Positions 1 through 57,921 of a DNA stretch of 57,921 nucleotides are shown one piece after another. The first letter of the stretch is position 1, and every line of letters begins with the position of its first letter. Position numbers and translations under genes: made by a program. Origin of the DNA: Candidatus Gastranaerophilales bacterium (lineage in GTDB: Bacteria > Cyanobacteriota > Vampirovibrionia > Gastranaerophilales > Gastranaerophilaceae); NCBI GenBank assembly GCA_944326115.1, contig CALVCQ010000011.1:1-57921 (forward strand), given 5' to 3'. The notes beneath the pieces are model-generated. The model had not been told where the DNA came from. It saw only the letters and a program-made list of their open reading frames with translations, and searched no databases.

Positions 1-197
1 GACTCTGCCGAATAAAATATGACTAAATGTCATATTTTATGAGAGGTGCTAAGTCAGAAACGAAGTTTCTGCGTGCCAAGAACTCTTTGAGAAATTGACT
101 AAATGTCAATTTCGAATAGAGACTCTGCCGAATAAAATATGACTAAATGTCATATTTTATGAGAGGTGCTAAGTCAGAAACGAAGTTTCTGCGTGCC
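1..197. repeat. Tandem hairpin modules at the window edge
   Basis: Bases 1-77 and 121-197 are identical. Each unit has a perfect 12-bp stem with loop TAAAT (12-40) and a second hairpin, CAGAAAC/GTTTCTG (55-71). The spacer between units carries a third hairpin (stem GAAATTGAC, loop TAAAT, 91-113). The frame GACTCTGCCGA ... GAGAGGT around the first hairpin reappears inside long repeat-B copies near 28.71 and 45.29 kb with a different palindrome. No ORF fits here; the repeat probably continues to the left of the window. Confidence 0.85.
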
Positions 198-309
198 GTA
201 TAATAATTATGCAATATTAGAAATGACCGCCGGCTGCAGCTTAGTACTAGATTAGGTCATGACAACAAAACCGGCTGATAAAATAAGGCTTTTATAAAGA
301 TTAAAGTAA

Positions 310-1230
310 TTATTGTATTTTATCATCAATAGCAGATATTATTTCATAACACAGATCATTATACGGGGTCTTTATACCGTGTTTTTTCCCGAGAACAGAG
401 ATATATCCGGCAAATATATCAACTTCCGTTTTTCTTTTTGCTTCGACATCTTGAAGCATGGAAGTTTTTGTGTCAGGAAGCATTTTTTTTATTGAGTCAG
501 AAATTTCTGTCAGCAAATTTTTTGTATTTTTTACCCCTTCAGCTTCTGCAATAAGAATACCTTCTTTTATAATATTAACTGCAAAATCATTAACTTTTTT
601 ACAATTTTGAAAATCCCAGTAGGTCGCATTCAAAACAGCAGATGCTTGATTATAGCCTACATTAAGCAAAAATTTCCACCACATAGAGTACATCATATCA
701 ACAGGTACAAAATAGGGTATACCTGTTTTATCAAAGAAATTTTGGACAGTAAGTACTTTTTCAGACTTTTCTTTATTGTTTATTTCACCGAATACTGTTT
801 TAAAGACTCCGTCTTGCTTTACATCCCTTCCGTAGCGGGTACTCGTATGTCCGATATAATAAGAGTAGAGGATTTTATCATATCCGTACACAGAAGCGAT
901 TTCATCTTCACTTTTTATTCCGTTTAAAAGAGATAAAATTATTGTAGAAGAAGAAACAAAAGGTTTTATTTGCAACAAAATATCTTGAAGAACATTGTTT
1001 TTTGTTGCAATTATAATTAAATCAGCGCAATAATTTTTGTATTCCGGCGTAATATAATCAAAAATGTATTCTTTACCGTTAAATATCGTCGGATTGTCTG
1101 TGTATTTTTTTATTCTGCTATTATCGACAAGTATTTTTAAGTTTATATCATTTGCTTGTATAATTTTTGCCGCATATACAGTACCAATTGCACCGAGTCC
1201 GCATATAATTACATTCTTAATCTCTTTCAT
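310..1230 (-). CDS. Ketopantoate reductase family protein (PanE/ApbA-like)
   Basis: 306 aa, the usual size for 2-dehydropantoate 2-reductase, which makes pantoate from ketopantoate with NADPH in pantothenate/CoA synthesis. The N-terminus has a Rossmann dinucleotide-binding motif (ICGLGAIGTVYA, residues 9-20). It is followed by the IIATKNN segment near residue 72 and the NGI turn near 103 that are typical of the family. The helical C-terminal domain contains a WWKFLLNVGYNQASA stretch matching the family's conserved K..xN. The gene starts four bases after the stop of the SIMPL gene, so the two are probably co-transcribed. The family also contains other 2-ketoacid reductases, so the exact substrate is not certain. 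Confidence 0.8.
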   Translation of the reverse strand: MKEIKNVIICGLGAIGTVYAAKIIQANDINLKILVDNSRIKKYTDNPTIFNGKEYIFDYITPEYKNYCADLIIIATKNNVLQDILLQIKPFVSSSTIILSLLNGIKSEDEIASVYGYDKILYSYYIGHTSTRYGRDVKQDGVFKTVFGEINNKEKSEKVLTVQNFFDKTGIPYFVPVDMMYSMWWKFLLNVGYNQASAVLNATYWDFQNCKKVNDFAVNIIKEGILIAEAEGVKNTKNLLTEISDSIKKMLPDTKTSMLQDVEAKRKTEVDIFAGYISVLGKKHGIKTPYNDLCYEIISAIDDKIQ

Positions 1231-1234
1231 AATC

Positions 1235-1975
1235 TTACTTTATAGTAAAAGTTGCATTTACAACAGCATTGATTTTTTTGTCTTTTGCATTTGTGTTATA
1301 GATTCCGTAGTCAGACACATCTGTTGAATCTTTTGCAACAATCTGGAACACACCCATTTTAGCGGAATTCATAACACCTATGCTTCCGCCTGTACTCTTT
1401 ACCATACTCTGTGCTCTTTGTTTTGCATCTTTTGTTGCTTCTGCCAGCATTTTTATTTTTAATTCATTAAGGTTAGAGACATAGTATTCAACCATATTTG
1501 AAGTCAATTCAACATTTTTATCAACGAGTTTTACGACATCTTGAGATATTTTGGTTACTGCATCAACATTATTTGATGAAACTTCTACATTTTGTGACAA
1601 TCTGTATCCGTCAATTTCATTAGAGTCATAACCGTTAGAAAGCTTTTTATATACAGGGTATGAAGAGACTGGGGTGAACTTTATGTCTTTTTCTTCCATG
1701 CCGGAAGCAAGCAAAAATTCTTTTACATTATTTTTATCTGCATTTATTTTTGCGTAACCTGATTTTAAGTCTTTGCTTCTTGATTCGTAATACGCTTTCC
1801 ATACAGCAAGGTCAGACGTTATTTCCTGTGATGCGGAGCCTGTAACACTGATTGTTTGGTTTTGAAGTTTTTGATATGAAACAATAGCACGCGATAGAAT
1901 AAATGTGGAAATCATTGCGCCTAAGGCAATCACTATTCCTAAGAGTATTATCTGATAATCTTTTATTTCTTTCAT
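1235..1975 (-). CDS. SIMPL-domain (DUF541) membrane-anchored protein
   Basis: 246 aa. One N-terminal transmembrane segment (about residues 8-28) is followed by an extracytoplasmic SIMPL domain. Family hallmarks are ISVTGSASQEITSDLAVW at the start of the domain, a central LSQNVEVSS strand, and the helix LKIKMLAEATKDAKQRAQ. SIMPL proteins are periplasmic or envelope proteins of poorly defined role (one is linked to oxidative stress and one to IRAK signalling in animals). The plus strand upstream (1976-2165) has no gene but carries short GC-richer inverted segments like other dispersed repeats here. Confidence 0.85.
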   Translation of the reverse strand: MKEIKDYQIILLGIVIALGAMISTFILSRAIVSYQKLQNQTISVTGSASQEITSDLAVWKAYYESRSKDLKSGYAKINADKNNVKEFLLASGMEEKDIKFTPVSSYPVYKKLSNGYDSNEIDGYRLSQNVEVSSNNVDAVTKISQDVVKLVDKNVELTSNMVEYYVSNLNELKIKMLAEATKDAKQRAQSMVKSTGGSIGVMNSAKMGVFQIVAKDSTDVSDYGIYNTNAKDKKINAVVNATFTIK

Positions 1976-2165
1976 TGTTAACTCCTTTATTATTCTAATC
2001 TAGTGTTGCATTTGCCGCATCGAGCCTTCGAGCCGTCACTGCTCACCTTTTCAAAGTGACACTCCAAAAATTCGTTCACGTCGCTTTGCTCCTATCACGA
2101 ATTTTTTTTCGGACAAATTTTATACAAGTATAATCTATTTTTTTATTTTTTGCTATTATTATTTT

Positions 2166-2507
2166 ATGTTCAGACAAATTGCGCCAATAATACTTTTAAC
2201 AATATCAAATATTTTTATGACATTTGCCTGGTACGGGCACTTGAAATACAAAAATACTGCACTTTGGCTTGTTATACTGGTCAGCTGGGGTATTGCTTTT
2301 TTTGAATACTGTTTTCAGGTACCTGCAAACAGAATAGGTTACGGATATTATGATGCAGCACATTTAAAAACTATTCAGGAAGTTATTACACTGGTCGTTT
2401 TTTGCGGTTTTTCTGTGTTTTACCTAAAAGAAGAACTTAAATGGAACTACATAGTAGGTTTTCTTTTTATTGTTCTGGCTGTATTTTTTATATTTAAAAA
2501 GTGGTAA
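2166..2507 (+). CDS. DMT-superfamily small membrane protein (DUF486)
   Basis: 113 aa with four predicted transmembrane helices (about residues 5-22, 30-48, 68-86 and 92-111). It matches the DUF486 type: a TISNIFMTFAWYGHLK start, a conserved FEYCFQVPANRIGY loop, and a LKTIQEV stretch before helix 3. Members resemble half of a drug/metabolite transporter and probably act as homodimers in the inner membrane; substrate unknown. No Shine-Dalgarno is seen before the ATG, but a TATTAT-like box lies about 8 bases upstream, so the mRNA may be leaderless. A hairpin terminator overlaps its stop codon. Confidence 0.85.
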   Translation: MFRQIAPIILLTISNIFMTFAWYGHLKYKNTALWLVILVSWGIAFFEYCFQVPANRIGYGYYDAAHLKTIQEVITLVVFCGFSVFYLKEELKWNYIVGFLFIVLAVFFIFKKW

Positions 2508-2532
2508 TTAAAAAAATTAAATTACCACTTTT
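2497..2532. terminator. Bidirectional hairpin terminator
   Basis: The inverted repeat AAAAGTGGTAATT / AATTACCACTTTT spans 2497-2532 and gives A/T tracts on both sides. It sits between the convergent DUF486 gene and the LTXXQ gene, so it can terminate both. Confidence 0.8.
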
Positions 2533-2549
2533 AATTAGAATGAATTTTC

Positions 2550-3197
2550 TTATTTATCAGCTGGTTTTTCTTCCGGTGCAGCTGGTTTAACTCTGTCGTG
2601 ACACGGACACTTGCAATCGGCAGGTTCAGCTAGTCCCGGATTATGGCATCCGCACTGACAATCCGGTGGACAAACAGGATTGCCAAATGGTTTTTCCGGC
2701 GGCATCATCCTATGGTGCGGACCTTTTGGAGGACACATCATGTGTATTTTATCAAACTCTGCTTTTGTTTCATCTTTAATTTTTTGAAGTTCAGCTTTTT
2801 GCTCCGGTGTTAGCAGTGCTTCAAATTTTTGCATACTGTCTTTTCTGATTTGTCTTTCTTTAGCAAAGAGATCTTCCATTTTTTTCTGTTCTTTTTTAAT
2901 TTTTTCTCTGTATGGAGCTAAAGCTTTTTTCTCATCAGCTTTAATTTTTTCTAGCTGAGCTTTTTGTGATTCCGTTAAATTTAGTCTTTCTTCAAATTCT
3001 GCTTTTTTTGCTTCTCTAAATTGTAAGCGTTCTTCCTGAGTCATAGGTTTGCAGGTGTTAACACTTGCGGCTTTTCCTGTAGGATTTGTACAATCCTTGT
3101 TAAGCGGACACTCTGCTAATGAAGGAACTGCAAACAACGCAGAGAGACTTAACGCAATAGTTCCTGTACACAGTGCTGATAATAATGCTTTTCTCAT
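2550..3197 (-). CDS. Secreted LTXXQ (Spy/CpxP-like) protein with cysteine-rich tail
   Basis: 215 aa. A signal peptide (about residues 1-28, ending SLAECP) is followed by charged helices with two LTXXQ-type motifs, LTESQKAQLEKI near residue 73 and LTPEQKAELQKI near 128, as in periplasmic Spy/CpxP chaperones. The C-terminus (about 150-205) is unlike Spy: it is rich in H, P and C, with a CPPDCQCGCH cluster followed by a CKCPCH cluster, which suggests metal binding. The coiled segment is highly basic and acidic. A periplasmic chaperone or metal-responsive role is inference. A Shine-Dalgarno (AAGGAGAAATGA) supports the start. Confidence 0.75.
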   Translation of the reverse strand: MRKALLSALCTGTIALSLSALFAVPSLAECPLNKDCTNPTGKAASVNTCKPMTQEERLQFREAKKAEFEERLNLTESQKAQLEKIKADEKKALAPYREKIKKEQKKMEDLFAKERQIRKDSMQKFEALLTPEQKAELQKIKDETKAEFDKIHMMCPPKGPHHRMMPPEKPFGNPVCPPDCQCGCHNPGLAEPADCKCPCHDRVKPAAPEEKPADK

Positions 3198-3663
3198 TCA
3201 TTTCTCCTTTTTAATAATATAGAACAGCAAAATGCATTATTGCATTTGTTAAGTTATTTTAATTAATACAGTTTAGTATAATATTCTTTTATTATCTGTC
3301 AATAGCCCTTTTAGTTCAAAAAATTACTTTTATGTAACAGGTATTTTTTTAAGGTGTTAATAATTAGAATTATAAATTCGATTTATGTTTGTCGAAAATT
3401 ATAGACATGTGGGCTATATATTTTGCTAAAATAAATTAATATATTATGTAGATATTATTTGCTACATCAGGAGCATAAGAGTTGAAACCCAAAATAATAC
3501 TTCAAATTAGTATAAAGGCACAAAATTTTAATAATTATTCTAAAATTTATATTTTAGACACTAAAGAAACCCAAAATATATTTATTTCGGCACTTGTTTT
3601 TACAACAAGTGCCGGTTTGTATAAAATTACTAATAAGCTACTATTTTCAGTTAGGAGAGAAAA
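3198..3663. other. Intergenic region with a hairpin before the histidine kinase
   Basis: This 466-base region lies between divergent genes. The only clear structure is a hairpin at 3588-3615 (GGCACTTGT / ACAAGTGCC), about 50 bases before the kinase start. A 63-codon TTG-start frame crosses it but has no ribosome site and odd composition, so I do not call it. The hairpin could be an attenuator or a terminator of an upstream RNA. Confidence 0.5.
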
Positions 3664-5313
3664 GTGTCAATAAAACCAGTATACAAAAAATTGCTTTTTT
3701 ATTTAGTCTTATCGTCATTGATAGTATTTTTGATTTATTGTCCCGGTATTAATATTTCTGTAGAAGAAGGTATATTGATAGCTGTTTTTGTATTTTGGAT
3801 ACATACATTGATTGATAAAAGATATCTTTTAAACAAACTTTCGCAAAAATTTAATACGCAAAAAGCACTCATTAATAATCTTTTTATTAATTGTCAAAAT
3901 CTTATATATTTAAAAGATGACCAGCTTAATTATATAGACTGTAATCCGCAAATGAGAAAACTTCTGAATCTAGATGAAAACATTAATATTTCAGGAAAAA
4001 ATGATTTTGAATTATTTTCTGAAGACATTGCAAAGACATTACGTAACTATGATAAAAAAGTTATTGAAAAAGGAGAAGTTGTTTCTTATAAAATCGAGAA
4101 AAAGCTTTTTACCGGTGAAACAAAAATATACGATACACTTCTTTCGCCTACCGTAAATAAAAACAGGATATCTGGTGTAATTGGAATAATGAGAGATATA
4201 ACTCAAACTGAAGCATTACGTGAAAAATACATTATAAAAAATGCACAGCTTAACAGCATACTTGATAACATTCCTTTTGCTATTTATTTGAAAGATATTG
4301 AAGGAAGAGTTATTGCCTGCAATAAAATACTAAAAAACTATATTAACAGTCCGGATAAAAATATAATAGGAGAAAATCTTTGTGATACATGTCTGACAGA
4401 TATTTCTGATTTAATAAAAAAAGAAGATGCGAAAATAATAAAAGACAAGAAAAAACTGTCTTATGAATCGCATATAAGTATATTTGGTAAAGAAAAAGCA
4501 TGGTATTCTGTGTCTAAATCACCGATATTTAATGACAACAATGATGTTATCGGTATAATTGTTTATTTTATAAATATTGATGCAGAAAAGAAACTGCAGG
4601 CACAGAAAGAAACGTTTGTTGCAACATTGACGCATGACTTAAAAACACCTACAACCGCACAAATGAATGCAATGAAAGTGCTTCTTGATGAATCATTGGG
4701 ACCCTTGAACTCACAACAGAAAGAAATGGTTGAATTGACACTTAACTCGAATATTTATATGTCAAATATGATATCAACAATCCTTGCAACTTATAAATCC
4801 GAAAGCACTGATATCATACTGAAACCTGAAAAATTTGATATTACAGAGTTAATAAGTTCAACCTGCAAAGAGATATCAAATCTTGCTCATACTAAAGAGC
4901 AAAATATAATTGTTAAAACGTCATTAGACAATCCTGAAATTACAGCAGACAGATTGCAGTTAAAAAGAGCAATAGTAAATTTATTGTCTAATGCAATTAC
5001 CTACGGCTTTGAAAATACAGATATAGAAATAACTATTAAAGAACAAAATAATACAATATTTTTAGATGTATTAAATCATTGCAGATATATTCCGCCTGAA
5101 AGAATGAAAGAAATTTTTCTAAAATATAAATCAAGTGAAAATGCAAAATTTAATAAAGCAAGTACCGGACTCGGATTGTATTTATCAAAACAAATTATAA
5201 AAGCTCATTCCGGTGAAATTCATGCCCACAGCTACGAAGATCAGACTTGTGTATTTGGCTTCAGTATACCTAAAAAGCCGAAACCGGTTGTTGAAGAAAC
5301 AGGAGTTAATTAA
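3664..5313 (+). CDS. Membrane PAS-domain sensor histidine kinase
   Basis: 549 aa with a GTG start behind AGGAGAG. Two N-terminal transmembrane segments lie at about residues 8-25 and 36-52. Two PAS-type domains follow (about 70-180 and 190-310; both contain the YLKD and IGV/IGI strands). The HisKA dimerisation helix carries THDLKTP (phospho-accepting His near residue 325). An HATPase domain follows, with the N box LKRAIVNLLSNAI and the G box STGLGLYLSKQIIKAHSGE. All catalytic motifs are present. No response regulator lies nearby, so it is an orphan kinase here. It overlaps the convergent acetyltransferase gene by eight bases at the 3' ends. The signal is unknown. Confidence 0.92.
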   Translation: MSIKPVYKKLLFYLVLSSLIVFLIYCPGINISVEEGILIAVFVFWIHTLIDKRYLLNKLSQKFNTQKALINNLFINCQNLIYLKDDQLNYIDCNPQMRKLLNLDENINISGKNDFELFSEDIAKTLRNYDKKVIEKGEVVSYKIEKKLFTGETKIYDTLLSPTVNKNRISGVIGIMRDITQTEALREKYIIKNAQLNSILDNIPFAIYLKDIEGRVIACNKILKNYINSPDKNIIGENLCDTCLTDISDLIKKEDAKIIKDKKKLSYESHISIFGKEKAWYSVSKSPIFNDNNDVIGIIVYFINIDAEKKLQAQKETFVATLTHDLKTPTTAQMNAMKVLLDESLGPLNSQQKEMVELTLNSNIYMSNMISTILATYKSESTDIILKPEKFDITELISSTCKEISNLAHTKEQNIIVKTSLDNPEITADRLQLKRAIVNLLSNAITYGFENTDIEITIKEQNNTIFLDVLNHCRYIPPERMKEIFLKYKSSENAKFNKASTGLGLYLSKQIIKAHSGEIHAHSYEDQTCVFGFSIPKKPKPVVEETGVN

Positions 5314-5884
5314 TTTTATCAAAGATACATTCTAAGCTTTTACAATCATTATGGATATTTTTAAAAACTTCACGTATAGTTTGCAATATCGTATTTTTTA
5401 AAGGCAGCGGCGAATTATTAAAAGGCAAAAAATACAAATTCATCGGCAATCCACCGGCTTTATTCGGGTAAAAATAGTTTATATCGAGTTTTTTTGCACC
5501 AATATTTTCATAAAAATTGATTCTTCGTATAGTGTTTTTTTTATTCAAAACCGGTTTTTCTACTTCCAGATAAATCCCATTAAAATCAGAAGAAAAATGC
5601 TGTTTTAATTCTTCAAAAATCCTATGACCGTAACCTTTTGACTGGTATTCTTTTATTATAGCTATATAATCAAGCCATAAAATTTTGCTTTTTAAATCTT
5701 TAAAAAGCATAAAATACCCTACAGCATTATCCTTATCATTTACTGAATACAGGCAGTAATTAATGTTTTTAAACATATTATTAAAATTTTCAAATGATTT
5801 AAGCTCTGCAGCCGGGAATTGTTTTAGCATATCCCTGTATACAATTTGAAAATATTCAAAATTTTTCTGTTCAATTTTTAACAT
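5306..5884 (-). CDS. GNAT-family N-acetyltransferase
   Basis: 192 aa. The acetyl-CoA-binding motif A of GNAT enzymes is seen as LDYIAIIKEYQSKGYGHRIF (near residues 71-90), with the QSKGYG pyrophosphate-binding turn. It is followed by the IYLEVEKP strand and the INFYENIGAKKL helix/strand typical of motif B. It acetylates an unidentified amine or protein substrate in the cytoplasm. The C-terminal 50 residues (FLPFNNSPLPLKNTI...) form a small extension. It is transcribed convergently to the kinase gene. Confidence 0.82.
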   Translation of the reverse strand: MLKIEQKNFEYFQIVYRDMLKQFPAAELKSFENFNNMFKNINYCLYSVNDKDNAVGYFMLFKDLKSKILWLDYIAIIKEYQSKGYGHRIFEELKQHFSSDFNGIYLEVEKPVLNKKNTIRRINFYENIGAKKLDINYFYPNKAGGLPMNLYFLPFNNSPLPLKNTILQTIREVFKNIHNDCKSLECIFDKIN

Positions 5885-5962
5885 ATCAGATACCGGTATA
5901 GCAGGATTTTAACGTAATGTTAATTATACCAGAACCTTTAGTAAATATGATATAATTTTTTT

Positions 5963-6337
5963 ATGATTAAAAATTTTTACTTGATATTCTGTTTATTATC
6001 ATTTTGCTTAATAACCTCAAATGTTAGCTGTGCTTCATCTATGTTTGATGACAACGGAAATTATTCCGGAAATTGGAAGCAAATGACTAATGTTTCTTCT
6101 TCGTCGTCAAAATACAACAGCAGTAATTATACTTCTTCTGCCTGGTATACAAGCAATCGTAAACAACAAATACAAAAGAAAAATGATTCATATTCAAACG
6201 AAAATTATTCACAAACAAGCACAGTACCTTTTAGATACAATACATTGAACTATACAAAAATAAGAAAAGTCAAAGGCGGATACGGTGATTATAATGCTCA
6301 TTGCTCAGATATCGGAGATGTAAGCTTCTGTCATTAG
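5963..6337 (+). CDS. Small secreted Ser/Tyr/Asn-rich protein
   Basis: 124 aa. It has a clear signal peptide (MIKNFYLIFCLLSFCLITS..., cleavage near VSCASS). The mature part is very rich in Ser, Asn and Tyr (YNSSNYTSSAWYTSN) with no recognised domain; the end (GDYNAHCSDIGDVSFCH) has two Cys and two His. A TATAAT box at 5951-5956 lies six bases before the ATG and there is no Shine-Dalgarno, so the transcript is probably leaderless, the same layout as the prophage cassette genes at 36-41 kb. Function unknown. Confidence 0.65.
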   Translation: MIKNFYLIFCLLSFCLITSNVSCASSMFDDNGNYSGNWKQMTNVSSSSSKYNSSNYTSSAWYTSNRKQQIQKKNDSYSNENYSQTSTVPFRYNTLNYTKIRKVKGGYGDYNAHCSDIGDVSFCH

Positions 6338-6398
6338 ACTCTTTGTATACGGATTGCGATAATTGTATAAAGTCAACCGGCTCGGGCAAATATGAACA

Positions 6399-7727
6399 TT
6401 AAACATCTATGTATTTTTCTATTTCCCAGGGCGTAACCTGTTTTCTGTATTCGTTCCATTCAATTCTTTTCGAATTCAAAAATTCATTGAAAATATAATC
6501 ACCTAGTGCTGCTTTTGCTGCCATATTCTTTTCAAATTCTTCAAGTGCACTAAAAAGATTTCGTGGAAGTGATTTAATCCGTCTTTGCTTTATTTCATTT
6601 GACGATAGTAAAAATAAGTTTTTCTCAACCGGAACAGGCGGTTCTATTCGGTATCTGATACCGTCAAGGCAGACCTGTAGTAAAACAGCAAAAGCAAGAT
6701 ACGGGTTAATTGATGGATCAGCCGAGCGCAATTCTAAGCGTGTAAAATGTTCTCTGTCTTGAGGAATACGAATCAGCGCACTTCTTGTAATTACAGACCA
6801 CACTATATACACTGGTGCCTCATAATCTCTAACAAGACGTTTATAGCTGTTAATAACAGGATTTAAAACAGCGGATATCCCCTTAATATTCTTTAAAACA
6901 GCACCAATAGAATAACGTGCAATGTCTGACAATTGATACAAATCGGTTTTATCAAAAAAAATATTTTTGCCTTCTTTGTTAGCAAGAAAAATATTTAAAT
7001 GTAACCCTGAGCCATTTTTACCGTAAATCGGTTTTGGCATAAATGTAGCTTTAAAACCATGATTCCTTGCAATTAGTTTAGTAAGCAGTTTAAATGTAAT
7101 AAAATCATCTGCGGATTTTAGAATATCATTGTAACCGAGATCTATTTCAAACTGAAAAGGAGATCCTTCATGATGCATCTCTTCAATGCAAAAACCTGAT
7201 GATTGCAGAGCTGTTAATATATTCAGCAGAGCATCATTATATTTATTGCTGAAATTTAAATCGTAATAACCGGATTTTTCATATAATTCATTTCTTATAT
7301 TACCGCATTCGTCCTGTTTAAATAAAAAAAACTCAATTTCAGGACTAATATTCATTGCATATCCGGATTTTGCGGCAATAGATATAATTCTTTTTAAATT
7401 TGAACGTGGACACCCTGCAAACGGTGAGCCGTCAGAATTGTAGATATCACATATAAATCTTGCAGAGTTTTTTAATTGTTTAATTGAATCAGGCAAAATT
7501 AAAAAAGTATCTTTATCAGGATGAAGTCTTAAATCAAGTGTTTCATTATTTCTGAATCCGCTTACAGATGAACCGTCAAATGTGAATTTATTATCCAGAA
7601 TATCATCTATCTGTGAAGAAGGAACATTAATATTTTTTATCTTTCCGTTAATATCTGTATACTGCAAAAAAACAGTTTTTATTTTTTTGATTTTGATAAT
7701 ATCTTTTATTTCTGAATCTGACAACAT
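6399..7727 (-). CDS. glnA: Type I glutamine synthetase
   Basis: 442 aa, the length of the compact Bacillus-type (GSI-alpha) enzyme, which makes glutamine from glutamate, ammonia and ATP. The beta-grasp N-domain contains FTFDGSSVSGFR (D50-type loop). The catalytic domain has EIEFFLF (metal Glu), HHEGSPFQFEIDL, the KPIYGKNGSGLHLNI ATP/metal site, and the RSADPSINPYLAFAVLL end motif. No adenylylation-loop tyrosine context is evident, as expected for this subtype. The upstream 7728-7883 gap must hold the promoter; I see no clear GlnR-type operator. Confidence 0.9.
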   Translation of the reverse strand: MLSDSEIKDIIKIKKIKTVFLQYTDINGKIKNINVPSSQIDDILDNKFTFDGSSVSGFRNNETLDLRLHPDKDTFLILPDSIKQLKNSARFICDIYNSDGSPFAGCPRSNLKRIISIAAKSGYAMNISPEIEFFLFKQDECGNIRNELYEKSGYYDLNFSNKYNDALLNILTALQSSGFCIEEMHHEGSPFQFEIDLGYNDILKSADDFITFKLLTKLIARNHGFKATFMPKPIYGKNGSGLHLNIFLANKEGKNIFFDKTDLYQLSDIARYSIGAVLKNIKGISAVLNPVINSYKRLVRDYEAPVYIVWSVITRSALIRIPQDREHFTRLELRSADPSINPYLAFAVLLQVCLDGIRYRIEPPVPVEKNLFLLSSNEIKQRRIKSLPRNLFSALEEFEKNMAAKAALGDYIFNEFLNSKRIEWNEYRKQVTPWEIEKYIDV

Positions 7728-7883
7728 GAACTTATTATCTGATACTGTTTTAAAGCGGTCAAGTAAAATTCTTGTTTACAAAACTTAATAAACAATATAT
7801 ATGTTAGCAATATTTTGTATGTGTATTTTTTTATATATATAAGAGAGAAAAACTAGACATTTAAATAAAGAAGAGGAAAAGCA

Positions 7884-8048
7884 ATGGGAACAAAAACTGA
7901 GAAATTGACTGTTGAAGATGTAAATTATGAATTTGCATCAAATGAGCTGAAACAAATTCACAAAATACCGAATTTGCCAGTCATAAATATGCATTTACCT
8001 AAAATATCTTTAAAAAAATGCGAAAATTTGAATTTAAGACTTAAATAA
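7884..8048 (+). CDS. Small protein of unknown function, 54 aa
   Basis: A 54-codon ORF starts with ATG behind a good ribosome site (AGAGGAAAAGCA, 8-base spacing) and ends at a TAA at 8046-8048. It is charged, with no signal peptide or transmembrane helix (MGTKTEKLTVEDVNYEF...). It lies alone between divergent glnA and the convergent HicB-like ORF, under a possible TATATATAAG-type promoter near 7835. Regulation of nitrogen assimilation by small proteins is known elsewhere, but nothing in the sequence shows that here. Confidence 0.5.
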   Translation: MGTKTEKLTVEDVNYEFASNELKQIHKIPNLPVINMHLPKISLKKCENLNLRLK

Positions 8049-8062
8049 TAAGACTTAAATAA

Positions 8063-8275
8063 CTACAAAATTTCCGGTAAAAATCTATAAACAGGTTTAA
8101 GAATAACCGGATAATCCGCATCTGGCTTGTTCAACATGTTATTTAAATTAGATAGTGCGGCTTTTTCGCTGTCGCCAAAGCCTATCATGTTTTTAATAAT
8201 ACAATTGGCTACAAACGTATTGTTTTTTTTGCTTTTATATATAAGAACCGGATATTGAAGTGAAGTAGTTTCCAT
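8063..8275 (-). CDS. HicB-like small protein
   Basis: 70 aa. The fold pattern is that of the HicB antitoxin N-domain: a YPVLIYKSKKNNTFVANC strand pair, then GFGDSEKAALSNLNNML, the usual GxGxTxxEAxxNL helix. The DNA-binding C-terminal domain and a HicA toxin partner are both absent nearby, so this is a solitary HicB-fold protein rather than a working toxin-antitoxin pair. Confidence 0.6.
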   Translation of the reverse strand: METTSLQYPVLIYKSKKNNTFVANCIIKNMIGFGDSEKAALSNLNNMLNKPDADYPVILKPVYRFLPEIL

Positions 8276-8423
8276 ATCGTTTATTATCCATATATTTATC
8301 TTTATTCAATTAACGGTATTTTGTTTTAAAACTTAAATTAAAACAGGGAAAATCCTGTTTTTGAACTACAAAATTTTATGCTAAAATAAAAATAGTTTTA
8401 TTTTAGAGATGGAATTTTAAAAT

Positions 8424-8918
8424 ATGAAAAGAAAATTGTTTGCGTTATTTCTGTCATTTGTGTGTACTGTAAATATTGCTTTTGCTGTTGAAATACCTGA
8501 ATCAATGCGTGAAACAATGTCTAAAGATTACGGACTTCCGGGTCTGCTTCATTTGATTGTTGCAATGGCTTTTGTGATAGCACTTATTTATATTACCGGC
8601 TGGATTTATGCAAAATTAAATATAATTAACAGAAACAGAATAGGCAAGATAGCGCAGAAAGAAAATTTATCTTCTCATTTTACCGTGCTCCAGTCAATGC
8701 CTTTAGGTCAGCAAAGATATATATATTCAATTGAGATGAATGACAAAATATTGTTAATCGGTTCAACGCCAAGTCACATAAATTTACTCAAAGAATTTGA
8801 TAAAGAAAAGGTATCAACTGTAACTCAAAATGATTATGATTTAAATAATATTTCTGAAGAAACTTCCGAAAAGAATGTCTCCACAATAGATGAAATATAC
8901 AAGAAATATAAAAAATAA
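8424..8918 (+). CDS. fliO: FliO-like flagellar export protein
   Basis: 164 aa. A signal-like N-terminus (ends NIAFAVE) is followed by a transmembrane helix (about residues 42-62). The cytoplasmic domain matches FliO: LQSMPLGQQRYIYSIEMNDKILLIG, then INLLKEF. FliO helps assemble the FliP export gate of the flagellar type III apparatus. The C-terminal 40 residues are acidic and disordered. It lies 21 bases upstream of the NeuB-family gene and is probably in one operon with it. No other flagellar gene is in the window, so the call rests on the domain pattern only. Confidence 0.7.
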   Translation: MKRKLFALFLSFVCTVNIAFAVEIPESMRETMSKDYGLPGLLHLIVAMAFVIALIYITGWIYAKLNIINRNRIGKIAQKENLSSHFTVLQSMPLGQQRYIYSIEMNDKILLIGSTPSHINLLKEFDKEKVSTVTQNDYDLNNISEETSEKNVSTIDEIYKKYKK

Positions 8919-8939
8919 TTTTTTTGGGAGAGTAAAGCT

Positions 8940-9824
8940 GTGAGAAAAGAAGTAAAAATAGCTAATAAGACAATAAGTGACAATGCACCGTGTTTTATAA
9001 TTGCAGAAATAGGGATTAATCATAACGGTTCGCTGGATCTTGCAAAAAAAATGATTGATGAAGCTGTGTTTGCAGGTTGTGATGCAGTCAAATTTCAGAA
9101 AAGAACCGTAACAAAAGTCTATACTCCTGAGGAGCTCGATGTGTACAGACCCAATTATTACGGAAACACGAATCGTGATTTAAAATTCGGGCTTGAGTTA
9201 AGTTATGATGATTACAAAGAAATTGACCGTTATTGCAAAGACAAAAGTATAATGTGGTTTGCTTCCTGCTGGGATATTGATTCAGTTGATTTTATTGAGC
9301 AATTTGACGTGCCCTGTCATAAAGTTGCATCTGCAATGCTTACTGATGATGTATTTTTAAAGAAATTGAAATCAACAAACAAACCTATTCTTCTGTCTAC
9401 AGGAATGAGTACAATGGATGAAATCCGACATGCTGTAAAAATTCTCGGCGAAGACAACCTTGTGATTTATCACTGTACATCAACTTATCCTACAGAACAC
9501 AAAGAAATTAACCTGAGAGTAATAGAAGAATTCAGAAAAGAATTTAGTTGTCCCATCGGCTACAGCGGACATGAAAAAGGACTGTTACCATCTGTTTTAG
9601 CGGTTGAACTCGGGGCAAACTCGGTTGAAAGACATATAACCATAGACAGAACACTTTGGGGGTCTGATCAAGCAGCAAGTCTTGAACCTGAAGGATTGAG
9701 AAGAATGGTCAGAGATATAAGAGAAGTAAAAACAGTGCTCGGTGATGGCAAAAAAATAGTTTATGACTCGGAAATTCCTGTAAGAAATAAATTAAGAAAA
9801 GTCAGGGAAGTTAGTAATGTATAA
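8940..9824 (+). CDS. N-acetylneuraminate synthase family protein lacking the SAF domain
   Basis: 294 aa, GTG start behind GGGAGAG. It is a TIM-barrel nonulosonic-acid synthase: FIIAEIGINHNGSLDLAKKM, DAVKFQKR, the KVASAMLTD region, ILLSTGMST, HCTSTYPT and GYSGHEKG are all family signatures for condensing PEP with an N-acetylhexosamine. Typical NeuB/PseI/LegI proteins are about 340 aa and end in an antifreeze-like SAF domain; this one stops after the IPVRNKLRKV linker. The next gene is a KdsC-like phosphatase, so a 9-phosphate intermediate is possible. The FliO neighbour hints at flagellin glycosylation, which is inference. Confidence 0.82.
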   Translation: MRKEVKIANKTISDNAPCFIIAEIGINHNGSLDLAKKMIDEAVFAGCDAVKFQKRTVTKVYTPEELDVYRPNYYGNTNRDLKFGLELSYDDYKEIDRYCKDKSIMWFASCWDIDSVDFIEQFDVPCHKVASAMLTDDVFLKKLKSTNKPILLSTGMSTMDEIRHAVKILGEDNLVIYHCTSTYPTEHKEINLRVIEEFRKEFSCPIGYSGHEKGLLPSVLAVELGANSVERHITIDRTLWGSDQAASLEPEGLRRMVRDIREVKTVLGDGKKIVYDSEIPVRNKLRKVREVSNV

Positions 9825-10317
9825 AACACTTAACCTTACAAATAATATCAAAATTATTGTAAGCGACTTTGACGGAATATTTACCGATAATTCCGTTTAT
9901 ATTTTAAATGAAGAATCTAAATTAAAGAAATTAAGTTATAAAGACCTAATGGGTGTGTCCATTGCCGTTAAAAACTGTTTAAAAGTTGCAATAATTTCCG
10001 GAGAAAAGAGTAAGGAAATAGATTATATTGCAAAGAAATTCGGAATTGACGATATTCATCAAAATATCCGTACAAAATTGCCTGTACTTCAAAGTATTAA
10101 AGAAAAATACAATTTTGATTATGATGAAATATTGTATGCAGGCGATGATATAAATGATATTGATTGTCTAAATTTTGTAAAAAATGCAATAACAGTGCCG
10201 GAAGCGAATTATAAAGTTAAAGAGTTAAAACATATACAAATAACAGGTGCACATGCCGGTGATGGTGCATTCAGAGAAATTGTTGATAACATAGTTGAGA
10301 TGAAAAACAGCAAATAA
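9817..10317 (+). CDS. KdsC-like HAD phosphatase
   Basis: 166 aa, overlapping the end of the NeuB-family gene by eight bases. The HAD motif I is IVSDFDGIFTD (nucleophile and acid Asp). Motif II lies in VAIISGEKSKEI, and motif IV is ILYAGDDINDIDCL. The length and the ITGAHAGDGAFREI C-terminus match KDO-8-phosphate phosphatase (C1-cap HAD tetramers). Beside a NeuB-family enzyme it could equally dephosphorylate a nonulosonate 9-phosphate. All catalytic residues are present. Confidence 0.83.
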   Translation: MYKTLNLTNNIKIIVSDFDGIFTDNSVYILNEESKLKKLSYKDLMGVSIAVKNCLKVAIISGEKSKEIDYIAKKFGIDDIHQNIRTKLPVLQSIKEKYNFDYDEILYAGDDINDIDCLNFVKNAITVPEANYKVKELKHIQITGAHAGDGAFREIVDNIVEMKNSK

Positions 10318-10338
10318 AATCGGAGAAGATTTAATGTT

Positions 10339-12063
10339 ATGAGCAAAAAATTTCTTCAAATAAAAAATGACATAAAACAAAAGATAAAAAAATTAGACTC
10401 ATATATTAACAATTATACAGAATCATCACAGACAATGCAGCTTCCGTCTTCTGCTTATATGAACTGGGGTATAGAACTGGCGCAAAAAGGAAAAACAGGT
10501 GAAGCTATGGATAAGCTTCAAACAGCTGCATTAATGGCAAATCAGAATCCCGGAGTGTATATTAATATAGGAATAGGACTGCTAAATCAAAAAGACTATG
10601 AAGGTGCGATAAAAAACTTCCGACAGGCAATAAAAATAGATAAATATAATTCCAAAGCTTATGCAATGTGGGCTGCTGCGTTATCCGAGATAGGTGATTT
10701 AAAAGGGGCTATAGATATTTACAAACTTGCACAGAAATACGAACCACGGGATTCTGATATTTATCTAAACTGGGGAATATCACTTGTAAAAGCAAACAAA
10801 AAAGAAGAAGCAGAAGAAAAATTTAAAAAAGCAATGTCTCTGAATCCGACAAATCCTATTACTTCTTTTTTATGGGGTTTGTTGTTATTCGAAGAAGAAA
10901 ACTATAATGATGCAATTGTGAGATTTAATCATAGTCTTATTTATTCGGATAAAAAACAAGATTCAAACTACTATCTGGCATTGTGTTATTTAAAATTAAA
11001 TAACTATAAACTTGCAATAAGGTATGCATCGGATGCAATAAATGAAGACAAAACAGCACCTGACCCTTATATAGTTCTTGCTGAATGCTATATGCAGACC
11101 TGTAAGGAAGAACTCTGCCTTGAAACTTTTGAATCAGCAGAGCAAAATGTTCAGACAAATACTTTATTTTATACAAACTGGGGATTAGCACTGCAAAAAT
11201 ATAATTACATAGATAAAGCAAGAGAAAAGTTGTCAAAAGCTCTTACGATGGATCCTGCAAATGAAATTATTTTGCTGAATTTGGGAATAAATTATCTTAT
11301 ATGCAGAGAATATACACGTGCACAGGAATTATTTACAAAAGTTCTGGATAAAAATCCAAATAATGGACAGGCTTTATATAATCTCGCAACATTATTTTTT
11401 AATGACAAAGACTACAACAAAGCACTAGACCTTTATAAATCTGCATTCAAAAATTCAGCACATAATTACAATATTTATTTTAATATTGCAAACTGTTATT
11501 ACAAAATTGACGATATAAGCAATGCACAAAAATATTTTAAAAAGACAATAGAATACTGTCCGAAATTTATCCCGGCGTACATAAATTATGCAAATTTGCT
11601 TGTGGAAACAGGTGATTATGTATCGGCTAAAAGAAAAATCAGAACAGCTTATCTTATGGATAAAGATTCATCTTATATAAATTTTGCATACGGCGTAATA
11701 CTAATGAAAACAGGTGATTTTGCAGAGGCTAATGAAAAATTCGAAAATGCAATTCACTTAGATTCGGAATATATTCTTGCTTATATTGGAAAAGCAGAAG
11801 CTTTGCTGGATTTAAAAAAATATGAGGAGTCTCTGTCTGTATTAATTTTGCTGAATGAAAAAGCAGATAATAACGAGCAAATTGGTGAATTATTGATAAA
11901 AGTATTAAATGAGATATTGAAAAATAATGAAATTTCAGAAAAAATATATACAAAGGCATTTGAATGTTGTAATAAATTTATACAGCGGTATAATAACGAT
12001 AAGATAATGTCTATCAAATATGCATTAGAAGAGAAATGCAAAATTAAAATAGAGGCTGACTGA
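10339..12063 (+). CDS. TPR repeat protein
   Basis: 574 aa made of about 13 tetratricopeptide repeats from residue 35 to 530. Typical repeats are YINIGIGLLNQKDYEGAIKN and the NWGISLVKANKKEEAEEKFK type. There is no signal peptide or transmembrane helix, so it should be a cytoplasmic scaffold. It starts 21 bases after the phosphatase gene and ends two bases before the aspartokinase start, so it belongs to the same run of co-directional genes. Partner proteins cannot be told from the sequence. Confidence 0.88.
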   Translation: MSKKFLQIKNDIKQKIKKLDSYINNYTESSQTMQLPSSAYMNWGIELAQKGKTGEAMDKLQTAALMANQNPGVYINIGIGLLNQKDYEGAIKNFRQAIKIDKYNSKAYAMWAAALSEIGDLKGAIDIYKLAQKYEPRDSDIYLNWGISLVKANKKEEAEEKFKKAMSLNPTNPITSFLWGLLLFEEENYNDAIVRFNHSLIYSDKKQDSNYYLALCYLKLNNYKLAIRYASDAINEDKTAPDPYIVLAECYMQTCKEELCLETFESAEQNVQTNTLFYTNWGLALQKYNYIDKAREKLSKALTMDPANEIILLNLGINYLICREYTRAQELFTKVLDKNPNNGQALYNLATLFFNDKDYNKALDLYKSAFKNSAHNYNIYFNIANCYYKIDDISNAQKYFKKTIEYCPKFIPAYINYANLLVETGDYVSAKRKIRTAYLMDKDSSYINFAYGVILMKTGDFAEANEKFENAIHLDSEYILAYIGKAEALLDLKKYEESLSVLILLNEKADNNEQIGELLIKVLNEILKNNEISEKIYTKAFECCNKFIQRYNNDKIMSIKYALEEKCKIKIEAD

Positions 12064-12065
12064 CA

Positions 12066-13325
12066 GTGGGAATAATTGTTCAAAAATATGGCGGAACATC
12101 TGTTGCAGACACTGAAAAGATAAAAAATGTAGCAGAAGCTGTAATAAGAGAAAAAAATAACGGGAATGACGTGATTGTTGTAGTATCAGCAATGGGTCAT
12201 ACAACAGATTATCTTGTAAAAATGGCAAACGAGATTTCACCTAATCCTAATTCAAGAGAAATGGATATGCTTCTTGCAACCGGTGAACAAGTTTCAATTG
12301 CACTTCTTACTATGGCAATACAAGCAAAAGGATACTCTGCTGTTAGCATGAATGCAATGCAGGTTGGCATAATTACGGAATGCGTACATACTAAAGCAAG
12401 AATTGTAGATATCAAAACGAATAAATTAAAAGAACATTTGTCAAAGGGTGAAATTATTGTTGTTGCCGGATTCCAGGGAGTAACACCCGAAGGCGAAATC
12501 ACAACACTCGGCAGAGGCGGCTCTGATACATCAGCAGTTGCAATTGCCGGTGCGTTAAAAGCCGACAGGTGTGATATCTATACAGATGTAGAAGGCGTTT
12601 ATACAACTGATCCGAGAATCGTTCCTAATGCAACCAAGCTAAAAGAAATATCTTATGAGGAAATGCTCGAACTTGCTCATGTCGGAGCAAATGTACTCCA
12701 TCCCCGTTCTGTAGAAACGGCAAAACAATACCGGATACCGTTAAGAGTAAGAAGTACATTTAAACTTGAAGACAATGGCACATATATAATAGGAGTTGAT
12801 GATATGGAAATAAATAAACCGGTTGCAGGAGTTGCTTCTGATTTATCCCAGATAAGAGTTGTTATAACAGAAGTTCCGGATAGACCAGGTAATGCGGCGG
12901 CTATATTTGAATTGCTTTCCAAATCAGATATCAGTGTTGATATGATCATTCAGTCTTACGGAAGAAGTGATGATACGAATGATATAGCATTTACTATATC
13001 TGAGACTGATTATGCTAAAACAATGGAAATAGTTAAAGAAATTATCAAAGAAATTCACGCTTCCGGAGTGCTGGTAGATGAGGACATTGCAAAAGTTTCA
13101 ATAGTCGGTGCGGGTATGGTTGATCGCCCGGGTATTGCTGCTTCTATGTTTAAGGCTCTTGCTGAAGCAGGTATAAATATAAAAATGATATCAACAAGTG
13201 AAATTAAAATAAGCTGTCTTGTGGAAAAGAAACAGGCAAATGCTGCTATAAAAGCTTTGCATACAGCTTTTCATCTTGATGCAAATGAAACAGCTGTTGT
13301 TATGGGTGATTTACCTGATGTATAA
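12066..13325 (+). CDS. lysC: Aspartate kinase
   Basis: 419 aa, GTG start two bases after the TPR gene stop. It phosphorylates aspartate, the first step to lysine, threonine, methionine and diaminopimelate. The amino-acid-kinase domain has QKYGGTSVAD at the start, the MDMLLATGEQVS segment, LGRGGSDTSAVAIA and the TDVEGVYTTDPR loop. Two C-terminal ACT domains (about residues 270-345 and 350-415, with PGNAAAIFELLS and PGIAASMFKALAEAGINI) are the site of amino-acid feedback. It is monofunctional, with no fused dehydrogenase. No lysine riboswitch fits, since there is no leader. Confidence 0.95.
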   Translation: MGIIVQKYGGTSVADTEKIKNVAEAVIREKNNGNDVIVVVSAMGHTTDYLVKMANEISPNPNSREMDMLLATGEQVSIALLTMAIQAKGYSAVSMNAMQVGIITECVHTKARIVDIKTNKLKEHLSKGEIIVVAGFQGVTPEGEITTLGRGGSDTSAVAIAGALKADRCDIYTDVEGVYTTDPRIVPNATKLKEISYEEMLELAHVGANVLHPRSVETAKQYRIPLRVRSTFKLEDNGTYIIGVDDMEINKPVAGVASDLSQIRVVITEVPDRPGNAAAIFELLSKSDISVDMIIQSYGRSDDTNDIAFTISETDYAKTMEIVKEIIKEIHASGVLVDEDIAKVSIVGAGMVDRPGIAASMFKALAEAGINIKMISTSEIKISCLVEKKQANAAIKALHTAFHLDANETAVVMGDLPDV

Positions 13326-13399
13326 ACAGAATTATCTTAATATTTTTTTACTTTCAGTGAAAAAATAACAAAATTTTTTTTTACAAGAGTTGGATATGT

Positions 13400-14257
13400 A
13401 TGCAAATGTTGATGGAAAATAATCCAAGTTCAAAAGATAAAATTATAAAACCTGACTTTTCAACAAAGACAGGCAGAGAATTTCTTGCTTTCTATTTACA
13501 GACAAAATTTAAGCAAATAATTTCTTATGATAAAAAAACTGCACAACCTATTTTTAAAGAAATAAATCCAAACTTTATATCAAAATTTTCAAGAAGATTA
13601 ATTGAAAATCCGAATAAAAAGTTTTTAATAGGCGTAACCGGAGAATCAGCCAGCGGTAAAACAACTATTTGCAAGCAAATAAAGAAGACAAGTACTCTGT
13701 TGAATTTTCCGCTTGAATTTTTAAGTATAGATAACTATTTCAATGATATATCAGAATTGATAAAAGAATACGGCGATTTTGACTCGCTTAGAGATAACGG
13801 ATATGATGTTGATTCGCCGGAAAGTTTTCAGCTTGAACTTTTAAAAGATGATCTGACAAAGCTGGCGAACGGTATTGATATAAAGGCGCCTGAATACCTT
13901 ATAAACGGTACCGGTATAAGCGTACCGGAATCGATTCCAATATCATCAAAGAAATTCATACTCGTTGAAGGTATGGCTGCAATGTATAAAGATATAAAAG
14001 ATATATTTGATGTAAAAATATATATAGATATCGATCCGCAAATTCAAAAAAAATGGTTTATAGAAAGAGCGTCAAAAAGAAATCAAACTAAAGAAAATGC
14101 ACTAAAACACTGGGAATATGTATGTAATGCTGCTGAAAAATACATAAGACCATCTAAAGCACAAGCGGATATAGTTATCAACGGAGCATCTTCTCTGGAT
14201 TATTTTTCACAAATAATAGAATTTATTCATACGGCAACAAACTGCTTCACTGCATAA
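13400..14257 (+). CDS. Uridine kinase / phosphoribulokinase-like P-loop protein
   Basis: 285 aa. A Walker A motif, GVTGESASGKTT (about residues 79-90), leads a PRK/uridine-kinase fold: LSIDNYF (substrate Asp), DVDSPESFQLELL, FILVEGMAAMY and the VKIYIDIDPQIQKKWFIERAS lid helix. It has about 75 extra N-terminal residues compared with Udk. The substrate could be uridine, pantothenate or another small molecule; I cannot choose. It lies 74 bases downstream of lysC, possibly with its own promoter. Confidence 0.75.
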   Translation: MQMLMENNPSSKDKIIKPDFSTKTGREFLAFYLQTKFKQIISYDKKTAQPIFKEINPNFISKFSRRLIENPNKKFLIGVTGESASGKTTICKQIKKTSTLLNFPLEFLSIDNYFNDISELIKEYGDFDSLRDNGYDVDSPESFQLELLKDDLTKLANGIDIKAPEYLINGTGISVPESIPISSKKFILVEGMAAMYKDIKDIFDVKIYIDIDPQIQKKWFIERASKRNQTKENALKHWEYVCNAAEKYIRPSKAQADIVINGASSLDYFSQIIEFIHTATNCFTA

Positions 14258-14425
14258 AATTGTTGATTTTACTGAAAAGCCGTGTTTAAATGTTAAGTTT
14301 TGTTAAAGATTATATACAAAATAAATAAAAATTAGGCAATTTTTATACAAAAAAATTGTTTATATAAGTACGAGAGATATTAAGAGAAAAAACAAAAGAG
14401 AGTAAAACAACACAGGAGGAATTTT

Positions 14426-14614
14426 ATGTCAAGAGTACTTATTTCGATGCCAGAAAAGTTTTTAGATGAAATTGACAAAGTTGCAGACACAGAAAATCGT
14501 TCAAGAAGCGAATTAATTCGTGAAGCACTCAGAACTTACATTCACAGAAACAAAATTCGTGAAAACACTCTGGCTTCAAAAAATGCATCAATTCTGGAAG
14601 CATTACTTGACTAA
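14426..14614 (+). CDS. Ribbon-helix-helix (CopG-type) transcriptional regulator
   Basis: 62 aa with a near-consensus ribosome site (AGGAGGAATTTT) before the ATG. The N-terminal strand RVLISMPEKFLDEIDKVA and the helix RSRSELIREALRTYI are the ribbon-helix-helix DNA-binding fold. No toxin gene follows; it stands alone between two intergenic regions, so it is probably a free-standing autoregulated repressor rather than an antitoxin. Confidence 0.82.
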   Translation: MSRVLISMPEKFLDEIDKVADTENRSRSELIREALRTYIHRNKIRENTLASKNASILEALLD

Positions 14615-14713
14615 AAAAGCTTTAATACAAACGATAGTAATTAAATTATTGCAATCGTAAACTAGACGCAATACTGGATTAATAGGGGAAATAAGGAAAA
14701 GGTTTTATAAAAA

Positions 14714-14744
14714 CAGCGGTCTTTTAAAGACCGCTTTCTTTTTG
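14714..14744 (+). terminator. Rho-independent terminator
   Basis: AGCGGTCT / AGACCGCT stem with a TTTAA loop, followed by TTTCTTTTT, about 100 bases downstream of the CopG-type gene. It should end that transcript and separate it from the convergent gene at 14,809. Confidence 0.85.
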
Positions 14745-14808
14745 GTTAGCAAATATGGTTTGAGAATAATAAATAGATTATTGGAATTAATTAACTTTTA
14801 GCTTTATC

Positions 14809-16062
14809 TTACTTTGTTTCTGTTGTTGCAACTGTTTGTCCAAGGAACGGATTCACCTGATTTAAAGTATAAGGACTTACAGGATTAATCATATACGGAT
14901 TATTAGTTGTATTAAGAGAAGGCATTGCTGCGTGAGACATAGCTTCATTATATACGTTTATATCATATCCGTATCCGTTAAACCCCGGGACAGGAGGAAT
15001 ACCCGGTAACATTTGATAAGATGGTTGATATAGCTGAGCAACAGCGGGCTGAACAGTTTGTTGTTGAGCTGTTTGAGTTGTATCTGTAGCTCCGGTTTCA
15101 TCTGCAGTGGTATTAATAGCATTTATTGCAGCTTCTTTAGCAGCGAGGGCATCTTTATCCTCAGGATTTGCCGCCAGAATTTTATCGGCTTCAGCTATAG
15201 TCTGTTGAGCGAGGTCGATTTTTGCTTGAGGGTTAGCCTCTATTTCTTGCACAGCCTGTTGTAATTGTGCTTCCTGTGTTTTTTCCATTTCAGTTTTACC
15301 GGTTATAGCTTTAGCACCTTTTGCTGCAATTGCACCGCCGATTGCACCACCGATAAATTTACCTAAGAATCCGCCAATTGCTGTACCGATACCCGGACAA
15401 ATTGCGGTACCTATTGCGGTACCTATTGCTGTTCCGAGAGCATCACCTGCAAGCCAGCCTGCTGCACCGGCAACTACCTCTGTGCCTGATTTAGCAATCT
15501 GTTTCATACCGGCTTCAAATCCGAGATTTTTAAATGCAGGGATGACATCAGTAAATGTTTTCATTCCGGCATCCATAACCATCATCCAGCCTGCACCGGA
15601 ACGACCCATTGCCTGACCGAAGCCTGTTGCTCTTACTGATTTGTATCCCGGAATTTTATCCAGAAGTTTACCTATCCAACCTCTATTTGCAGTATTTACC
15701 GCTATGTTCTTTTTAAAGAAATTACCATATTCTTTATTTAGAATATCTCTTCCTGATTTTATTGCTTCATTTCGTGATGAATAAGGATGAGAAGCTTTTA
15801 TATTATCTAAAGTTTGTTTCAAGTTCCAGCCATTCTTTTTCAATGAAGAAAATGCTTTAATACCGCCAAAAATTCCGGCAAAAGGTAAAGAGCCAACAAA
15901 AGCATCTGTTACCGACGGCTGTGTCGAAACAACTTGCGGCATTCCGTTGACAAATTTAATCATACTTTCAACATCATTGTTTTTGTTGATGATATAAGCA
16001 CCTGCTGCAGCTCTGTACATATTTGTTGCATTATTATTGTAACCTGAAACCCCATTGACCAT
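14809..16062 (-). CDS. Lineage-specific protein with glycine-zipper membrane segment
   Basis: 417 aa, no family recognised. The N-terminus (MVNGVSGYNNNATNMYRAAA) is of a type I associate with Gastranaerophilales. A central glycine-zipper region (about residues 205-265: LGTAIGTAIGTAICPGIG, then IGGFLGKFIGGAIGG) could insert into a membrane as tightly packed helices. It is followed by a Gln/Ala-rich coiled-coil (about 270-340) and a Pro/Asn/Tyr-rich disordered tail (about 345-417). There is no N-terminal signal peptide. Function unknown; divergent from the 5'-nucleotidase gene. Confidence 0.7.
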   Translation of the reverse strand: MVNGVSGYNNNATNMYRAAAGAYIINKNNDVESMIKFVNGMPQVVSTQPSVTDAFVGSLPFAGIFGGIKAFSSLKKNGWNLKQTLDNIKASHPYSSRNEAIKSGRDILNKEYGNFFKKNIAVNTANRGWIGKLLDKIPGYKSVRATGFGQAMGRSGAGWMMVMDAGMKTFTDVIPAFKNLGFEAGMKQIAKSGTEVVAGAAGWLAGDALGTAIGTAIGTAICPGIGTAIGGFLGKFIGGAIGGAIAAKGAKAITGKTEMEKTQEAQLQQAVQEIEANPQAKIDLAQQTIAEADKILAANPEDKDALAAKEAAINAINTTADETGATDTTQTAQQQTVQPAVAQLYQPSYQMLPGIPPVPGFNGYGYDINVYNEAMSHAAMPSLNTTNNPYMINPVSPYTLNQVNPFLGQTVATTETK

Positions 16063-16218
16063 AATAATAATTTCCTATTTTCTAACCTTATATATATAAA
16101 AACAATCGATTATTTGAAATTTACAAAAAAACAGAAATTTGTAAAGAAATATTAACAATATGGCAAACTTTAGATTTTATATGTTTTGTACAACTGACAT
16201 AAGAATCGGATAAATTGT

Positions 16219-17784
16219 ATGTTTATTTATAATAATTCTGGCAATAATTACAAATTAAGATTCGGGCAAAATGCCTCAGCGCCAAAGCAAGATACTGGTG
16301 AATTCAGACAAAAAACATTATACGGAAATGATTTTCACGGGCATTTAAAAGCGTTTCAAAAATTTAAAACTGTATCAGATGTCTTTAAACGGGAAAATCC
16401 GACAGGAGATGTAATATTATCCGGAGATGAATGGGTCGGAGCAAACAGGGAAAAAAATATTGCTATTGTAAAAATTATGAACATGTGCAATATAACAGCA
16501 GCAGCGCCCGGTAATCATAATATGGATTACAACGGAGCTAACGGATTGTCAGAAATGCTTGATTTTGCAAAGTTTAAAACACTTGCCCTGAATTTAGTTC
16601 CCAGAGATAACACAAAAATTGCATCTTTTCCTCTTAATGATGATTTGAGAGAAGGCAGATTTGCTTCATCGATGATTGTTGAAGAAAACGGCAAAAAAAT
16701 CGGATATATAGGTTTGGCGCCATGTGACTTGTTTACAAGAATAAGCTCGCAAAGTCAGGAAGGAACAAAAGATATTCGAATTTTAAATTTGCAGGAAACG
16801 GAAGCAGCACTTCGAAAAGAAGTTGAAAAACTTGAAAAACAAGGTGTAAATATTATAAAACTTGTATCACATGTAGGTAAAGATGCGGCTGTTAAAATCG
16901 CACAGGATGTAGGCGGTATTGATATAATAAATGACGGTCATTCACATGATGTTTTAGACGGATTGGTTCCGGGTCAAAATTTGTTTAAGTCCCCGCGTGG
17001 AGAATGGGTAATTATTACGCAGGCAGGTAAAAACGGACATTCATACGGTTTACTTGACGTGGTTTATGACAAATTCGGGCGTATTATTAAAGCAAAAAAT
17101 GAATTAAAGTCTCTTGACGACAAACCCCGGAATCTGGCTGTAAAAATAATGGAAGATATGCTTCTTGGTGCGCCTCAAAAAATCGGAATAATTGCACAAG
17201 AAGTAAAATCAAAACCGGAAACAGTGCTTGAAGAAAGTCCGATAAGTGCATTTTTAAGCGATGCATATCTTAAGTATTCTGATGCGGATCTTGTTTTAAA
17301 TAATATGGGCGGCATAAGAGCAAGTCTTCCTGCCGGTCCTGTAACAGACAGAGATGTTATGGATTTAATGCCGTTTTATAATGATGTAAATGTATACAAA
17401 TTAAGCGAAAAAGATATAATAGACGTTCTAAACAGCGCAATACAAGCAACGGCAAAATATCACAGAACAGGTGCTCTTCAGGTAGCAGGATTGAGGTATG
17501 TAATAGGCAAAGATAATAAGGTTAAAGATGTTGAGCTTGTAAAACAAGACGGAACAAGGATTTTTCTGAATTCACAAAATCCCTCCAATGACAAGTTTTT
17601 CAAAGTAGCATATAACACTTTTGTTGCAGGAGGTAGCGAAGGTCTGGAAGCACTGGCTTGTCCAGAAAAAATTATACACAAATGCGACAAAAACGAAACG
17701 CAAATGCTTATTGACTACATAAAATCATTTAACGGAAAACCGATAGTAATAAAAGCTGATGGGCGTATTACAAGAGAAAATTAA
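16219..17784 (+). CDS. 5'-nucleotidase / UshA-like metallophosphoesterase
   Basis: 521 aa. The calcineurin-like metal site is seen in YGNDFHGHL, GDEW, PGNHNMDYN, SHVGKD and NDGHSHD. The C-terminal 5'-nucleotidase domain (about residues 325-500) has LVLNNMGGIRASLPAG, LMPFYNDV and an AGGSEGLEAL end. The enzyme removes phosphate from nucleotides or related esters. Most relatives are exported, but no normal signal peptide is present: it starts MFIYNNSGNNYKLRFGQN, an unusual leader. Whether it is secreted by another route is open. The stop overlaps the end of the convergent AsmA-type gene by four bases. Confidence 0.85.
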   Translation: MFIYNNSGNNYKLRFGQNASAPKQDTGEFRQKTLYGNDFHGHLKAFQKFKTVSDVFKRENPTGDVILSGDEWVGANREKNIAIVKIMNMCNITAAAPGNHNMDYNGANGLSEMLDFAKFKTLALNLVPRDNTKIASFPLNDDLREGRFASSMIVEENGKKIGYIGLAPCDLFTRISSQSQEGTKDIRILNLQETEAALRKEVEKLEKQGVNIIKLVSHVGKDAAVKIAQDVGGIDIINDGHSHDVLDGLVPGQNLFKSPRGEWVIITQAGKNGHSYGLLDVVYDKFGRIIKAKNELKSLDDKPRNLAVKIMEDMLLGAPQKIGIIAQEVKSKPETVLEESPISAFLSDAYLKYSDADLVLNNMGGIRASLPAGPVTDRDVMDLMPFYNDVNVYKLSEKDIIDVLNSAIQATAKYHRTGALQVAGLRYVIGKDNKVKDVELVKQDGTRIFLNSQNPSNDKFFKVAYNTFVAGGSEGLEALACPEKIIHKCDKNETQMLIDYIKSFNGKPIVIKADGRITREN

Positions 17785-20700
17785 TCGCTGAATTTATCAG
17801 GAATACTGTCTAAGAAATCCGGAGCAGCGGTATGAGTCTTTTGATTATTATAGTTTACAGGAGTTTGTACCTGAGCGCTATTTACATTACTTTCTGATTT
17901 TTCGGAAGTTTTTGACATAGCTTGCTCTTGTCCCTGCTTTTGCAGCAGTATATGTTCTTTTTGAAGAAGTTTTTGCTTGGTACCGGCTGGGCTTACCCAG
18001 TTAAAATTTTTAACGGATTTTACACTGTCAGGGTCTCCGGTAATTTGTACCTGAAAAGTTTTTGTATCGTATTTATAATCCGGAATTAAAAGCGGTATTT
18101 TTTGTATATCAGACAAAGGAATTTCTTTATTGTAAAAATTGAAGAGTTTTGCAATTGTTGTTCCGTAACTAGTGTGTTCGTCTAAAAAATCTTTTATGGT
18201 AAGAGTACCGAGTACACCCATTGAGGAAGATACTTCGGAAGAAATTTTCCCGAGTATATGTAAATTAGTATAATTGTTTAAAAGATTAATATTGCCGGTT
18301 ATATACATACTCATCTGAGAGCCTGATGTTGTCACGGGTGAGAGTGTAGCAATTCCGTTTGAAATATCTATGCTGCCTTTTAGATACGAAATATATCCTG
18401 TATCCTTAGGACTGATTGCCTGACGTGCACTGTTAAGACTTGCGTAAATCAATCTCTGGGAAAGTAAATTCTGCGCATACAAAAAATGTTCAAACCTGCC
18501 AAGCTGACCTAAATGTCCGTTTTTAACAAGCAAATCTATATGACCTTTCATATTTTTTACTAAATTTTTACAGTCAGATGTAAATAAATTAACTGACGCA
18601 TCAAAGTTTAAATTTCCGGAAATTTTTTGATTTGTCATGCCTAAAACATCAGACGCAGATCCGGCGTCCATATCTCTTCCCTGAAGTTTAGCCTGTACCG
18701 ACATATATGGAAAATTATACGTAATATTGCCGGCAACTTTTCCTCCATAAGCATTGCAAATTAAATTTGTAATATACAGAATATTTTTCTTAGAATTTAT
18801 ATCACCGGTGATATTTTGTGCGTTAATTTTGTCCATCTTGTAATTTTTGATATTTATTTGACCTGACTTAATTTGAAAAGGAAATTCTGCACCCGGCGCA
18901 TATTTTGCCGAAGGAAACATCGGAAGCAGCTGCATAACTGAATTCATATCAAAATATTGAGAATACAGCTTTAAATTTTCAATATTATAACTCGTTAAAA
19001 CATTGACCGGAGCAGTTAAATCCAATGAAATATCTGTATTATCAACTTTTAAATTATTTATTTTCAGGATTATTTTTGAATTGATAAAATTTAAACATGC
19101 ATTTTGTAAAGCAATCTTATAGCCTCTGATATCTACATTGTTTGCTGTTATTTTTCCGGAAAAAGACGGTTTATTAAAGAGTCCGTTTAATAAAATATCG
19201 CATGCTAAGTCCGCACTACCCTCGGGTACGGGTATCTTAACCTTTAAATTATCAGGTATATACAAATGCAGGTTCTGTGCAGAAGGATTAGAAGATATAT
19301 TTTTAATTACACCAGTTAAGCGGATTGCTTTTTTTAATTCGGAAATTCTCACATCTTTCACCAGACTGTTTATAGATGGAGCGTAATAAAGCGAGCAGTC
19401 ATTGATTATTACATTGTCACCCGTTATTTTAAATTCAGAATTTAACAAAGAATTCATTCCGGAGAAATTTATTATTTGTAAAGGCGTAATATAATTTTGC
19501 GGATCAGCAAGAATTCTTGCTGAAACTTTTGTCATCTCTGATGAATGTTTTATTTTTAATTTAACAGGCAAATATCCTTTTGAATGCCATATAATGTTTT
19601 GCGGTAAAAAAGACTTTATAAAACCGGTATCAATACTCCCGTCTGTTTGAACATATATTTCGGGTGTTTTTAGGTAATTTGCAATTTTAGCATCTGACAT
19701 CAAATTAGCCTTGCCTGCTTTTAATTTGAATTGATTAATAGTAATAATTTTGTTGTCAAATTTTACAGGTATATGTTCAGACAAAATATTTAAATCAGGG
19801 GTGTTTAAGTCTGCAGATGCTTTTAAATCGTGTATTGCTGCTGTTCCGTGATATTTATTTCTTTCTGCAACTAAGTTTAAAGTGATTTTCTTTATAAAAA
19901 TTTTTATATTTTTTGATTTTTCAAAAGCGGAAAAATCATCTATAAATCCCTGTATTTTCGGAGCTGCTTCACATAGTTTTCCTTTTATAACGGCAGAAAA
20001 AGTAAGATACCCGCTATTAACGTATAAATACTTCTGAATATTCAAAACAGGAAATGCAGCAGCAATGTTTCTTAAATCCAGAGCATTTGCTCTTGCTTCT
20101 ATATTTGCATTTGCATTGCTGTCTATTATTCCTGTGACTTTTATCGGCTGATTGTTAACAAACATATTTGAATGTTTTATATTAACCTTATTGCCGGAAA
20201 AATCAATTAAAGCATTTATTCTGTCAATTTTAAACGGAATATCTCTGTACGAGACAGCTGCGTTTGTAAGTTCAAATTGACCGCCGGAAAAAAGATTTTT
20301 AAAATTTGTTTTTATATTAAAGTCAGCAGAAACTGTACCGCTTGCCGTAAATGCGGATAAATTATTTTTAATTTTTAAAATCTCCGCAACGGATATAGCC
20401 AATCGCTGCAAATTAGCAATATCAGCCCGTGGACATTTACATTTTATGTCTGCATAATAAGGTTTTTTTACCTTAACATTTGCTTTTATGTCAGAGACTT
20501 CATCGGCTGCTGTATAAAATTTGGAAATCAGTACGGCATTACCTTTATTAAGGGTAATATGAAAAAAACTTTCCGGTAACTTTTTATTGCCTAAAATCAC
20601 AGAAAAGTCGTCTATATCGATTTTTCCTGAAAGATAATCAAACTTGTGCTTTTTTTCATGAACTTTTATATCTGCATTAAAATTTGCAAAAAAACTGTAT

Positions 20701-21398
20701 TTATGGAGATTATCAAAATTTATATCCATCAGCTTACTGTTAATATTAGCAAACATATTAGCAGGAAAAGATAATTTCACATTATAATTCATATATTTTT
20801 TATCAAAACAATAAAATTCTCCGTTTGCGGAAAAATTCAAATAGCCGATATCATAACTCTGCAAAATTTTTAAGTTACTGCCGGTTATCTTGAATTTTTG
20901 TCCCGACTCCTCATCTTTTATTTTGAACAAATATTTATCTATGCTTATCTGCGGAACTTTATCAGAAAAAGCTATAGAATCATTTTTTTTCGTACAGTTT
21001 TTTTCCAGGTATTGCTGAAAAGTTGTTTTACCGTTTTTTAAAAGTTTTGTGGTAAACTGAAACTCTCCTGCACTAATTTTTTGTACTTTCAGTTCCTTTT
21101 TTAAAAGATATGGTGCGGAAATTTTAATGCTTGATTTTTTCAGGATGAGTATCTGCTTTTTATCAGGATAAAAAAGCTGTATGTCATCTGCATTTAAATT
21201 TATATCAAAATTCGGAGCAACAGATGGTCTGCAGTTATGCAAAACAAGAATAAGACCGGTATTTCTCTTTACATTGTCTTTTATAAATGCAGCGATGTCA
21301 GAATTGTGCAGAAAATAAGAAAGCGCAAAGTAAATGCTCAAATATATTGAAAGTATAAAAACAAATAAATAAATTATAGCTTTAACAACTGTTTTCAT
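17781..21398 (-). CDS. Giant AsmA-family envelope protein (YhdP/TamB-like)
   Basis: 1205 aa from the ATG at 21,398, which has GGAG nine bases upstream; an in-frame start 24 codons further up has no ribosome site. One N-terminal transmembrane helix (VVKAIIYLFVFILSIYLSIY) anchors a very long beta-rich periplasmic region. The C-terminal part (about residues 970-1130) matches the AsmA C-terminal domain: KNMKGHIDLLVKNGHLGQLG, then LKGSIDISNGIATLSP. The last 70 residues are Gln/Ser-rich. AsmA/YhdP proteins bridge the inner and outer membranes and move phospholipids, so this implies a Gram-negative-type envelope. Confidence 0.82.
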   Translation of the reverse strand: MKTVVKAIIYLFVFILSIYLSIYFALSYFLHNSDIAAFIKDNVKRNTGLILVLHNCRPSVAPNFDINLNADDIQLFYPDKKQILILKKSSIKISAPYLLKKELKVQKISAGEFQFTTKLLKNGKTTFQQYLEKNCTKKNDSIAFSDKVPQISIDKYLFKIKDEESGQKFKITGSNLKILQSYDIGYLNFSANGEFYCFDKKYMNYNVKLSFPANMFANINSKLMDINFDNLHKYSFFANFNADIKVHEKKHKFDYLSGKIDIDDFSVILGNKKLPESFFHITLNKGNAVLISKFYTAADEVSDIKANVKVKKPYYADIKCKCPRADIANLQRLAISVAEILKIKNNLSAFTASGTVSADFNIKTNFKNLFSGGQFELTNAAVSYRDIPFKIDRINALIDFSGNKVNIKHSNMFVNNQPIKVTGIIDSNANANIEARANALDLRNIAAAFPVLNIQKYLYVNSGYLTFSAVIKGKLCEAAPKIQGFIDDFSAFEKSKNIKIFIKKITLNLVAERNKYHGTAAIHDLKASADLNTPDLNILSEHIPVKFDNKIITINQFKLKAGKANLMSDAKIANYLKTPEIYVQTDGSIDTGFIKSFLPQNIIWHSKGYLPVKLKIKHSSEMTKVSARILADPQNYITPLQIINFSGMNSLLNSEFKITGDNVIINDCSLYYAPSINSLVKDVRISELKKAIRLTGVIKNISSNPSAQNLHLYIPDNLKVKIPVPEGSADLACDILLNGLFNKPSFSGKITANNVDIRGYKIALQNACLNFINSKIILKINNLKVDNTDISLDLTAPVNVLTSYNIENLKLYSQYFDMNSVMQLLPMFPSAKYAPGAEFPFQIKSGQINIKNYKMDKINAQNITGDINSKKNILYITNLICNAYGGKVAGNITYNFPYMSVQAKLQGRDMDAGSASDVLGMTNQKISGNLNFDASVNLFTSDCKNLVKNMKGHIDLLVKNGHLGQLGRFEHFLYAQNLLSQRLIYASLNSARQAISPKDTGYISYLKGSIDISNGIATLSPVTTSGSQMSMYITGNINLLNNYTNLHILGKISSEVSSSMGVLGTLTIKDFLDEHTSYGTTIAKLFNFYNKEIPLSDIQKIPLLIPDYKYDTKTFQVQITGDPDSVKSVKNFNWVSPAGTKQKLLQKEHILLQKQGQEQAMSKTSEKSESNVNSAQVQTPVNYNNQKTHTAAPDFLDSIPDKFSD

Positions 21399-21484
21399 AC
21401 ACAACTCCGAATAATAAATTATATAATAAAATATAAACTCTGTCATTATTGTGATATAGTATAAAAACATAAACGGGAATCAGG

Positions 21485-22375
21485 ATGAATAACTTTACAC
21501 AAAAATTTGAACCGGCTGCAGAAAAAGAACTGAAAAAGTTTTTTGAACGGGATAATGCTCAAATATCAGATATGCAAAATGCCTTTTGGCGTGCTAAAAC
21601 AAAAGATTATACGGCTACTTTTTATAAAACAGGCAAACTTCTTATTCAGGGTGCAGATGTTACACAAATAGTACAAAAAATTGCCCCGATGACCGATTTT
21701 AAAGCAGAGGAAAAGCAAAAAGATTACACAAATAATAGTGCAGAAAATATCCCTGCAAAGCATATAGGAACAGATGAATCCGGCAAAGGAGATTTTTTCG
21801 GACCGCTCGTTACAGCCGCTGTCATGGTAGATGAAAACACCTCTCATTTGTTGTCGCAAGCAGGCATAAAAGACTGCAAGAAAATAGATGACAAAAGTAT
21901 ACCCAAACTTGCAGCAATAATTAAAAATAACTGCATATTTTCCGTGGTAACAATAAATCCTGCAAAATACAACGAACTGTATGTAAAATTGAAAAATCTA
22001 AACCTCCTGCTTGCATGGGCACATGCAAGAGCCATTGAAAATGTACTTGAAAAGCAGGAGTGTGATTGTGCTTTATCAGACAAATTCGGAGACGAAAAAT
22101 TAATCAAAAATGCATTATTAAAAAAAGGCAGGAATATAAGACTGGAACAAAGATGCAAAGCGGAAAGCGATATTGCTGTTGCTGCAGCTTCCATACTGGC
22201 AAGAGAGCAGTTTATTTTAAATATCAATAATTTATCTCAAAAATACGGAATCCCCATACCTAAAGGCTGTTCGGAAAATGTTGTGGATACGGCAAAATTT
22301 ATAGCGGAAAAATATTCCAAAGACGAACTCAAAAATGCCGTAAAAGCCCATTTTAAAACTTTTTCACAAATATAA
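21485..22375 (+). CDS. rnhC: Ribonuclease HIII
   Basis: 296 aa, the standard RNase HIII length. The N-terminal TBP-like substrate-binding domain (about residues 1-80) precedes the RNase H domain with HIGTDESGKGDFFGPLV (catalytic Asp-Glu), DCALSDKFG and the QRCKAESDIAVAAASILARE helix with further acidic ligands. It removes RNA from RNA-DNA hybrids. It is divergent from the AsmA-type gene, with an ATG behind CAGGATG. RNase HIII is common in Firmicutes and scattered in other phyla. Confidence 0.93.
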   Translation: MNNFTQKFEPAAEKELKKFFERDNAQISDMQNAFWRAKTKDYTATFYKTGKLLIQGADVTQIVQKIAPMTDFKAEEKQKDYTNNSAENIPAKHIGTDESGKGDFFGPLVTAAVMVDENTSHLLSQAGIKDCKKIDDKSIPKLAAIIKNNCIFSVVTINPAKYNELYVKLKNLNLLLAWAHARAIENVLEKQECDCALSDKFGDEKLIKNALLKKGRNIRLEQRCKAESDIAVAAASILAREQFILNINNLSQKYGIPIPKGCSENVVDTAKFIAEKYSKDELKNAVKAHFKTFSQI

Positions 22376-22547
22376 ATAAATATTCTTCTTCGGAAATATT
22401 AACATTTCTTAATATTTATTCTTTAAAAAGGCAATTTTTGAGAATAAAAATTTTTTATATTAATACAGGAACGAGGAATTTAAAAGACTGAATATAAAAG
22501 TCTTTGTTTTAGAGGAATTAATAAAAGGAATATTAGGGGAAACAATT

Positions 22548-23864
22548 ATGGTCGTACCAATAGGAATTAACGGGAATAGCAATTACTGGATACCTGATTC
22601 TGCAATCGTCGGAGGAATGTCGGTGCCCGGCAATGTTTGGTCATACGATTTCTCCTGTATGTATCCGCAAGACGGAATAAGCACACTCAATGACAGTGCA
22701 TTATATAGTTTTGATTTTGCAACGAACAACCTTGTAAATCAGGTTGCAGCATTAAATTCAAAATGGATGCCGCTTTTAAATAAATACATGGCTGATGTAT
22801 CACAATGGTATCAAAATACAATGCTGAATATATCAAGCAATACAAACTACAATATTAATCCGTTCGGTCCGATAAATACCGTAAACAATCCTGGTAATAC
22901 GAACGGAACAGGCAATACGAACGGAACAGGCAATACAAACAATTCTTATGCTGACAAAATTAAAGAAACCCACGTATCTACATTTATGAAAAGGCTCTTT
23001 AATGATCCGAGATTAAAAGATTCATTCGATTTTGACTGTAAATTTCCTTTGGAAGACGGCACTGAAGTAACACTAATGGAAAAATTGAATGAACTCATAA
23101 AGGATTACCTCAATAATAAAAGCAGCGGCGCAATTCTGAGCGACGAAGAATTTATGAAAATAAGAGAAATTGCAGGTAAATATGCAAAAACCGGCGATAT
23201 TACCGCTGACGATTTTGCAACACTTAAAAGCATAGTAGAAGCTCATCTGGAGAAAAAGGAGGAGGATGATGATTCTAATCCTCCGGAAGATCACGAACCC
23301 CCTGCAACAACTAATAGACCAGATAAATATCTGGAAGGGCATAATTCAGATCAGTCTGGCACTGCACAGCTATCTTTTAATGCAATGGATGGTATGGGAA
23401 CAAATAAAAAGAAATTAAACAAATCAATCATTGATGTAGACAAACATACTGTAATAGAATTTCTTGATAAGTATGAAAAAATAGACAATAACGGTGATAC
23501 ATGGATTCGTAAATTCTGGGGTGATTTTGACCACTGGGATCGTTCTGGAGAATCGTGGAATCCATTCGGACATGACAATGCAAAGGCTTCTAAGCTGCCA
23601 CTAATGGTTGATTATCTATATGATAGAGCAATAGATATCAAAGCTCTGCCAAATTGCACAGACGAAACAAAAGAAGCATTGGATACAGCTGTAGCTACTA
23701 TGGAAAGTGCAGTCAAGGCAATGGATGATAATATAGATGTAGATTCAAATCTCGGTGAAAGAGACGAAAAAGGCTCTTTAAAGAACAACTTCATAGTTGC
23801 TTTTGACGGACTCAAAGATGCAATTAAAGCTGCTGAAGAGCAAGTCTACGGCAGAGAACCGTAA
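22548..23864 (+). CDS. Unrecognised protein with NTNGTG tandem linker
   Basis: 438 aa with a GGGG ribosome site. No known domain. The N-terminus (MVVPIGINGNSNYWIPDSA) resembles the lineage-specific starts of other host genes here and has no signal peptide. At about residues 119-132 is a tandem GNTNGTGNTNGTG linker, a possible slippage hotspot. A charged helical middle contains a KKEEDDDSNPPEDHEPP patch, and the C-terminal half is aromatic-rich (WIRKFWGDFDHWDRSGESW). Function unknown. Confidence 0.6.
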   Translation: MVVPIGINGNSNYWIPDSAIVGGMSVPGNVWSYDFSCMYPQDGISTLNDSALYSFDFATNNLVNQVAALNSKWMPLLNKYMADVSQWYQNTMLNISSNTNYNINPFGPINTVNNPGNTNGTGNTNGTGNTNNSYADKIKETHVSTFMKRLFNDPRLKDSFDFDCKFPLEDGTEVTLMEKLNELIKDYLNNKSSGAILSDEEFMKIREIAGKYAKTGDITADDFATLKSIVEAHLEKKEEDDDSNPPEDHEPPATTNRPDKYLEGHNSDQSGTAQLSFNAMDGMGTNKKKLNKSIIDVDKHTVIEFLDKYEKIDNNGDTWIRKFWGDFDHWDRSGESWNPFGHDNAKASKLPLMVDYLYDRAIDIKALPNCTDETKEALDTAVATMESAVKAMDDNIDVDSNLGERDEKGSLKNNFIVAFDGLKDAIKAAEEQVYGREP

Positions 23865-23931
23865 TAAACAAAAAATTAATAATAAAATTTAATTTATTCC
23901 TCGGTTTATAATTAGGTATGGTAGGTTTAAT

Positions 23932-23960
23932 AAGGGCACAGAATGTGCCCTTTATTTTTT
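23932..23960 (+). terminator. Rho-independent terminator
   Basis: GGGCACA / TGTGCCC hairpin with a GAA loop, followed by TTTATTTTTT, about 70 bases after the stop of the preceding gene. Confidence 0.88.
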
Positions 23961-24129
23961 CATTACCTAGTCTGTCTTTGCGGATCCACCGCTATTGGAA
24001 CGATGCACACTCCGGCGGATAAATATGACTGCAGCAGCCATTGATAACAACATTGTTTTCGATTTTACAAATTGTCAGCATATAATGTGATATAATTATA
24101 CAGAGACAGATTTAACGGAGCCGGATTAT

Positions 24130-25119
24130 ATGCCCAATTATGCAATAGGAATCGACTTAGGCGGAACTAAAATACTTACAGGTATTGTCAATAAAGGCAG
24201 CGGAGAAGTATTGTACTCCATTAAACAAAAAACAGGTAAAGAAAAAGATGCGGAGAGCATAGTTGAAAAACTGAAATTTTCTATAAAAGAAATTATAGAA
24301 ACCTCTCACTTTGATATAGCACAGATAGATTCCATAGGCATAGGCGCACCGGGGCAGGTGGACAGAGAAAGAGGTATCCTCGTATCCGCACCGAACCTGA
24401 ACTGCGAAAACTTAAACTTAAAAGCAATACTGGAAAGAGAATTCTTTATTCCTACATTTATCGGCAATGATGTGGAAATTGCAACACTCGGCGAAATGAA
24501 ATTCGGCGCAGGCAAAGGTTTTAATGATTTTGTCTGTATCTTTGTCGGTACAGGGGTCGGCTCGGGTATTGCACAGAACGGAAGAGTCAGACACGGTGCC
24601 ACAGGCACTGCAGGTGAAATAGGGCATATAATAGTGGACGCCGGCGGAAGACCCTGCGGCTGCGGCGGAAACGGATGTCTGGAAGCTTATGCGTCAAGAA
24701 CTGCCATCGAAGCAAGAATAATGGGCGCATTAAAAAAAGGCAGAGCCTCTGTTATAACTGATTACATGAGAGATGACAGAGCTATAAGCTCAAAGATGAT
24801 AAAAAAAGCACTTGACCACCATGACGAACTTATTACCCATGTGCTTTTTGAGGCATCAGATTATCTGTCTAACGGACTTGCGACAATTATTAATTTTTAT
24901 AATCCGGAGCTGATTGTACTCGGCGGCGGATTGATAGATGCGGTTGATGAATTTTATGAAAGAACCATAACAAAAGCAAAAGCAAAGGCGCTGCCTTTGC
25001 CTGCTTCAAAAATTCAGTTTCGAAAAGCCAAACTCGGTGACTTCTCGGGTGTTGTCGGAGCTTGCTTTTTGCAAGAACTGCAGCAAAAAGCACCTGATTT
25101 ATCAGGTGCTGTGAAATAA
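24130..25119 (+). CDS. glk: ROK-family glucokinase
   Basis: 329 aa. The phosphate motif is AIGIDLGGTKI. The sugar-binding region shows IGIGAPG, NDVEIATLGE and GTGVGSGI. The ROK zinc site is GRPCGCGGNGCLEAYAS. The length and the C-terminal NPELIVLGGGL strand match ROK glucokinases, which phosphorylate glucose with ATP at the head of glycolysis. N-acetylmannosamine or other hexoses are possible substrates within ROK. The ribosome site is CGGAG. Local GC is higher than in neighbouring genes. Confidence 0.88.
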   Translation: MPNYAIGIDLGGTKILTGIVNKGSGEVLYSIKQKTGKEKDAESIVEKLKFSIKEIIETSHFDIAQIDSIGIGAPGQVDRERGILVSAPNLNCENLNLKAILEREFFIPTFIGNDVEIATLGEMKFGAGKGFNDFVCIFVGTGVGSGIAQNGRVRHGATGTAGEIGHIIVDAGGRPCGCGGNGCLEAYASRTAIEARIMGALKKGRASVITDYMRDDRAISSKMIKKALDHHDELITHVLFEASDYLSNGLATIINFYNPELIVLGGGLIDAVDEFYERTITKAKAKALPLPASKIQFRKAKLGDFSGVVGACFLQELQQKAPDLSGAVK

Positions 25120-25131
25120 GTTTTTGATTTT
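25089..25131 (+). terminator. Terminator overlapping the glk stop
   Basis: AGCACCTGAT / ATCAGGTGCT inverted repeat at 25,089-25,110 lies inside the last codons of the ROK gene and is followed by T-rich sequence (TTTTTGATTTTT) past the stop. Confidence 0.65.
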
Positions 25132-25152
25132 TAATTACTATGCTGTTTTAGA

Positions 25153-26577
25153 TTATAAAACACCCAGTTGTTTAAGATTCATTAAAGAGTTTGATGCTTG
25201 GTTCATTGTTGATGTTGCACTATTAATTGCGCCAGTTGTATCTCCTTTCGCTGTACCAGCTATTGAAGTAGTTGCACCACCTGCTACTGTTGCGGCAGAA
25301 CCGCAACCAACAAGCCATCCTCCTACTGTTTGTGATGATCCAAATGTCCATACCTGCGTTAACATTAAAGTACCCAGAGTTGTAGACGCAGCACCAGCTG
25401 CTGTTGTTGATGCCCCGATTATTTGTGCATTTTTTGCACCGTTAAGATTTTGAGTTGACTTGTTTTTTGTAGCAGAGGATTGATTTTGAATAGAATTTAC
25501 AAAACTTGTTGTTGATTTTACCTTATTTTGATTTGCTGAAGTCAAGCCTGTTATTTGTCCGGATAGTGATGAATATGAATTCGTTTTTTGTCCGAGCTCA
25601 TCTTGTAATTGTGCTATTCTATCTGCATTTTTTCCTGTTGGCTGAGTTAAGTTTGCACCGAATGCTTTTATCGATGAACCGCTTGCTGAATTTGCCTTGG
25701 CTTCGGCTCCATGCTGCTGACCCTGCTGAGCTTTATTTTGAGCGCCTTGATTGCCCTGCGGCTGTGAGTTTTGTGCGGCAACACCTGTTATCGATGTCGG
25801 AGCAGCCGGTTGGCTGTCAGCAGCGGGCAATGAATTCATAGCAAAAGTTTGCGCTCCGCCCATATCAGCGGCACCGCCTGCAGCCATACCACCGCCGGAC
25901 ATAGACATGCCTCCGGAGGCTCCGAAATCAGCACCGGCGGCTGTTGTATTTGGCGCAGCAGTTTGTGGTGCAGCCGGCTGAGGTTGAGAATCTTCAAGCG
26001 CTTCCGGTGTATATGTTTCTCCGTTTTCTGCAAATAAAGCGGTTAATTCACTATTAATACTGTCAATTTCAGACTCGGTTTGACTTTTTTCTTGCTCAAG
26101 TCCGTCTATTTGATTATTATTTTTTTCTACAAAACTTTTTGTTTGTGTTTCTTTTGATTTAACTTGATTTGCAGATGTTTTCATTTTTGTTGAATCTTGT
26201 TGTGCTTGTTGTGAATATTCTTCGCAGTCTTTTTTTGCTTCTTTTGCATTTCTTTCGCCTTCTTCTGCTGCATGTCCTACTGCATCTGCTTCTGCTTTTT
26301 CGTTTTGTTCTTTCATCAAAGACGTCGTATTATTATTTACAGGCGTACTCCTTGTAAACCCGTCATAGTTTTCAAACGTACCGTACGTTGTTGCCATGGA
26401 ACCGCCATTATTCTGATTCAGTACATTCGTGTGTTTGAGTTCTTCTTTTTCTTTTGCTTCACGTGTTTCTTGAGTATTCTGTGTGCCTTGAGTACCGCTT
26501 GTTCCCTGAGCACCGTTTACACCCCGTCTTTTATCCACGACATCCGATGTAATAGCAAACGGATTGTTTCCTGACAT
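25153..26577 (-). CDS. Unrecognised coiled-coil and low-complexity protein
   Basis: About 474 aa from the ATG at 26,577 (AGGTG six bases upstream); a GTG nine bases further up is also in frame. No known domain. The start MSGNNPFAITSDVVDKRRG is followed by a QGTSGTQGTQNTQ repeat, then long coiled-coil stretches (about residues 85-200), a Gly/Met/Ala-rich middle (GASGGMSMSGGGMAAGG) and a hydrophobic Gly/Ala/Thr segment near the end (AAGAASTTLGTLML...) that could be membrane-associated. There is no signal peptide. Function unknown. Confidence 0.6.
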   Translation of the reverse strand: MSGNNPFAITSDVVDKRRGVNGAQGTSGTQGTQNTQETREAKEKEELKHTNVLNQNNGGSMATTYGTFENYDGFTRSTPVNNNTTSLMKEQNEKAEADAVGHAAEEGERNAKEAKKDCEEYSQQAQQDSTKMKTSANQVKSKETQTKSFVEKNNNQIDGLEQEKSQTESEIDSINSELTALFAENGETYTPEALEDSQPQPAAPQTAAPNTTAAGADFGASGGMSMSGGGMAAGGAADMGGAQTFAMNSLPAADSQPAAPTSITGVAAQNSQPQGNQGAQNKAQQGQQHGAEAKANSASGSSIKAFGANLTQPTGKNADRIAQLQDELGQKTNSYSSLSGQITGLTSANQNKVKSTTSFVNSIQNQSSATKNKSTQNLNGAKNAQIIGASTTAAGAASTTLGTLMLTQVWTFGSSQTVGGWLVGCGSAATVAGGATTSIAGTAKGDTTGAINSATSTMNQASNSLMNLKQLGVL

Positions 26578-26586
26578 AACATACAC

Positions 26587-26970
26587 CTGTCTTTCATCTT
26601 ATACTACTACTTAAATAAAAACATTTTATATACATAATATTCACAAAGTATATATTTTGTTACAAATGTTTACAATAATAATTCTATCCAGCCGGTTATT
26701 TACAGAAGAATACAATATATCTGTTATTTACAGGTACAGCAAAAAACTTCTGCGGGATTTGCTTAAAAAAATGGAAACGAATCCGGTAAGATTCTGAATA
26801 TAAATGATAAAAAAGTATATTTTTGTTGGATATGTTGCATATTCAATGACTGATTTAATATATTGATAATATTTATTATGTAAAAAGAATTAAAATTTAA
26901 GTTTAAATTATTTTTAACCGGAAGAAGATAAAAGATTGTTGTATTACGATAAGAAGCTTTTTAAAAACAA
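26587..26970. other. Gene-free AT-rich spacer between host genes and repeats
   Basis: No ORF with coding character, RNA gene or strong promoter is seen. A GGTAAGATTCTGAA fragment near 26,790 matches an internal part of repeat family D, so it is probably a decayed copy. The left edge of the prophage must lie between here and 28,120, but no attachment-site duplication can be identified without the right end. Confidence 0.4.
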
Positions 26971-27254
26971 TAAACTATGCAATGAAAACAATATAAATCC
27001 GACCTTTGTGAAATGAATTACAGAAAGTTACACAAACAACAACAAACGAGGTATTGTCCGAGGGCTGGGAAATTATAACAGACACAAAGATTTTGATACC
27101 ATTGGCAATTTTGACAGCCCGAGTTGCCGAGACAGGTTTGTGTTACTTTCTGTATGAATGAAACAGCAGGTCGGGAGTTTCTTGGGCTCCACCCGTTCTT
27201 TGCTCCAAAGAATGGGTGGAACATATAACATAAATTTTATCTTTTATGTTCATT
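26971..27254 (+). repeat. Repeat A, copy A1
   Basis: This 284-base element is repeated almost exactly at 27,397-27,680 and in reverse at 45,429-45,668 and 45,811-46,072. It contains long imperfect inverted ends, ACAGAAAGTTACACAAAC and GTTTGTGTTACTTTCTGT, plus the inner pair CCGAGGGCTG/CAGCCCGAG, so a transcript would fold into a large hairpin. The short centre differs between copies (A1 core AAAGATTTTGATACCATTG). The 68-codon ORF inside looks like a by-product of the repeat. Confidence 0.85.
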
Positions 27255-27396
27255 TTCTTTCTTTTAATCGCCAAAAAGAAAGAAAATGAACGTAAGAAAA
27301 AACATTTATTCTTTTTATTTGTTCATTTTTTCTTTTTGTTGCTATGCAAAAAGTTCACTATTTACTGTTATATAAAATAATCAGGATTAATTTTAA

Positions 27397-27680
27397 TAAA
27401 CTATGCAATGAAAACAATATAAATCCGACCTTTGTGAAATGAATTACAGAAAGTTACACAAACAACAACAAACGAGGTATTGTCCGAGGGCTGGGAAATT
27501 ATAACAAACACAATGGTATCTGTAACTTTAGCAATTTTGACAGCCCGAGTTGCCGAGACAGGTTTGTGTTACTTTCTGTATGAATGAAACAGCAGGTCGG
27601 GAGTTTCTTGGGCTCCACCCGTTCTTTGCTCCAAAGAATGGGTGGAACATATAACATAAATTTTATCTTTTATGTTCATT
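27397..27680 (+). repeat. Repeat A, copy A2
   Basis: A direct copy of A1 with the same flanking sequence (TTGTTGCTATGCAAAAAG ... TCAGGATTAATTTT) after both, so A1 and A2 look like a tandem duplication. The centre reads CAATGGTATCTGTAACTTT, which is the A1 centre inverted with five changed bases in the middle. A1 has about 70 additional bases after the repeat. Confidence 0.85.
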
Positions 27681-27754
27681 TTTTCTTTTTGTTGCTATGC
27701 AAAAAGTTCACTATTTACTGTTATATAAAATAATCAGGATTAATTTTTTTTCAT

Positions 27755-28032
27755 ATTGTCAACTGACTCCGACTACTTGTTGAACCTGTGCAATAAACAA
27801 GTTCGCTGTTTAACAACAAGTCCGGCACAGCCAACAAGTGCATGGGGTCACTTCCATTATATTTATGCTTTTGCGTCCTCGCTACCTCTCTTAATTGTAT
27901 TTTTCCTGGGATGCCACCGGCATATTTATTCGGCAGAATATGTACACTCCTAGCTTGAGGCATAGGCAAACCGCAGGTGCGCCGTACGCATCAGGATGCC
28001 CTCGGGTACAAAGCGAGGCCGCCTCAGACAAA
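27755..28032 (+). repeat. Repeat B, long variant B1
   Basis: It begins with the conserved 95-base left module (ATTGTCAACTGACTCCGAC ... GTGCATGGGGT), which contains an inverted repeat CTTGTTGA..CTGTGC / GCACAG..AACAAG. The middle is a longer, variable stretch and it ends with the right module (GAGGCCGCCTCAGACAAAT). Other copies are at 28,599-28,805, 41,777-41,948, 45,216-45,423 (reverse) and 56,388-56,559. The ends are short inverted repeats ATTGTC/GACAAT. The 65- and 72-codon frames inside are not genes. Confidence 0.75.
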
Positions 28033-28119
28033 TATTTAAGCCCCCGTTATTTAATCATGTGTTGCATATGCAGCCTGCATTTGCACATAAATAACGGGGC
28101 ATAGAAAAGAAGCAGTTTG

Positions 28120-28575
28120 CTATAATTTTTGAATTTCCAATGCAAGTGCATTCAGCCTGTTGAGCCACCCTTTGAGAAATATTTTTTGATTACCGTATTT
28201 AGCAAATTCCTCGTATTTTGCACGGCGTGCTTCGATAAATTTGTCGGGATACTTCCACTGTGCTGCTTTTAAAAACTGATTCACCCTTGCTAAACCCATA
28301 TTGACAGCTGTGTCAAAAGCCAGAACCGCAAATATGGGAGACATTTTATTACATCCTGCTTTGAGCCAGTAGTTTGTATAATATATTTGCTCAACCTCCT
28401 GCTGTGTAATATTTCTGACATCCCGCGACTGCAGCCCGAGGCTTTTAAGCCAGGCATTATATGTGTTTTGTGTAATTCCTTTATTTGTTGCACCTCCTTT
28501 GTCATCAGGATTGTTGACATAACCGCCTTCCCACTTAAGAACAAATTTTAGTGCTCTTTTAAATAACTCATCCAT
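28120..28575 (-). CDS. Phage endolysin, glycoside hydrolase family 108-type muramidase
   Basis: 151 aa. The N-terminal KWEGGYVNNPDDKGGATNKGIT carries the catalytic Glu of the GH108/ZliS family. It is followed by the NYWLKAGCNKM and VLAFDTAVNMGLARVNQFLK motifs and ends in a KGWLNRLNAL peptidoglycan-binding-3-like helix. It cleaves peptidoglycan at host lysis. It is the last late gene, downstream of holin-like genes, with a good ribosome site (AAGGAGTGACAG). A repeat-B copy sits 23 bases upstream. A second, interrupted member of the family is at 55.4-56.6 kb. Confidence 0.88.
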   Translation of the reverse strand: MDELFKRALKFVLKWEGGYVNNPDDKGGATNKGITQNTYNAWLKSLGLQSRDVRNITQQEVEQIYYTNYWLKAGCNKMSPIFAVLAFDTAVNMGLARVNQFLKAAQWKYPDKFIEARRAKYEEFAKYGNQKIFLKGWLNRLNALALEIQKL

Positions 28576-28598
28576 CTGTCACTCCTTAAACATTTCAT

Positions 28599-28805
28599 AT
28601 CGTCAACTTACTCCGCCTACTTGTTGAACCTGTGCAATAAACAAGTTCGCTGTTTAACAATAAGTCCGGCACAGCCAACAAGTGCATGGGGTCTACCTCT
28701 CAGAAACAATACTTAATTGTTTCTTCGGCAGAGTCGTAAAATGCATGACTTGGCGTCACTAGCACTTCGTGTACCACGCCTACAAGCGAAGCCGCCTCAG
28801 ACAAT
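28599..28805 (+). repeat. Repeat B, copy B2
   Basis: 207 bases; the same left module as the other B copies plus an inserted hairpin GAAACAAT/ATTGTTTC framed by ACCTCTC and TCGGCAGAGTC. That frame is the reverse complement of the one in the repeats at the window start. It ends with CAGACAAT directly against the stop codon of the next gene (28,806), so the insertion is just outside two phage reading frames. Confidence 0.8.
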
Positions 28806-29072
28806 TTAATTATTCGGATTCCCGTTCCAGTGCACAATACTTATCAGCAGAGTCTTGACATCATTGACGTTTTTATCTATTCTGTCTATCCTGTTTTCAA
28901 GACTCAAATGATTATCCCTGTATGTTTTGCCTGATACGTAATGGTCTGCAATATATTCTATTAAATCTGATTTAAGAGAATTCAGCTGTGCAGGTGTAAC
29001 AAAAATCCTGTATTGAATAAAAAATATAACCGCCACAATAATTATGGGGGCATATTCCAAAAACTTTTCCAT
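28806..29072 (-). CDS. Small membrane protein, probable lysis accessory
   Basis: 88 aa from the ATG at 29,072 (GGGGG six bases upstream; a TTG four codons earlier is the other option). One N-terminal transmembrane helix (APIIIVAVIFFIQYRIF) is followed by a charged helical region that ends LENRIDRIDKNVNDVKTLLI, a coiled coil. This layout is like BhlA/XhlA-type phage lysis proteins. It sits between the holin-like genes and the endolysin. Confidence 0.55.
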   Translation of the reverse strand: MEKFLEYAPIIIVAVIFFIQYRIFVTPAQLNSLKSDLIEYIADHYVSGKTYRDNHLSLENRIDRIDKNVNDVKTLLISIVHWNGNPNN

Positions 29073-29087
29073 ATATACCCCCAATCA

Positions 29088-29327
29088 TTAATTGTATTTT
29101 TTAAAGTCCTGTACAAGATGCGAAAATTTAAGCCTGTGAGCCATTGACATTTCTTGTTTGTACTTTTCTGCTATATCTATTATTTTTTCAGCAATATCAA
29201 CTGCTTTCTTGTAATCTTTTTTGTCTGATATAATATCTGTTTCAAGCTTATGCTCGGTTTCGGATTTTTTCCAGTCAAAAAATTTGGAAAGCAAATTTCC
29301 CAGAGCTGTAATTACCGTAGATAACAT
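29088..29327 (-). CDS. Small phage protein of unknown function in the lysis region
   Basis: 79 aa. A short amphipathic N-terminus (MLSTVITALGNLLSKFFDW) is followed by a charged, helical remainder (KKAVDIAEKIIDIAEKYKQE). Its start overlaps the stop of the holin-like gene by one base, which implies translational coupling. Position suggests a lysis or tail-completion accessory; no family recognised. Confidence 0.5.
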   Translation of the reverse strand: MLSTVITALGNLLSKFFDWKKSETEHKLETDIISDKKDYKKAVDIAEKIIDIAEKYKQEMSMAHRLKFSHLVQDFKKYN

Positions 29328-29533
29328 TATCCTTTGACCTCTGCATTTTTACTCTGTGAATGTTCATCAATGATAACGTTAATTAAGCCGATTATTCCTA
29401 ATGCACAGGCAATAATGGCATCCGCAAGTTCAGGCTTTAATACCACTCCGAATGCTGCCAGTACGGAAAATAAACCTTTGTAAGTACTGGACTGATTCAG
29501 GTACTTCATTACGGTTTCAAAAATCTTATTCAT
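29327..29533 (-). CDS. Holin-like protein
   Basis: 68 aa. It contains a near-continuous hydrophobic stretch (GLFSVLAAFGVVLKPELADA then IIACALGIIGLINVIID), which I read as two short transmembrane helices with a Pro-containing turn, and a charged tail (EHSQSKNAEVKG). Small size, two helices and a place just before the endolysin fit a class II holin that opens the membrane for the endolysin. It overlaps its neighbours on both sides. Confidence 0.68.
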   Translation of the reverse strand: MNKIFETVMKYLNQSSTYKGLFSVLAAFGVVLKPELADAIIACALGIIGLINVIIDEHSQSKNAEVKG

Positions 29534-30107
29534 CTATATCCTCACTTTCCATATTTTCTTGTTCTGCGGTTTCTAAGCAATCGCTGATTGTATTATCCCC
29601 GGAATCAGCGTTATCGGTTTCAATAGTCTGTGCTGCGTACAGCTTTGTATAATCCCCTGTCTCAAAGAACTCATCAAGCTGTTCTGTCGTAAAGCCCAGA
29701 AACCCGCCTATCACATTTACGTAAGGGTTGCCCCTGTAAAAATTGTTGGCTTTAAGTTCAATCTTTAACGCCTTAATGTCAACTAAAGGTTCCTGACCTT
29801 CCGCAAGCGGCATAACTTCTAATTGCGCAATAATATCTTCAAAGTCTATGCCTTTGACCTTGTATATTGCCCTTTCAACATCAGCCGCTGTAAGGTAAAG
29901 CAATGCTTTACGCTCGGTTTCTTCCTGTTGTTTCTGCTCATGTGTTTTCATCGGACATTTATCCGTCAGATACCACTGCCAGTCAATGTCTGATTGCCGG
30001 ACATCCTGTTGTGTCATTCCTATTGATTTGTAAAAGGCTGTGTTTGTACCGGCTCCGATTTCCACAAGACCGGTTTCATTGTTGATAACTTTTGCATATT
30101 TAATCAT
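29526..30107 (-). CDS. Tail fibre assembly-like protein
   Basis: 193 aa. The start (MIKYAKVINNETGLVEIGAG followed by TAFYKSIGM) is the pattern of tail-fibre chaperones. The helical middle has KTHEQKQQEETERKA, and the C-terminus is acidic (ENMESEDIDE). It follows the fibre gene with an eight-base overlap, the usual place for a dedicated chaperone. A structural baseplate role cannot be excluded. Confidence 0.6.
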   Translation of the reverse strand: MIKYAKVINNETGLVEIGAGTNTAFYKSIGMTQQDVRQSDIDWQWYLTDKCPMKTHEQKQQEETERKALLYLTAADVERAIYKVKGIDFEDIIAQLEVMPLAEGQEPLVDIKALKIELKANNFYRGNPYVNVIGGFLGFTTEQLDEFFETGDYTKLYAAQTIETDNADSGDNTISDCLETAEQENMESEDIDE

Positions 30108-31686
30108 TGATTGCTCCTTTATACGGGTAAAACATTAGTACAGGACTATTAGAACCACCTGTATCATATCTATAAATGTCACCTTTTGCTACAATTGCAT
30201 AAGCACTGCTGGCATATCCTGCAGTGTCTCCTGCTATAATTCTGCCTACTGTATTGTTGTTGATTTTTAACTGTCCTACAATTCCGTACTGTTGACTTGC
30301 TGCTGCTGCATAAACTACTCCGCTTGCTTCTGCTGTATTGTCTGAGTTTAGAGTTTTAGAAATTCCGGCATTGTAATCAGGTTCACTAAATGATGATAAA
30401 TCAACGCTTATATTGGATAAATCCTTATTTAGTTTGTTATCCAGTGATGCTTGTACTGCTTGTACATCTGATGTTAAATTAGCTACATCAATTTCAGATT
30501 CGTTTACAATTGTACTGCCAACCTTATAATATAAAAGTTTATTGCTGGAAGGAGGCTGTACTTTATCAGAATTTCCGTAAACAGAATTAGACAATGACGC
30601 ATCAAATTCAGCACGCCAATTAGTGGTAAAACCATTATTAAGCCCTCGAATACCTCTGCTTTCATGGTCTCCGGATGAAGTAAATGCACCGCCTGAATCA
30701 TACAAATTGTCCTGATAAGGCATTAAACTGAAATAACCTTTAATATTCGGCAGTCCGGATTCATTATATGAATTAACAGCATTAGAATCGGATGTAAACT
30801 GATAAAACCAATTGTTTTTCGGAAGATAAAATTGGTTATTGACAGAATCTAGAACGTAAAAATCAGCTATTCCGGTTTCGCTGAAATATACATCTATTTG
30901 TGTTTTATCTGCTATATCCGCTATATAATGACCGTTTTGTGCTTTTTTATAACTGAAAGAATAAACTATGGATTCAACATTAAAACCTATCTGAGCGAGT
31001 TCACCGTTACCGCTAGCTTCAACGCCATTTGAAAACACAAGCCTGTATTGCTTATACGGTATTTCTGTTGTAACTATAAATGTTCTTGATTGTCCCAGAG
31101 TGAATGTTTGACCGTTTCTTGTATCAAGTACATCCCATTGAGCACCGTCACTACTCCCCTGCAGTGTCCAGTCTGAAGGATATTCGGGATTAGTAGTACT
31201 GTCAGCTTTTATATTATATGATTTTATAAGTGTATTTTCTCCATAATCAATATTAAACCAGTAAGTGCTCCAATCGCCGATTTGTTTTGAAGAGACACCG
31301 TTAATTAATTTATAAGCATCTGTATTTTCTCTTGCATCCGAAACAGTAATATTTCCTGCTGTATTAGATGTAAATACAGGCATTGTAATCGGAGTAGTCT
31401 TAGAATAATTCAGTGTTTCCTCCGCATTTTCGTATTCTGATTTTATTTGTGCTACAGCATCAGGATAAGTGTTTGTAACAAGACTTCCCTGTAAAGCCCA
31501 GCCAATTGCCTCTTCACCGGTTAAAATACGATCAAAAGCCATCGTTGTAAACAACGGCAAAGCATCACCATTACCGTTGTTATATTTTAAATGCATTAAA
31601 CATTCATTTAATACATCGGTATCACACACCGATTCTCCTGAAACAGTAGGATTATCGGTCCATTCGTACTCAATTGTTTCATCCAT
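30100..31686 (-). CDS. Tail fibre with discoidin (F5/8 type C)-like domain
   Basis: 528 aa. Residues about 90-240 resemble an F5/8 type C carbohydrate-binding domain: INGVSSKQIGDWSTYWFNID, IKSYNIKADS, YPSDWTLQGSSDGAQWDVLD and YKQYRLVFSNG. The rest is beta-rich, with a coiled-coil-like stretch near residue 400 (LTSDVQAVQASLDNKLNKDL) before a C-terminal head. Binding of host surface glycans is inference. It is encoded after the J-like tip protein, so it is a candidate host-range determinant. The ATG has AAAGGAG upstream. Confidence 0.75.
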   Translation of the reverse strand: MDETIEYEWTDNPTVSGESVCDTDVLNECLMHLKYNNGNGDALPLFTTMAFDRILTGEEAIGWALQGSLVTNTYPDAVAQIKSEYENAEETLNYSKTTPITMPVFTSNTAGNITVSDARENTDAYKLINGVSSKQIGDWSTYWFNIDYGENTLIKSYNIKADSTTNPEYPSDWTLQGSSDGAQWDVLDTRNGQTFTLGQSRTFIVTTEIPYKQYRLVFSNGVEASGNGELAQIGFNVESIVYSFSYKKAQNGHYIADIADKTQIDVYFSETGIADFYVLDSVNNQFYLPKNNWFYQFTSDSNAVNSYNESGLPNIKGYFSLMPYQDNLYDSGGAFTSSGDHESRGIRGLNNGFTTNWRAEFDASLSNSVYGNSDKVQPPSSNKLLYYKVGSTIVNESEIDVANLTSDVQAVQASLDNKLNKDLSNISVDLSSFSEPDYNAGISKTLNSDNTAEASGVVYAAAASQQYGIVGQLKINNNTVGRIIAGDTAGYASSAYAIVAKGDIYRYDTGGSNSPVLMFYPYKGAIND

Positions 31687-31704
31687 AAAAATCTCCTTTC
31701 TGTT

Positions 31705-34119
31705 TTAATATCCCTTTGCTCTTAAACTTAACTTGCATGTAGTAAGCTCTCCTGAATTTGTATAAGCTTTTATGTATGCGTAAGTATTTGTTTTTTCCGT
31801 TACAACAACATAAGCATTGCTGTTATCATTTACCGTAGCTACAATAGACGGAGGCTTGATAAAGCTATAATCAATTTTTAATCCTGCAGTATCTGTAATT
31901 TCAAGCTCCATATTCAAATCTCTGTCAGGTACATCAATATTTACAACAAAATTTTTCAATAAAATTTGAACTCCATTGTAAGATTTTAACGTTACTCTGA
32001 ATTTGCAATACCTGAATTTGTATGTACCTGTGTTAGCTGTTTTCCAGTCTGTAAATGTTACATTGTCATCTGAATATGCCCATTCAATAAGAACATCATT
32101 CTGTTCATCTGCAGAAATAAAGTGATAATCAAAAGAAACAATACATTCCAGAATTGCCCCTATGTCATATACCTGACTAATGTATGCACCGCTGTCTACA
32201 ACAGCAGCGCCCCAGATACCGACATGTTGATAATATCCAGAACGGTTTAGCCAATTTTCATCAAGATTATGCCATTTTATGTTTTGTCCTTTGAGCTTAA
32301 TATTATTTCTGTAAACTCTTAAATTCTCATCAAAGATTCCTGTCATATTTTCAAGTATATTCAGCTTTACTATTTCATTGACAGCAGGGACACTGTCAAC
32401 AGAAACAATGTCCAGAGTAGCATTTTGAGAATAATTGTATCCGTTAAATGCTTTTATCCAGAATCTGTATATTCCGTTCGACTTAATCTCACAGGTATAG
32501 CTGTTTTCTTTTATCCTTGATTTTACAAGCGACGAATTTTCCCAGCTGTCACCCATTCTGATTTCATAAGTATCTGTCTTATCTTGATTCAATTCCCAGA
32601 CAAAATTAAATAAATTGTTTGTCTGTACAACGTTAAAACTCCTTACATCATCAGGATAAGCGGCGATATCATCGAGCTTACTGACCAGTACTCTCGGTTC
32701 TTTGCTGCCAAGCTCATCAGAATACAGCCTCTCATCATAGGTACGCCAGTTTATTGTATAAATCCCGGACGCATCATCAATTACACTTGTTATTTTGACT
32801 TTGTAATTTTCCAGCCCCATTAAAAGGCTGCTTATGGAAATCACATCACCCACTTCGATGTCATAAGCTCTGTAATCCGCTTGAAAACTGCCAAAATACG
32901 GCTGTAACCGTTTTGAATTTACATAATACCAGGCAAGCCGTGACGCCTGATTGAAAGAAGTACAGCTGTAAATGTTCACACTATGTTCTATTGGCACCCC
33001 GTCTGTATATTCCGGCAATTCTGCCGTAGCTTCCACTTTTTGCCATTCATGATCCGGCGAAACATATGTACATTTAAGGATATCATAATGTTCTTCTTTC
33101 GGAATGCATTCAAAAGTTTCCGTACCGTGTATAATATCCTCGTCGCTGAATACTTTACTAACGGGCTCGGGTTTATCTATTTTAAACTGCAATTTTCCGT
33201 CTTTTAAGAAAAGTCCGCCCCTGCAGGAACGGTAGATTTCATCTATCAAAGTTCTTGCAGAAGTCTGGGAATCAAATATCATATTGAAAGTAAATCTTGG
33301 AACTTTGTCTATAAACTCGTTTCCGTCATCATCAAAATGAATATAATCAACGAGCTCGTCACAGTATGCAGCTGACTCAATAAAACTGTCTAAATCCAAA
33401 AGCTCTTCTATCAAATCATCGCTAATTTCTCCGTAATTATTGATACCAAGCCCCAGCCCGTTGTAACAGGTTAAAAAATCAAACATAACCCACGCAGGAT
33501 TTTCTGAATATTTGATTTCGTATTCGTATCTGTTTTTGTAAACTCTGATTTTACGCCCTTTTACAATAGCGGTGAGATTGTAATTTACGTCTATTTTCTG
33601 AGTTCTCGGAACACTTATGGCAACATAAGCCACATTTTTTAAAGAACCAACTTTTTCGGCTCTCTCGCTTTGATTGCTGCCTCCGACTATAGAGTCTACT
33701 TCTTGAGAAAAAGTCCCGTAGTATTTTTTTATACTGATACCTGCAATTTCATTTTCCGGTATATCGTTTAATTTTATATCGGAAATTTCACAGATTTCAC
33801 CTTCAGCAAACGCAATGATTCTCTTTATTGTAACCTGCCCGTTTTCATCCTGCCATATTCTGTTACCGGCAAGTTTGCAGGTGCCGTATAAAAGAGGAAG
33901 CGGCAGATTCTGGTCAGTTTGCGTCTGCAAAATTCCGTCATAAGTTGCCGAATTTATCGCATTATTTTTTTTCTTGGTCATAGACAATGCAAGACCGCCG
34001 TATATTACCAGAGCAGCAATATTTCCTGCTACAATAGCTACCCCGCCGGCAATTGCACCGGTAAAACCCATTAATGCGCTGACACTTACAAATGCAGCTG
34101 ATAATATTGTTGATAACAT
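31705..34119 (-). CDS. Central tail tip / host-specificity protein (J-like)
   Basis: 804 aa. A hydrophobic N-terminus (residues 1-45) is followed by PLLYGTCKLAGNRIWQDENG, EGEICEISDIKLNDIP, the long beta-barrel region with LLMGLENYKVKITSV, and fibronectin-like modules near residues 490-560 (YEIRMGDSWENSS ... YRFWIKAFNGYNYS). These are typical of lambda gpJ-type tip proteins that sit at the tail end and contact the receptor. The C-terminal 200 residues are unique. It starts one base after the NlpC-like gene stop. Confidence 0.82.
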   Translation of the reverse strand: MLSTILSAAFVSVSALMGFTGAIAGGVAIVAGNIAALVIYGGLALSMTKKKNNAINSATYDGILQTQTDQNLPLPLLYGTCKLAGNRIWQDENGQVTIKRIIAFAEGEICEISDIKLNDIPENEIAGISIKKYYGTFSQEVDSIVGGSNQSERAEKVGSLKNVAYVAISVPRTQKIDVNYNLTAIVKGRKIRVYKNRYEYEIKYSENPAWVMFDFLTCYNGLGLGINNYGEISDDLIEELLDLDSFIESAAYCDELVDYIHFDDDGNEFIDKVPRFTFNMIFDSQTSARTLIDEIYRSCRGGLFLKDGKLQFKIDKPEPVSKVFSDEDIIHGTETFECIPKEEHYDILKCTYVSPDHEWQKVEATAELPEYTDGVPIEHSVNIYSCTSFNQASRLAWYYVNSKRLQPYFGSFQADYRAYDIEVGDVISISSLLMGLENYKVKITSVIDDASGIYTINWRTYDERLYSDELGSKEPRVLVSKLDDIAAYPDDVRSFNVVQTNNLFNFVWELNQDKTDTYEIRMGDSWENSSLVKSRIKENSYTCEIKSNGIYRFWIKAFNGYNYSQNATLDIVSVDSVPAVNEIVKLNILENMTGIFDENLRVYRNNIKLKGQNIKWHNLDENWLNRSGYYQHVGIWGAAVVDSGAYISQVYDIGAILECIVSFDYHFISADEQNDVLIEWAYSDDNVTFTDWKTANTGTYKFRYCKFRVTLKSYNGVQILLKNFVVNIDVPDRDLNMELEITDTAGLKIDYSFIKPPSIVATVNDNSNAYVVVTEKTNTYAYIKAYTNSGELTTCKLSLRAKGY

Positions 34120-34491
34120 CTATACCACCCTAAAACATTTAAATTCCTTAAAAATCTTCAATCGACCTATTTGAAGAGTGTGCTCCCTAAATACATGAAT
34201 AATCTTGTTAAACTCTAAATAAATTGCAACGTGTAATTCATTTCTGTATCGGGTTACTATAATATCCCCTGCTTGAAGATCAACAGGAGATATTTCTCTG
34301 CAATGCTTTTTTATTTTTGATAAGCCGTAAAAATAATTTTTGTCATCATTTTTACTTCTTAATTTATATCTTGGCTTTTCTGGATATAAAAACTGAACAG
34401 GATAAAAACAACCCTGATAAGTTCCGTCTTCATTAAACATTTTATAAGGTCGTCCTATCTGTTCCTGCAAAGCTTTGATTTTTTCTTCCAT
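34120..34491 (-). CDS. NlpC/P60-like tail protein
   Basis: 123 aa. It has a Cys in YQGCFYPVQFLYP and a His in LHVAIYLEFNKIIHV after the LQAGDIIVTRY turn, the order of Cys and His in NlpC/P60 cysteine peptidases found in lambda gpK-type tail tips. The third catalytic residue is not obvious. It may cut peptidoglycan during entry. It lies directly upstream of the J-like gene, with a terminator-like hairpin upstream. Confidence 0.68.
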   Translation of the reverse strand: MEEKIKALQEQIGRPYKMFNEDGTYQGCFYPVQFLYPEKPRYKLRSKNDDKNYFYGLSKIKKHCREISPVDLQAGDIIVTRYRNELHVAIYLEFNKIIHVFREHTLQIGRLKIFKEFKCFRVV

Positions 34492-34515
34492 TTATACTCC
34501 TTTCTTTGCATAACA

Positions 34516-34544
34516 AAAAACTGCTCTTAAAAAGTGCAGTTTTT
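34516..34544. terminator. Bidirectional hairpin terminator
   Basis: AAAAACTGC / GCAGTTTTT with an 11-base loop lies just upstream of the NlpC-like gene, after the tape-measure gene in the minus-strand direction. It can stop transcripts on either strand. Confidence 0.7.
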
Positions 34545-35300
34545 GTATATATATTTAATGTCTGATAGTTAATTAGGGATTTTATTGTAAATTTTAGTTT
34601 GTGTATTGATAATATGTATTATGTAGCAGATTTTGTTTTTGCAGCGAAGCTGCACACGAAGTGTAGTACGGCTCTGCCGTTGTAAGTTTGATTACAGACT
34701 CTTTGTATTTACGAACAAAATTTTCGTTAGCGTCAGCGTTTAGAAAATTTTGGAGATAAATGCATTAGAGTCTGTTTTAATCGGCTTGTTTTTCTTTTTT
34801 GGTTCGTTTTTGCCTTCTTTTCTTAGCGAGCTGTGGCGAGCTATAGAAAATGGCTTCACGAAATAAAATTAATCCTGATTATTTTATATAACAGTAAATA
34901 GTGAACTTTTTGCATAGCAACAAAAAGAAAAAATGAACAAATAAAAAAAGACAAATGTTTTTTCTTACGTTCATTTTCTTTCTTTTCCCTCCATTTTGAC
35001 TTGACATTTAGTCAACTCAAAACGGAGTCCTTGATTAAAAGAAAGAAAACGAACCAAAAGAAAGAAAAAAACGCTGATACAAAAGAGCTTTTAAAGCCTT
35101 TGTTCGAAAATTTCTCAGCACAAGACTGAGTAAATTTTCTCCAAATGCTAAAAAGCTCTAACCCATAAGCTTCGCCCAACAGGGGGAACACCCCCTGTAA
35201 CCCCCTTTAGGTCAAAATTGATATATACATAAAATTAAAAGTATTCTTACATAATACATATTATCATCCAGTTATAGCTGCATCGGCAGAGATAATACTC
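34545..35300. repeat. Gene-free block of dispersed repeats (C copy, A fragment, GC hairpin)
   Basis: This 750-base interruption of the tail operon holds no ORF with coding character. Bases 34,636-34,868 are a copy of repeat C (also at 44,938-45,215). Bases 34,865-34,975 are the reverse complement of the sequence linking A1 and A2 near 27.3 kb. Near 34,990-35,015 is a TTGAC-ATTTA-GTCAA hairpin of the type seen at the window start. A GC-rich hairpin ACAGGGGG/CCCCCTGT lies at about 35,190-35,210. Confidence 0.75.
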
Positions 35301-36236
35301 CTATGCATTTTGAACTATATGCCTCAAATGCGCATAATTATTTTTTATCCCCTCATAAGTAATCTGATTCAATAACTGCTTGTTCTCTATTAAATACCTG
35401 CTGACATCTTTAGAATCCCAGGCTTTTACATTAAACGAGTTTACAATGACGGGAGATGACTCTCTTTGTTTTTCATAATTAACATTTTCGGCAGGACTCA
35501 AAACCCTCTCTCCTCCTTTTAAAAGAGCAAGCTGCTCTTCTGTACCGGGCAGAGAATAATTTGCCCCGTCGGGAACAATTCCTCCGGAGTGGTGTTTTGT
35601 GAATAACGACCCTATAAAACCGAGAGCGCTTTTTGCGGCTCCGCCTCCCCAGTTAAAGAAACTTCCAAACAAACTTGAAACAATATTCATTGTATTTTCT
35701 GAAAAAATATTTTGCATAAGCTTGTCAGTAAACTGCTTTATCATGTAATCAGTAAGACTTGCTGTCATATCCTCCATAACATCGGAAAAATCTTTGTATC
35801 CCCTTATCATATCCTGCAGACCGGAAGAAAATTCAGAAGAAACTTTCTTGCCTGTTTTACCAAGTAGACTGTCCTCGTATGCATTTTCTTTTTCTTCGTC
35901 TTCCAGATAATCAAAACTGCTGTGAAAGTATTCTTTTTGCTCATCAGTAAGAGATTTGTCAGACTCTACACCTTTTCGAAGAAGATTGTATTTATTTGTA
36001 ATATGTTCTTTTTCTTCTGTATAACCGTCATCAAGCAGCGATGCAAAATCAATCTTGTTAGTTTTAACAGCATTGATAAGAGCTTTGTATTCCTGAGTCT
36101 GATTTTTCCAGATTTTTTTAATCTCCTGCATAGCCTGAGCAAACTTTTTGTTCGTCTCGCTCATTTGCTTTTTTGCTTCTTCCAATGCTTTTTCAAATTC
36201 GGTTTGGTAGATTTCTTTATGAATAGTTTTTGCCAT
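35301..36236 (-). CDS. Tail tape-measure protein, short form
   Basis: 311 aa. The C-terminal half looks like the end of lambda-type tape-measure proteins: a helix LMQNIFSENTMNIVSSLFGS, a Gly/Ala hydrophobic stretch, then HHSGGIVPDGANYSLPG and EEQLALLKGGERVLSPAENV. The N-terminal half is coiled coil (TEFEKALEEAKKQMSETNKK). It is short for a tape measure (usually over 600 aa), so it may be a truncated or minimal form. The start (AGAAAGGAATTTTAAATG context) lies 30 bases from the divergent secreted gene. Its first 200 bases are the sequence copied eight times in the array. Confidence 0.72.
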   Translation of the reverse strand: MAKTIHKEIYQTEFEKALEEAKKQMSETNKKFAQAMQEIKKIWKNQTQEYKALINAVKTNKIDFASLLDDGYTEEKEHITNKYNLLRKGVESDKSLTDEQKEYFHSSFDYLEDEEKENAYEDSLLGKTGKKVSSEFSSGLQDMIRGYKDFSDVMEDMTASLTDYMIKQFTDKLMQNIFSENTMNIVSSLFGSFFNWGGGAAKSALGFIGSLFTKHHSGGIVPDGANYSLPGTEEQLALLKGGERVLSPAENVNYEKQRESSPVIVNSFNVKAWDSKDVSRYLIENKQLLNQITYEGIKNNYAHLRHIVQNA

Positions 36237-36266
36237 TTAAAATTCCTTTCTATGTTATAATTAAAT
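36237..36266. promoter_or_regulatory. 30-base divergent control region, prototype of the array
   Basis: On the minus strand it carries the AGAAAGGAA Shine-Dalgarno of the tape-measure gene. On the plus strand it carries a TATAAT box (36,256-36,261) five bases before the ATG of the first secreted gene, so transcription would start at or next to the ATG. The same arrangement (CCTTTC then TATAAT, TATACT or GATAAT, then ATG) recurs before all seven other cassette genes. Confidence 0.75.
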
Positions 36267-36791
36267 ATGCTTAAAAATCTTTTATTGTTTTTATTATTTT
36301 TTTGTTTAACAGGTGTACAAACCTTTTCTTTAACTCTAAAAGGCAGTGCTTCTTATACTGTTGAACGTGCTAAAACTGAAGCGTTTGAAGGGGTTGCTAG
36401 TCATATTAACTTGAGTAATTATAAAGATTTTTTTATTGATAAATATTATGAAAAAAACATTGAAAATGTAAAAAGAGGAAAATATAAATTTAGAACTTAT
36501 TATATTTCTTATTTTCAAAAAGAGGGTTATTGTATTACTTATAGAAGAACTGAAAATATTGGATATTACTACAATTTAGATGGAACTTTGCAATTAATTG
36601 AATTCGCTACGCAAGGAGAATATCCAAGAAGAAGTATCAGATATGATGCCGCTGGAAAATTAGATTCTACAACTTTGATTATTTCTCACAATGAGAGTTA
36701 TGTTTTTGACTTAAACAAAAAACTTATTGCTCACTGGATAGGTAAAAATTGCTACAATGAGCAGGGAGAAATTATTAATACAAGAAAATGA
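36267..36791 (+). CDS. Cassette secreted protein 1
   Basis: 174 aa. The signal peptide LLLFLLFFCLTGVQTFS precedes LKGSASYTVERAKTEAFEG, the family's first conserved block. The middle is variable, with Tyr-rich YRRTENIGYYYNLDGTLQLI and ESYVFDLNKKL strands like YD/MORN-type beta repeats. The end LIAHWIGKNCYNEQGEI closes with INTRK instead of the usual IMTRE. It is exported to the periplasm or surface; no lipobox. It pairs divergently with the intact tape-measure gene and runs against the late operon, so it could be expressed in the lysogen. Superinfection exclusion is a hypothesis. Confidence 0.8.
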   Translation: MLKNLLLFLLFFCLTGVQTFSLTLKGSASYTVERAKTEAFEGVASHINLSNYKDFFIDKYYEKNIENVKRGKYKFRTYYISYFQKEGYCITYRRTENIGYYYNLDGTLQLIEFATQGEYPRRSIRYDAAGKLDSTTLIISHNESYVFDLNKKLIAHWIGKNCYNEQGEIINTRK

Positions 36792-36814
36792 TTTATTTTT
36801 TAAACTTTATTTGA

Positions 36815-36928
36815 TTAATTTATCACCTGAGCAAACTTTTTGTTCGTCTCGCTCATTTGCTTTTTTGCTTCTTCCAACGCTTTTTCAAATTGGCTTTGGT
36901 CTTCATTTGGATTTGTTAATATTGTCAC
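36815..36928 (-). pseudogene. Tape-measure 5' fragment, copy 1
   Basis: 37 codons from a GTG behind GAAAGGAAAT. The variable start peptide MTILTNPNED is followed by the shared QSQFEKALEEAKKQMSETNK and KFAQ, then unrelated codons and a stop. It is truncated about 35 codons into the tape-measure gene. It is divergent from cassette gene 2. Confidence 0.85.
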
Positions 36929-36959
36929 GTCATTTCCTTTCTAATGTTATACTTATACA

Positions 36960-37487
36960 ATGAAAAAAATATTTCTTTTAATACTTTTTATAATGTTTTT
37001 ATTAATGCCTACTCCGATACTTGCCTTTACATTAAAAGCGGGTGTTTCATATTCTGTCAATACTGCTAGAATAGAATCCTTTACAAATATAAAATATAAA
37101 ATTGATATGTCTCTATATAAAGAATTTCTACGAGATAATGATTTTTTAGAAAATAAAAAATTACTATTAAAAAACAAATTAAAAAATAAATATAAAAAAC
37201 TTGTTAAATTTTCTGATGGAAGTTATTCGGTAACATACAAAGATAATAAAAATGTATCATTTTTTTATAATGCTAAAGGTTGTCTTATCTGTATACAATT
37301 TAATATATACACAATAAATTGTAAAAAGAGGTATTCATATGATTCTAAAGGTAATTTCGATGGAGTAATTTTATGTACTAAAAATAATGAGCAATTCATT
37401 TTTGATAAAAATAAAAAATTGGTGGCCCACTGGATAGGCAAAAATTGTTATAATGAACAGGGCGAATTGATTATGACGCGAGAGTAA
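36960..37487 (+). CDS. Cassette secreted protein 2
   Basis: 175 aa. The signal peptide (MKKIFLLILFIMFLLM..., cleavage near PILA) is followed by FTLKAGVSYSVNTARIESF. The middle is the most lysine-rich of the set (LLLKNKLKNKYKKLVKF). The end is the standard AHWIGKNCYNEQGELIMTRE. A TATACT box (36,948-36,953) lies six bases before the ATG, with no Shine-Dalgarno, so the transcript is probably leaderless. Its last codons overlap the next antisense tape-measure fragment. Confidence 0.8.
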   Translation: MKKIFLLILFIMFLLMPTPILAFTLKAGVSYSVNTARIESFTNIKYKIDMSLYKEFLRDNDFLENKKLLLKNKLKNKYKKLVKFSDGSYSVTYKDNKNVSFFYNAKGCLICIQFNIYTINCKKRYSYDSKGNFDGVILCTKNNEQFIFDKNKKLVAHWIGKNCYNEQGELIMTRE

Positions 37488-37584
37488 TCATTTTGTTAGT
37501 TTCGCTCATCTGCTTTTTCGCTTCTTCCAATGCTTTTTCAAATTGGCTTTGGTCGATTTTTTGAATTCTTTCTCCTATATCCAT
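37471..37584 (-). pseudogene. Tape-measure 5' fragment, copy 2
   Basis: 37 codons: start peptide MDIGERIQKI, then DQSQFEKALEEAKKQMSETN, then it runs into the antisense of the 3' end of cassette gene 2 and stops. The joint (after SETNK) is the same as in copies 3 and 4. Ribosome site GAAAGGAAATTAT. Confidence 0.85.
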
Positions 37585-37615
37585 ATAATTTCCTTTCTAA
37601 TGGTATACTTAAACT

Positions 37616-38131
37616 ATGAAAAAATATTTTTTATTTTTATTGTTTGTTTCTTTATTTTTTAGTACAGGATATACATTAAACGGTGGTATATCATATACTG
37701 TCAATCAAGCACGTGAAGTTTCATTTAAGGATGTTCCTAATAGTATAGAAATTAATAAATACAAAAAGTATTTTATAGATAAAAACTACATAAAAAACAA
37801 AGAAGCATTACATAAAAATAAAACTCAATACAAGAATAGGTATTTATCATTATTTTCTAGTGGTTTTTATGCAGTAACATATAAAAATAATACTAATGTT
37901 TCTTATTATTATAATTCAAATAGTAATCTTCAATTAATTGATTTTATTATTGGGAACGACTATCCAAGCAAGCGAGTTGGTTATGATAGCAAAGGGATGT
38001 TAAATTCTGTAACACTTGATGTCTCGGCAAATGAGCAGTTTGTATTTAATAAAAACAAAAAACTTATTGCTCACTGGATAGGCAAAAATTGTTATAACGA
38101 ACAGGGCGAATTGATTATGACGCGAGAGTAA
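37616..38131 (+). CDS. Cassette secreted protein 3
   Basis: 171 aa. The signal peptide YFLFLLFVSLFFSTG is followed by YTLNGGISYTVNQAREVSF, a Tyr/Asn-rich core (YKNNTNVSYYYNSNSNLQLI) and the near-invariant C-terminal AHWIGKNCYNEQGELIMTRE. The TATACT box is at 37,604-37,609, six bases before the ATG. The 3' end and the following antisense fragment are almost base-identical to those of cassettes 2 and 4, while the cores differ, which points to duplication or gene conversion of the cassette ends. Confidence 0.8.
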   Translation: MKKYFLFLLFVSLFFSTGYTLNGGISYTVNQAREVSFKDVPNSIEINKYKKYFIDKNYIKNKEALHKNKTQYKNRYLSLFSSGFYAVTYKNNTNVSYYYNSNSNLQLIDFIIGNDYPSKRVGYDSKGMLNSVTLDVSANEQFVFNKNKKLIAHWIGKNCYNEQGELIMTRE

Positions 38132-38225
38132 TCATTTTGTTAGTTTCGCTCATCTGCTTTTTCGCTTCTTCCAATGCTTTTTCAAATTGGCTTTGGTCTT
38201 TATCATTCTTAAAAATCTCTATCAT
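38115..38225 (-). pseudogene. Tape-measure 5' fragment, copy 3
   Basis: 36 codons: start peptide MIEIFKNDKD followed by QSQFEKALEEAKKQMSETNK and the same run-out (MITLAS) as copies 2 and 4. An in-place Shine-Dalgarno (GGAAAGGAAAATTTTA) remains, so a short peptide could still be made. Confidence 0.85.
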
Positions 38226-38256
38226 TAAAATTTTCCTTTCCATGTTATAATTTGTT

Positions 38257-38778
38257 ATGATTAAAAAATTTTTATTAATATTTCTTTTTTGTTTTTTTAG
38301 TATTCCTGCTATTGCTCTAACTTTAAAAGGGAATGTTTCTTATTCTATAGAACAAGCTAAAACCGAAGCTTTTAAAGGAGTTGCTGTTCATATTGATTTA
38401 AGTAATTATTCTGATTATTTTGTTGATAAAAATTATGTGAAGAATATCAGGAATATAAAAAAGGGAAAATATAAAACAAGAAAATATCTAATTACTTCTT
38501 TTAGTAATGGAAACTATGGGATTTTATATAAAAAAAATAGAATTAGACAGTACTATTATAATAGTAACGGTGAATTAATATACATAGATTTTAATACTTC
38601 AAATAGTTTCCCAAGAAAAAGTGTTAAATATAATATAGAGGGTAAATTAATTTCATCTTCTCTAGATATATCAACAAAAGAAAGCTATGTTTTTGATTCT
38701 CACAAAAAACTTATTGCCCACTGGATAGGCAAAAATTGTTATAACGAACAGGGCGAGTTGATTATGACGCGAGAGTAA
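38257..38778 (+). CDS. Cassette secreted protein 4
   Basis: 173 aa. The signal peptide FLLIFLFCFFSIPAIA is followed by LTLKGNVSYSIEQAKTEAF. Its N-terminal 60 residues are the closest match to protein 1 (both have KTEAF then G, V and a LSNY stretch), so the two are recent relatives although two cassettes lie between them. The C-terminal block is standard. TATAAT box at 38,246-38,251, ATG five bases later. Confidence 0.8.
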   Translation: MIKKFLLIFLFCFFSIPAIALTLKGNVSYSIEQAKTEAFKGVAVHIDLSNYSDYFVDKNYVKNIRNIKKGKYKTRKYLITSFSNGNYGILYKKNRIRQYYYNSNGELIYIDFNTSNSFPRKSVKYNIEGKLISSSLDISTKESYVFDSHKKLIAHWIGKNCYNEQGELIMTRE

Positions 38779-38875
38779 TCATTTTGTTAGTTTCGCTCAT
38801 TTGCTTTTTTGCTTCTTCCAATGCTTTTTCAAATTCGGTTTGGTCTTTGTCTTTATTAAAAGCTATATTCTTCAT
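38762..38875 (-). pseudogene. Tape-measure 5' fragment, copy 4
   Basis: 37 codons: start peptide MKNIAFNKDK, then DQTEFEKALEEAKKQMSETN and the MITLAS run-out. From here to copy 7 the shared part reads QTEF, as in the intact gene, whereas copies 1-3 read QSQF. Confidence 0.85.
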
Positions 38876-38911
38876 AAAAATCCTTTCTATTGCTTATGTT
38901 ATACTATTAAA

Positions 38912-39433
38912 ATGAATAAATTAGTTAATATACTATTTTTTTGCTTAATATGTTTGATAACTACTGCTTTTACCATAAAAGGTGGAATTACATATACTGT
39001 TGATAATGCACGTATTTTAGCTTTTGAAGGAATAAAGCCTCATATTAATACACAGGAATATAAGGCTTTTTTATTTGATAAAAATTTTATACAAAATAAA
39101 AATGCAATAATAAAAAATAAATTAAAATTTCGGGACAGAGAAATTCAAATATTCTCGGATGGCAAATATTCTATATTGTTTAAAAAAAATACTACACGTT
39201 ATTTTATTTATAATACAGATGGTAAACTTGAGATAATAGTTTTTTATGTAAATAACAAATACCCCAAAAAATCAGTTGCCTACGATATTTATGGCAATTT
39301 AAGCTCAATTGCATTTAGTGTAAAAAAGGATGAACAGTTTGTCTTTGATGAAAATAAAAAACTCCTTGCTCACTGGATAGGTAAAAACTGCTACAATGAG
39401 CAGGGTGAGCTGATTATGACTCGTGAGTACTAA
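38912..39433 (+). CDS. Cassette secreted protein 5
   Basis: 173 aa from the ATG at 38,912; a longer in-frame start at 38,801 lies inside the antisense tape-measure fragment and is not supported. The signal peptide LVNILFFCLICLITTA is followed by FTIKGGITYTVDNARILAF. The core is standard (YSILFKKNTTRYFIYNTDGK). The end block finishes IMTREY, one residue longer than the others. TATACT box at 38,900-38,905. Confidence 0.8.
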   Translation: MNKLVNILFFCLICLITTAFTIKGGITYTVDNARILAFEGIKPHINTQEYKAFLFDKNFIQNKNAIIKNKLKFRDREIQIFSDGKYSILFKKNTTRYFIYNTDGKLEIIVFYVNNKYPKKSVAYDIYGNLSSIAFSVKKDEQFVFDENKKLLAHWIGKNCYNEQGELIMTREY

Positions 39434-39524
39434 ATTTCGTCTCACTCATTTGCTTTTTTGCTTCTTCCAGAGCTTTTTCAAATTCGGTTTGGTCAATGAT
39501 AGTAATGTAATTGTCTTTTGTCAT
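39414..39524 (-). pseudogene. Tape-measure 5' fragment, copy 5
   Basis: 36 codons: start peptide MTKDNYITII, then DQTEFEKALEEAKKQMSET, cut after SET, one to two codons earlier than in copies 2-4, running into KFSTHES and a stop. This joint with the preceding gene is different from the others and so marks a separate recombination event. Confidence 0.85.
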
Positions 39525-39555
39525 TATAGTTCCTTTCTATGCTATAATTTAATTT

Positions 39556-40086
39556 ATGCAAAAGTTTATATTCTTTTTTTGTTTTTGTTTGCTTATTCAA
39601 AGCCAGGTATGTGCGTATACATTAAAAGCAGGTGTCGTATATACAATAGAAATGGCTCGGATAGAAGCTTTCGATGATGTTCCTCTAAAAATAAATATAG
39701 ATAAATACAAAAATTATTTAATAGACCCTAATTATTCTAAAAATATTTCTGCAATAAAAATAAACAAATACAAATTCAGAAATAGATATTTAACTTATTT
39801 TTCAAATAATCAATATGGTGTAACCTATAAAAATAATACAAAAATCGGTTTTTATTATGATATGAATGGCAAATTATGTGATATTAGTTTGTTAATGAAT
39901 GAAAAATATCCAATAAAAATAGTTAAATATGATATATTAGGAAATTTAGTGTCAACATCTCTAGCAATTTCACATGATGAAAGTTTTGTGTTTGATTTAA
40001 ATAAAAGACTTATTTCTCATTGGATTGGTAACAACTGTTATAATGAACAAGGCGAATTGGTAAAAAGGCGATACAACAATAAGTAA
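39556..40086 (+). CDS. Cassette secreted protein 6
   Basis: 176 aa. The signal peptide FIFFFCFCLLIQSQVCA is followed by YTLKAGVVYTIEMARIEAF. The C-terminal block is diverged at both the protein and DNA level: SHWIGNNCYNEQGELVKRRY and four more residues, so this copy escaped the end homogenisation seen in cassettes 2-5 and 7. TATAAT box at 39,543-39,548, seven bases before the ATG. Confidence 0.8.
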   Translation: MQKFIFFFCFCLLIQSQVCAYTLKAGVVYTIEMARIEAFDDVPLKINIDKYKNYLIDPNYSKNISAIKINKYKFRNRYLTYFSNNQYGVTYKNNTKIGFYYDMNGKLCDISLLMNEKYPIKIVKYDILGNLVSTSLAISHDESFVFDLNKRLISHWIGNNCYNEQGELVKRRYNNK

Positions 40087-40093
40087 ATTATCT

Positions 40094-40213
40094 TTAATAT
40101 TGCATAGCCTGAGCAAACTTTTTGTTCGTCTCGCTCATTTGCTTTTTTGCTTCTTCCAACGCTTTTTCAAATTCGGTTTGGTCATTTTTATAATTTTGTT
40201 TTAATATTGTCAT
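40094..40213 (-). pseudogene. Tape-measure 5' fragment, copy 6
   Basis: 39 codons: start peptide MTILKQNYKN (sharing MTIL with copy 1), then DQTEFEKALEEAKKQMSETN and KKFAQAMQ before the stop. It keeps more of the tape-measure gene than copies 1-5. Confidence 0.85.
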
Positions 40214-40254
40214 TTTATGTTCCTTTCTGTTAAAAAGTATGATAATGTTAATTA

Positions 40255-40773
40255 ATGGTTAAATATTTTTTTATAATTATTTTTGTTCTGGCTTTTCTAT
40301 ATACATCAGGATTTACATTACAAGGTGGTATAAATTATACGGTACAATCAGCAAGAGTTGAGTCTTTTGACAATATTACTTCGCAAATTAATATCGCTAA
40401 ATATAAAAAATTTTTTCAGGATAAAAATTATAATAATAATCTTATTCTTATGAATAAAGGTATTCGTTATTATAAAGATAGGTACATAACATCATATTCT
40501 GATGGGGAATATACAATATGTTACAAATCGAATAAAAAAAATTCTTATCATTATAATATAAATGGAAAACTAATCGGTATTTCAATAAATCAAGGTAAAG
40601 GTTTTCCAAGTAAACGTATAACTTATGATTCAAATGGTAATTTTGACTCTGTTACTCTTGATGTTTCAAGAACAGAACAATTCATTTTTGATAAAAATAA
40701 AAAATTAGTAGCTCACTGGATAGGTAAAAACTGCTACAATGAGCAGGGAGAACTCATTATGACACGAGAGTAA
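40255..40773 (+). CDS. Cassette secreted protein 7
   Basis: 172 aa. The signal peptide YFFIIIFVLAFLYTSG is followed by FTLQGGINYTVQSARVESF. The end is AHWIGKNCYNEQGELIMTRE. The upstream box is the least typical: GATAAT at 40,241-40,246, or TATGAT three bases earlier; the gap to the tape-measure start is also longer (41 bases). Confidence 0.78.
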   Translation: MVKYFFIIIFVLAFLYTSGFTLQGGINYTVQSARVESFDNITSQINIAKYKKFFQDKNYNNNLILMNKGIRYYKDRYITSYSDGEYTICYKSNKKNSYHYNINGKLIGISINQGKGFPSKRITYDSNGNFDSVTLDVSRTEQFIFDKNKKLVAHWIGKNCYNEQGELIMTRE

Positions 40774-40955
40774 TCAATCTTGTTAATCTTAACAGCATTG
40801 ATAAGAGCTTTGTATTCCTGAGCCTGATTTTTCCAGATTTTTTTAATCTCCTGCATAGCCTGAGCAAACTTTTTGTTCGTCTCGCTCATTTGCTTTTTTG
40901 CTTCTTCCAGAGCTTTTTCAAATTCGGTTTGGTCATAAAAATTTGAATTAGACAT
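40734..40955 (-). pseudogene. Tape-measure 5' fragment, copy 7 (longest)
   Basis: 73 codons: short start peptide MSNSNFY, then DQTEFEKALEEAKKQMSETN and continued near-identity with the intact gene through KKIWKNQAQEYKALINAVK and NKID, before ending antisense inside cassette gene 7. It shows that the copied unit is truly the tape-measure coding sequence rather than a short motif. Confidence 0.88.
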
Positions 40956-40987
40956 ATAATTTCCTTTCTAATGTTATAATTTACTAT

Positions 40988-41506
40988 ATGAAAAAAATTT
41001 TTATAATAATTAATGTAATTATTGCTTTTGTTTTGTGTACAGGTTTAACAATAAATGGTGGAATTTCTTATAGCGTAAGTTCTGCCAGAGAAATTTCTTT
41101 TGATAATATTCAAAATAGAATTGATACTAAAAAATATAGTCTTTATTTTTACGATAAAAATTACAAAAGTAATATTAAAGCAAGATATAAAAATAAAAAT
41201 AAATTTGCAAATAGATATTTAACATTTTTTTCTGACGGCTGTTATGGCATTATATACAAAAGAGATAAAAATACTGGATATTATTATAGTGGGAAAGGGG
41301 TACTTGAATATATTGAAATATCATATTCAAAAGAATTCCCTAAGAAGTTTGTTAAATACAATTTGGATGGTAATATTGACTCAGTTTCTCTATGGGTATC
41401 AAGTAAAGAGCAATTTATTTTTAACAAAGATAAATCATTGCAAGCTCATTGGGTAAATGAAAATAAATATAATTCTAAAGGGGAGCTTATTGATAAACGA
41501 AAATAA
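40988..41506 (+). CDS. Cassette secreted protein 8, most diverged
   Basis: 172 aa. The signal peptide IFIIINVIIAFVLCTG is followed by LTINGGISYSVSSAREISF. The core is recognisable, but the C-terminal block has drifted to QAHWVNENKYNSKGELIDKR. TATAAT box at 40,975-40,980, seven bases before the ATG. As the copy farthest from the intact tape-measure gene and next to the most decayed fragment, it may be the oldest cassette. Confidence 0.78.
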   Translation: MKKIFIIINVIIAFVLCTGLTINGGISYSVSSAREISFDNIQNRIDTKKYSLYFYDKNYKSNIKARYKNKNKFANRYLTFFSDGCYGIIYKRDKNTGYYYSGKGVLEYIEISYSKEFPKKFVKYNLDGNIDSVSLWVSSKEQFIFNKDKSLQAHWVNENKYNSKGELIDKRK

Positions 41507-41518
41507 CTACAATTTTGC

Positions 41519-41640
41519 AATTTCCAGCTTTTTTTAATCTCCAGCATAGCCTGAGCAAACTTTTTGTTCGTCTCGCTCATTTGCTTTTTTGCTTCTTCCA
41601 ATGCTTTTTCAAATTAGGTTTGGTAGATAGATTCTAACTT
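41519..41640 (-). pseudogene. Tape-measure 5' fragment, copy 8 (decayed)
   Basis: It contains the shared FEKALEEAKKQMSETNKKFA sequence but has an in-frame stop just before it (TAA where QTEF has Glu), and no start codon or Shine-Dalgarno remains. No secreted gene follows on its other side; instead repeats D and B begin. It closes the array. Confidence 0.8.
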
Positions 41641-41690
41641 ATAGATGTTTTATACATTGATAATATTTATTATGTAAATATTGTCATCCT

Positions 41691-41766
41691 GAGGAGCGAA
41701 GCGAGCTCAGGATCTTACCGGTTTGAGATTTGCATATCAAATTGGTAAGATTCTGAACACAGCACT
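41691..41766 (+). repeat. Repeat D, partial copy
   Basis: TTGTCATCCTGAGGAGCGAA begins a half copy of a palindromic element whose fuller copies are at 46,181-46,306 (reverse) and 49,046-49,172. It includes the GGATCTTACC...GGTAAGATTC inverted pair and stops after CTGAACACAGCA. Confidence 0.75.
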
Positions 41767-41776
41767 ATCTTTTCAT

Positions 41777-41948
41777 ATTGTCAACTGACTCCGACTACTT
41801 GTTGAACCTGTGCAATAAGCAAGTTCAATATTTAACAATAAGTCCGGCACAGTCAACAAGCGCATGGGGTCACTTCCGTAAAATGCTAGACTCGGCGCCA
41901 CTCGCACTCCGTGTACCACTCCTACAAGCGAGGTCCCACTCAGACAAT
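41777..41948 (+). repeat. Repeat B, short form B3
   Basis: 172 bases from ATTGTC to GACAAT, the same length as and nearly identical to the copy at 56,388-56,559 that interrupts the lysozyme gene. This appears to be the minimal complete element: a left hairpin module, a short joint (CACTTCCGTAAAATGC) and a right module (GACTCGGCGCC ... CCCACTCAGACAAT). Confidence 0.85.
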
Positions 41949-42221
41949 TTAATGACATGTTTTAAAACAGCAGGGGCTACGGGGGCAGCACGCCACTGTT
42001 GTAACCTTGATTAGAAACAGTTGTGTTTTGAGGCAATTTTTACAACAGTCTGCCGCTAAAAAATTGCCGTTGAAAAATACAGTAAATATTCAGAACAAAT
42101 TTCGCATCCACAAGGTCTGAAAAAATTCATTGTGAATATCAACTGTATTTAAACAAAGTTACAACAGCAGAAGCGTTTTCCTTTCATGTACTGCTTCGTT
42201 GCTAATTAAATTGCTCCGGAA
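41949..42221. other. Non-coding stretch after repeat B3
   Basis: No gene is seen. A GC-rich segment near 41,968-42,003 (CAGGGGCTACGGGGGCAG) resembles the CAGGGGCGTGCCGCCCCC hairpin near 45.7 and 46.1 kb. The remainder is AT-rich. Confidence 0.45.
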
Positions 42222-42466
42222 TCATCTCATCCTCATAACAATATCACTCAATGCTCTCAATGCATTTTTTCCTACAAGGACTTCTGGCTTTGGCTTTTCA
42301 TTCATGATATTTCTTATCTGAACATATTTATACAAAACAGCAAAGTATTTTCGAGGCGTTGCAGTCCAAAAATCACTGTCACTCCACCCCCAAAAACACA
42401 ATGCTGTTGTGTATGCACCCAGCCAGTCAAAATTTTCCGGTTCTGAATTATTCTCTATTTCTTCTT
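42222..42466 (-). CDS. Frameshift extension of the tail assembly chaperone (gpGT-like)
   Basis: An open frame of about 80 codons in the -1 frame begins at the A-rich end of the chaperone gene and has no start codon of its own before its conserved part. Its product reads EEIENNSEPENFDWLGAYTT, then ALCFWGWSDSDFWTATPRKY and FAVLYKYVQI. The W.G and DFW.ATPRKYFALL-like motif is typical of the second domain of tail chaperones. The slip site in the zero frame is TTA AAA AAA AAG, which contains the A-AAA-AAG heptamer. The fusion would run from 42,835 to 42,222. Confidence 0.75.
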
Positions 42467-42835
42467 TTTTTTTAAAGTCTGCTTTTTTCCGGCACCTCTT
42501 TCTTTTTGAAGAATTTCAGGAGGAGTCAACGGCTCAACAAAAGCAAGTGTTATCGCACCAATATTCTGTAAAAACAAAAATTTCTTTTCATTGAGCGCAA
42601 TTCTTGCTTTTGCAATTTCGCCTTCTGTATGATTTTTTAGCATTGCACAGCAGGCTACTTCGATACAATCACTGTATTTTAGATTGTTTCTTGCAATAAA
42701 ATCTTCATAAATACGAAAAATTCCCTTGCCGGTCAGCTGCTCAAGCTCAGCATAAGCCTTGTTGTCATATTCAAGAGTATAACTCTTGCCTTCAAGTTCA
42801 ATTTTGTAAGGTTTGTTCATAATGTCTTTAATCAT
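42455..42835 (-). CDS. Tail assembly chaperone (gpG-like)
   Basis: 126 aa with an AGGAAAGG ribosome site. Small and mostly helical after the YKIELEGKSYTLEYDNKAYA beta hairpin, then ELEQLTGKGI, as in gpG-type tape-measure chaperones. It ends in a run of lysines encoded by the slippery A-tract. In lambda-like phages the short form and a -1 frameshift product bind the tape measure and recruit tail tube subunits. The tape-measure gene should follow directly, but here 6 kb of repeats and cassettes lie between. Confidence 0.75.
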   Translation of the reverse strand: MIKDIMNKPYKIELEGKSYTLEYDNKAYAELEQLTGKGIFRIYEDFIARNNLKYSDCIEVACCAMLKNHTEGEIAKARIALNEKKFLFLQNIGAITLAFVEPLTPPEILQKERGAGKKQTLKKKKK

Positions 42836-42912
42836 AATTTATCCTTTCCTCTAATAACTAAACAGTGCAAATGGCACTTCCTGTAATTTTTAATTCTTTA
42901 AAATCTTGTTAA

Positions 42913-42943
42913 TAAAAAAAGTCCCTGCTTTTGGGCAGGGATA
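42913..42943 (-). terminator. Rho-independent terminator after the terminase
   Basis: On the minus strand TCCCTGC / GCAGGGA forms a stem and is followed by CTTTTTTT (42,913-42,920). It separates the large terminase gene from the tail chaperone, so the tail genes probably have their own promoter in 42,836-42,912 or rely on antitermination. Confidence 0.82.
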
Positions 42944-43100
42944 CTGAAAAGAGATATAATTCGTCAGAATATTTTGGGTACTGCTAAACAAAAAAATAGA
43001 CACAAAAATGCCTGTTTTTTGTAAATTGTGCTTGCAACCATTTGCAAACAGTTTACGTTTTTATATATAGCACATTTCATTTATCCTTGTGGATAAAGTT

Positions 43101-44396
43101 TTATTTTTTGAACATATATGAATAATTTGTCTCATAAAAATCAAGTGCGTAGCGTGTTTCATCCATCGTATCATCGTTTTCTTTTAACGGTGTATCCATA
43201 TCTATAGCTTTTGTTTCTCTTTCGTCCTCGTTCGGGTACCTGTAAAGCCCGAATTCACGCAGAGTATTTTTGCAGCGCTCTTTGTTTATTATCAATCTGT
43301 CATAATTTATAATCGCTCTTACAATACCGATACTGTCCACGACTTTAGGCTTTTTTTCGTGAACAATTATACCCTGAAGCCCCTCACGCAGCTTGTGATT
43401 CTGTTCGGGTCTGGCATTGTCGCAGTTTATAAACCGGAAATATCTTCCGTATTCTTTTTGTTTGGAGAGAATCCAGTTTATTACTTTATCCTCGCCAATT
43501 TTTGAACCGTATAATTCATCTATTTTGTAATATTTACCGTCTCTTGTAACTCCGTATAAACCGCAGCACAGAGGGTGCATCCAGCCCCAGTCCAGACCTA
43601 AAAAATACTCAAAAAAATCATTGTTATTAACTTTTTGCAGAATTTCTTTATTAGAACAGGTGTGCTTGTCAGGGTTGAATGTGTCATAAACAAGCCCTTG
43701 AGCGACCACCCACTGACCTTTGATTTTTCGTGCTTCAAAAACACCCTGATACAGCTTTTTTTGATTGTTAATAAAAGCTTTTGATAAATTAGCATTGTCC
43801 TCCATTGTAAAATGCCAGTAATCAAAAATGCTCCTTATATTTTCATCACCGTCAAGATAAGGTTTTATCCTTTCTCGATAAAGCCAGTGGTTAGAACTTT
43901 CCGGATTACTATCAGCGATTGCTCTGGCATTTTCCGGAGTAAGACGGGATAACGCCATGTTGTAAAACCCGTAATGATGTTTGGGCAGTTCATTTGCATA
44001 CCAAAAATCCCATGTAGCACCCTGAATATTGGAATCACTGTCAGACTTTCCTCCTCCGACAACAAGACAGTTATACAATTTACCCCACAGCCTTATGTCC
44101 AATTCACCGCTTGCGGAATTGTATTTTACCTGTGCACCATGATAATTTTTTAAATAAGGTAAAAGCTCGACAAGTACATTGTTTCTTACTGTATTTTTAG
44201 AATATCCGGAAAAAACTTTCAAATATTCGTTGCCCACAAAGTCAAACATCTGTGGAATTTTATAAATTATAGATAATGTTTTTGCAGAGCGGACTGCACC
44301 GTCACACAAGGTAAAAAACGCCATATCAGCAGGCTTTTTACTCAAAAAAAGTCTGTGCTTTTTACTGTATTTAGATTTTGTCCAATCAATCGGCAT
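43101..44396 (-). CDS. terL: Terminase large subunit
   Basis: 431 aa. The ATPase has a deviant Walker A, LCDGAVRSAKTLSI (near residue 32), and a Walker B-like segment with acidic residues at ATWDFWYANELPKHHYGF. The nuclease domain begins FLGLDWGWMHPLCCGLYG, with the first metal Asp. It packages phage DNA into the procapsid. It overlaps the small subunit gene by 11 bases. Its position between the tail tube and the tail chaperone is unusual; it is normally upstream of portal. Confidence 0.88.
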   Translation of the reverse strand: MPIDWTKSKYSKKHRLFLSKKPADMAFFTLCDGAVRSAKTLSIIYKIPQMFDFVGNEYLKVFSGYSKNTVRNNVLVELLPYLKNYHGAQVKYNSASGELDIRLWGKLYNCLVVGGGKSDSDSNIQGATWDFWYANELPKHHYGFYNMALSRLTPENARAIADSNPESSNHWLYRERIKPYLDGDENIRSIFDYWHFTMEDNANLSKAFINNQKKLYQGVFEARKIKGQWVVAQGLVYDTFNPDKHTCSNKEILQKVNNNDFFEYFLGLDWGWMHPLCCGLYGVTRDGKYYKIDELYGSKIGEDKVINWILSKQKEYGRYFRFINCDNARPEQNHKLREGLQGIIVHEKKPKVVDSIGIVRAIINYDRLIINKERCKNTLREFGLYRYPNEDERETKAIDMDTPLKENDDTMDETRYALDFYETNYSYMFKK

Positions 44397-44793
44397 TTTC
44401 TATACTCTCTCCCATTTCTTTCAAACTTTTTAAATATTCCTCCTGTGTACAAATATCATTTCCCTGCTGATTTTTAGAAGCAGAAGACGCTGAAAGCGAA
44501 CGTTTTTCTTCTTCCGTACATACAAGCTTGTACAAAGCTGCATTCAGCGTGGCATTTGCACTTTCATACCATTTTAAACGCAGGTCTCTTTTGAGTTTTG
44601 CACGGTTAATATCTATTGCATCTTTTAAAATTACAGAATCCTGCAATCCTGCATTATAAAAAACAGAGGGCATTATTTCTGAAAATATAAATATTTCATC
44701 CATAAAAACCATACTGTTTTCGATAACAAGAGCCAGACACTCCTTTTCCATTTTTTTAAATTTTGTTTTGCTTATTTTTTTTTCGTCTTTCAT
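44386..44793 (-). CDS. Terminase small subunit (probable)
   Basis: 135 aa. A basic N-terminus (KDEKKISKTKFKKMEKECLA) and a helical LKRDLRLKWYESANATLNAA segment; its stop overlaps the large-subunit start. Position and size argue for the DNA-recognition subunit; there is no classical helix-turn-helix that I can identify with confidence. The following 44,800-45,200 is repeat sequence. Confidence 0.65.
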   Translation of the reverse strand: MKDEKKISKTKFKKMEKECLALVIENSMVFMDEIFIFSEIMPSVFYNAGLQDSVILKDAIDINRAKLKRDLRLKWYESANATLNAALYKLVCTEEEKRSLSASSASKNQQGNDICTQEEYLKSLKEMGESIENAD

Positions 44794-44937
44794 AACATTT
44801 GTACATCCAATTTTCTGTAATTATCCGTCTAGACATTTTTATATATGTTGAGTAATTCGATGACTCAAATTGTTATTTCTTTATATTAGAAATAACTAAA
44901 ATATATGTAGTGATAATATTTAATTATGAGAAATTCA

Positions 44938-45215
44938 ATTAGCAGCGAAGCTGCACAGGAAGTGTAATACGGCTCTGCCGTTGTAACCTTGATTACAGAC
45001 TCTTTGTATTTACGAACAAAATTTTCGTTAGCGTCAGCGTTTAGAAAATTTTGAAGATAAATACATTAGAGTCTGTTTTAATCAGCTTGTTTTTCTTGCT
45101 TGAGATGTAGGCGAGGTACGAGCCATACATATCAGGATGCTCTTGAGTATTTTGGTTAGTTTTTGCCTTCTTTTCTTAGCGAGCTGTGGCGAGCTATAGA
45201 AAATGGCTTCACGAA
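44938..45215 (+). repeat. Repeat C, second copy
   Basis: It matches 34,636-34,868 through CGGCTCTGCCGTTGTAA, the long GATTACAGACTCTTTGTATT block and the GCGAGCTGTGGCGAGCTATA end. It carries about 60 extra bases (from GCTTGAGATGTAGG) that resemble the variable middle of repeat B1 near 27.96 kb. It directly abuts repeat B'. Confidence 0.75.
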
Positions 45216-45423
45216 ATTGTCTGAGTGGGACCTCGCTTGTAGGAGTGGTACACGGAGTGCGAGTGGCGCCGAGTCTAGCATTTTACGACTCTGCCGAAGA
45301 AACAATTAAGTATTGTTTCTGAGAGGTAGACCCCATGCGCTTGTTGACTGTGCCGGACTTATTGTTAAATATTGAACTTGCTTATTGCACAGGTTCAACA
45401 AGTAGTCGGAGTCAGTTGACAAT
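45216..45423 (-). repeat. Repeat B, reverse copy B'
   Basis: 208 bases from ATTGTCTGAGTGGGACC to GTTGACAAT, in the opposite orientation to the other B copies. It includes the extra GACTCTGCCGA-hairpin-GAGAGGT module like B2. Together with A2' and A1' it mirrors the A1-A2-B block at 26.97-28.03 kb. Confidence 0.8.
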
Positions 45424-45428
45424 ATGAA

Positions 45429-45668
45429 AATGTTATATGTTCCACCCATTCTTTGGAGCAAAGAACGGGTGGAGCCCAAGAAACTCCCGACCTGCTGTTT
45501 CATTCATACAGAAAGTAACACAAACCTGTCTCGGCAACTCGGGCTGTCAAAATTGCTAAAGTTACAGATACCATTGTGTTTGTTATAATTTCCCAGCCCT
45601 CGGACAGTACCTCGTTTGTTGTTGTTTGTGTAACTTTCTGTAATTCATTTCACAAAGGTCGGATTATA
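45429..45668 (-). repeat. Repeat A, reverse copy A2'
   Basis: Reverse complement of the A2 type: its core (AAAGTTACAGATACCATTG) is the exact complement of the A2 core. It is followed by a GC-rich hairpin CAGGGGCGTGCCGCCCCC-type segment at about 45,710-45,745. Confidence 0.82.
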
Positions 45669-45810
45669 TAGATTTAAGCGCATTCTATTTTTGTTTTTAA
45701 CCAAGGTTACAACAGGGGCGTGCCGCCCCCGTACTCCCTGTTGTTTATTGAATAACTTTTTAATTTCATATAATAAATAGTGAACTTTTTGCATAGCAAC
45801 AAAAAGAAAA

Positions 45811-46072
45811 AATGAACATAAAAGATAAAATTTATGTTATATGTTCCACCCATTCTTTGGAGCAAAGAACGGGTGGAGCCCAAGAAACTCCCGACCTGCT
45901 GTTTCATTCATACAGAAAGTAACACAAACCTGTCTCGGCAACTCGGGCTGTCAAAATTGCCAATGGTATCAAAATCTTTGTGTCTGTTATAATTTCCCAG
46001 CCCTCGGACAGTACCTCGTTTGTTGTTGTTTGTGTAACTTTCTGTAATTCATTTCACAAAGGTCGGATTATA
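45811..46072 (-). repeat. Repeat A, reverse copy A1'
   Basis: Reverse complement of the A1 type: the core CAATGGTATCAAAATCTTT matches A1 exactly. The 68-codon frame inside is identical in protein to one in A1, but its sequence is dictated by the repeat. The shared tail ending in GCCGCCCCC follows. Confidence 0.82.
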
Positions 46073-46180
46073 TAGATTTAAGCGCATTCTATTTTTGTTT
46101 TTAACCAAGGTTACAACAGGGGCGTGCCGCCCCCCCCTGCATTTTAAAAACCGTCATTTTGAACACTCTGACGGATATGC

Positions 46181-46306
46181 CTGTCATTCTGAAGCATCAG
46201 ACGAATCTTGCGGAAAGAACGTGTGTATTCAGAATCTTACCAATCTGATATGTATATCAAAAGCCGGTAAGATCCTGAGCTCGCTTCCGCTCCTCAGGAT
46301 GACAAT
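46181..46306 (-). repeat. Repeat D, full palindromic copy
   Basis: CTGTCATTCTGAAGCATCAG at one end pairs in part with CTCAGGATGACA at the other, and an inner AGAATCTTACC/GGTAAGATCCT pair is present. A full inverted-repeat element of about 126 bases. Its ORF-like reading (HSEASDESC) is a known look-alike from such repeats and is not a gene. Confidence 0.78.
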
Positions 46307-46355
46307 ATTGTTTTTTTATCTTGAATTACTTAACACCTACAATTCTGTTTAATTA

Positions 46356-46415
46356 AATCCCCCGAAAATAAGTCCAAAGATGTAACAAGTGTACATCCTC
46401 GGACTGCGGGGGATT
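46356..46415 (-). terminator. Strong nested hairpin after the tail tube gene
   Basis: AATCCCCCG / CGGGGGATT encloses AGTCC / GGACT and GATGT / ACATC, a 60-base nested stem placed 21 bases after the tail-tube stop. It is the strongest secondary structure in the window and probably ends the head/tail-tube transcript or protects its 3' end. Confidence 0.75.
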
Positions 46416-46436
46416 AGACTGTTTTTCCGTAAAACG

Positions 46437-47033
46437 CTATGAAGCAGCGTCAACAGTAGCAGTCAAATCTTTTGCTTTTGCATGGATTTCTATATCAATG
46501 AGCTTTGTTTGCTTTGAACCTTCTTCACCGAATTCGTGCTCCGTATAAACACCTCTGCCGTCAAATGTCAGAGTTGCAAAGTCATCTTGAACACCGTTTA
46601 GAGGGATTGCGGTAGCTTTTGCTTTGTAAATACAAAAATGCACATCCCCGCCTTCATTGTTTGTGTCAAGAATTTGCGCTTTTAACTGGAAATAATTCGG
46701 CAAATCCCCTCCTCCAAAGCTGAATGTTGCAGTTTCTGCTTCATCGGAACCGCTTGTAGAATAGCTTCCGCCTGTTAATTGAGCAAGCACTTCAAGGCTC
46801 AGTTTTGCATATTCCATATTAAAAGATACAGATTTGATTTTATTGGAAACATCCAGCACCTTTTCATCACCGGTCAATGATTTTTCTTCAATCTCATAGG
46901 TCAAAGAAATCTGTCTCACACCCGGCAAGTCTATCCCTGTACCGCATGTAAACTGAGTTTCCGAATCCTCTGTTACGGGGAATAATTTTGCATCGTCTAC
47001 ACCAAAAAGTTTTGTTACTGTTTTTAAAGCCAT
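46437..47033 (-). CDS. Major tail (tube) protein
   Basis: 198 aa, beta-rich. It has the typical opening MALKTVTKLFGVDDAKLFPV, then PGVRQISLTYEIEEKSLTGD and SVSFNMEYAKLSLEVLAQLT, and a C-terminal AKATAIPLNGVQDDFATLTF strand. This matches the tube proteins of siphoviruses that polymerise around the tape measure. The GGAG ribosome site is well placed. It is preceded by connector genes, as expected. Confidence 0.75.
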   Translation of the reverse strand: MALKTVTKLFGVDDAKLFPVTEDSETQFTCGTGIDLPGVRQISLTYEIEEKSLTGDEKVLDVSNKIKSVSFNMEYAKLSLEVLAQLTGGSYSTSGSDEAETATFSFGGGDLPNYFQLKAQILDTNNEGGDVHFCIYKAKATAIPLNGVQDDFATLTFDGRGVYTEHEFGEEGSKQTKLIDIEIHAKAKDLTATVDAAS

Positions 47034-47042
47034 TTTTTTCTC

Positions 47043-47414
47043 CTATCTTTTGTAAGTAACCGTAATATCCAACACATAATTGTGTCTTTTTGACTGATCC
47101 TTTTGAGCGTAATAAGGACCGTTATTCAGCTTTGCATGCATTACTTTTCCGTTAATAACTATTGATTTTTGAAAATGATCCTCCGGAAAAAGCAAATTAT
47201 ACAAAGCAAAACATGTATCTCTTGCGAGTTTTAAATCTGTGTATTTTATCGTTATTTTTATACCCGAACGAAGCGCCAAATCACAGGGCGCATTGTTGTA
47301 AAGCTGCAATATAACTGCATCGCCGCCTTTTGAAGAATCGTAATCGTATTTTATAGATTCTTCATCAACATTGAGCTTTTCAATAATAAAATTCTTTAAA
47401 TCATCTAAAATCAT
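47043..47414 (-). CDS. Tail terminator / completion protein
   Basis: 123 aa. Starts MILDDLKNFIIEKLNVDEES; the YNNAPCDLALRSGIKITIKY and ARDTCFALYNLLFPEDHFQK segments are typical of the gpU/gp17-like tail-terminator fold. It caps the tail tube at the head joint. It lies nine bases upstream of the tail-tube gene in the same operon. Confidence 0.65.
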   Translation of the reverse strand: MILDDLKNFIIEKLNVDEESIKYDYDSSKGGDAVILQLYNNAPCDLALRSGIKITIKYTDLKLARDTCFALYNLLFPEDHFQKSIVINGKVMHAKLNNGPYYAQKDQSKRHNYVLDITVTYKR

Positions 47415-47451
47415 CTTTTTACCTCACTATCCGGATCTTTTGCTTTTCAAT

Positions 47452-47760
47452 TTATGCAAAGTAAACTTCATTAATGACAAAGACAGACGAGTCAATCGGA
47501 TAATAAGGATTAACATTTACAACCTTAAAAACTCTGTCTTTAATTTCCAGAATATCGTCAATCTTCACAACTGACTCTGTATAAAGCCTGCCGGAAGATG
47601 CTATCTCCTGCCCCTGTGAATTTACCGTTAATGCATTTTTAAATTCTATTTTGCAGTCTATCTCATCAAGCGCAATTATATTAGGCTTGCCGTCGCTGTC
47701 TGTCCCGTCCACGGTTTTGAGCACTGCTGTATCAGACAGCAGATTTGTGTAATATCCCAT
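47452..47760 (-). CDS. Head closure / head-tail joining protein
   Basis: 102 aa. Small beta-barrel pattern (VLKTVDGTDSDGKPNIIALD, then IDDILEIKDRVFKVVNVNPY), the usual layout of gp16-like head-closure proteins. The call rests mainly on size and position between connector and tail terminator. Confidence 0.6.
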   Translation of the reverse strand: MGYYTNLLSDTAVLKTVDGTDSDGKPNIIALDEIDCKIEFKNALTVNSQGQEIASSGRLYTESVVKIDDILEIKDRVFKVVNVNPYYPIDSSVFVINEVYFA

Positions 47761-47788
47761 AATTCTAATCTCCTGTAAAATTTACTAA

Positions 47789-48244
47789 CTATTCTGTGTA
47801 AAAGCCTTTTTTAACCCATTTTTTTACAAGATAAAGTGCAGTCGGCGAGCATAAAAGTTTGTCCTCACCGAAAGATGATGGAGCGTTGTAAGAAACAGAA
47901 CCCGCACCGAGAGAAATTGAAGAAATGTTATTCTCCTGATTTTGCTTGTGAACACTGGATTTGTCTGTTAAAAGAGAATAAGCCTCTTCGCATACAGCAT
48001 CTTTGATATCCTGCGGCATTTCAAAATCACGGGGAAACGCCATAGGCTGTGAGCTGTCAGCCTGATTCCCGACAAAATCAAACATATTGACCTTTTTGCT
48101 TGCAGTAATCAATAGCTTTTCTTTTGTTTCATCATCGGGCTTTGATTCTTGATTTGTCCAGGCATCAGAATCAAAACGCTCATCAAAATAAGCCTCCGCC
48201 TCTTCAAGAGTGACGAAGGAATTTTCATACAATACAATTGTCAT
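47789..48244 (-). CDS. Head-tail connector (DnaT-like / gp6-type adaptor)
   Basis: 151 aa. The opening LYENSFVTLEEAEAYFDERF, then DSDAW, is the signature of the protein group often labelled DnaT-like; in phages it is the head-tail adaptor. Helices around ITASKKVNMFDFVG and FPRDFEMPQDIKDAVCEEAY follow. It docks to portal. Confidence 0.68.
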   Translation of the reverse strand: MTIVLYENSFVTLEEAEAYFDERFDSDAWTNQESKPDDETKEKLLITASKKVNMFDFVGNQADSSQPMAFPRDFEMPQDIKDAVCEEAYSLLTDKSSVHKQNQENNISSISLGAGSVSYNAPSSFGEDKLLCSPTALYLVKKWVKKGFYTE

Positions 48245-48402
48245 GTTGTTTTCCTTTCTTTATTAATTTTGCATACAAAAAATACCGCTGACATCGTCAG
48301 CAGCAGAGATAAAGCTATGTGCAGATAAGCTGTTCTTATCTTGTAATAAACCGGAGCAGACTAAAATCTGCCCGGCAAAATCCTTTGCTATTTCATTTAA
48401 AA

Positions 48403-48861
48403 TTAATTAATTGTATTCTTTTTCTCGAATAAATTTCTGCCTGTGAAAATATATTTTACATGACCTATAGTGACAATGGGAGCAACAATTGATATGCCTG
48501 TAAATAAAACTTTTTCAAATTTATTTAATCCGGAAAATTTATTTTTCTTAAGATACAATAATATTCCACCTGTTAATAAAATATTAAATATTGCAGATAA
48601 TGCAGGAGGAATATCAAACTCATGCCACCGGGAATGTATTTTTCCCAAGGCTCTTGCAGCAACAGTATCTTGTTTTAGCCTGTGAACAAGAGCTTCATCC
48701 TTTTCCCAGTCAGGATTTCGCCTTAAAAAATCATCGACAAATGCTTTCTCAAAACTGTCAGAAGCTGTTTCAGGATGCTTTATTACCTGATATGTAGAAT
48801 CATTCGGACGTTTGCCCTTAAAATTAGATGAAATATTTGCTGTTATGTTCTGTATTTCCAT
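48403..48861 (-). CDS. Two-helix membrane protein inside the head operon
   Basis: 152 aa. The start MEIQNITANISSNFKGKRPN resembles short host proteins rather than phage structural proteins. Two transmembrane helices lie near residues 86-104 and 116-134. It sits between capsid and connector genes in a repeat-rich gap, so it may be an acquired accessory gene (moron). Function unknown. Confidence 0.6.
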   Translation of the reverse strand: MEIQNITANISSNFKGKRPNDSTYQVIKHPETASDSFEKAFVDDFLRRNPDWEKDEALVHRLKQDTVAARALGKIHSRWHEFDIPPALSAIFNILLTGGILLYLKKNKFSGLNKFEKVLFTGISIVAPIVTIGHVKYIFTGRNLFEKKNTIN

Positions 48862-49570
48862 TACAACACCCTTGCTTCCTTTACTACTTCTGCGATTCTG
48901 GGTGCTAGTTCATTATACACTGATTCGAGAGATTTTACAGCCTCTTTATTTAGAGGGTGATTGGCAGTTTTTACTAAAACAGCTTAAAATTGTTTCTCTT
49001 ATATATTTTACATAATTCAGTAACGGAATTTATATAGTTAAAAAGTTGTCATCCTGAGGAGCAAAGCGAGCTCAGGATCTTACCGTCTTTGGATTTGTGT
49101 ATCAAACTGGTAAGATTCTGAACACAGCAATATTTTTGCAGCAAAACACATTCGATGCTTCAGAATGACAGGTTTTGTCGAGTTGTGCAGGTATGCCTAA
49201 CCTACCTTCCCTCGTTTGTAGTTGTTCAAATAATATTCTGTAATTCATTTTGTTTTAAGAGTAATAATCGGAGGATGTTTGCTTTGGAGTGACTTAAAAT
49301 CCTACCCGCAAGGGCGGATTTTTCGGAACGAAAAAGTAAATATCCTCCGATTATGCTATAAAATTAAACCGTGTCTTGGATTATTGGCGTTCACAAGGTT
49401 TAGTATTCCATTTCGAAATTTTATTCTAAAATTTCTTCATTTCATAAACCTTGCTCACATGGGCAGCTTCGTGCCCGCACAAAATCCGCTACATAATAAA
49501 TATTATCACTGCATAATTCTAAAAAGAGCAGGCGGTGAATAAACACCGCTGCTCCGAAATTGATGATTAA
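48862..49570. other. Gene-free gap with repeat D, a structured hairpin and the capsid terminator
   Basis: A repeat-D copy spans 49,046-49,172. A 13-bp perfect stem ATAATCGGAGGAT / ATCCTCCGATTAT (49,264-49,354) encloses smaller hairpins. At 49,526-49,556 the stem GAGCAG(G)CGGTG / CACCGCTGCTC, followed on the minus strand by TTTTT, is a good terminator for the capsid gene. No ORF is credible. Confidence 0.75.
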
Positions 49571-50530
49571 CTAGCTTTCTACGGAATCTGCTTGAGGAGT
49601 TAATATAGCAAACGGATAACCTGTTGAACCGCCTTTTCTTGTAACAGGGCTTGCAATTTGCACGCCGAGTCGCATTACACAGCGAAGAGCAACCATATCC
49701 TGCTGCGCAAGGTTGTATGCAATTGTTCCGTCAGTGTTCTGAATAACAGCCTGATCAAGCACTTTGTAAGTTATATCCTGTCTGATAGAATATACTGCCT
49801 TAGTGAAATCACCAGCAATTAAAAGGGCTTTTGTTGTATCAAAAATACCTGTTTCGTCATACATCATAGGGCGGCCTACAAGACTTACCGGCATTTCGGA
49901 AGTTAAGCCCGGTGTATATAAAAGCTGATTGTTTTTATCTCTTAAGTTTCTGAATTTTGCTTCAAGAGTGCTGTCTGCATAAAATCCTGTAACTTTATAG
50001 CCTGCAGCTTCTACTTTTGACATAACACCGTTTTCACCGATAATATCTCCGGCAATATCTTCATTTGTACCTACTTCAACAGTATTTTTCTTTGATATTG
50101 CAGCAGTAACAATAGCATCAGGATAGGACGCCGGTTTATTTACGCCGAAAAATACTGCATCATCGATTGCTACGCCGAATGCTTCCACAATCTGCGGCTT
50201 GATTTCATCCCACATAGAATACTGTGAATCTTCAAATACAGCTTCCGGAATAGGTACTATTACGGCAATTTCTTCTGCGGTAAGAGTCAATTTATCCCAT
50301 TCTGCATTTGTAGTCTTTTTCATATCTGTGTCGCCGTTTAAAAAATAAGCTGTCGGCAATGTTGATGCAATCGGCAAAGTTTTTTGTTTTGCACTCATGT
50401 TGGGCAGCTGTTTGAATAATTGCAAAGCTGCAGAAGCTTTTGGAACTTCTTTTATAATTTCATTTGAAGTTTCTACAGGGATCAATGCTTCTGCATTAGT
50501 ACGTGTAATAATTTTTGCATCTAATGTCAT
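49571..50530 (-). CDS. HK97-fold major capsid protein
   Basis: 319 aa, a compact HK97-type capsid. LTAEEIAVIVPIPEAVFEDS, then the SMWDEIKPQIVEAFGVAIDD helix, DDAVFFGVNKP, and the A-domain strand RPMMYDETGI are typical. The C-terminal LAQQDMVALRCVMRLGVQIA strand matches the P-domain end. No N-terminal delta domain is fused; a separate scaffold gene lies upstream. Ribosome site AGAAAGGAAATTTAA. Confidence 0.88.
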   Translation of the reverse strand: MTLDAKIITRTNAEALIPVETSNEIIKEVPKASAALQLFKQLPNMSAKQKTLPIASTLPTAYFLNGDTDMKKTTNAEWDKLTLTAEEIAVIVPIPEAVFEDSQYSMWDEIKPQIVEAFGVAIDDAVFFGVNKPASYPDAIVTAAISKKNTVEVGTNEDIAGDIIGENGVMSKVEAAGYKVTGFYADSTLEAKFRNLRDKNNQLLYTPGLTSEMPVSLVGRPMMYDETGIFDTTKALLIAGDFTKAVYSIRQDITYKVLDQAVIQNTDGTIAYNLAQQDMVALRCVMRLGVQIASPVTRKGGSTGYPFAILTPQADSVES

Positions 50531-50601
50531 TTAAATTTCCTTTCTGTTTAATTTGTGTAATGTGTATTTTCCCCAATACAGCAGTTTATACAGGCATTGC
50601 A

Positions 50602-51234
50602 CTAACGCCCGAGCGCTGCACGAATGTATGCATCCATCTGCTGTGAAGGAGTAAGGTTTTTTCTGCCGGAAGATTTAAACACTCCGCCGGCATTTTGTTT
50701 CGGGGTTTTAAAAAGAAACTTATTTTCTTCTTTATAATTCCTGATAAAATTGTCCAGTTCTTCTGAAGAAGATAAATCGGAAGGTATGTCTTTTGCTACA
50801 AGTTCGCTTTTTACACAGCCTGCTTTATCCAGCTTCTGAATAATAGACAGGGTTCTGTGTTCAGCTTTAAGCGCTTCAAGTTCTTTTGAAATTTCTTCTG
50901 CTTTTGCTTGAAGTTCAAGCTTTGCTTGATTTTCAATTTTTGTGGAATTTCTGTACTTTGCAGCTTCCTTCCTGAGCCTTTCAAGTTCTTTTTTCATATA
51001 CCCCGAAGAAGTCCCGCGAATAAGAGCATCCATCTTTTGTGACGGAGTAAGTTCTTTTTCCTCCTGTTCGCTTTCTTCTGCTGCAGCTTCCTGAGCTGCT
51101 TTTTGAAACGTTTCTTGAGATACTTCCCTAGTTGTTGCCCAAGATGTTTTATTTAGTTGACCGGTTCCTGACCGGTCTGTCTGCAATAGTTTTTCCTCTT
51201 TTGCAGCCAAATTTAAGTCCTGTGTACCTGACAT
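50602..51234 (-). CDS. Scaffold protein
   Basis: 210 aa from the ATG at 51,234 (AAAGGAG six bases upstream; the longer frame has no site). Mostly charged coiled coil (MKKELERLRKEAAKYRNSTK), typical of phage scaffolds that shape the procapsid. The motif LTPSQKMDALIRG near residue 80 returns as LTPSQQMDAYIRA at the very C-terminus, an internal repeat that may bind the capsid. Directly upstream of capsid. Confidence 0.75.
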   Translation of the reverse strand: MSGTQDLNLAAKEEKLLQTDRSGTGQLNKTSWATTREVSQETFQKAAQEAAAEESEQEEKELTPSQKMDALIRGTSSGYMKKELERLRKEAAKYRNSTKIENQAKLELQAKAEEISKELEALKAEHRTLSIIQKLDKAGCVKSELVAKDIPSDLSSSEELDNFIRNYKEENKFLFKTPKQNAGGVFKSSGRKNLTPSQQMDAYIRAALGR

Positions 51235-51446
51235 AGGAACTCCTTTCTGTAAATTGCGGACAAAATACAGCATTTGCCGTACAGTCCAATGTATGTAAGT
51301 TTATAGATAAAAAGAAAACGGCATTTATAATAAAATGCCGTACTAAATAGCTGGATTGATGCAATTGATATTAGTCAATTGCAGAGTATATCTATTTATT
51401 ATCACAATTTTTTTATAAAAATTTATCGTATTTTACGTTTTATAGA

Positions 51447-51977
51447 TTATTTAGTCTTTTTAAAATACAATTTTTTCCCCTGATTATAAACATAGGTAAT
51501 ATCATCATCAATTATCGAGTTAAAAACCTGAAAATTACGATAGCCGTCAGTTTTTTTTAAGAGAATACAAACAGGATGTCTTACATCAAAATATACTTCT
51601 TCACCGGTAATTTCTTGATATACACCTTTGCTGTTTTTTTGCAAAACATACAACAGCCAGCTTCCGTTACCGTTTTTGAAGGAGGAATAATGCGTACCTA
51701 TAACTTCATCCTCTCCGTCGGAGTTTAAATCAAAAAAGGCTGCAGCACAGTCTCTTTTGTAAATATTATGAATAGCTGCATTAGCTTCTGTCAGCCGTAT
51801 CTGACGCAGCAGCCAGTTCCACAATATCTCGGAAGCACTGTCCTGACCGGTCATTTCCTGTAAATCAATACAGGCTCTCGGTATATCAAAAGCCAAGCCA
51901 GCGCAAACTACGCTGCAATACAGGATCAAGCTGAAAACCGCTCTGGTTATTATTGATTTCAATTTTTTCTTGTTCAT
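51447..51977 (-). CDS. Secreted protein with DxNxDG calcium-like loop, paralogue 1
   Basis: 176 aa from the ATG at 51,977 (or seven codons longer). A signal peptide (IITRAVFSLILYCSVVCAGLA) precedes a helix (ASEILWNWLLRQI) and a FFDLNSDGEDEVIG loop with a following beta strand (GSWLLYVLQKN). The same order (W/F-helix, D.N.DG..E.IG, strand ending in IL/VL.K) is found in the genes at 56,684 and 57,239. Its start lies inside the LprI-like gene (about 90-base overlap). It could be the periplasmic partner of the effector-like gene upstream; that is inference. Confidence 0.65.
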   Translation of the reverse strand: MNKKKLKSIITRAVFSLILYCSVVCAGLAFDIPRACIDLQEMTGQDSASEILWNWLLRQIRLTEANAAIHNIYKRDCAAAFFDLNSDGEDEVIGTHYSSFKNGNGSWLLYVLQKNSKGVYQEITGEEVYFDVRHPVCILLKKTDGYRNFQVFNSIIDDDITYVYNQGKKLYFKKTK

Positions 51978-52407
51978 CATCGGGGAAAGTCTGTACATAA
52001 TACATTCTCAAAGATTGTGCACGATTTTTTATCAAATCTCTTTTCTGCGCAGCACGAAACATTACTCTCTCTTTTGTTTCATTGTCTTTATCCTGCAGTG
52101 CATCTAAGACACCGTATTCTTTATTTTTGTACATATTCCAGTATTTTTGGTCATCATATAGAGTCTGTTTTGCATTGTCGGGAAATTTTTTGTAAAGAAG
52201 AGAATAATATTTATCGACTTCACCTGTCCACGCATTAGCGGCTTTCAGCGTGCACCTTGTCCACTCATCAAGTGTCTTTGCTTCTGCTTTACAGGCACTT
52301 TCCTTTGCATCTATCGGGTGGACAAAAGCCTGTTCGGCAAACGCACTTTGGCAAAAACAAAGACACGAGAACAAAGTTATGCATAAAAAATCTTTAATTC
52401 TAATCAT
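51886..52407 (-). CDS. LprI/DUF1311-type lysozyme inhibitor-like secreted protein
   Basis: 173 aa. The signal peptide FLCITLFSCLCFCQSAFA is followed by the DUF1311/LprI pattern: CKAEAKTLDEWTRCTLKAAN, then W..EVDKYYSLLYKKF and the L.DDQKYWNMYKNKEYG segment. Mycobacterial LprI, the founder, inhibits lysozyme. It lies 53 bases downstream of an effector-like gene and near an interrupted lysozyme gene, so immunity against a muramidase is plausible. The C-terminus overlaps the next gene. Confidence 0.72.
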   Translation of the reverse strand: MIRIKDFLCITLFSCLCFCQSAFAEQAFVHPIDAKESACKAEAKTLDEWTRCTLKAANAWTGEVDKYYSLLYKKFPDNAKQTLYDDQKYWNMYKNKEYGVLDALQDKDNETKERVMFRAAQKRDLIKNRAQSLRMYYVQTFPDDEQEKIEINNNQSGFQLDPVLQRSLRWLGF

Positions 52408-52460
52408 AACTAAATGATACAGTATTAAAATATCCCGCGCAAGTCACTCAATAGGCAATT

Positions 52461-53306
52461 CTAATCGGGTCTGGTTCTGTAATAACTTTTAACTTTTGTT
52501 CCATCTGCTCTGGAATAAGAATTAACAAAAACCATGCCGGCATCGGCAGCCTGTTTGTTTGTTGGTATACCTATTGTTTTGCTCTGGTATTCTATAGCTT
52601 TTTTATTCGCATTGATTTCTTCCTGTGACATATTATTTATAGCTTCTTTTGTGTATATTTTATTTGATTTTGTTACTTCATTTATGTAATTGGCATAGTC
52701 AGCTTTTGTATCAAAATTGTTATTTAAATATACGTTATAAGATATACCTGTTTTTAAAATATTATTCCCGGCTTCCCCTGTAGTTTTTATGGCTTTTTCA
52801 GGTGAAAAGTTTGTCAATTTCTTATTTTTATCTGCTGTATATGCTTTTAAGTAATATGTATCTATTTGCTCCTGAGAGGGTGTTTTATTATTTGCCCATA
52901 ATTTTTCGGATACGGACTGCACTGCTTTTTCACTGGCAAACTCTATAATACGACCACAAGCTTTATTTCCAAAATATGATCCAATTCCTCCACCTAAAGT
53001 GGCTCCTGTACCTACTGCATTAATATTACCTAATGTAGTACCAACAGTAGCTCCAATCTCTGTTCCAACCAGCATACCAATTGAGATACATTCTTCTGTT
53101 GTCGCAAAACTAATACTTTCTCTTAATACTGCACCAGTACCAAGTTCAAAATAAATCATTTGTTCTATTTGTTTTGTGCTATATCCTTTTTTTAGTAATT
53201 CGTTATATCATTTTTTAATATATTTTTTATTATAATTGCTTTCTTTTTTAATTTTTTTACCAGGTTTTATTATACTGTTATAATATTTACCAACTTGTCT
53301 CAACAT
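52461..53306 (-). pseudogene. Effector-like protein with glycine-zipper and shared C-terminal domain, in-frame TGA
   Basis: The ATG at 53,306 has a GGAG site and the frame stays open to 52,461 except for a TGA at 53,208-53,210 (codon 33), in the context IKK-stop-YNELLKKGYS. The internal start at 53,159 has no ribosome site. After the stop come a membrane-inserting Gly-rich segment (EIGATVGTTLGNINAVGTGA) and a helical middle. The C-terminal 75 residues (IYTKEAINNMSQEEINANKK, KTIGIPT, SYSRADGTKVKSYYRTRPD) are shared with two other proteins here. A nonsense mutation from TGG is the simplest reading. Confidence 0.7.
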
Positions 53307-53324
53307 ATAAAAATCTCCATTAAA

Positions 53325-53358
53325 CAATTAGAGCAGATGCATAAATCTGCCCTAATTG
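53325..53358 (-). terminator. Hairpin between portal group and effector-like gene
   Basis: CAATTAGaGCAGAT / ATCTGCcCTAATTG, a 14-bp stem with one mismatch, lies between the stop of the small membrane protein and the start of the effector-like gene. It has no strong T-run, so it may be a partial terminator or a processing site. Confidence 0.6.
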
Positions 53359-53373
53359 TCATAAGGTATTACA

Positions 53374-53670
53374 CTAATTATCGAAAAATTTTATCTGTAA
53401 ATATATAAAGAATAGAACAATAGCAGCTATAAAAAATTTTATTAAAAATTCCTTCCAAAAAGGCAATTTTTTTATTTTTGATTTATTTGTAGCATCTGAA
53501 TTAATTCCAGAAGTAGTTATATCAAAACAAGTGTCTAAAATCCAGTCCACAATAATATCAAATATAAAGAAAGTTAAAATTCCTATATTAGAGTCTAAAA
53601 ACTTTTTGGTTTTTCTATTTGCTTTCAGTTTTTCATTTTCTATAATTACTTTTTTCTGATTTTTGTCCAT
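53374..53670 (-). CDS. Small two-helix membrane protein
   Basis: 98 aa. A basic N-terminus (ENEKLKANRKTKK) precedes a first helix (IGILTFFIFDIIVDWIL), a Cys/Ser/Thr/Asn loop and a second helix near the end (FFIAAIVLFFIYLQI). No family. Placed between portal and the effector-like gene, it may be an immunity or accessory protein. Confidence 0.55.
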   Translation of the reverse strand: MDKNQKKVIIENEKLKANRKTKKFLDSNIGILTFFIFDIIVDWILDTCFDITTSGINSDATNKSKIKKLPFWKEFLIKFFIAAIVLFFIYLQIKFFDN

Positions 53671-53706
53671 ATTCTAATCTTAACATATTTACAGTCTTAT
53701 TATTTA

Positions 53707-55203
53707 TCATATTTTCTGTTTTTCGTTCACTATTTTATATTCTTCGGTTTCTATCGGATTTGAAGATTCTGTATCGGGATTTTCTTTGTCCTGATTATCA
53801 TTACGCATTTGTTCAAGAGCATCCTTCAATGACATTTGTCCGTCTTGACTGTTCATATTCTGTTCTTCATTTATTCTTTCTATTTCTGCCATAGCATCCT
53901 CTTCCGATACATTATCCAACGTCATTATAGTAGTCAGCTTGCTCTGCGTACCCGCTGCAACCCTGCTGTTTTCCGTAGCTACCATTTCTGAGTAATCAGA
54001 AGGTATCGGCTCACCCCAGGCAACATTTACACTGTCAACCGGTGTTGAATTCAATGCCATTGCACATTTAACAACATTCTGAATAGTTGAAGTAAAAGAC
54101 ACCTGCTTTATGTCATCTACTTTAGAAAGCGCTGCAATAAAAATTTTGCGTAAACTTTCGCCGGACATATTGCCTGAAATATCCAGCCCGTAAGCTTGCG
54201 GAGGAGTTTTTGTCAATATATAAAAGAAACTCATCAGCATATCCAGATGTTTTTGTATAGCATCAGCCTGAAGATCAGCCGTAATATATTCCGGCTTTAT
54301 GCCGTCAGTACCGACTTTTAAAAAGTCTGTATCAGGGAATATTCTCTCATTTGTAACTGGGTTCATCTCCAGATTCTGTTCACTGCCGGATAGTTTTGGG
54401 TTTGCATGCCTGTTAATGATTTTGGAATTCTGGCTTACTGTAAGCATGATTTCTTCGACAATTGATTTACAGCGTTTGTAATCACTTTCGCCGAAATATG
54501 AATCACTTTCTGTAGTATTTTTTGTCGGAAATACAAGAAAATCCTCCCAGTAATCGGAAAAATCATCTACAGGTAAAGTGTTAAACATTGCCATTTCGTC
54601 TTCTTCAAGAAGTCTTCCGAAAGTACCGTTATTCGATGTCCAGATTTCATTTTCAACATAGCCTTTGTGGTGTTTTTCCACTTTCTTAAACTCTTTTTTT
54701 GCACCGTTTTCAATGATTTCTAAGGGATACACAAGAATATGTCCTTCAATATCATTTAAGTTGCCCTGTTTAAAAACCGGTATCCAGCAATCCGGACAGA
54801 CAGAAAATATTTTTACTTTGCCGTTTTCAAGAGCGGCTTTAAAAATTCCGTTGCCAAAACGTGAATTGTCTATATACACCTCTTTTAAAACGGAAATAAA
54901 ATTGTTTTCCTTCGATATTTCCTCCCACACGGATTGTTTAGAGTCATCGACATTGACTGTAATACCTTGATTTGTCAAAAAACCTTTGAAAAAGTCTGTC
55001 AGAGCCCAGAAAAGATTTATATTGATTAAAGACTGGGCTGTTGTGTTATCAAGAGGATAACGTTTTCTAATCTTCAATACTGTAGAACTAAAGGCTTTTG
55101 TAAAATCACCGTCGTACAGATTTCTGTAATCTTCATAATCAGATAGTCTTTTAATTGTGTCTGAATCGTATCTGGCGTTTTTAATGTCAAAGTTTGTGAA
55201 CAT
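53707..55203 (-). CDS. Portal protein
   Basis: 498 aa from the ATG at 55,203 (GAGG six bases upstream). SPP1 gp6-like features: LININLFWALTDFFKGFLTN, VYIDNSRFGNGIFKAALENG, then LTKTPPQAYGLDISGNMSGE and SLRKIFIAALSKVDDIK, the conserved core near the tunnel loop. The acidic, Gln/Asn-rich tail (EQMRNDNQDKENPDTESSNP) is typical of portals. Twelve copies form the DNA channel and dock terminase. Confidence 0.85.
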   Translation of the reverse strand: MFTNFDIKNARYDSDTIKRLSDYEDYRNLYDGDFTKAFSSTVLKIRKRYPLDNTTAQSLININLFWALTDFFKGFLTNQGITVNVDDSKQSVWEEISKENNFISVLKEVYIDNSRFGNGIFKAALENGKVKIFSVCPDCWIPVFKQGNLNDIEGHILVYPLEIIENGAKKEFKKVEKHHKGYVENEIWTSNNGTFGRLLEEDEMAMFNTLPVDDFSDYWEDFLVFPTKNTTESDSYFGESDYKRCKSIVEEIMLTVSQNSKIINRHANPKLSGSEQNLEMNPVTNERIFPDTDFLKVGTDGIKPEYITADLQADAIQKHLDMLMSFFYILTKTPPQAYGLDISGNMSGESLRKIFIAALSKVDDIKQVSFTSTIQNVVKCAMALNSTPVDSVNVAWGEPIPSDYSEMVATENSRVAAGTQSKLTTIMTLDNVSEEDAMAEIERINEEQNMNSQDGQMSLKDALEQMRNDNQDKENPDTESSNPIETEEYKIVNEKQKI

Positions 55204-55428
55204 TTTTACCTCATTTCTTTCTGTTTTTGTATAAATCTGCATCAAAAAAACATCTGTTAAGATGCTCTGCTTTTTGTTTTGTTAGATTAATTAGAATAAT
55301 TTCTAATTTTTTGATAATTAGCTTTTCTATATATGTTAAATTTTTTGTAGTAAATTTTTAAGAAGTGCTTGTTAGTATAGTGATAATATTTATTATGTAG
55401 CGGATTTTAAGCTTTACAAGAAAAAATG

Positions 55429-56595
55429 CTACCCTCTCGGATAAGACCTGTAATAATCCTCAACTTTCCTTCCGTCACCGGTTGTGTAACCTGATACATG
55501 CACCATTCCGCTGCCTTTTTTAGCAGCTGTTTTTTGTGCCTGTGATTTTGTCGGGATTCCTATTGTTTTTCTTTGATATCTTATTGCTTTTTCATTCTTT
55601 TGATATTCTGAACGGGACATTTTTTCTATTTCTTCTTTTGTAAATATCCTGTCATTTTCCAGATGCGGATTTTTGTAGTCTTTTGGAATTTCTCCGCTAA
55701 ATCTTTTATCTATTGCATCTGATTCCATGTATATTTTGTTTGTAAAGTCTTTAAGTTTTTGGTACTGGTTATCCAGCATATTTTTTAATGTTTTTCCTGT
55801 TATCTTTGGAGTATCTTTGCTGGTTGTGTTTTTGCTGCTGCTTTTTAGCATTGATTCGTATAACATATCCTGATATCTCTGTAATTTTTCATCATTATCT
55901 TTTTGAAGTTGTTTTAGTAAATTATTATCTGTTACACGCTTTATTGGATTAATATTAAAATAATTATCGTAATCCAAACTGTCTAATCTGTTTTTTAATT
56001 TATTTATTCTATTCGACCAGCCTTTTCCAAAACTGGCACGATTCTTATCAGTTGAATAATTATCCAACCTAAGTTCAAGATATTTGTCCAAATTGCCATT
56101 TGATTTTTTCACAAGTCTGCTATTTACCGGATTACCGAGATTAACTTCTCCATCAAAAGCAGCCAGTGCCATTTTCTTCGACATTTCAGGCTTAACAGCC
56201 TTTAACCAATAATCTTCATAATATATTTTTTTTGCTTCTTCTTTAGTGAGATTTTTTACATTATTTTTAGGCAAATTTTTTCTTATTCTGTATTTATCAT
56301 ATGTATTTTGCGTTATACCCATGTTCGTAGCCCTTCCAGGGTCATTAGGATGGTTAACATAACCACCCTCAATTTCAAATTTTTCATATTGTCAACTGAC
56401 TCCGACTACTTGTTGAACCTGTGCAATAAGCAAGTTCAATATTTAACAATAAGTCCGGCACAGTCAACAAGCGCATGGGGTCACTTCCGTAAAATGCTAG
56501 ACTCGGCGCCACTCGCACTCCGTGTACCACTCCTACAAGCGAGGTCCCACTCAGACAATATAATCCATAGCTTCATCAAAAAAATCTTCTTTCAT
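55429..56595 (-). pseudogene. GH108-type lysozyme with shared C-terminal domain, interrupted by repeat B
   Basis: The ATG at 56,595 (AGAAAGGATTTT site) opens MKEDFFDEAMDYIV and hits TGA inside a repeat-B copy. On the other side the same frame resumes YEKFEIEGGYVNHPNDPGRA, then TNMGITQNTYDKYRI, the GH108 catalytic region with its Glu. Removing 174 bases restores one frame. The enzyme domain (about 150 residues) is followed by a coiled-coil linker and the C-terminal domain IFTKEEIEKMSRSEYQKNEK, KTIGIPT, GYTTGDGRKVEDYYRSYPRG. An internal start at 56,322 lacks the catalytic Glu. Confidence 0.8.
56388..56559 (+). mobile_element. Repeat B copy inserted in a lysozyme gene
   Basis: 172 bases from ATTGTC to GACAAT, nearly identical to 41,777-41,948. 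The codon TAT (or the dinucleotide AT) is duplicated on both sides, as after a target-site duplication, and deletion of the element rejoins a GH108 reading frame. No transposase is encoded, so it is a non-autonomous, MITE-like element moved by an unknown enzyme. Confidence 0.75.
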
Positions 56596-56683
56596 AAAAT
56601 CCTTTCTTTAATTAAACAGATAAAGCCACAAATATGCAGCTTTACCTGTATTTTCTACAAAATTATAACAATTTGTTTTTTAG

Positions 56684-57214
56684 TTAAAATTCCAGAATTT
56701 GAACATACTCTTTTTGGGAGTATCTATGCCAAAAATATAAGTTTATGTTTTTATGTCCTTGTTTTTTTATATCACTTACAATATCAATTCTGTGAATACC
56801 GGAATATTGTTGTTTTTCGTAAATATTTATATACTCGTCCCCCTGTTTTTTGAGTATAAAAAATGCACAAAATTCAGTTCCGCAATAAGGCGTTATTTCG
56901 TACGAACCGATTATTTCGTCAACACCGTCATTATCAATATCATTAGCCAGCGCCCATAAAACATCTTTATACAATTCAGGGTAGCCCGTTTCACCGTCTT
57001 CTTTAGTATAAGTATACTGTTTGATATCTTTGTTTAAATATTCAAATAAAATATCTTTTGCTTTGCTATCGGCTTCTCTTAAATCTTTTATATTATAAGA
57101 TTCAATGTCAAATACTCTTCCGTTGATATCAATATATCCGTTAAAACATAAAAAACCGACAATGGTAAAAACATACAGAAATATAAATAAAATTGTTAAT
57201 GTTCTTTTTTTCAT
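56684..57214 (-). CDS. Secreted protein with DxDxDG loop, paralogue 2
   Basis: 176 aa. An N-terminal signal or anchor helix (TILFIFLYVFTIVGFLCF), a helix AKDILFEYLNKDI, then LANDIDNDGVDEIIGSYEI and a YCGTEFCAFFILKKQ strand. Two Cys in YCGTEFC match the Cys pair of paralogue 3. It lies just upstream of the interrupted lysozyme gene on the same strand. Periplasmic partner or immunity protein is a guess from context. Confidence 0.65.
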   Translation of the reverse strand: MKKRTLTILFIFLYVFTIVGFLCFNGYIDINGRVFDIESYNIKDLREADSKAKDILFEYLNKDIKQYTYTKEDGETGYPELYKDVLWALANDIDNDGVDEIIGSYEITPYCGTEFCAFFILKKQGDEYINIYEKQQYSGIHRIDIVSDIKKQGHKNINLYFWHRYSQKEYVQILEF

Positions 57215-57238
57215 GAAACGCCTTTTTTCAATATAAAA

Positions 57239-57811
57239 CTAATTTTCAATCTTGCTATAGCGCAAAATCCTATCACCATTTTTACAAGTGCTAAACAGGT
57301 ATAAATCATAAAAATTATTTGTCTTGTTTTTTAAAACTCTTATTTTATAAAATTCTCTGTTGAAAAGTATATAACTAATACTTTTATAACTTTTTTTAAA
57401 CTTATATCTTTGTAAAATATTAAAACAATATATTGTAGAACCGCAGCAAACAGAATCATTTGCACCAATAATTTCTGGTATTCCGTCCTGATTCAAATCA
57501 AAAGTCACTGTCCAAATGTTTTTCTGTAAACCGTGATTTCTTAACAGACATTCATCATCACATTGTTTGCTTTCGTAGTCTGTTATATCTTTTTTCAGAT
57601 AATTCCAAAATAAGTCTTTTGCGGAAGAATTATTTTGTTGCATATTAAATAATTCATATTCTGCTAAATACTCTGCTCTTTTATATTTTGATATCTCTGA
57701 ATAATCATATATGTATTGATACGCAAAAATTGATTTATTTTTGTTAATAAAATATAAACAGCAAATTACTGCAATTATACAAACAGATATTTTGATACAA
57801 AATTGTTTCAT
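57239..57811 (-). CDS. Secreted protein with DxNxDG loop, paralogue 3
   Basis: 190 aa. Signal or anchor helix (KISVCIIAVICCLYFINK), helix AKDLFWNYLKKDI, then VTFDLNQDGIPEIIGANDS and a CCGSTIYCFNIL strand. It is the next gene after the truncated effector-like frame at the window end and 24 bases before paralogue 2. The D.N.DG..E.IG loop looks like a calcium-binding VCBS/EF-hand-type loop; metal binding is inference. Confidence 0.65.
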   Translation of the reverse strand: MKQFCIKISVCIIAVICCLYFINKNKSIFAYQYIYDYSEISKYKRAEYLAEYELFNMQQNNSSAKDLFWNYLKKDITDYESKQCDDECLLRNHGLQKNIWTVTFDLNQDGIPEIIGANDSVCCGSTIYCFNILQRYKFKKSYKSISYILFNREFYKIRVLKNKTNNFYDLYLFSTCKNGDRILRYSKIEN

Positions 57812-57887
57812 ACATATATTATGAAATGTATTAACTTATAATTATTTATCATATTTTCCGTTTATGTAACAGTAAAAATTCTTATAT

Positions 57888-57921
57888 TTAACTTCTCGGA
57901 TAAGACCTGTAATAATCCTCA
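57888..57921 (-). CDS. 3' end of a third protein with the shared C-terminal domain (partial)
   Basis: The last codons before the TAA at 57,888-57,890 read EDYYRSYPRS, almost identical in DNA to the end of the lysozyme gene at 55,432-55,465. The rest lies outside the window. This makes three genes with the same C-terminal ending around the portal gene. Confidence 0.7.
   Translation of the reverse strand, partial: EDYYRSYPRS

What the first reader, a model, noticed from the sequence alone, without database searches (positions are those of the whole stretch)
36237..41640. An array of eight secreted-protein genes, each divergent from a copy of the tape-measure gene start
Seen: eight paralogous genes for exported proteins (171-176 aa) stand head to tail on the plus strand. 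In front of each lies a reversed copy of the 5' end of the tape-measure gene: the intact gene for cassette 1, fragments for cassettes 2-8, and a ninth decayed copy ends the array. The secreted genes run against the late operon and carry their own promoter-like box, so they could be expressed in a lysogen. Known: some prophage periplasmic proteins (Ltp of phage TP-J34, gp15 of HK97) block entry of related phages and act through the tape measure. Inference: each cassette is a tape-measure start with its cognate exclusion protein, and the array collects exclusion genes as incoming phages recombine at the tape-measure start, a polarised record of past phages with the youngest next to the intact gene.
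Basis: partly seen in the sequence, partly recalled or inferred. Interest (0 to 1): 0.95.

Follow-up and report, generated by a model that had tools for sequence, protein, structure and literature searches.

The report
Tape-measure-start cassette array with secreted proteins
In a phage-like element of uncultured gut bacteria (Gastranaerophilales), the start of the tail tape-measure gene has been copied over and over, each copy paired with its own exported protein, forming an exchangeable row of cassettes that looks like a stockpile of immunity genes against related phage-like particles, although that function has not been tested.

Summary
Eight exported-protein genes (SEC1-8, 171-176 aa) alternate with nine reversed starts of the tape-measure gene (TMP): one intact, seven short copies with ribosome site and start codon, one start-less remnant. 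Each start has its own first 8-12 codons (leader) followed by a nearly identical block. The pattern recurs in other Gastranaerophilales, with local TMPs and either SEC orientation: 26 of 29 TMP genes with sequenced flank have a SEC gene within 150 bp of their 5' end. SEC and its TMP-side leader travel as a pair between genomes (0 of 5000 within-array shuffles match). Window cassettes 1, 3, 5 and 7 occur elsewhere with the same leader. Arrays with different contents end in the same remnant. Interior SEC genes are under purifying selection (dN/dS 0.06-0.13) and have their own leaderless promoters. Best reading: exclusion or immunity cassettes against kin particles, in the same slot as HK97 gp15, organised like a mirror image of CDI/Rhs orphan toxin-immunity arrays. 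Exclusion is inferred. The element looks vertically inherited and GTA-like, so "record of infecting phages" is probably a record of kin variants.

The parts
35301..36236 (-). Short tape-measure-like protein (311 aa), intact; leader MAKTIHKEIY pairs with SEC1
   Evidence: PHROG tape measure E=2e-5 over its C-terminal half
36267..36791 (+). SEC1, exported protein 174 aa; 98% identical to the SEC of genomes G322 and G305, which have the same TMP leader
36833..36928 (-). TMP start copy 2 (GTG start, leader MTILTNPNED), pairs with SEC2
36960..37487 (+). SEC2, 175 aa
37490..37584 (-). TMP start copy 3 (leader MDIGERIQKI), pairs with SEC3; same leader type in G239 (MDIEKRIKKI)
37616..38131 (+). SEC3, 171 aa; 72% identical to a SEC of G239
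38134..38225 (-). TMP start copy 4 (leader MIEIFKNDK), pairs with SEC4
38257..38778 (+). SEC4, 173 aa
38781..38875 (-). TMP start copy 5 (leader MKNIAFNKDK), pairs with SEC5; in G005 this leader (MKNITFNKDK) heads the intact TMP
38912..39433 (+). SEC5, 173 aa; 88% identical to the TMP-proximal SEC of G005
39435..39524 (-). TMP start copy 6 (leader MTKDNYITII), pairs with SEC6
39556..40086 (+). SEC6, 176 aa
40094..40213 (-). TMP start copy 7 (leader MTILKQNYKN), pairs with SEC7; also a displaced copy in G005 (MTILNQNYRN)
40255..40773 (+). SEC7, 172 aa; 85% identical to the distal SEC of G005
40772..40955 (-). TMP start copy 8, the longest fragment (leader MSNSNFY, about 73 codons open), pairs with SEC8
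40988..41506 (+). SEC8, 172 aa
41507..41650 (-). Terminal start-less TMP remnant (..YKLESIYQT*FEKALEEAKKQ); the same remnant ends the arrays in L098, L099 and L101
42455..42835 (-). Tail assembly chaperone-like protein (Phage_TAC_11 / GTA-gp10), upstream neighbour in the late operon
   Evidence: E=8e-5, below Pfam's cut-off
34120..34491 (-). NlpC/P60 tail protein, downstream neighbour of the TMP

Best explanation
This is an array of immunity/exclusion cassettes built on the start of a tape-measure gene. A cassette is one exported SEC protein plus the 8-12-codon leader of the TMP start on its TMP side. A new cassette enters by homologous recombination through the conserved TMP block (and the conserved SEC 3' end). 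It gives the intact TMP a new leader and pushes the old start, with its SEC, away from the TMP. The displaced TMP start is cut short, but the displaced SEC keeps its own leaderless promoter and stays expressed. Inferred function: SEC proteins sit in the periplasm and block tape-measure and DNA entry by particles of the same family carrying the matching TMP, so the array gives protection against several kin variants. Shown: architecture, recurrence, pair-wise exchange, purifying selection, promoter signature, fixed distal end. Inferred: periplasmic location, expression, TMP contact, exclusion.
For: (a) A SEC gene lies within 150 bp of the 5' end of 26 of 29 TMP genes with flank. In the arrays the SEC boundaries carry copies of the local TMP start, even where TMP starts of different species are not alike. 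(b) SEC genes group by TMP class rather than by genome: class I (SEC co-directional) 23 rows, support 100/99; class II (divergent) 21 rows, 97/93; four genomes carry both classes. (c) For 59 class-matched cross-genome pairs with SEC bodies at least 70% identical, mean leader identity is 0.54, against 0.20 for 678 other pairs; 0 of 5000 within-array shuffles reach it. Mantel tests agree. (d) Window cassettes 1, 3, 5, 7 are found in other genomes with matching leaders. (e) dN/dS of orthologous SEC pairs, interior ones included, 0.06-0.13. (f) 34 of 35 SEC genes have a -10 hexamer 3-9 nt before the start codon; 6.8 expected. (g) Same distal remnant in arrays with 8, 1, 1 and 2 cassettes. (h) HK97 gp15, a superinfection-exclusion gene, lies between tail gene 14 and the TMP with a terminator, the class I SEC position; gp15 and Ltp exclusion is overcome by tape-measure or tail changes (PMC10883804; PMC3952083). 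(i) In a gene transfer agent the tape measure is ejected into the periplasm (PMC7296036).
Against: No functional or binding data. Leader-SEC linkage is also what physical linkage over about 30-100 bp would give. One pair breaks it (L106/L113: SEC 92%, leader 22%). Two G137/G154 loci gave no significant test. SEC relatives are ordinary chromosomal genes in most of the order (297 of 383 genomes), and in three distant relatives the SEC-like gene is beside a DUF2460 tail gene instead of the TMP. The model shows a small beta-meander of no informative fold. TMP identity rests on weak profile hits and position.
Confidence: 0.52

Rival explanations
1. Duplication scars around a moron. SEC genes serve some envelope function of the host cell and were expanded by unequal crossing-over; the TMP starts are bystander homology that marks the unit boundary, and leader-SEC linkage is plain hitchhiking.
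For: SEC has chromosomal paralogues across the order, for example beside rplT. Leader and SEC are neighbours, so linkage needs no function. Tandem repeats invite unequal crossing-over.
Against: SEC clades follow TMP class within the same genome. The association arose with unlike TMP starts and in two orientations. Leaders differ while the adjacent block is homogenised. Short TMP ORFs mostly keep ribosome site and start.
Confidence: 0.28
2. Immunity against a harmful activity of kin particles (membrane-active tape measure or co-delivered toxins) rather than exclusion of their DNA; the array is a stock of immunity genes as in CDI/Rhs loci.
For: The element also carries toxin-like proteins: a lipase-domain protein (L058) and a lysozyme-like protein (55429-56322), the latter with an LprI-type lysozyme-inhibitor gene nearby. 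Array layout is that of orphan immunity arrays (PMC3150448).
Against: The toxin-like genes lie elsewhere in the element, not beside SEC. The 8-12-residue leader is too short to be a toxin domain.
Confidence: 0.12
3. A store of alternative TMP N-termini (silent-cassette or shufflon-like switching) in which recombination changes the TMP leader; SEC genes are passengers.
For: Each copy keeps a ribosome site, start codon and in-frame junction to the conserved TMP block, so a deletion between direct repeats would give an intact TMP with a new leader.
Against: All copies are direct repeats, so switching would delete cassettes instead of shuffling them; no recombinase family was found in the element; SEC genes are under clear purifying selection.
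Confidence: 0.06

Closest known systems
HK97 gp15 superinfection-exclusion moron
   Same: Small gene between a tail assembly gene and the tape measure with a terminator before the TMP; [quoted passage not shown]
   Different: Single gene, described as an inner-membrane protein of 62 codons; no array, no copied TMP starts. No SEC relative found among phage records
Ltp of Streptococcus phage TP-J34
   Same: Exported exclusion protein that acts on the tape measure of the incoming phage (PMC3952083)
   Different: Lipoprotein; acts on the C-terminal region of the P008 TMP; single gene
CDI/Rhs orphan toxin-immunity arrays
   Same: Main gene plus displaced truncated gene ends, each with its own small gene; orphan modules of one strain are the active module of another; varying lengths of main-gene homology (PMC3150448)
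   Different: There the variable part is the toxic C-terminus and orphans lack start signals; here it is a short TMP N-terminal leader and copies keep start signals. No toxin is involved as far as seen
Rhodobacter capsulatus gene transfer agent (RcGTA)
   Same: Short tape measure, NlpC/P60 and other GTA-type tail genes (PMC7296036); structural genes without integrase
   Different: DNA packaging not tested; endolysin and toxin-like genes present; location not the same in the window's own genome

Membership tests
Tape-measure-directed superinfection exclusion proteins (HK97 gp15, Ltp type) | Exported or membrane protein encoded by a prophage or phage-like element | tested here: met
   Signal-peptide-like N-terminus in all eight; genes lie inside the element's late region. 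Export itself not measured
Tape-measure-directed superinfection exclusion proteins (HK97 gp15, Ltp type) | Own promoter, independent of the late operon | tested here: met
   Extended -10 hexamer just before the start codon in 34 of 35 genes; transcription not measured
Tape-measure-directed superinfection exclusion proteins (HK97 gp15, Ltp type) | Blocks DNA entry of related phages, with escape mutations in the tape measure | not testable with these tools
   Needs infection or particle-transfer assays
Tape-measure-directed superinfection exclusion proteins (HK97 gp15, Ltp type) | Sequence or fold relationship to a known exclusion protein | tested here: inconclusive
   No significant family or fold match
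Orphan toxin-immunity arrays (CDI/Rhs) | Displaced, truncated ends of the main gene alternate with small partner genes | tested here: met
Orphan toxin-immunity arrays (CDI/Rhs) | An orphan module of one strain is the active module in another | tested here: met
   Cassette 5 is displaced in the window and heads the intact TMP in G005
Orphan toxin-immunity arrays (CDI/Rhs) | The variable end of the main gene encodes a toxin domain | tested here: not met
   The variable part is 8-12 residues
Gene transfer agent | Structural gene cluster without integrase, repressor or replication genes | tested here: met
   No such family in Pfam or PHROG scans of the otherwise unassigned element ORFs of G118, the window and C55; one DnaT-like ssDNA-binding hit is the only DNA-related match
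Gene transfer agent | Vertical inheritance at a fixed chromosomal place | tested here: inconclusive
   Major capsid gene in 10 of 10 sampled genus genomes; same DUF308 neighbour in 9, but that gene was not found in the window's own genome and the other flank varies
Gene transfer agent | Packages random host DNA in small heads | not testable with these tools
   Needs particle sequencing
Shufflon-type invertible cassettes | Inverted recombination sites and a dedicated recombinase | tested here: not met
   All copies are direct repeats; no recombinase family found

The most novel reading that the evidence does not exclude
A heritable, polarised, homology-built memory of exclusion specificities: vertically inherited, GTA-like elements exchange SEC-leader cassettes at their tape-measure starts, so that the leader acts as an identity tag of the particle and the array lists the tags the cell is protected against, with the newest next to the intact tape-measure gene and a fixed remnant at the far end.
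Probability: 0.3. Interest if true: 0.95.

Novelty: new variant of a known kind. Interest (0 to 1): 0.85.

Why it matters
Exclusion genes beside tape-measure genes are known one at a time, and arrays of displaced immunity genes are known for contact-dependent toxins. Here both ideas appear together in phage-like elements of uncultured gut relatives of cyanobacteria. If the reading holds, bacteria can store a list of particle types by simple homologous recombination, without CRISPR machinery, and the paired TMP leader tells which particle each gene is aimed at. That gives an all-against-all test of specificity from sequence alone. It also bears on how phage-like particles recognise and avoid kin. 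No description of such arrays was found in the open papers searched.

Tried and rejected
IMG/VR scan with the SEC alignment found no relative, probably because the single degenerate pattern was narrow; the scan with the capsid protein then gave one viral contig, L121, with SEC directly upstream of the TMP. SEC is absent from the phage record collection at E 0.01. Fold searches gave only weak beta-sheet resemblances (OspA mutants, MORN proteins, Rhs sheets; none with E below 0.001; best VIA-align Z 5.7), so no function was read from them. A sequence profile matched Rhs YD-repeat sheets at 1.5e-6 over about 65 residues; taken as a shared small repeat type, not as Rhs membership. Shufflon-type switching rejected (direct repeats, no recombinase). 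A 'decayed junk' view of the TMP copies was rejected as a general rule, because most keep ribosome site, start and frame; pooled dN/dS of TMP starts was 0.10, but this does not prove selection on the fragments, since the alleles may have diverged while still part of an intact gene or have been converted by it. Papers on gene transfer agents in Melainabacteria or on Gastranaerophilales prophages: nothing relevant. The HK97 gp15 paper itself is not held; its content is cited through a later paper.
Full report
WHAT IS THERE. The window is contig C11 of a 2.15-Mb draft genome. Named relatives are metagenome-assembled Candidatus Gastranaerophilales. On the minus strand it carries a phage-like late region: portal, capsid, tail tube, terminase, tail assembly chaperone (42455-42835), a 311-aa tape-measure-like protein (TMP, 36236-35301), NlpC/P60 and J-like tail proteins. 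Between chaperone and TMP lie eight exported-protein genes (SEC1-8) on the plus strand, and between them reversed copies of the TMP start. Nine copies of the conserved TMP block are present: 92% mean nucleotide identity over 51 nt, against 62% for the SEC bodies.

REFINED ANATOMY. Reading each copy in the TMP direction gives ribosome site, start codon, a leader of 8-12 residues unique to the copy, the shared block (D-Q-[TS]-[EQ]-FEKALEEAKKQMSETNK), then a stop at varying points. Copies 2-8 have a start (GTG in copy 2); the ninth has none and carries a stop. The SEC genes have no ribosome site; a -10 hexamer, usually with the extended TG, ends 5-8 nt before the ATG. Over 35 SEC genes from several arrays, 34 have this against 6.8 expected from shuffled sequence. 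Leaderless transcripts are therefore likely; this is inference from sequence.

IT RECURS. The same genome has a second array on contig C55 (L010): a different TMP (332 aa) with SEC in the same direction as the TMP, preceded by another TMP-start copy and the end of another SEC. In related genomes, arrays of 8 (G154), 4 (G137), 3 (G118 twice, G072) and 2 (several) SEC genes were found. In the arrays inspected with a local TMP, the spacers carry copies of that local TMP's start, although TMP starts differ strongly between species. One spacer in L058 (16 bp) and those of L067 (6 and 13 bp) have none. Of 29 TMP genes with enough flank, 26 have SEC within 150 bp of the 5' end; the exceptions are two genus-g18 genomes and one viral contig, where a distant SEC-like gene lies elsewhere. 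A viral contig (L121) has the standard arrangement. Array sizes in drafts are minimum values, because many contigs end inside arrays.

CASSETTES MOVE AS PAIRS. In both orientations, the interval between two successive TMP blocks holds one SEC and one leader. SEC genes of the two TMP classes form separate clades even within one genome. Across genomes, similar SEC genes have similar leaders: 59 pairs with SEC bodies at least 70% identical have mean leader identity 0.54, against 0.20 for 678 other pairs; no within-array shuffle in 5000 reaches this (pairs are not independent). Examples: window cassette 1 (MAKTIHKEIY) is 98% identical to the SEC of G322 and G305 with leader MAKTIHKEID, but beside a TMP followed by a DUF2460 tail gene; cassette 3 matches G239; cassettes 5 and 7 match G005. 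In G005 cassette 5 heads the intact TMP; in the window it is displaced behind four further cassettes. One pair (L106/L113) has similar SEC and unlike leaders.

POLARITY. G005 keeps the order 5 then 7 from the TMP outward and lacks 1-4. The far end of the window array is the same start-less remnant (..KLESI..QT.FEKALEEAKKQ) that ends arrays in L098, L099 and L101, which contain other cassettes. A leader of the KLESI type is the intact TMP leader in L101 (MAYKLESIDD). This fits insertion between the TMP body and an old start. Loss in G005 instead of gain in the window is not excluded, and comparisons among other species show reordering as well.

SELECTION. Orthologous SEC pairs, including a cassette displaced in both genomes (SEC7), have dN/dS 0.06-0.13, like the TMP (0.13) and other tail genes. 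Displaced SEC genes are therefore kept functional. Near-identical copies within L058 give 0.25-0.39.

THE ELEMENT. Pfam and PHROG scans of the otherwise unassigned ORFs of the G118 element and the window show head, tail, endolysin, MuF-like and ankyrin proteins but no integrase, repressor or replication families. The capsid gene is present in 10 of 10 sampled genomes of the genus, and the element borders the same DUF308 gene in nine of them, but that gene was not found in the window's genome. TMP-associated tail genes are of GTA type (TAC_11, DUF2460, BR0599-like, NlpC/P60). A domesticated, GTA-like element is likely but not proven. Several elements carry two TMP genes, each with its own SEC genes.

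WHAT SEC IS. AlphaFold2 gives a confident model (mean pLDDT 91): short helices and a meander of about ten strands. No informative fold match. The family occurs in 297 of 383 genomes of the order, mostly in one to three copies; the two chromosomal copies examined in the window's genome lie among ordinary genes, one beside rplT. SEC was probably recruited from the host family, or the reverse.

MECHANISM. The TMP and an exported protein can meet only when an incoming particle ejects its tape measure into the periplasm, as described for RcGTA. HK97 gp15 and TP-J34 Ltp are exclusion proteins that act through the tape measure, and HK97 gp15 lies in the same slot as class I SEC genes. I therefore infer that SEC proteins exclude, or protect from, kin particles, and that arrays widen the range. 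The layout is the mirror image of CDI/Rhs orphan arrays: the exchangeable piece is the N-terminal leader of the structural protein, not a C-terminal toxin. Steps shown: layout, recurrence, paired exchange, selection, promoter signature, shared distal end. Steps inferred: export, expression, binding, exclusion, specificity by leader.

VERDICT.

Noticed in passing
window 52461-53159 and 55429-56322; L058:13036-14190; L010:408-1094: Proteins with different N-termini (class 3 lipase, glycosyl hydrolase 108, glycine-rich) share a C-terminal motif like GMVxVxGYTRxDGTxVKxYYRxxP. They look like polymorphic effectors, with candidate inhibitors nearby (LprI-like 51886-52407; three similar small membrane proteins at L058:11740-13022).
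   Followed up: partly
G118:C11 (L060, L061), G154:C13 (L058, L077), G000 C11 and C55: Elements appear to have two tape-measure-like genes, one beside NlpC/J and one beside DUF2460 or portal, each with its own SEC genes.
   Followed up: partly
L009:5305-5838 (contig C43) and L011:4683-5255 (contig C2): Chromosomal SEC paralogues among ordinary genes, one between a biotin ligase and rplT and conserved as a clade in the genus; a possible host partner or source of the element's SEC family.
   Followed up: partly
window 41778-41958 and 56308-56853: A stretch of about 170 bp is repeated in two places (both read ...STDSDYLLNLCNKQVQYLTISPAQSTSAWGHFRKM... on the plus strand), one just beyond the distal end of the array.
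   Followed up: no
window 41685-41720; L061 and L060 spacers: A dispersed repeat (GTCATCCTGAGGAGCGAAGCGAGCTCAGGATCTT type) lies next to the array end in the window and seems to follow the TMP fragments in G118 and G171 arrays (peptides ending CHSEAS); it may mark or promote the junctions.
   Followed up: no
SEC genes in all arrays examined: Extended -10 box directly before the start codon without ribosome site, suggesting leaderless mRNAs in this lineage; the two chromosomal SEC genes checked show a similar but weaker signal.
   Followed up: yes
L060:14252-18919 (G118): A 1556-aa protein of unknown family inside the element, upstream of the terminase genes.
   Followed up: no
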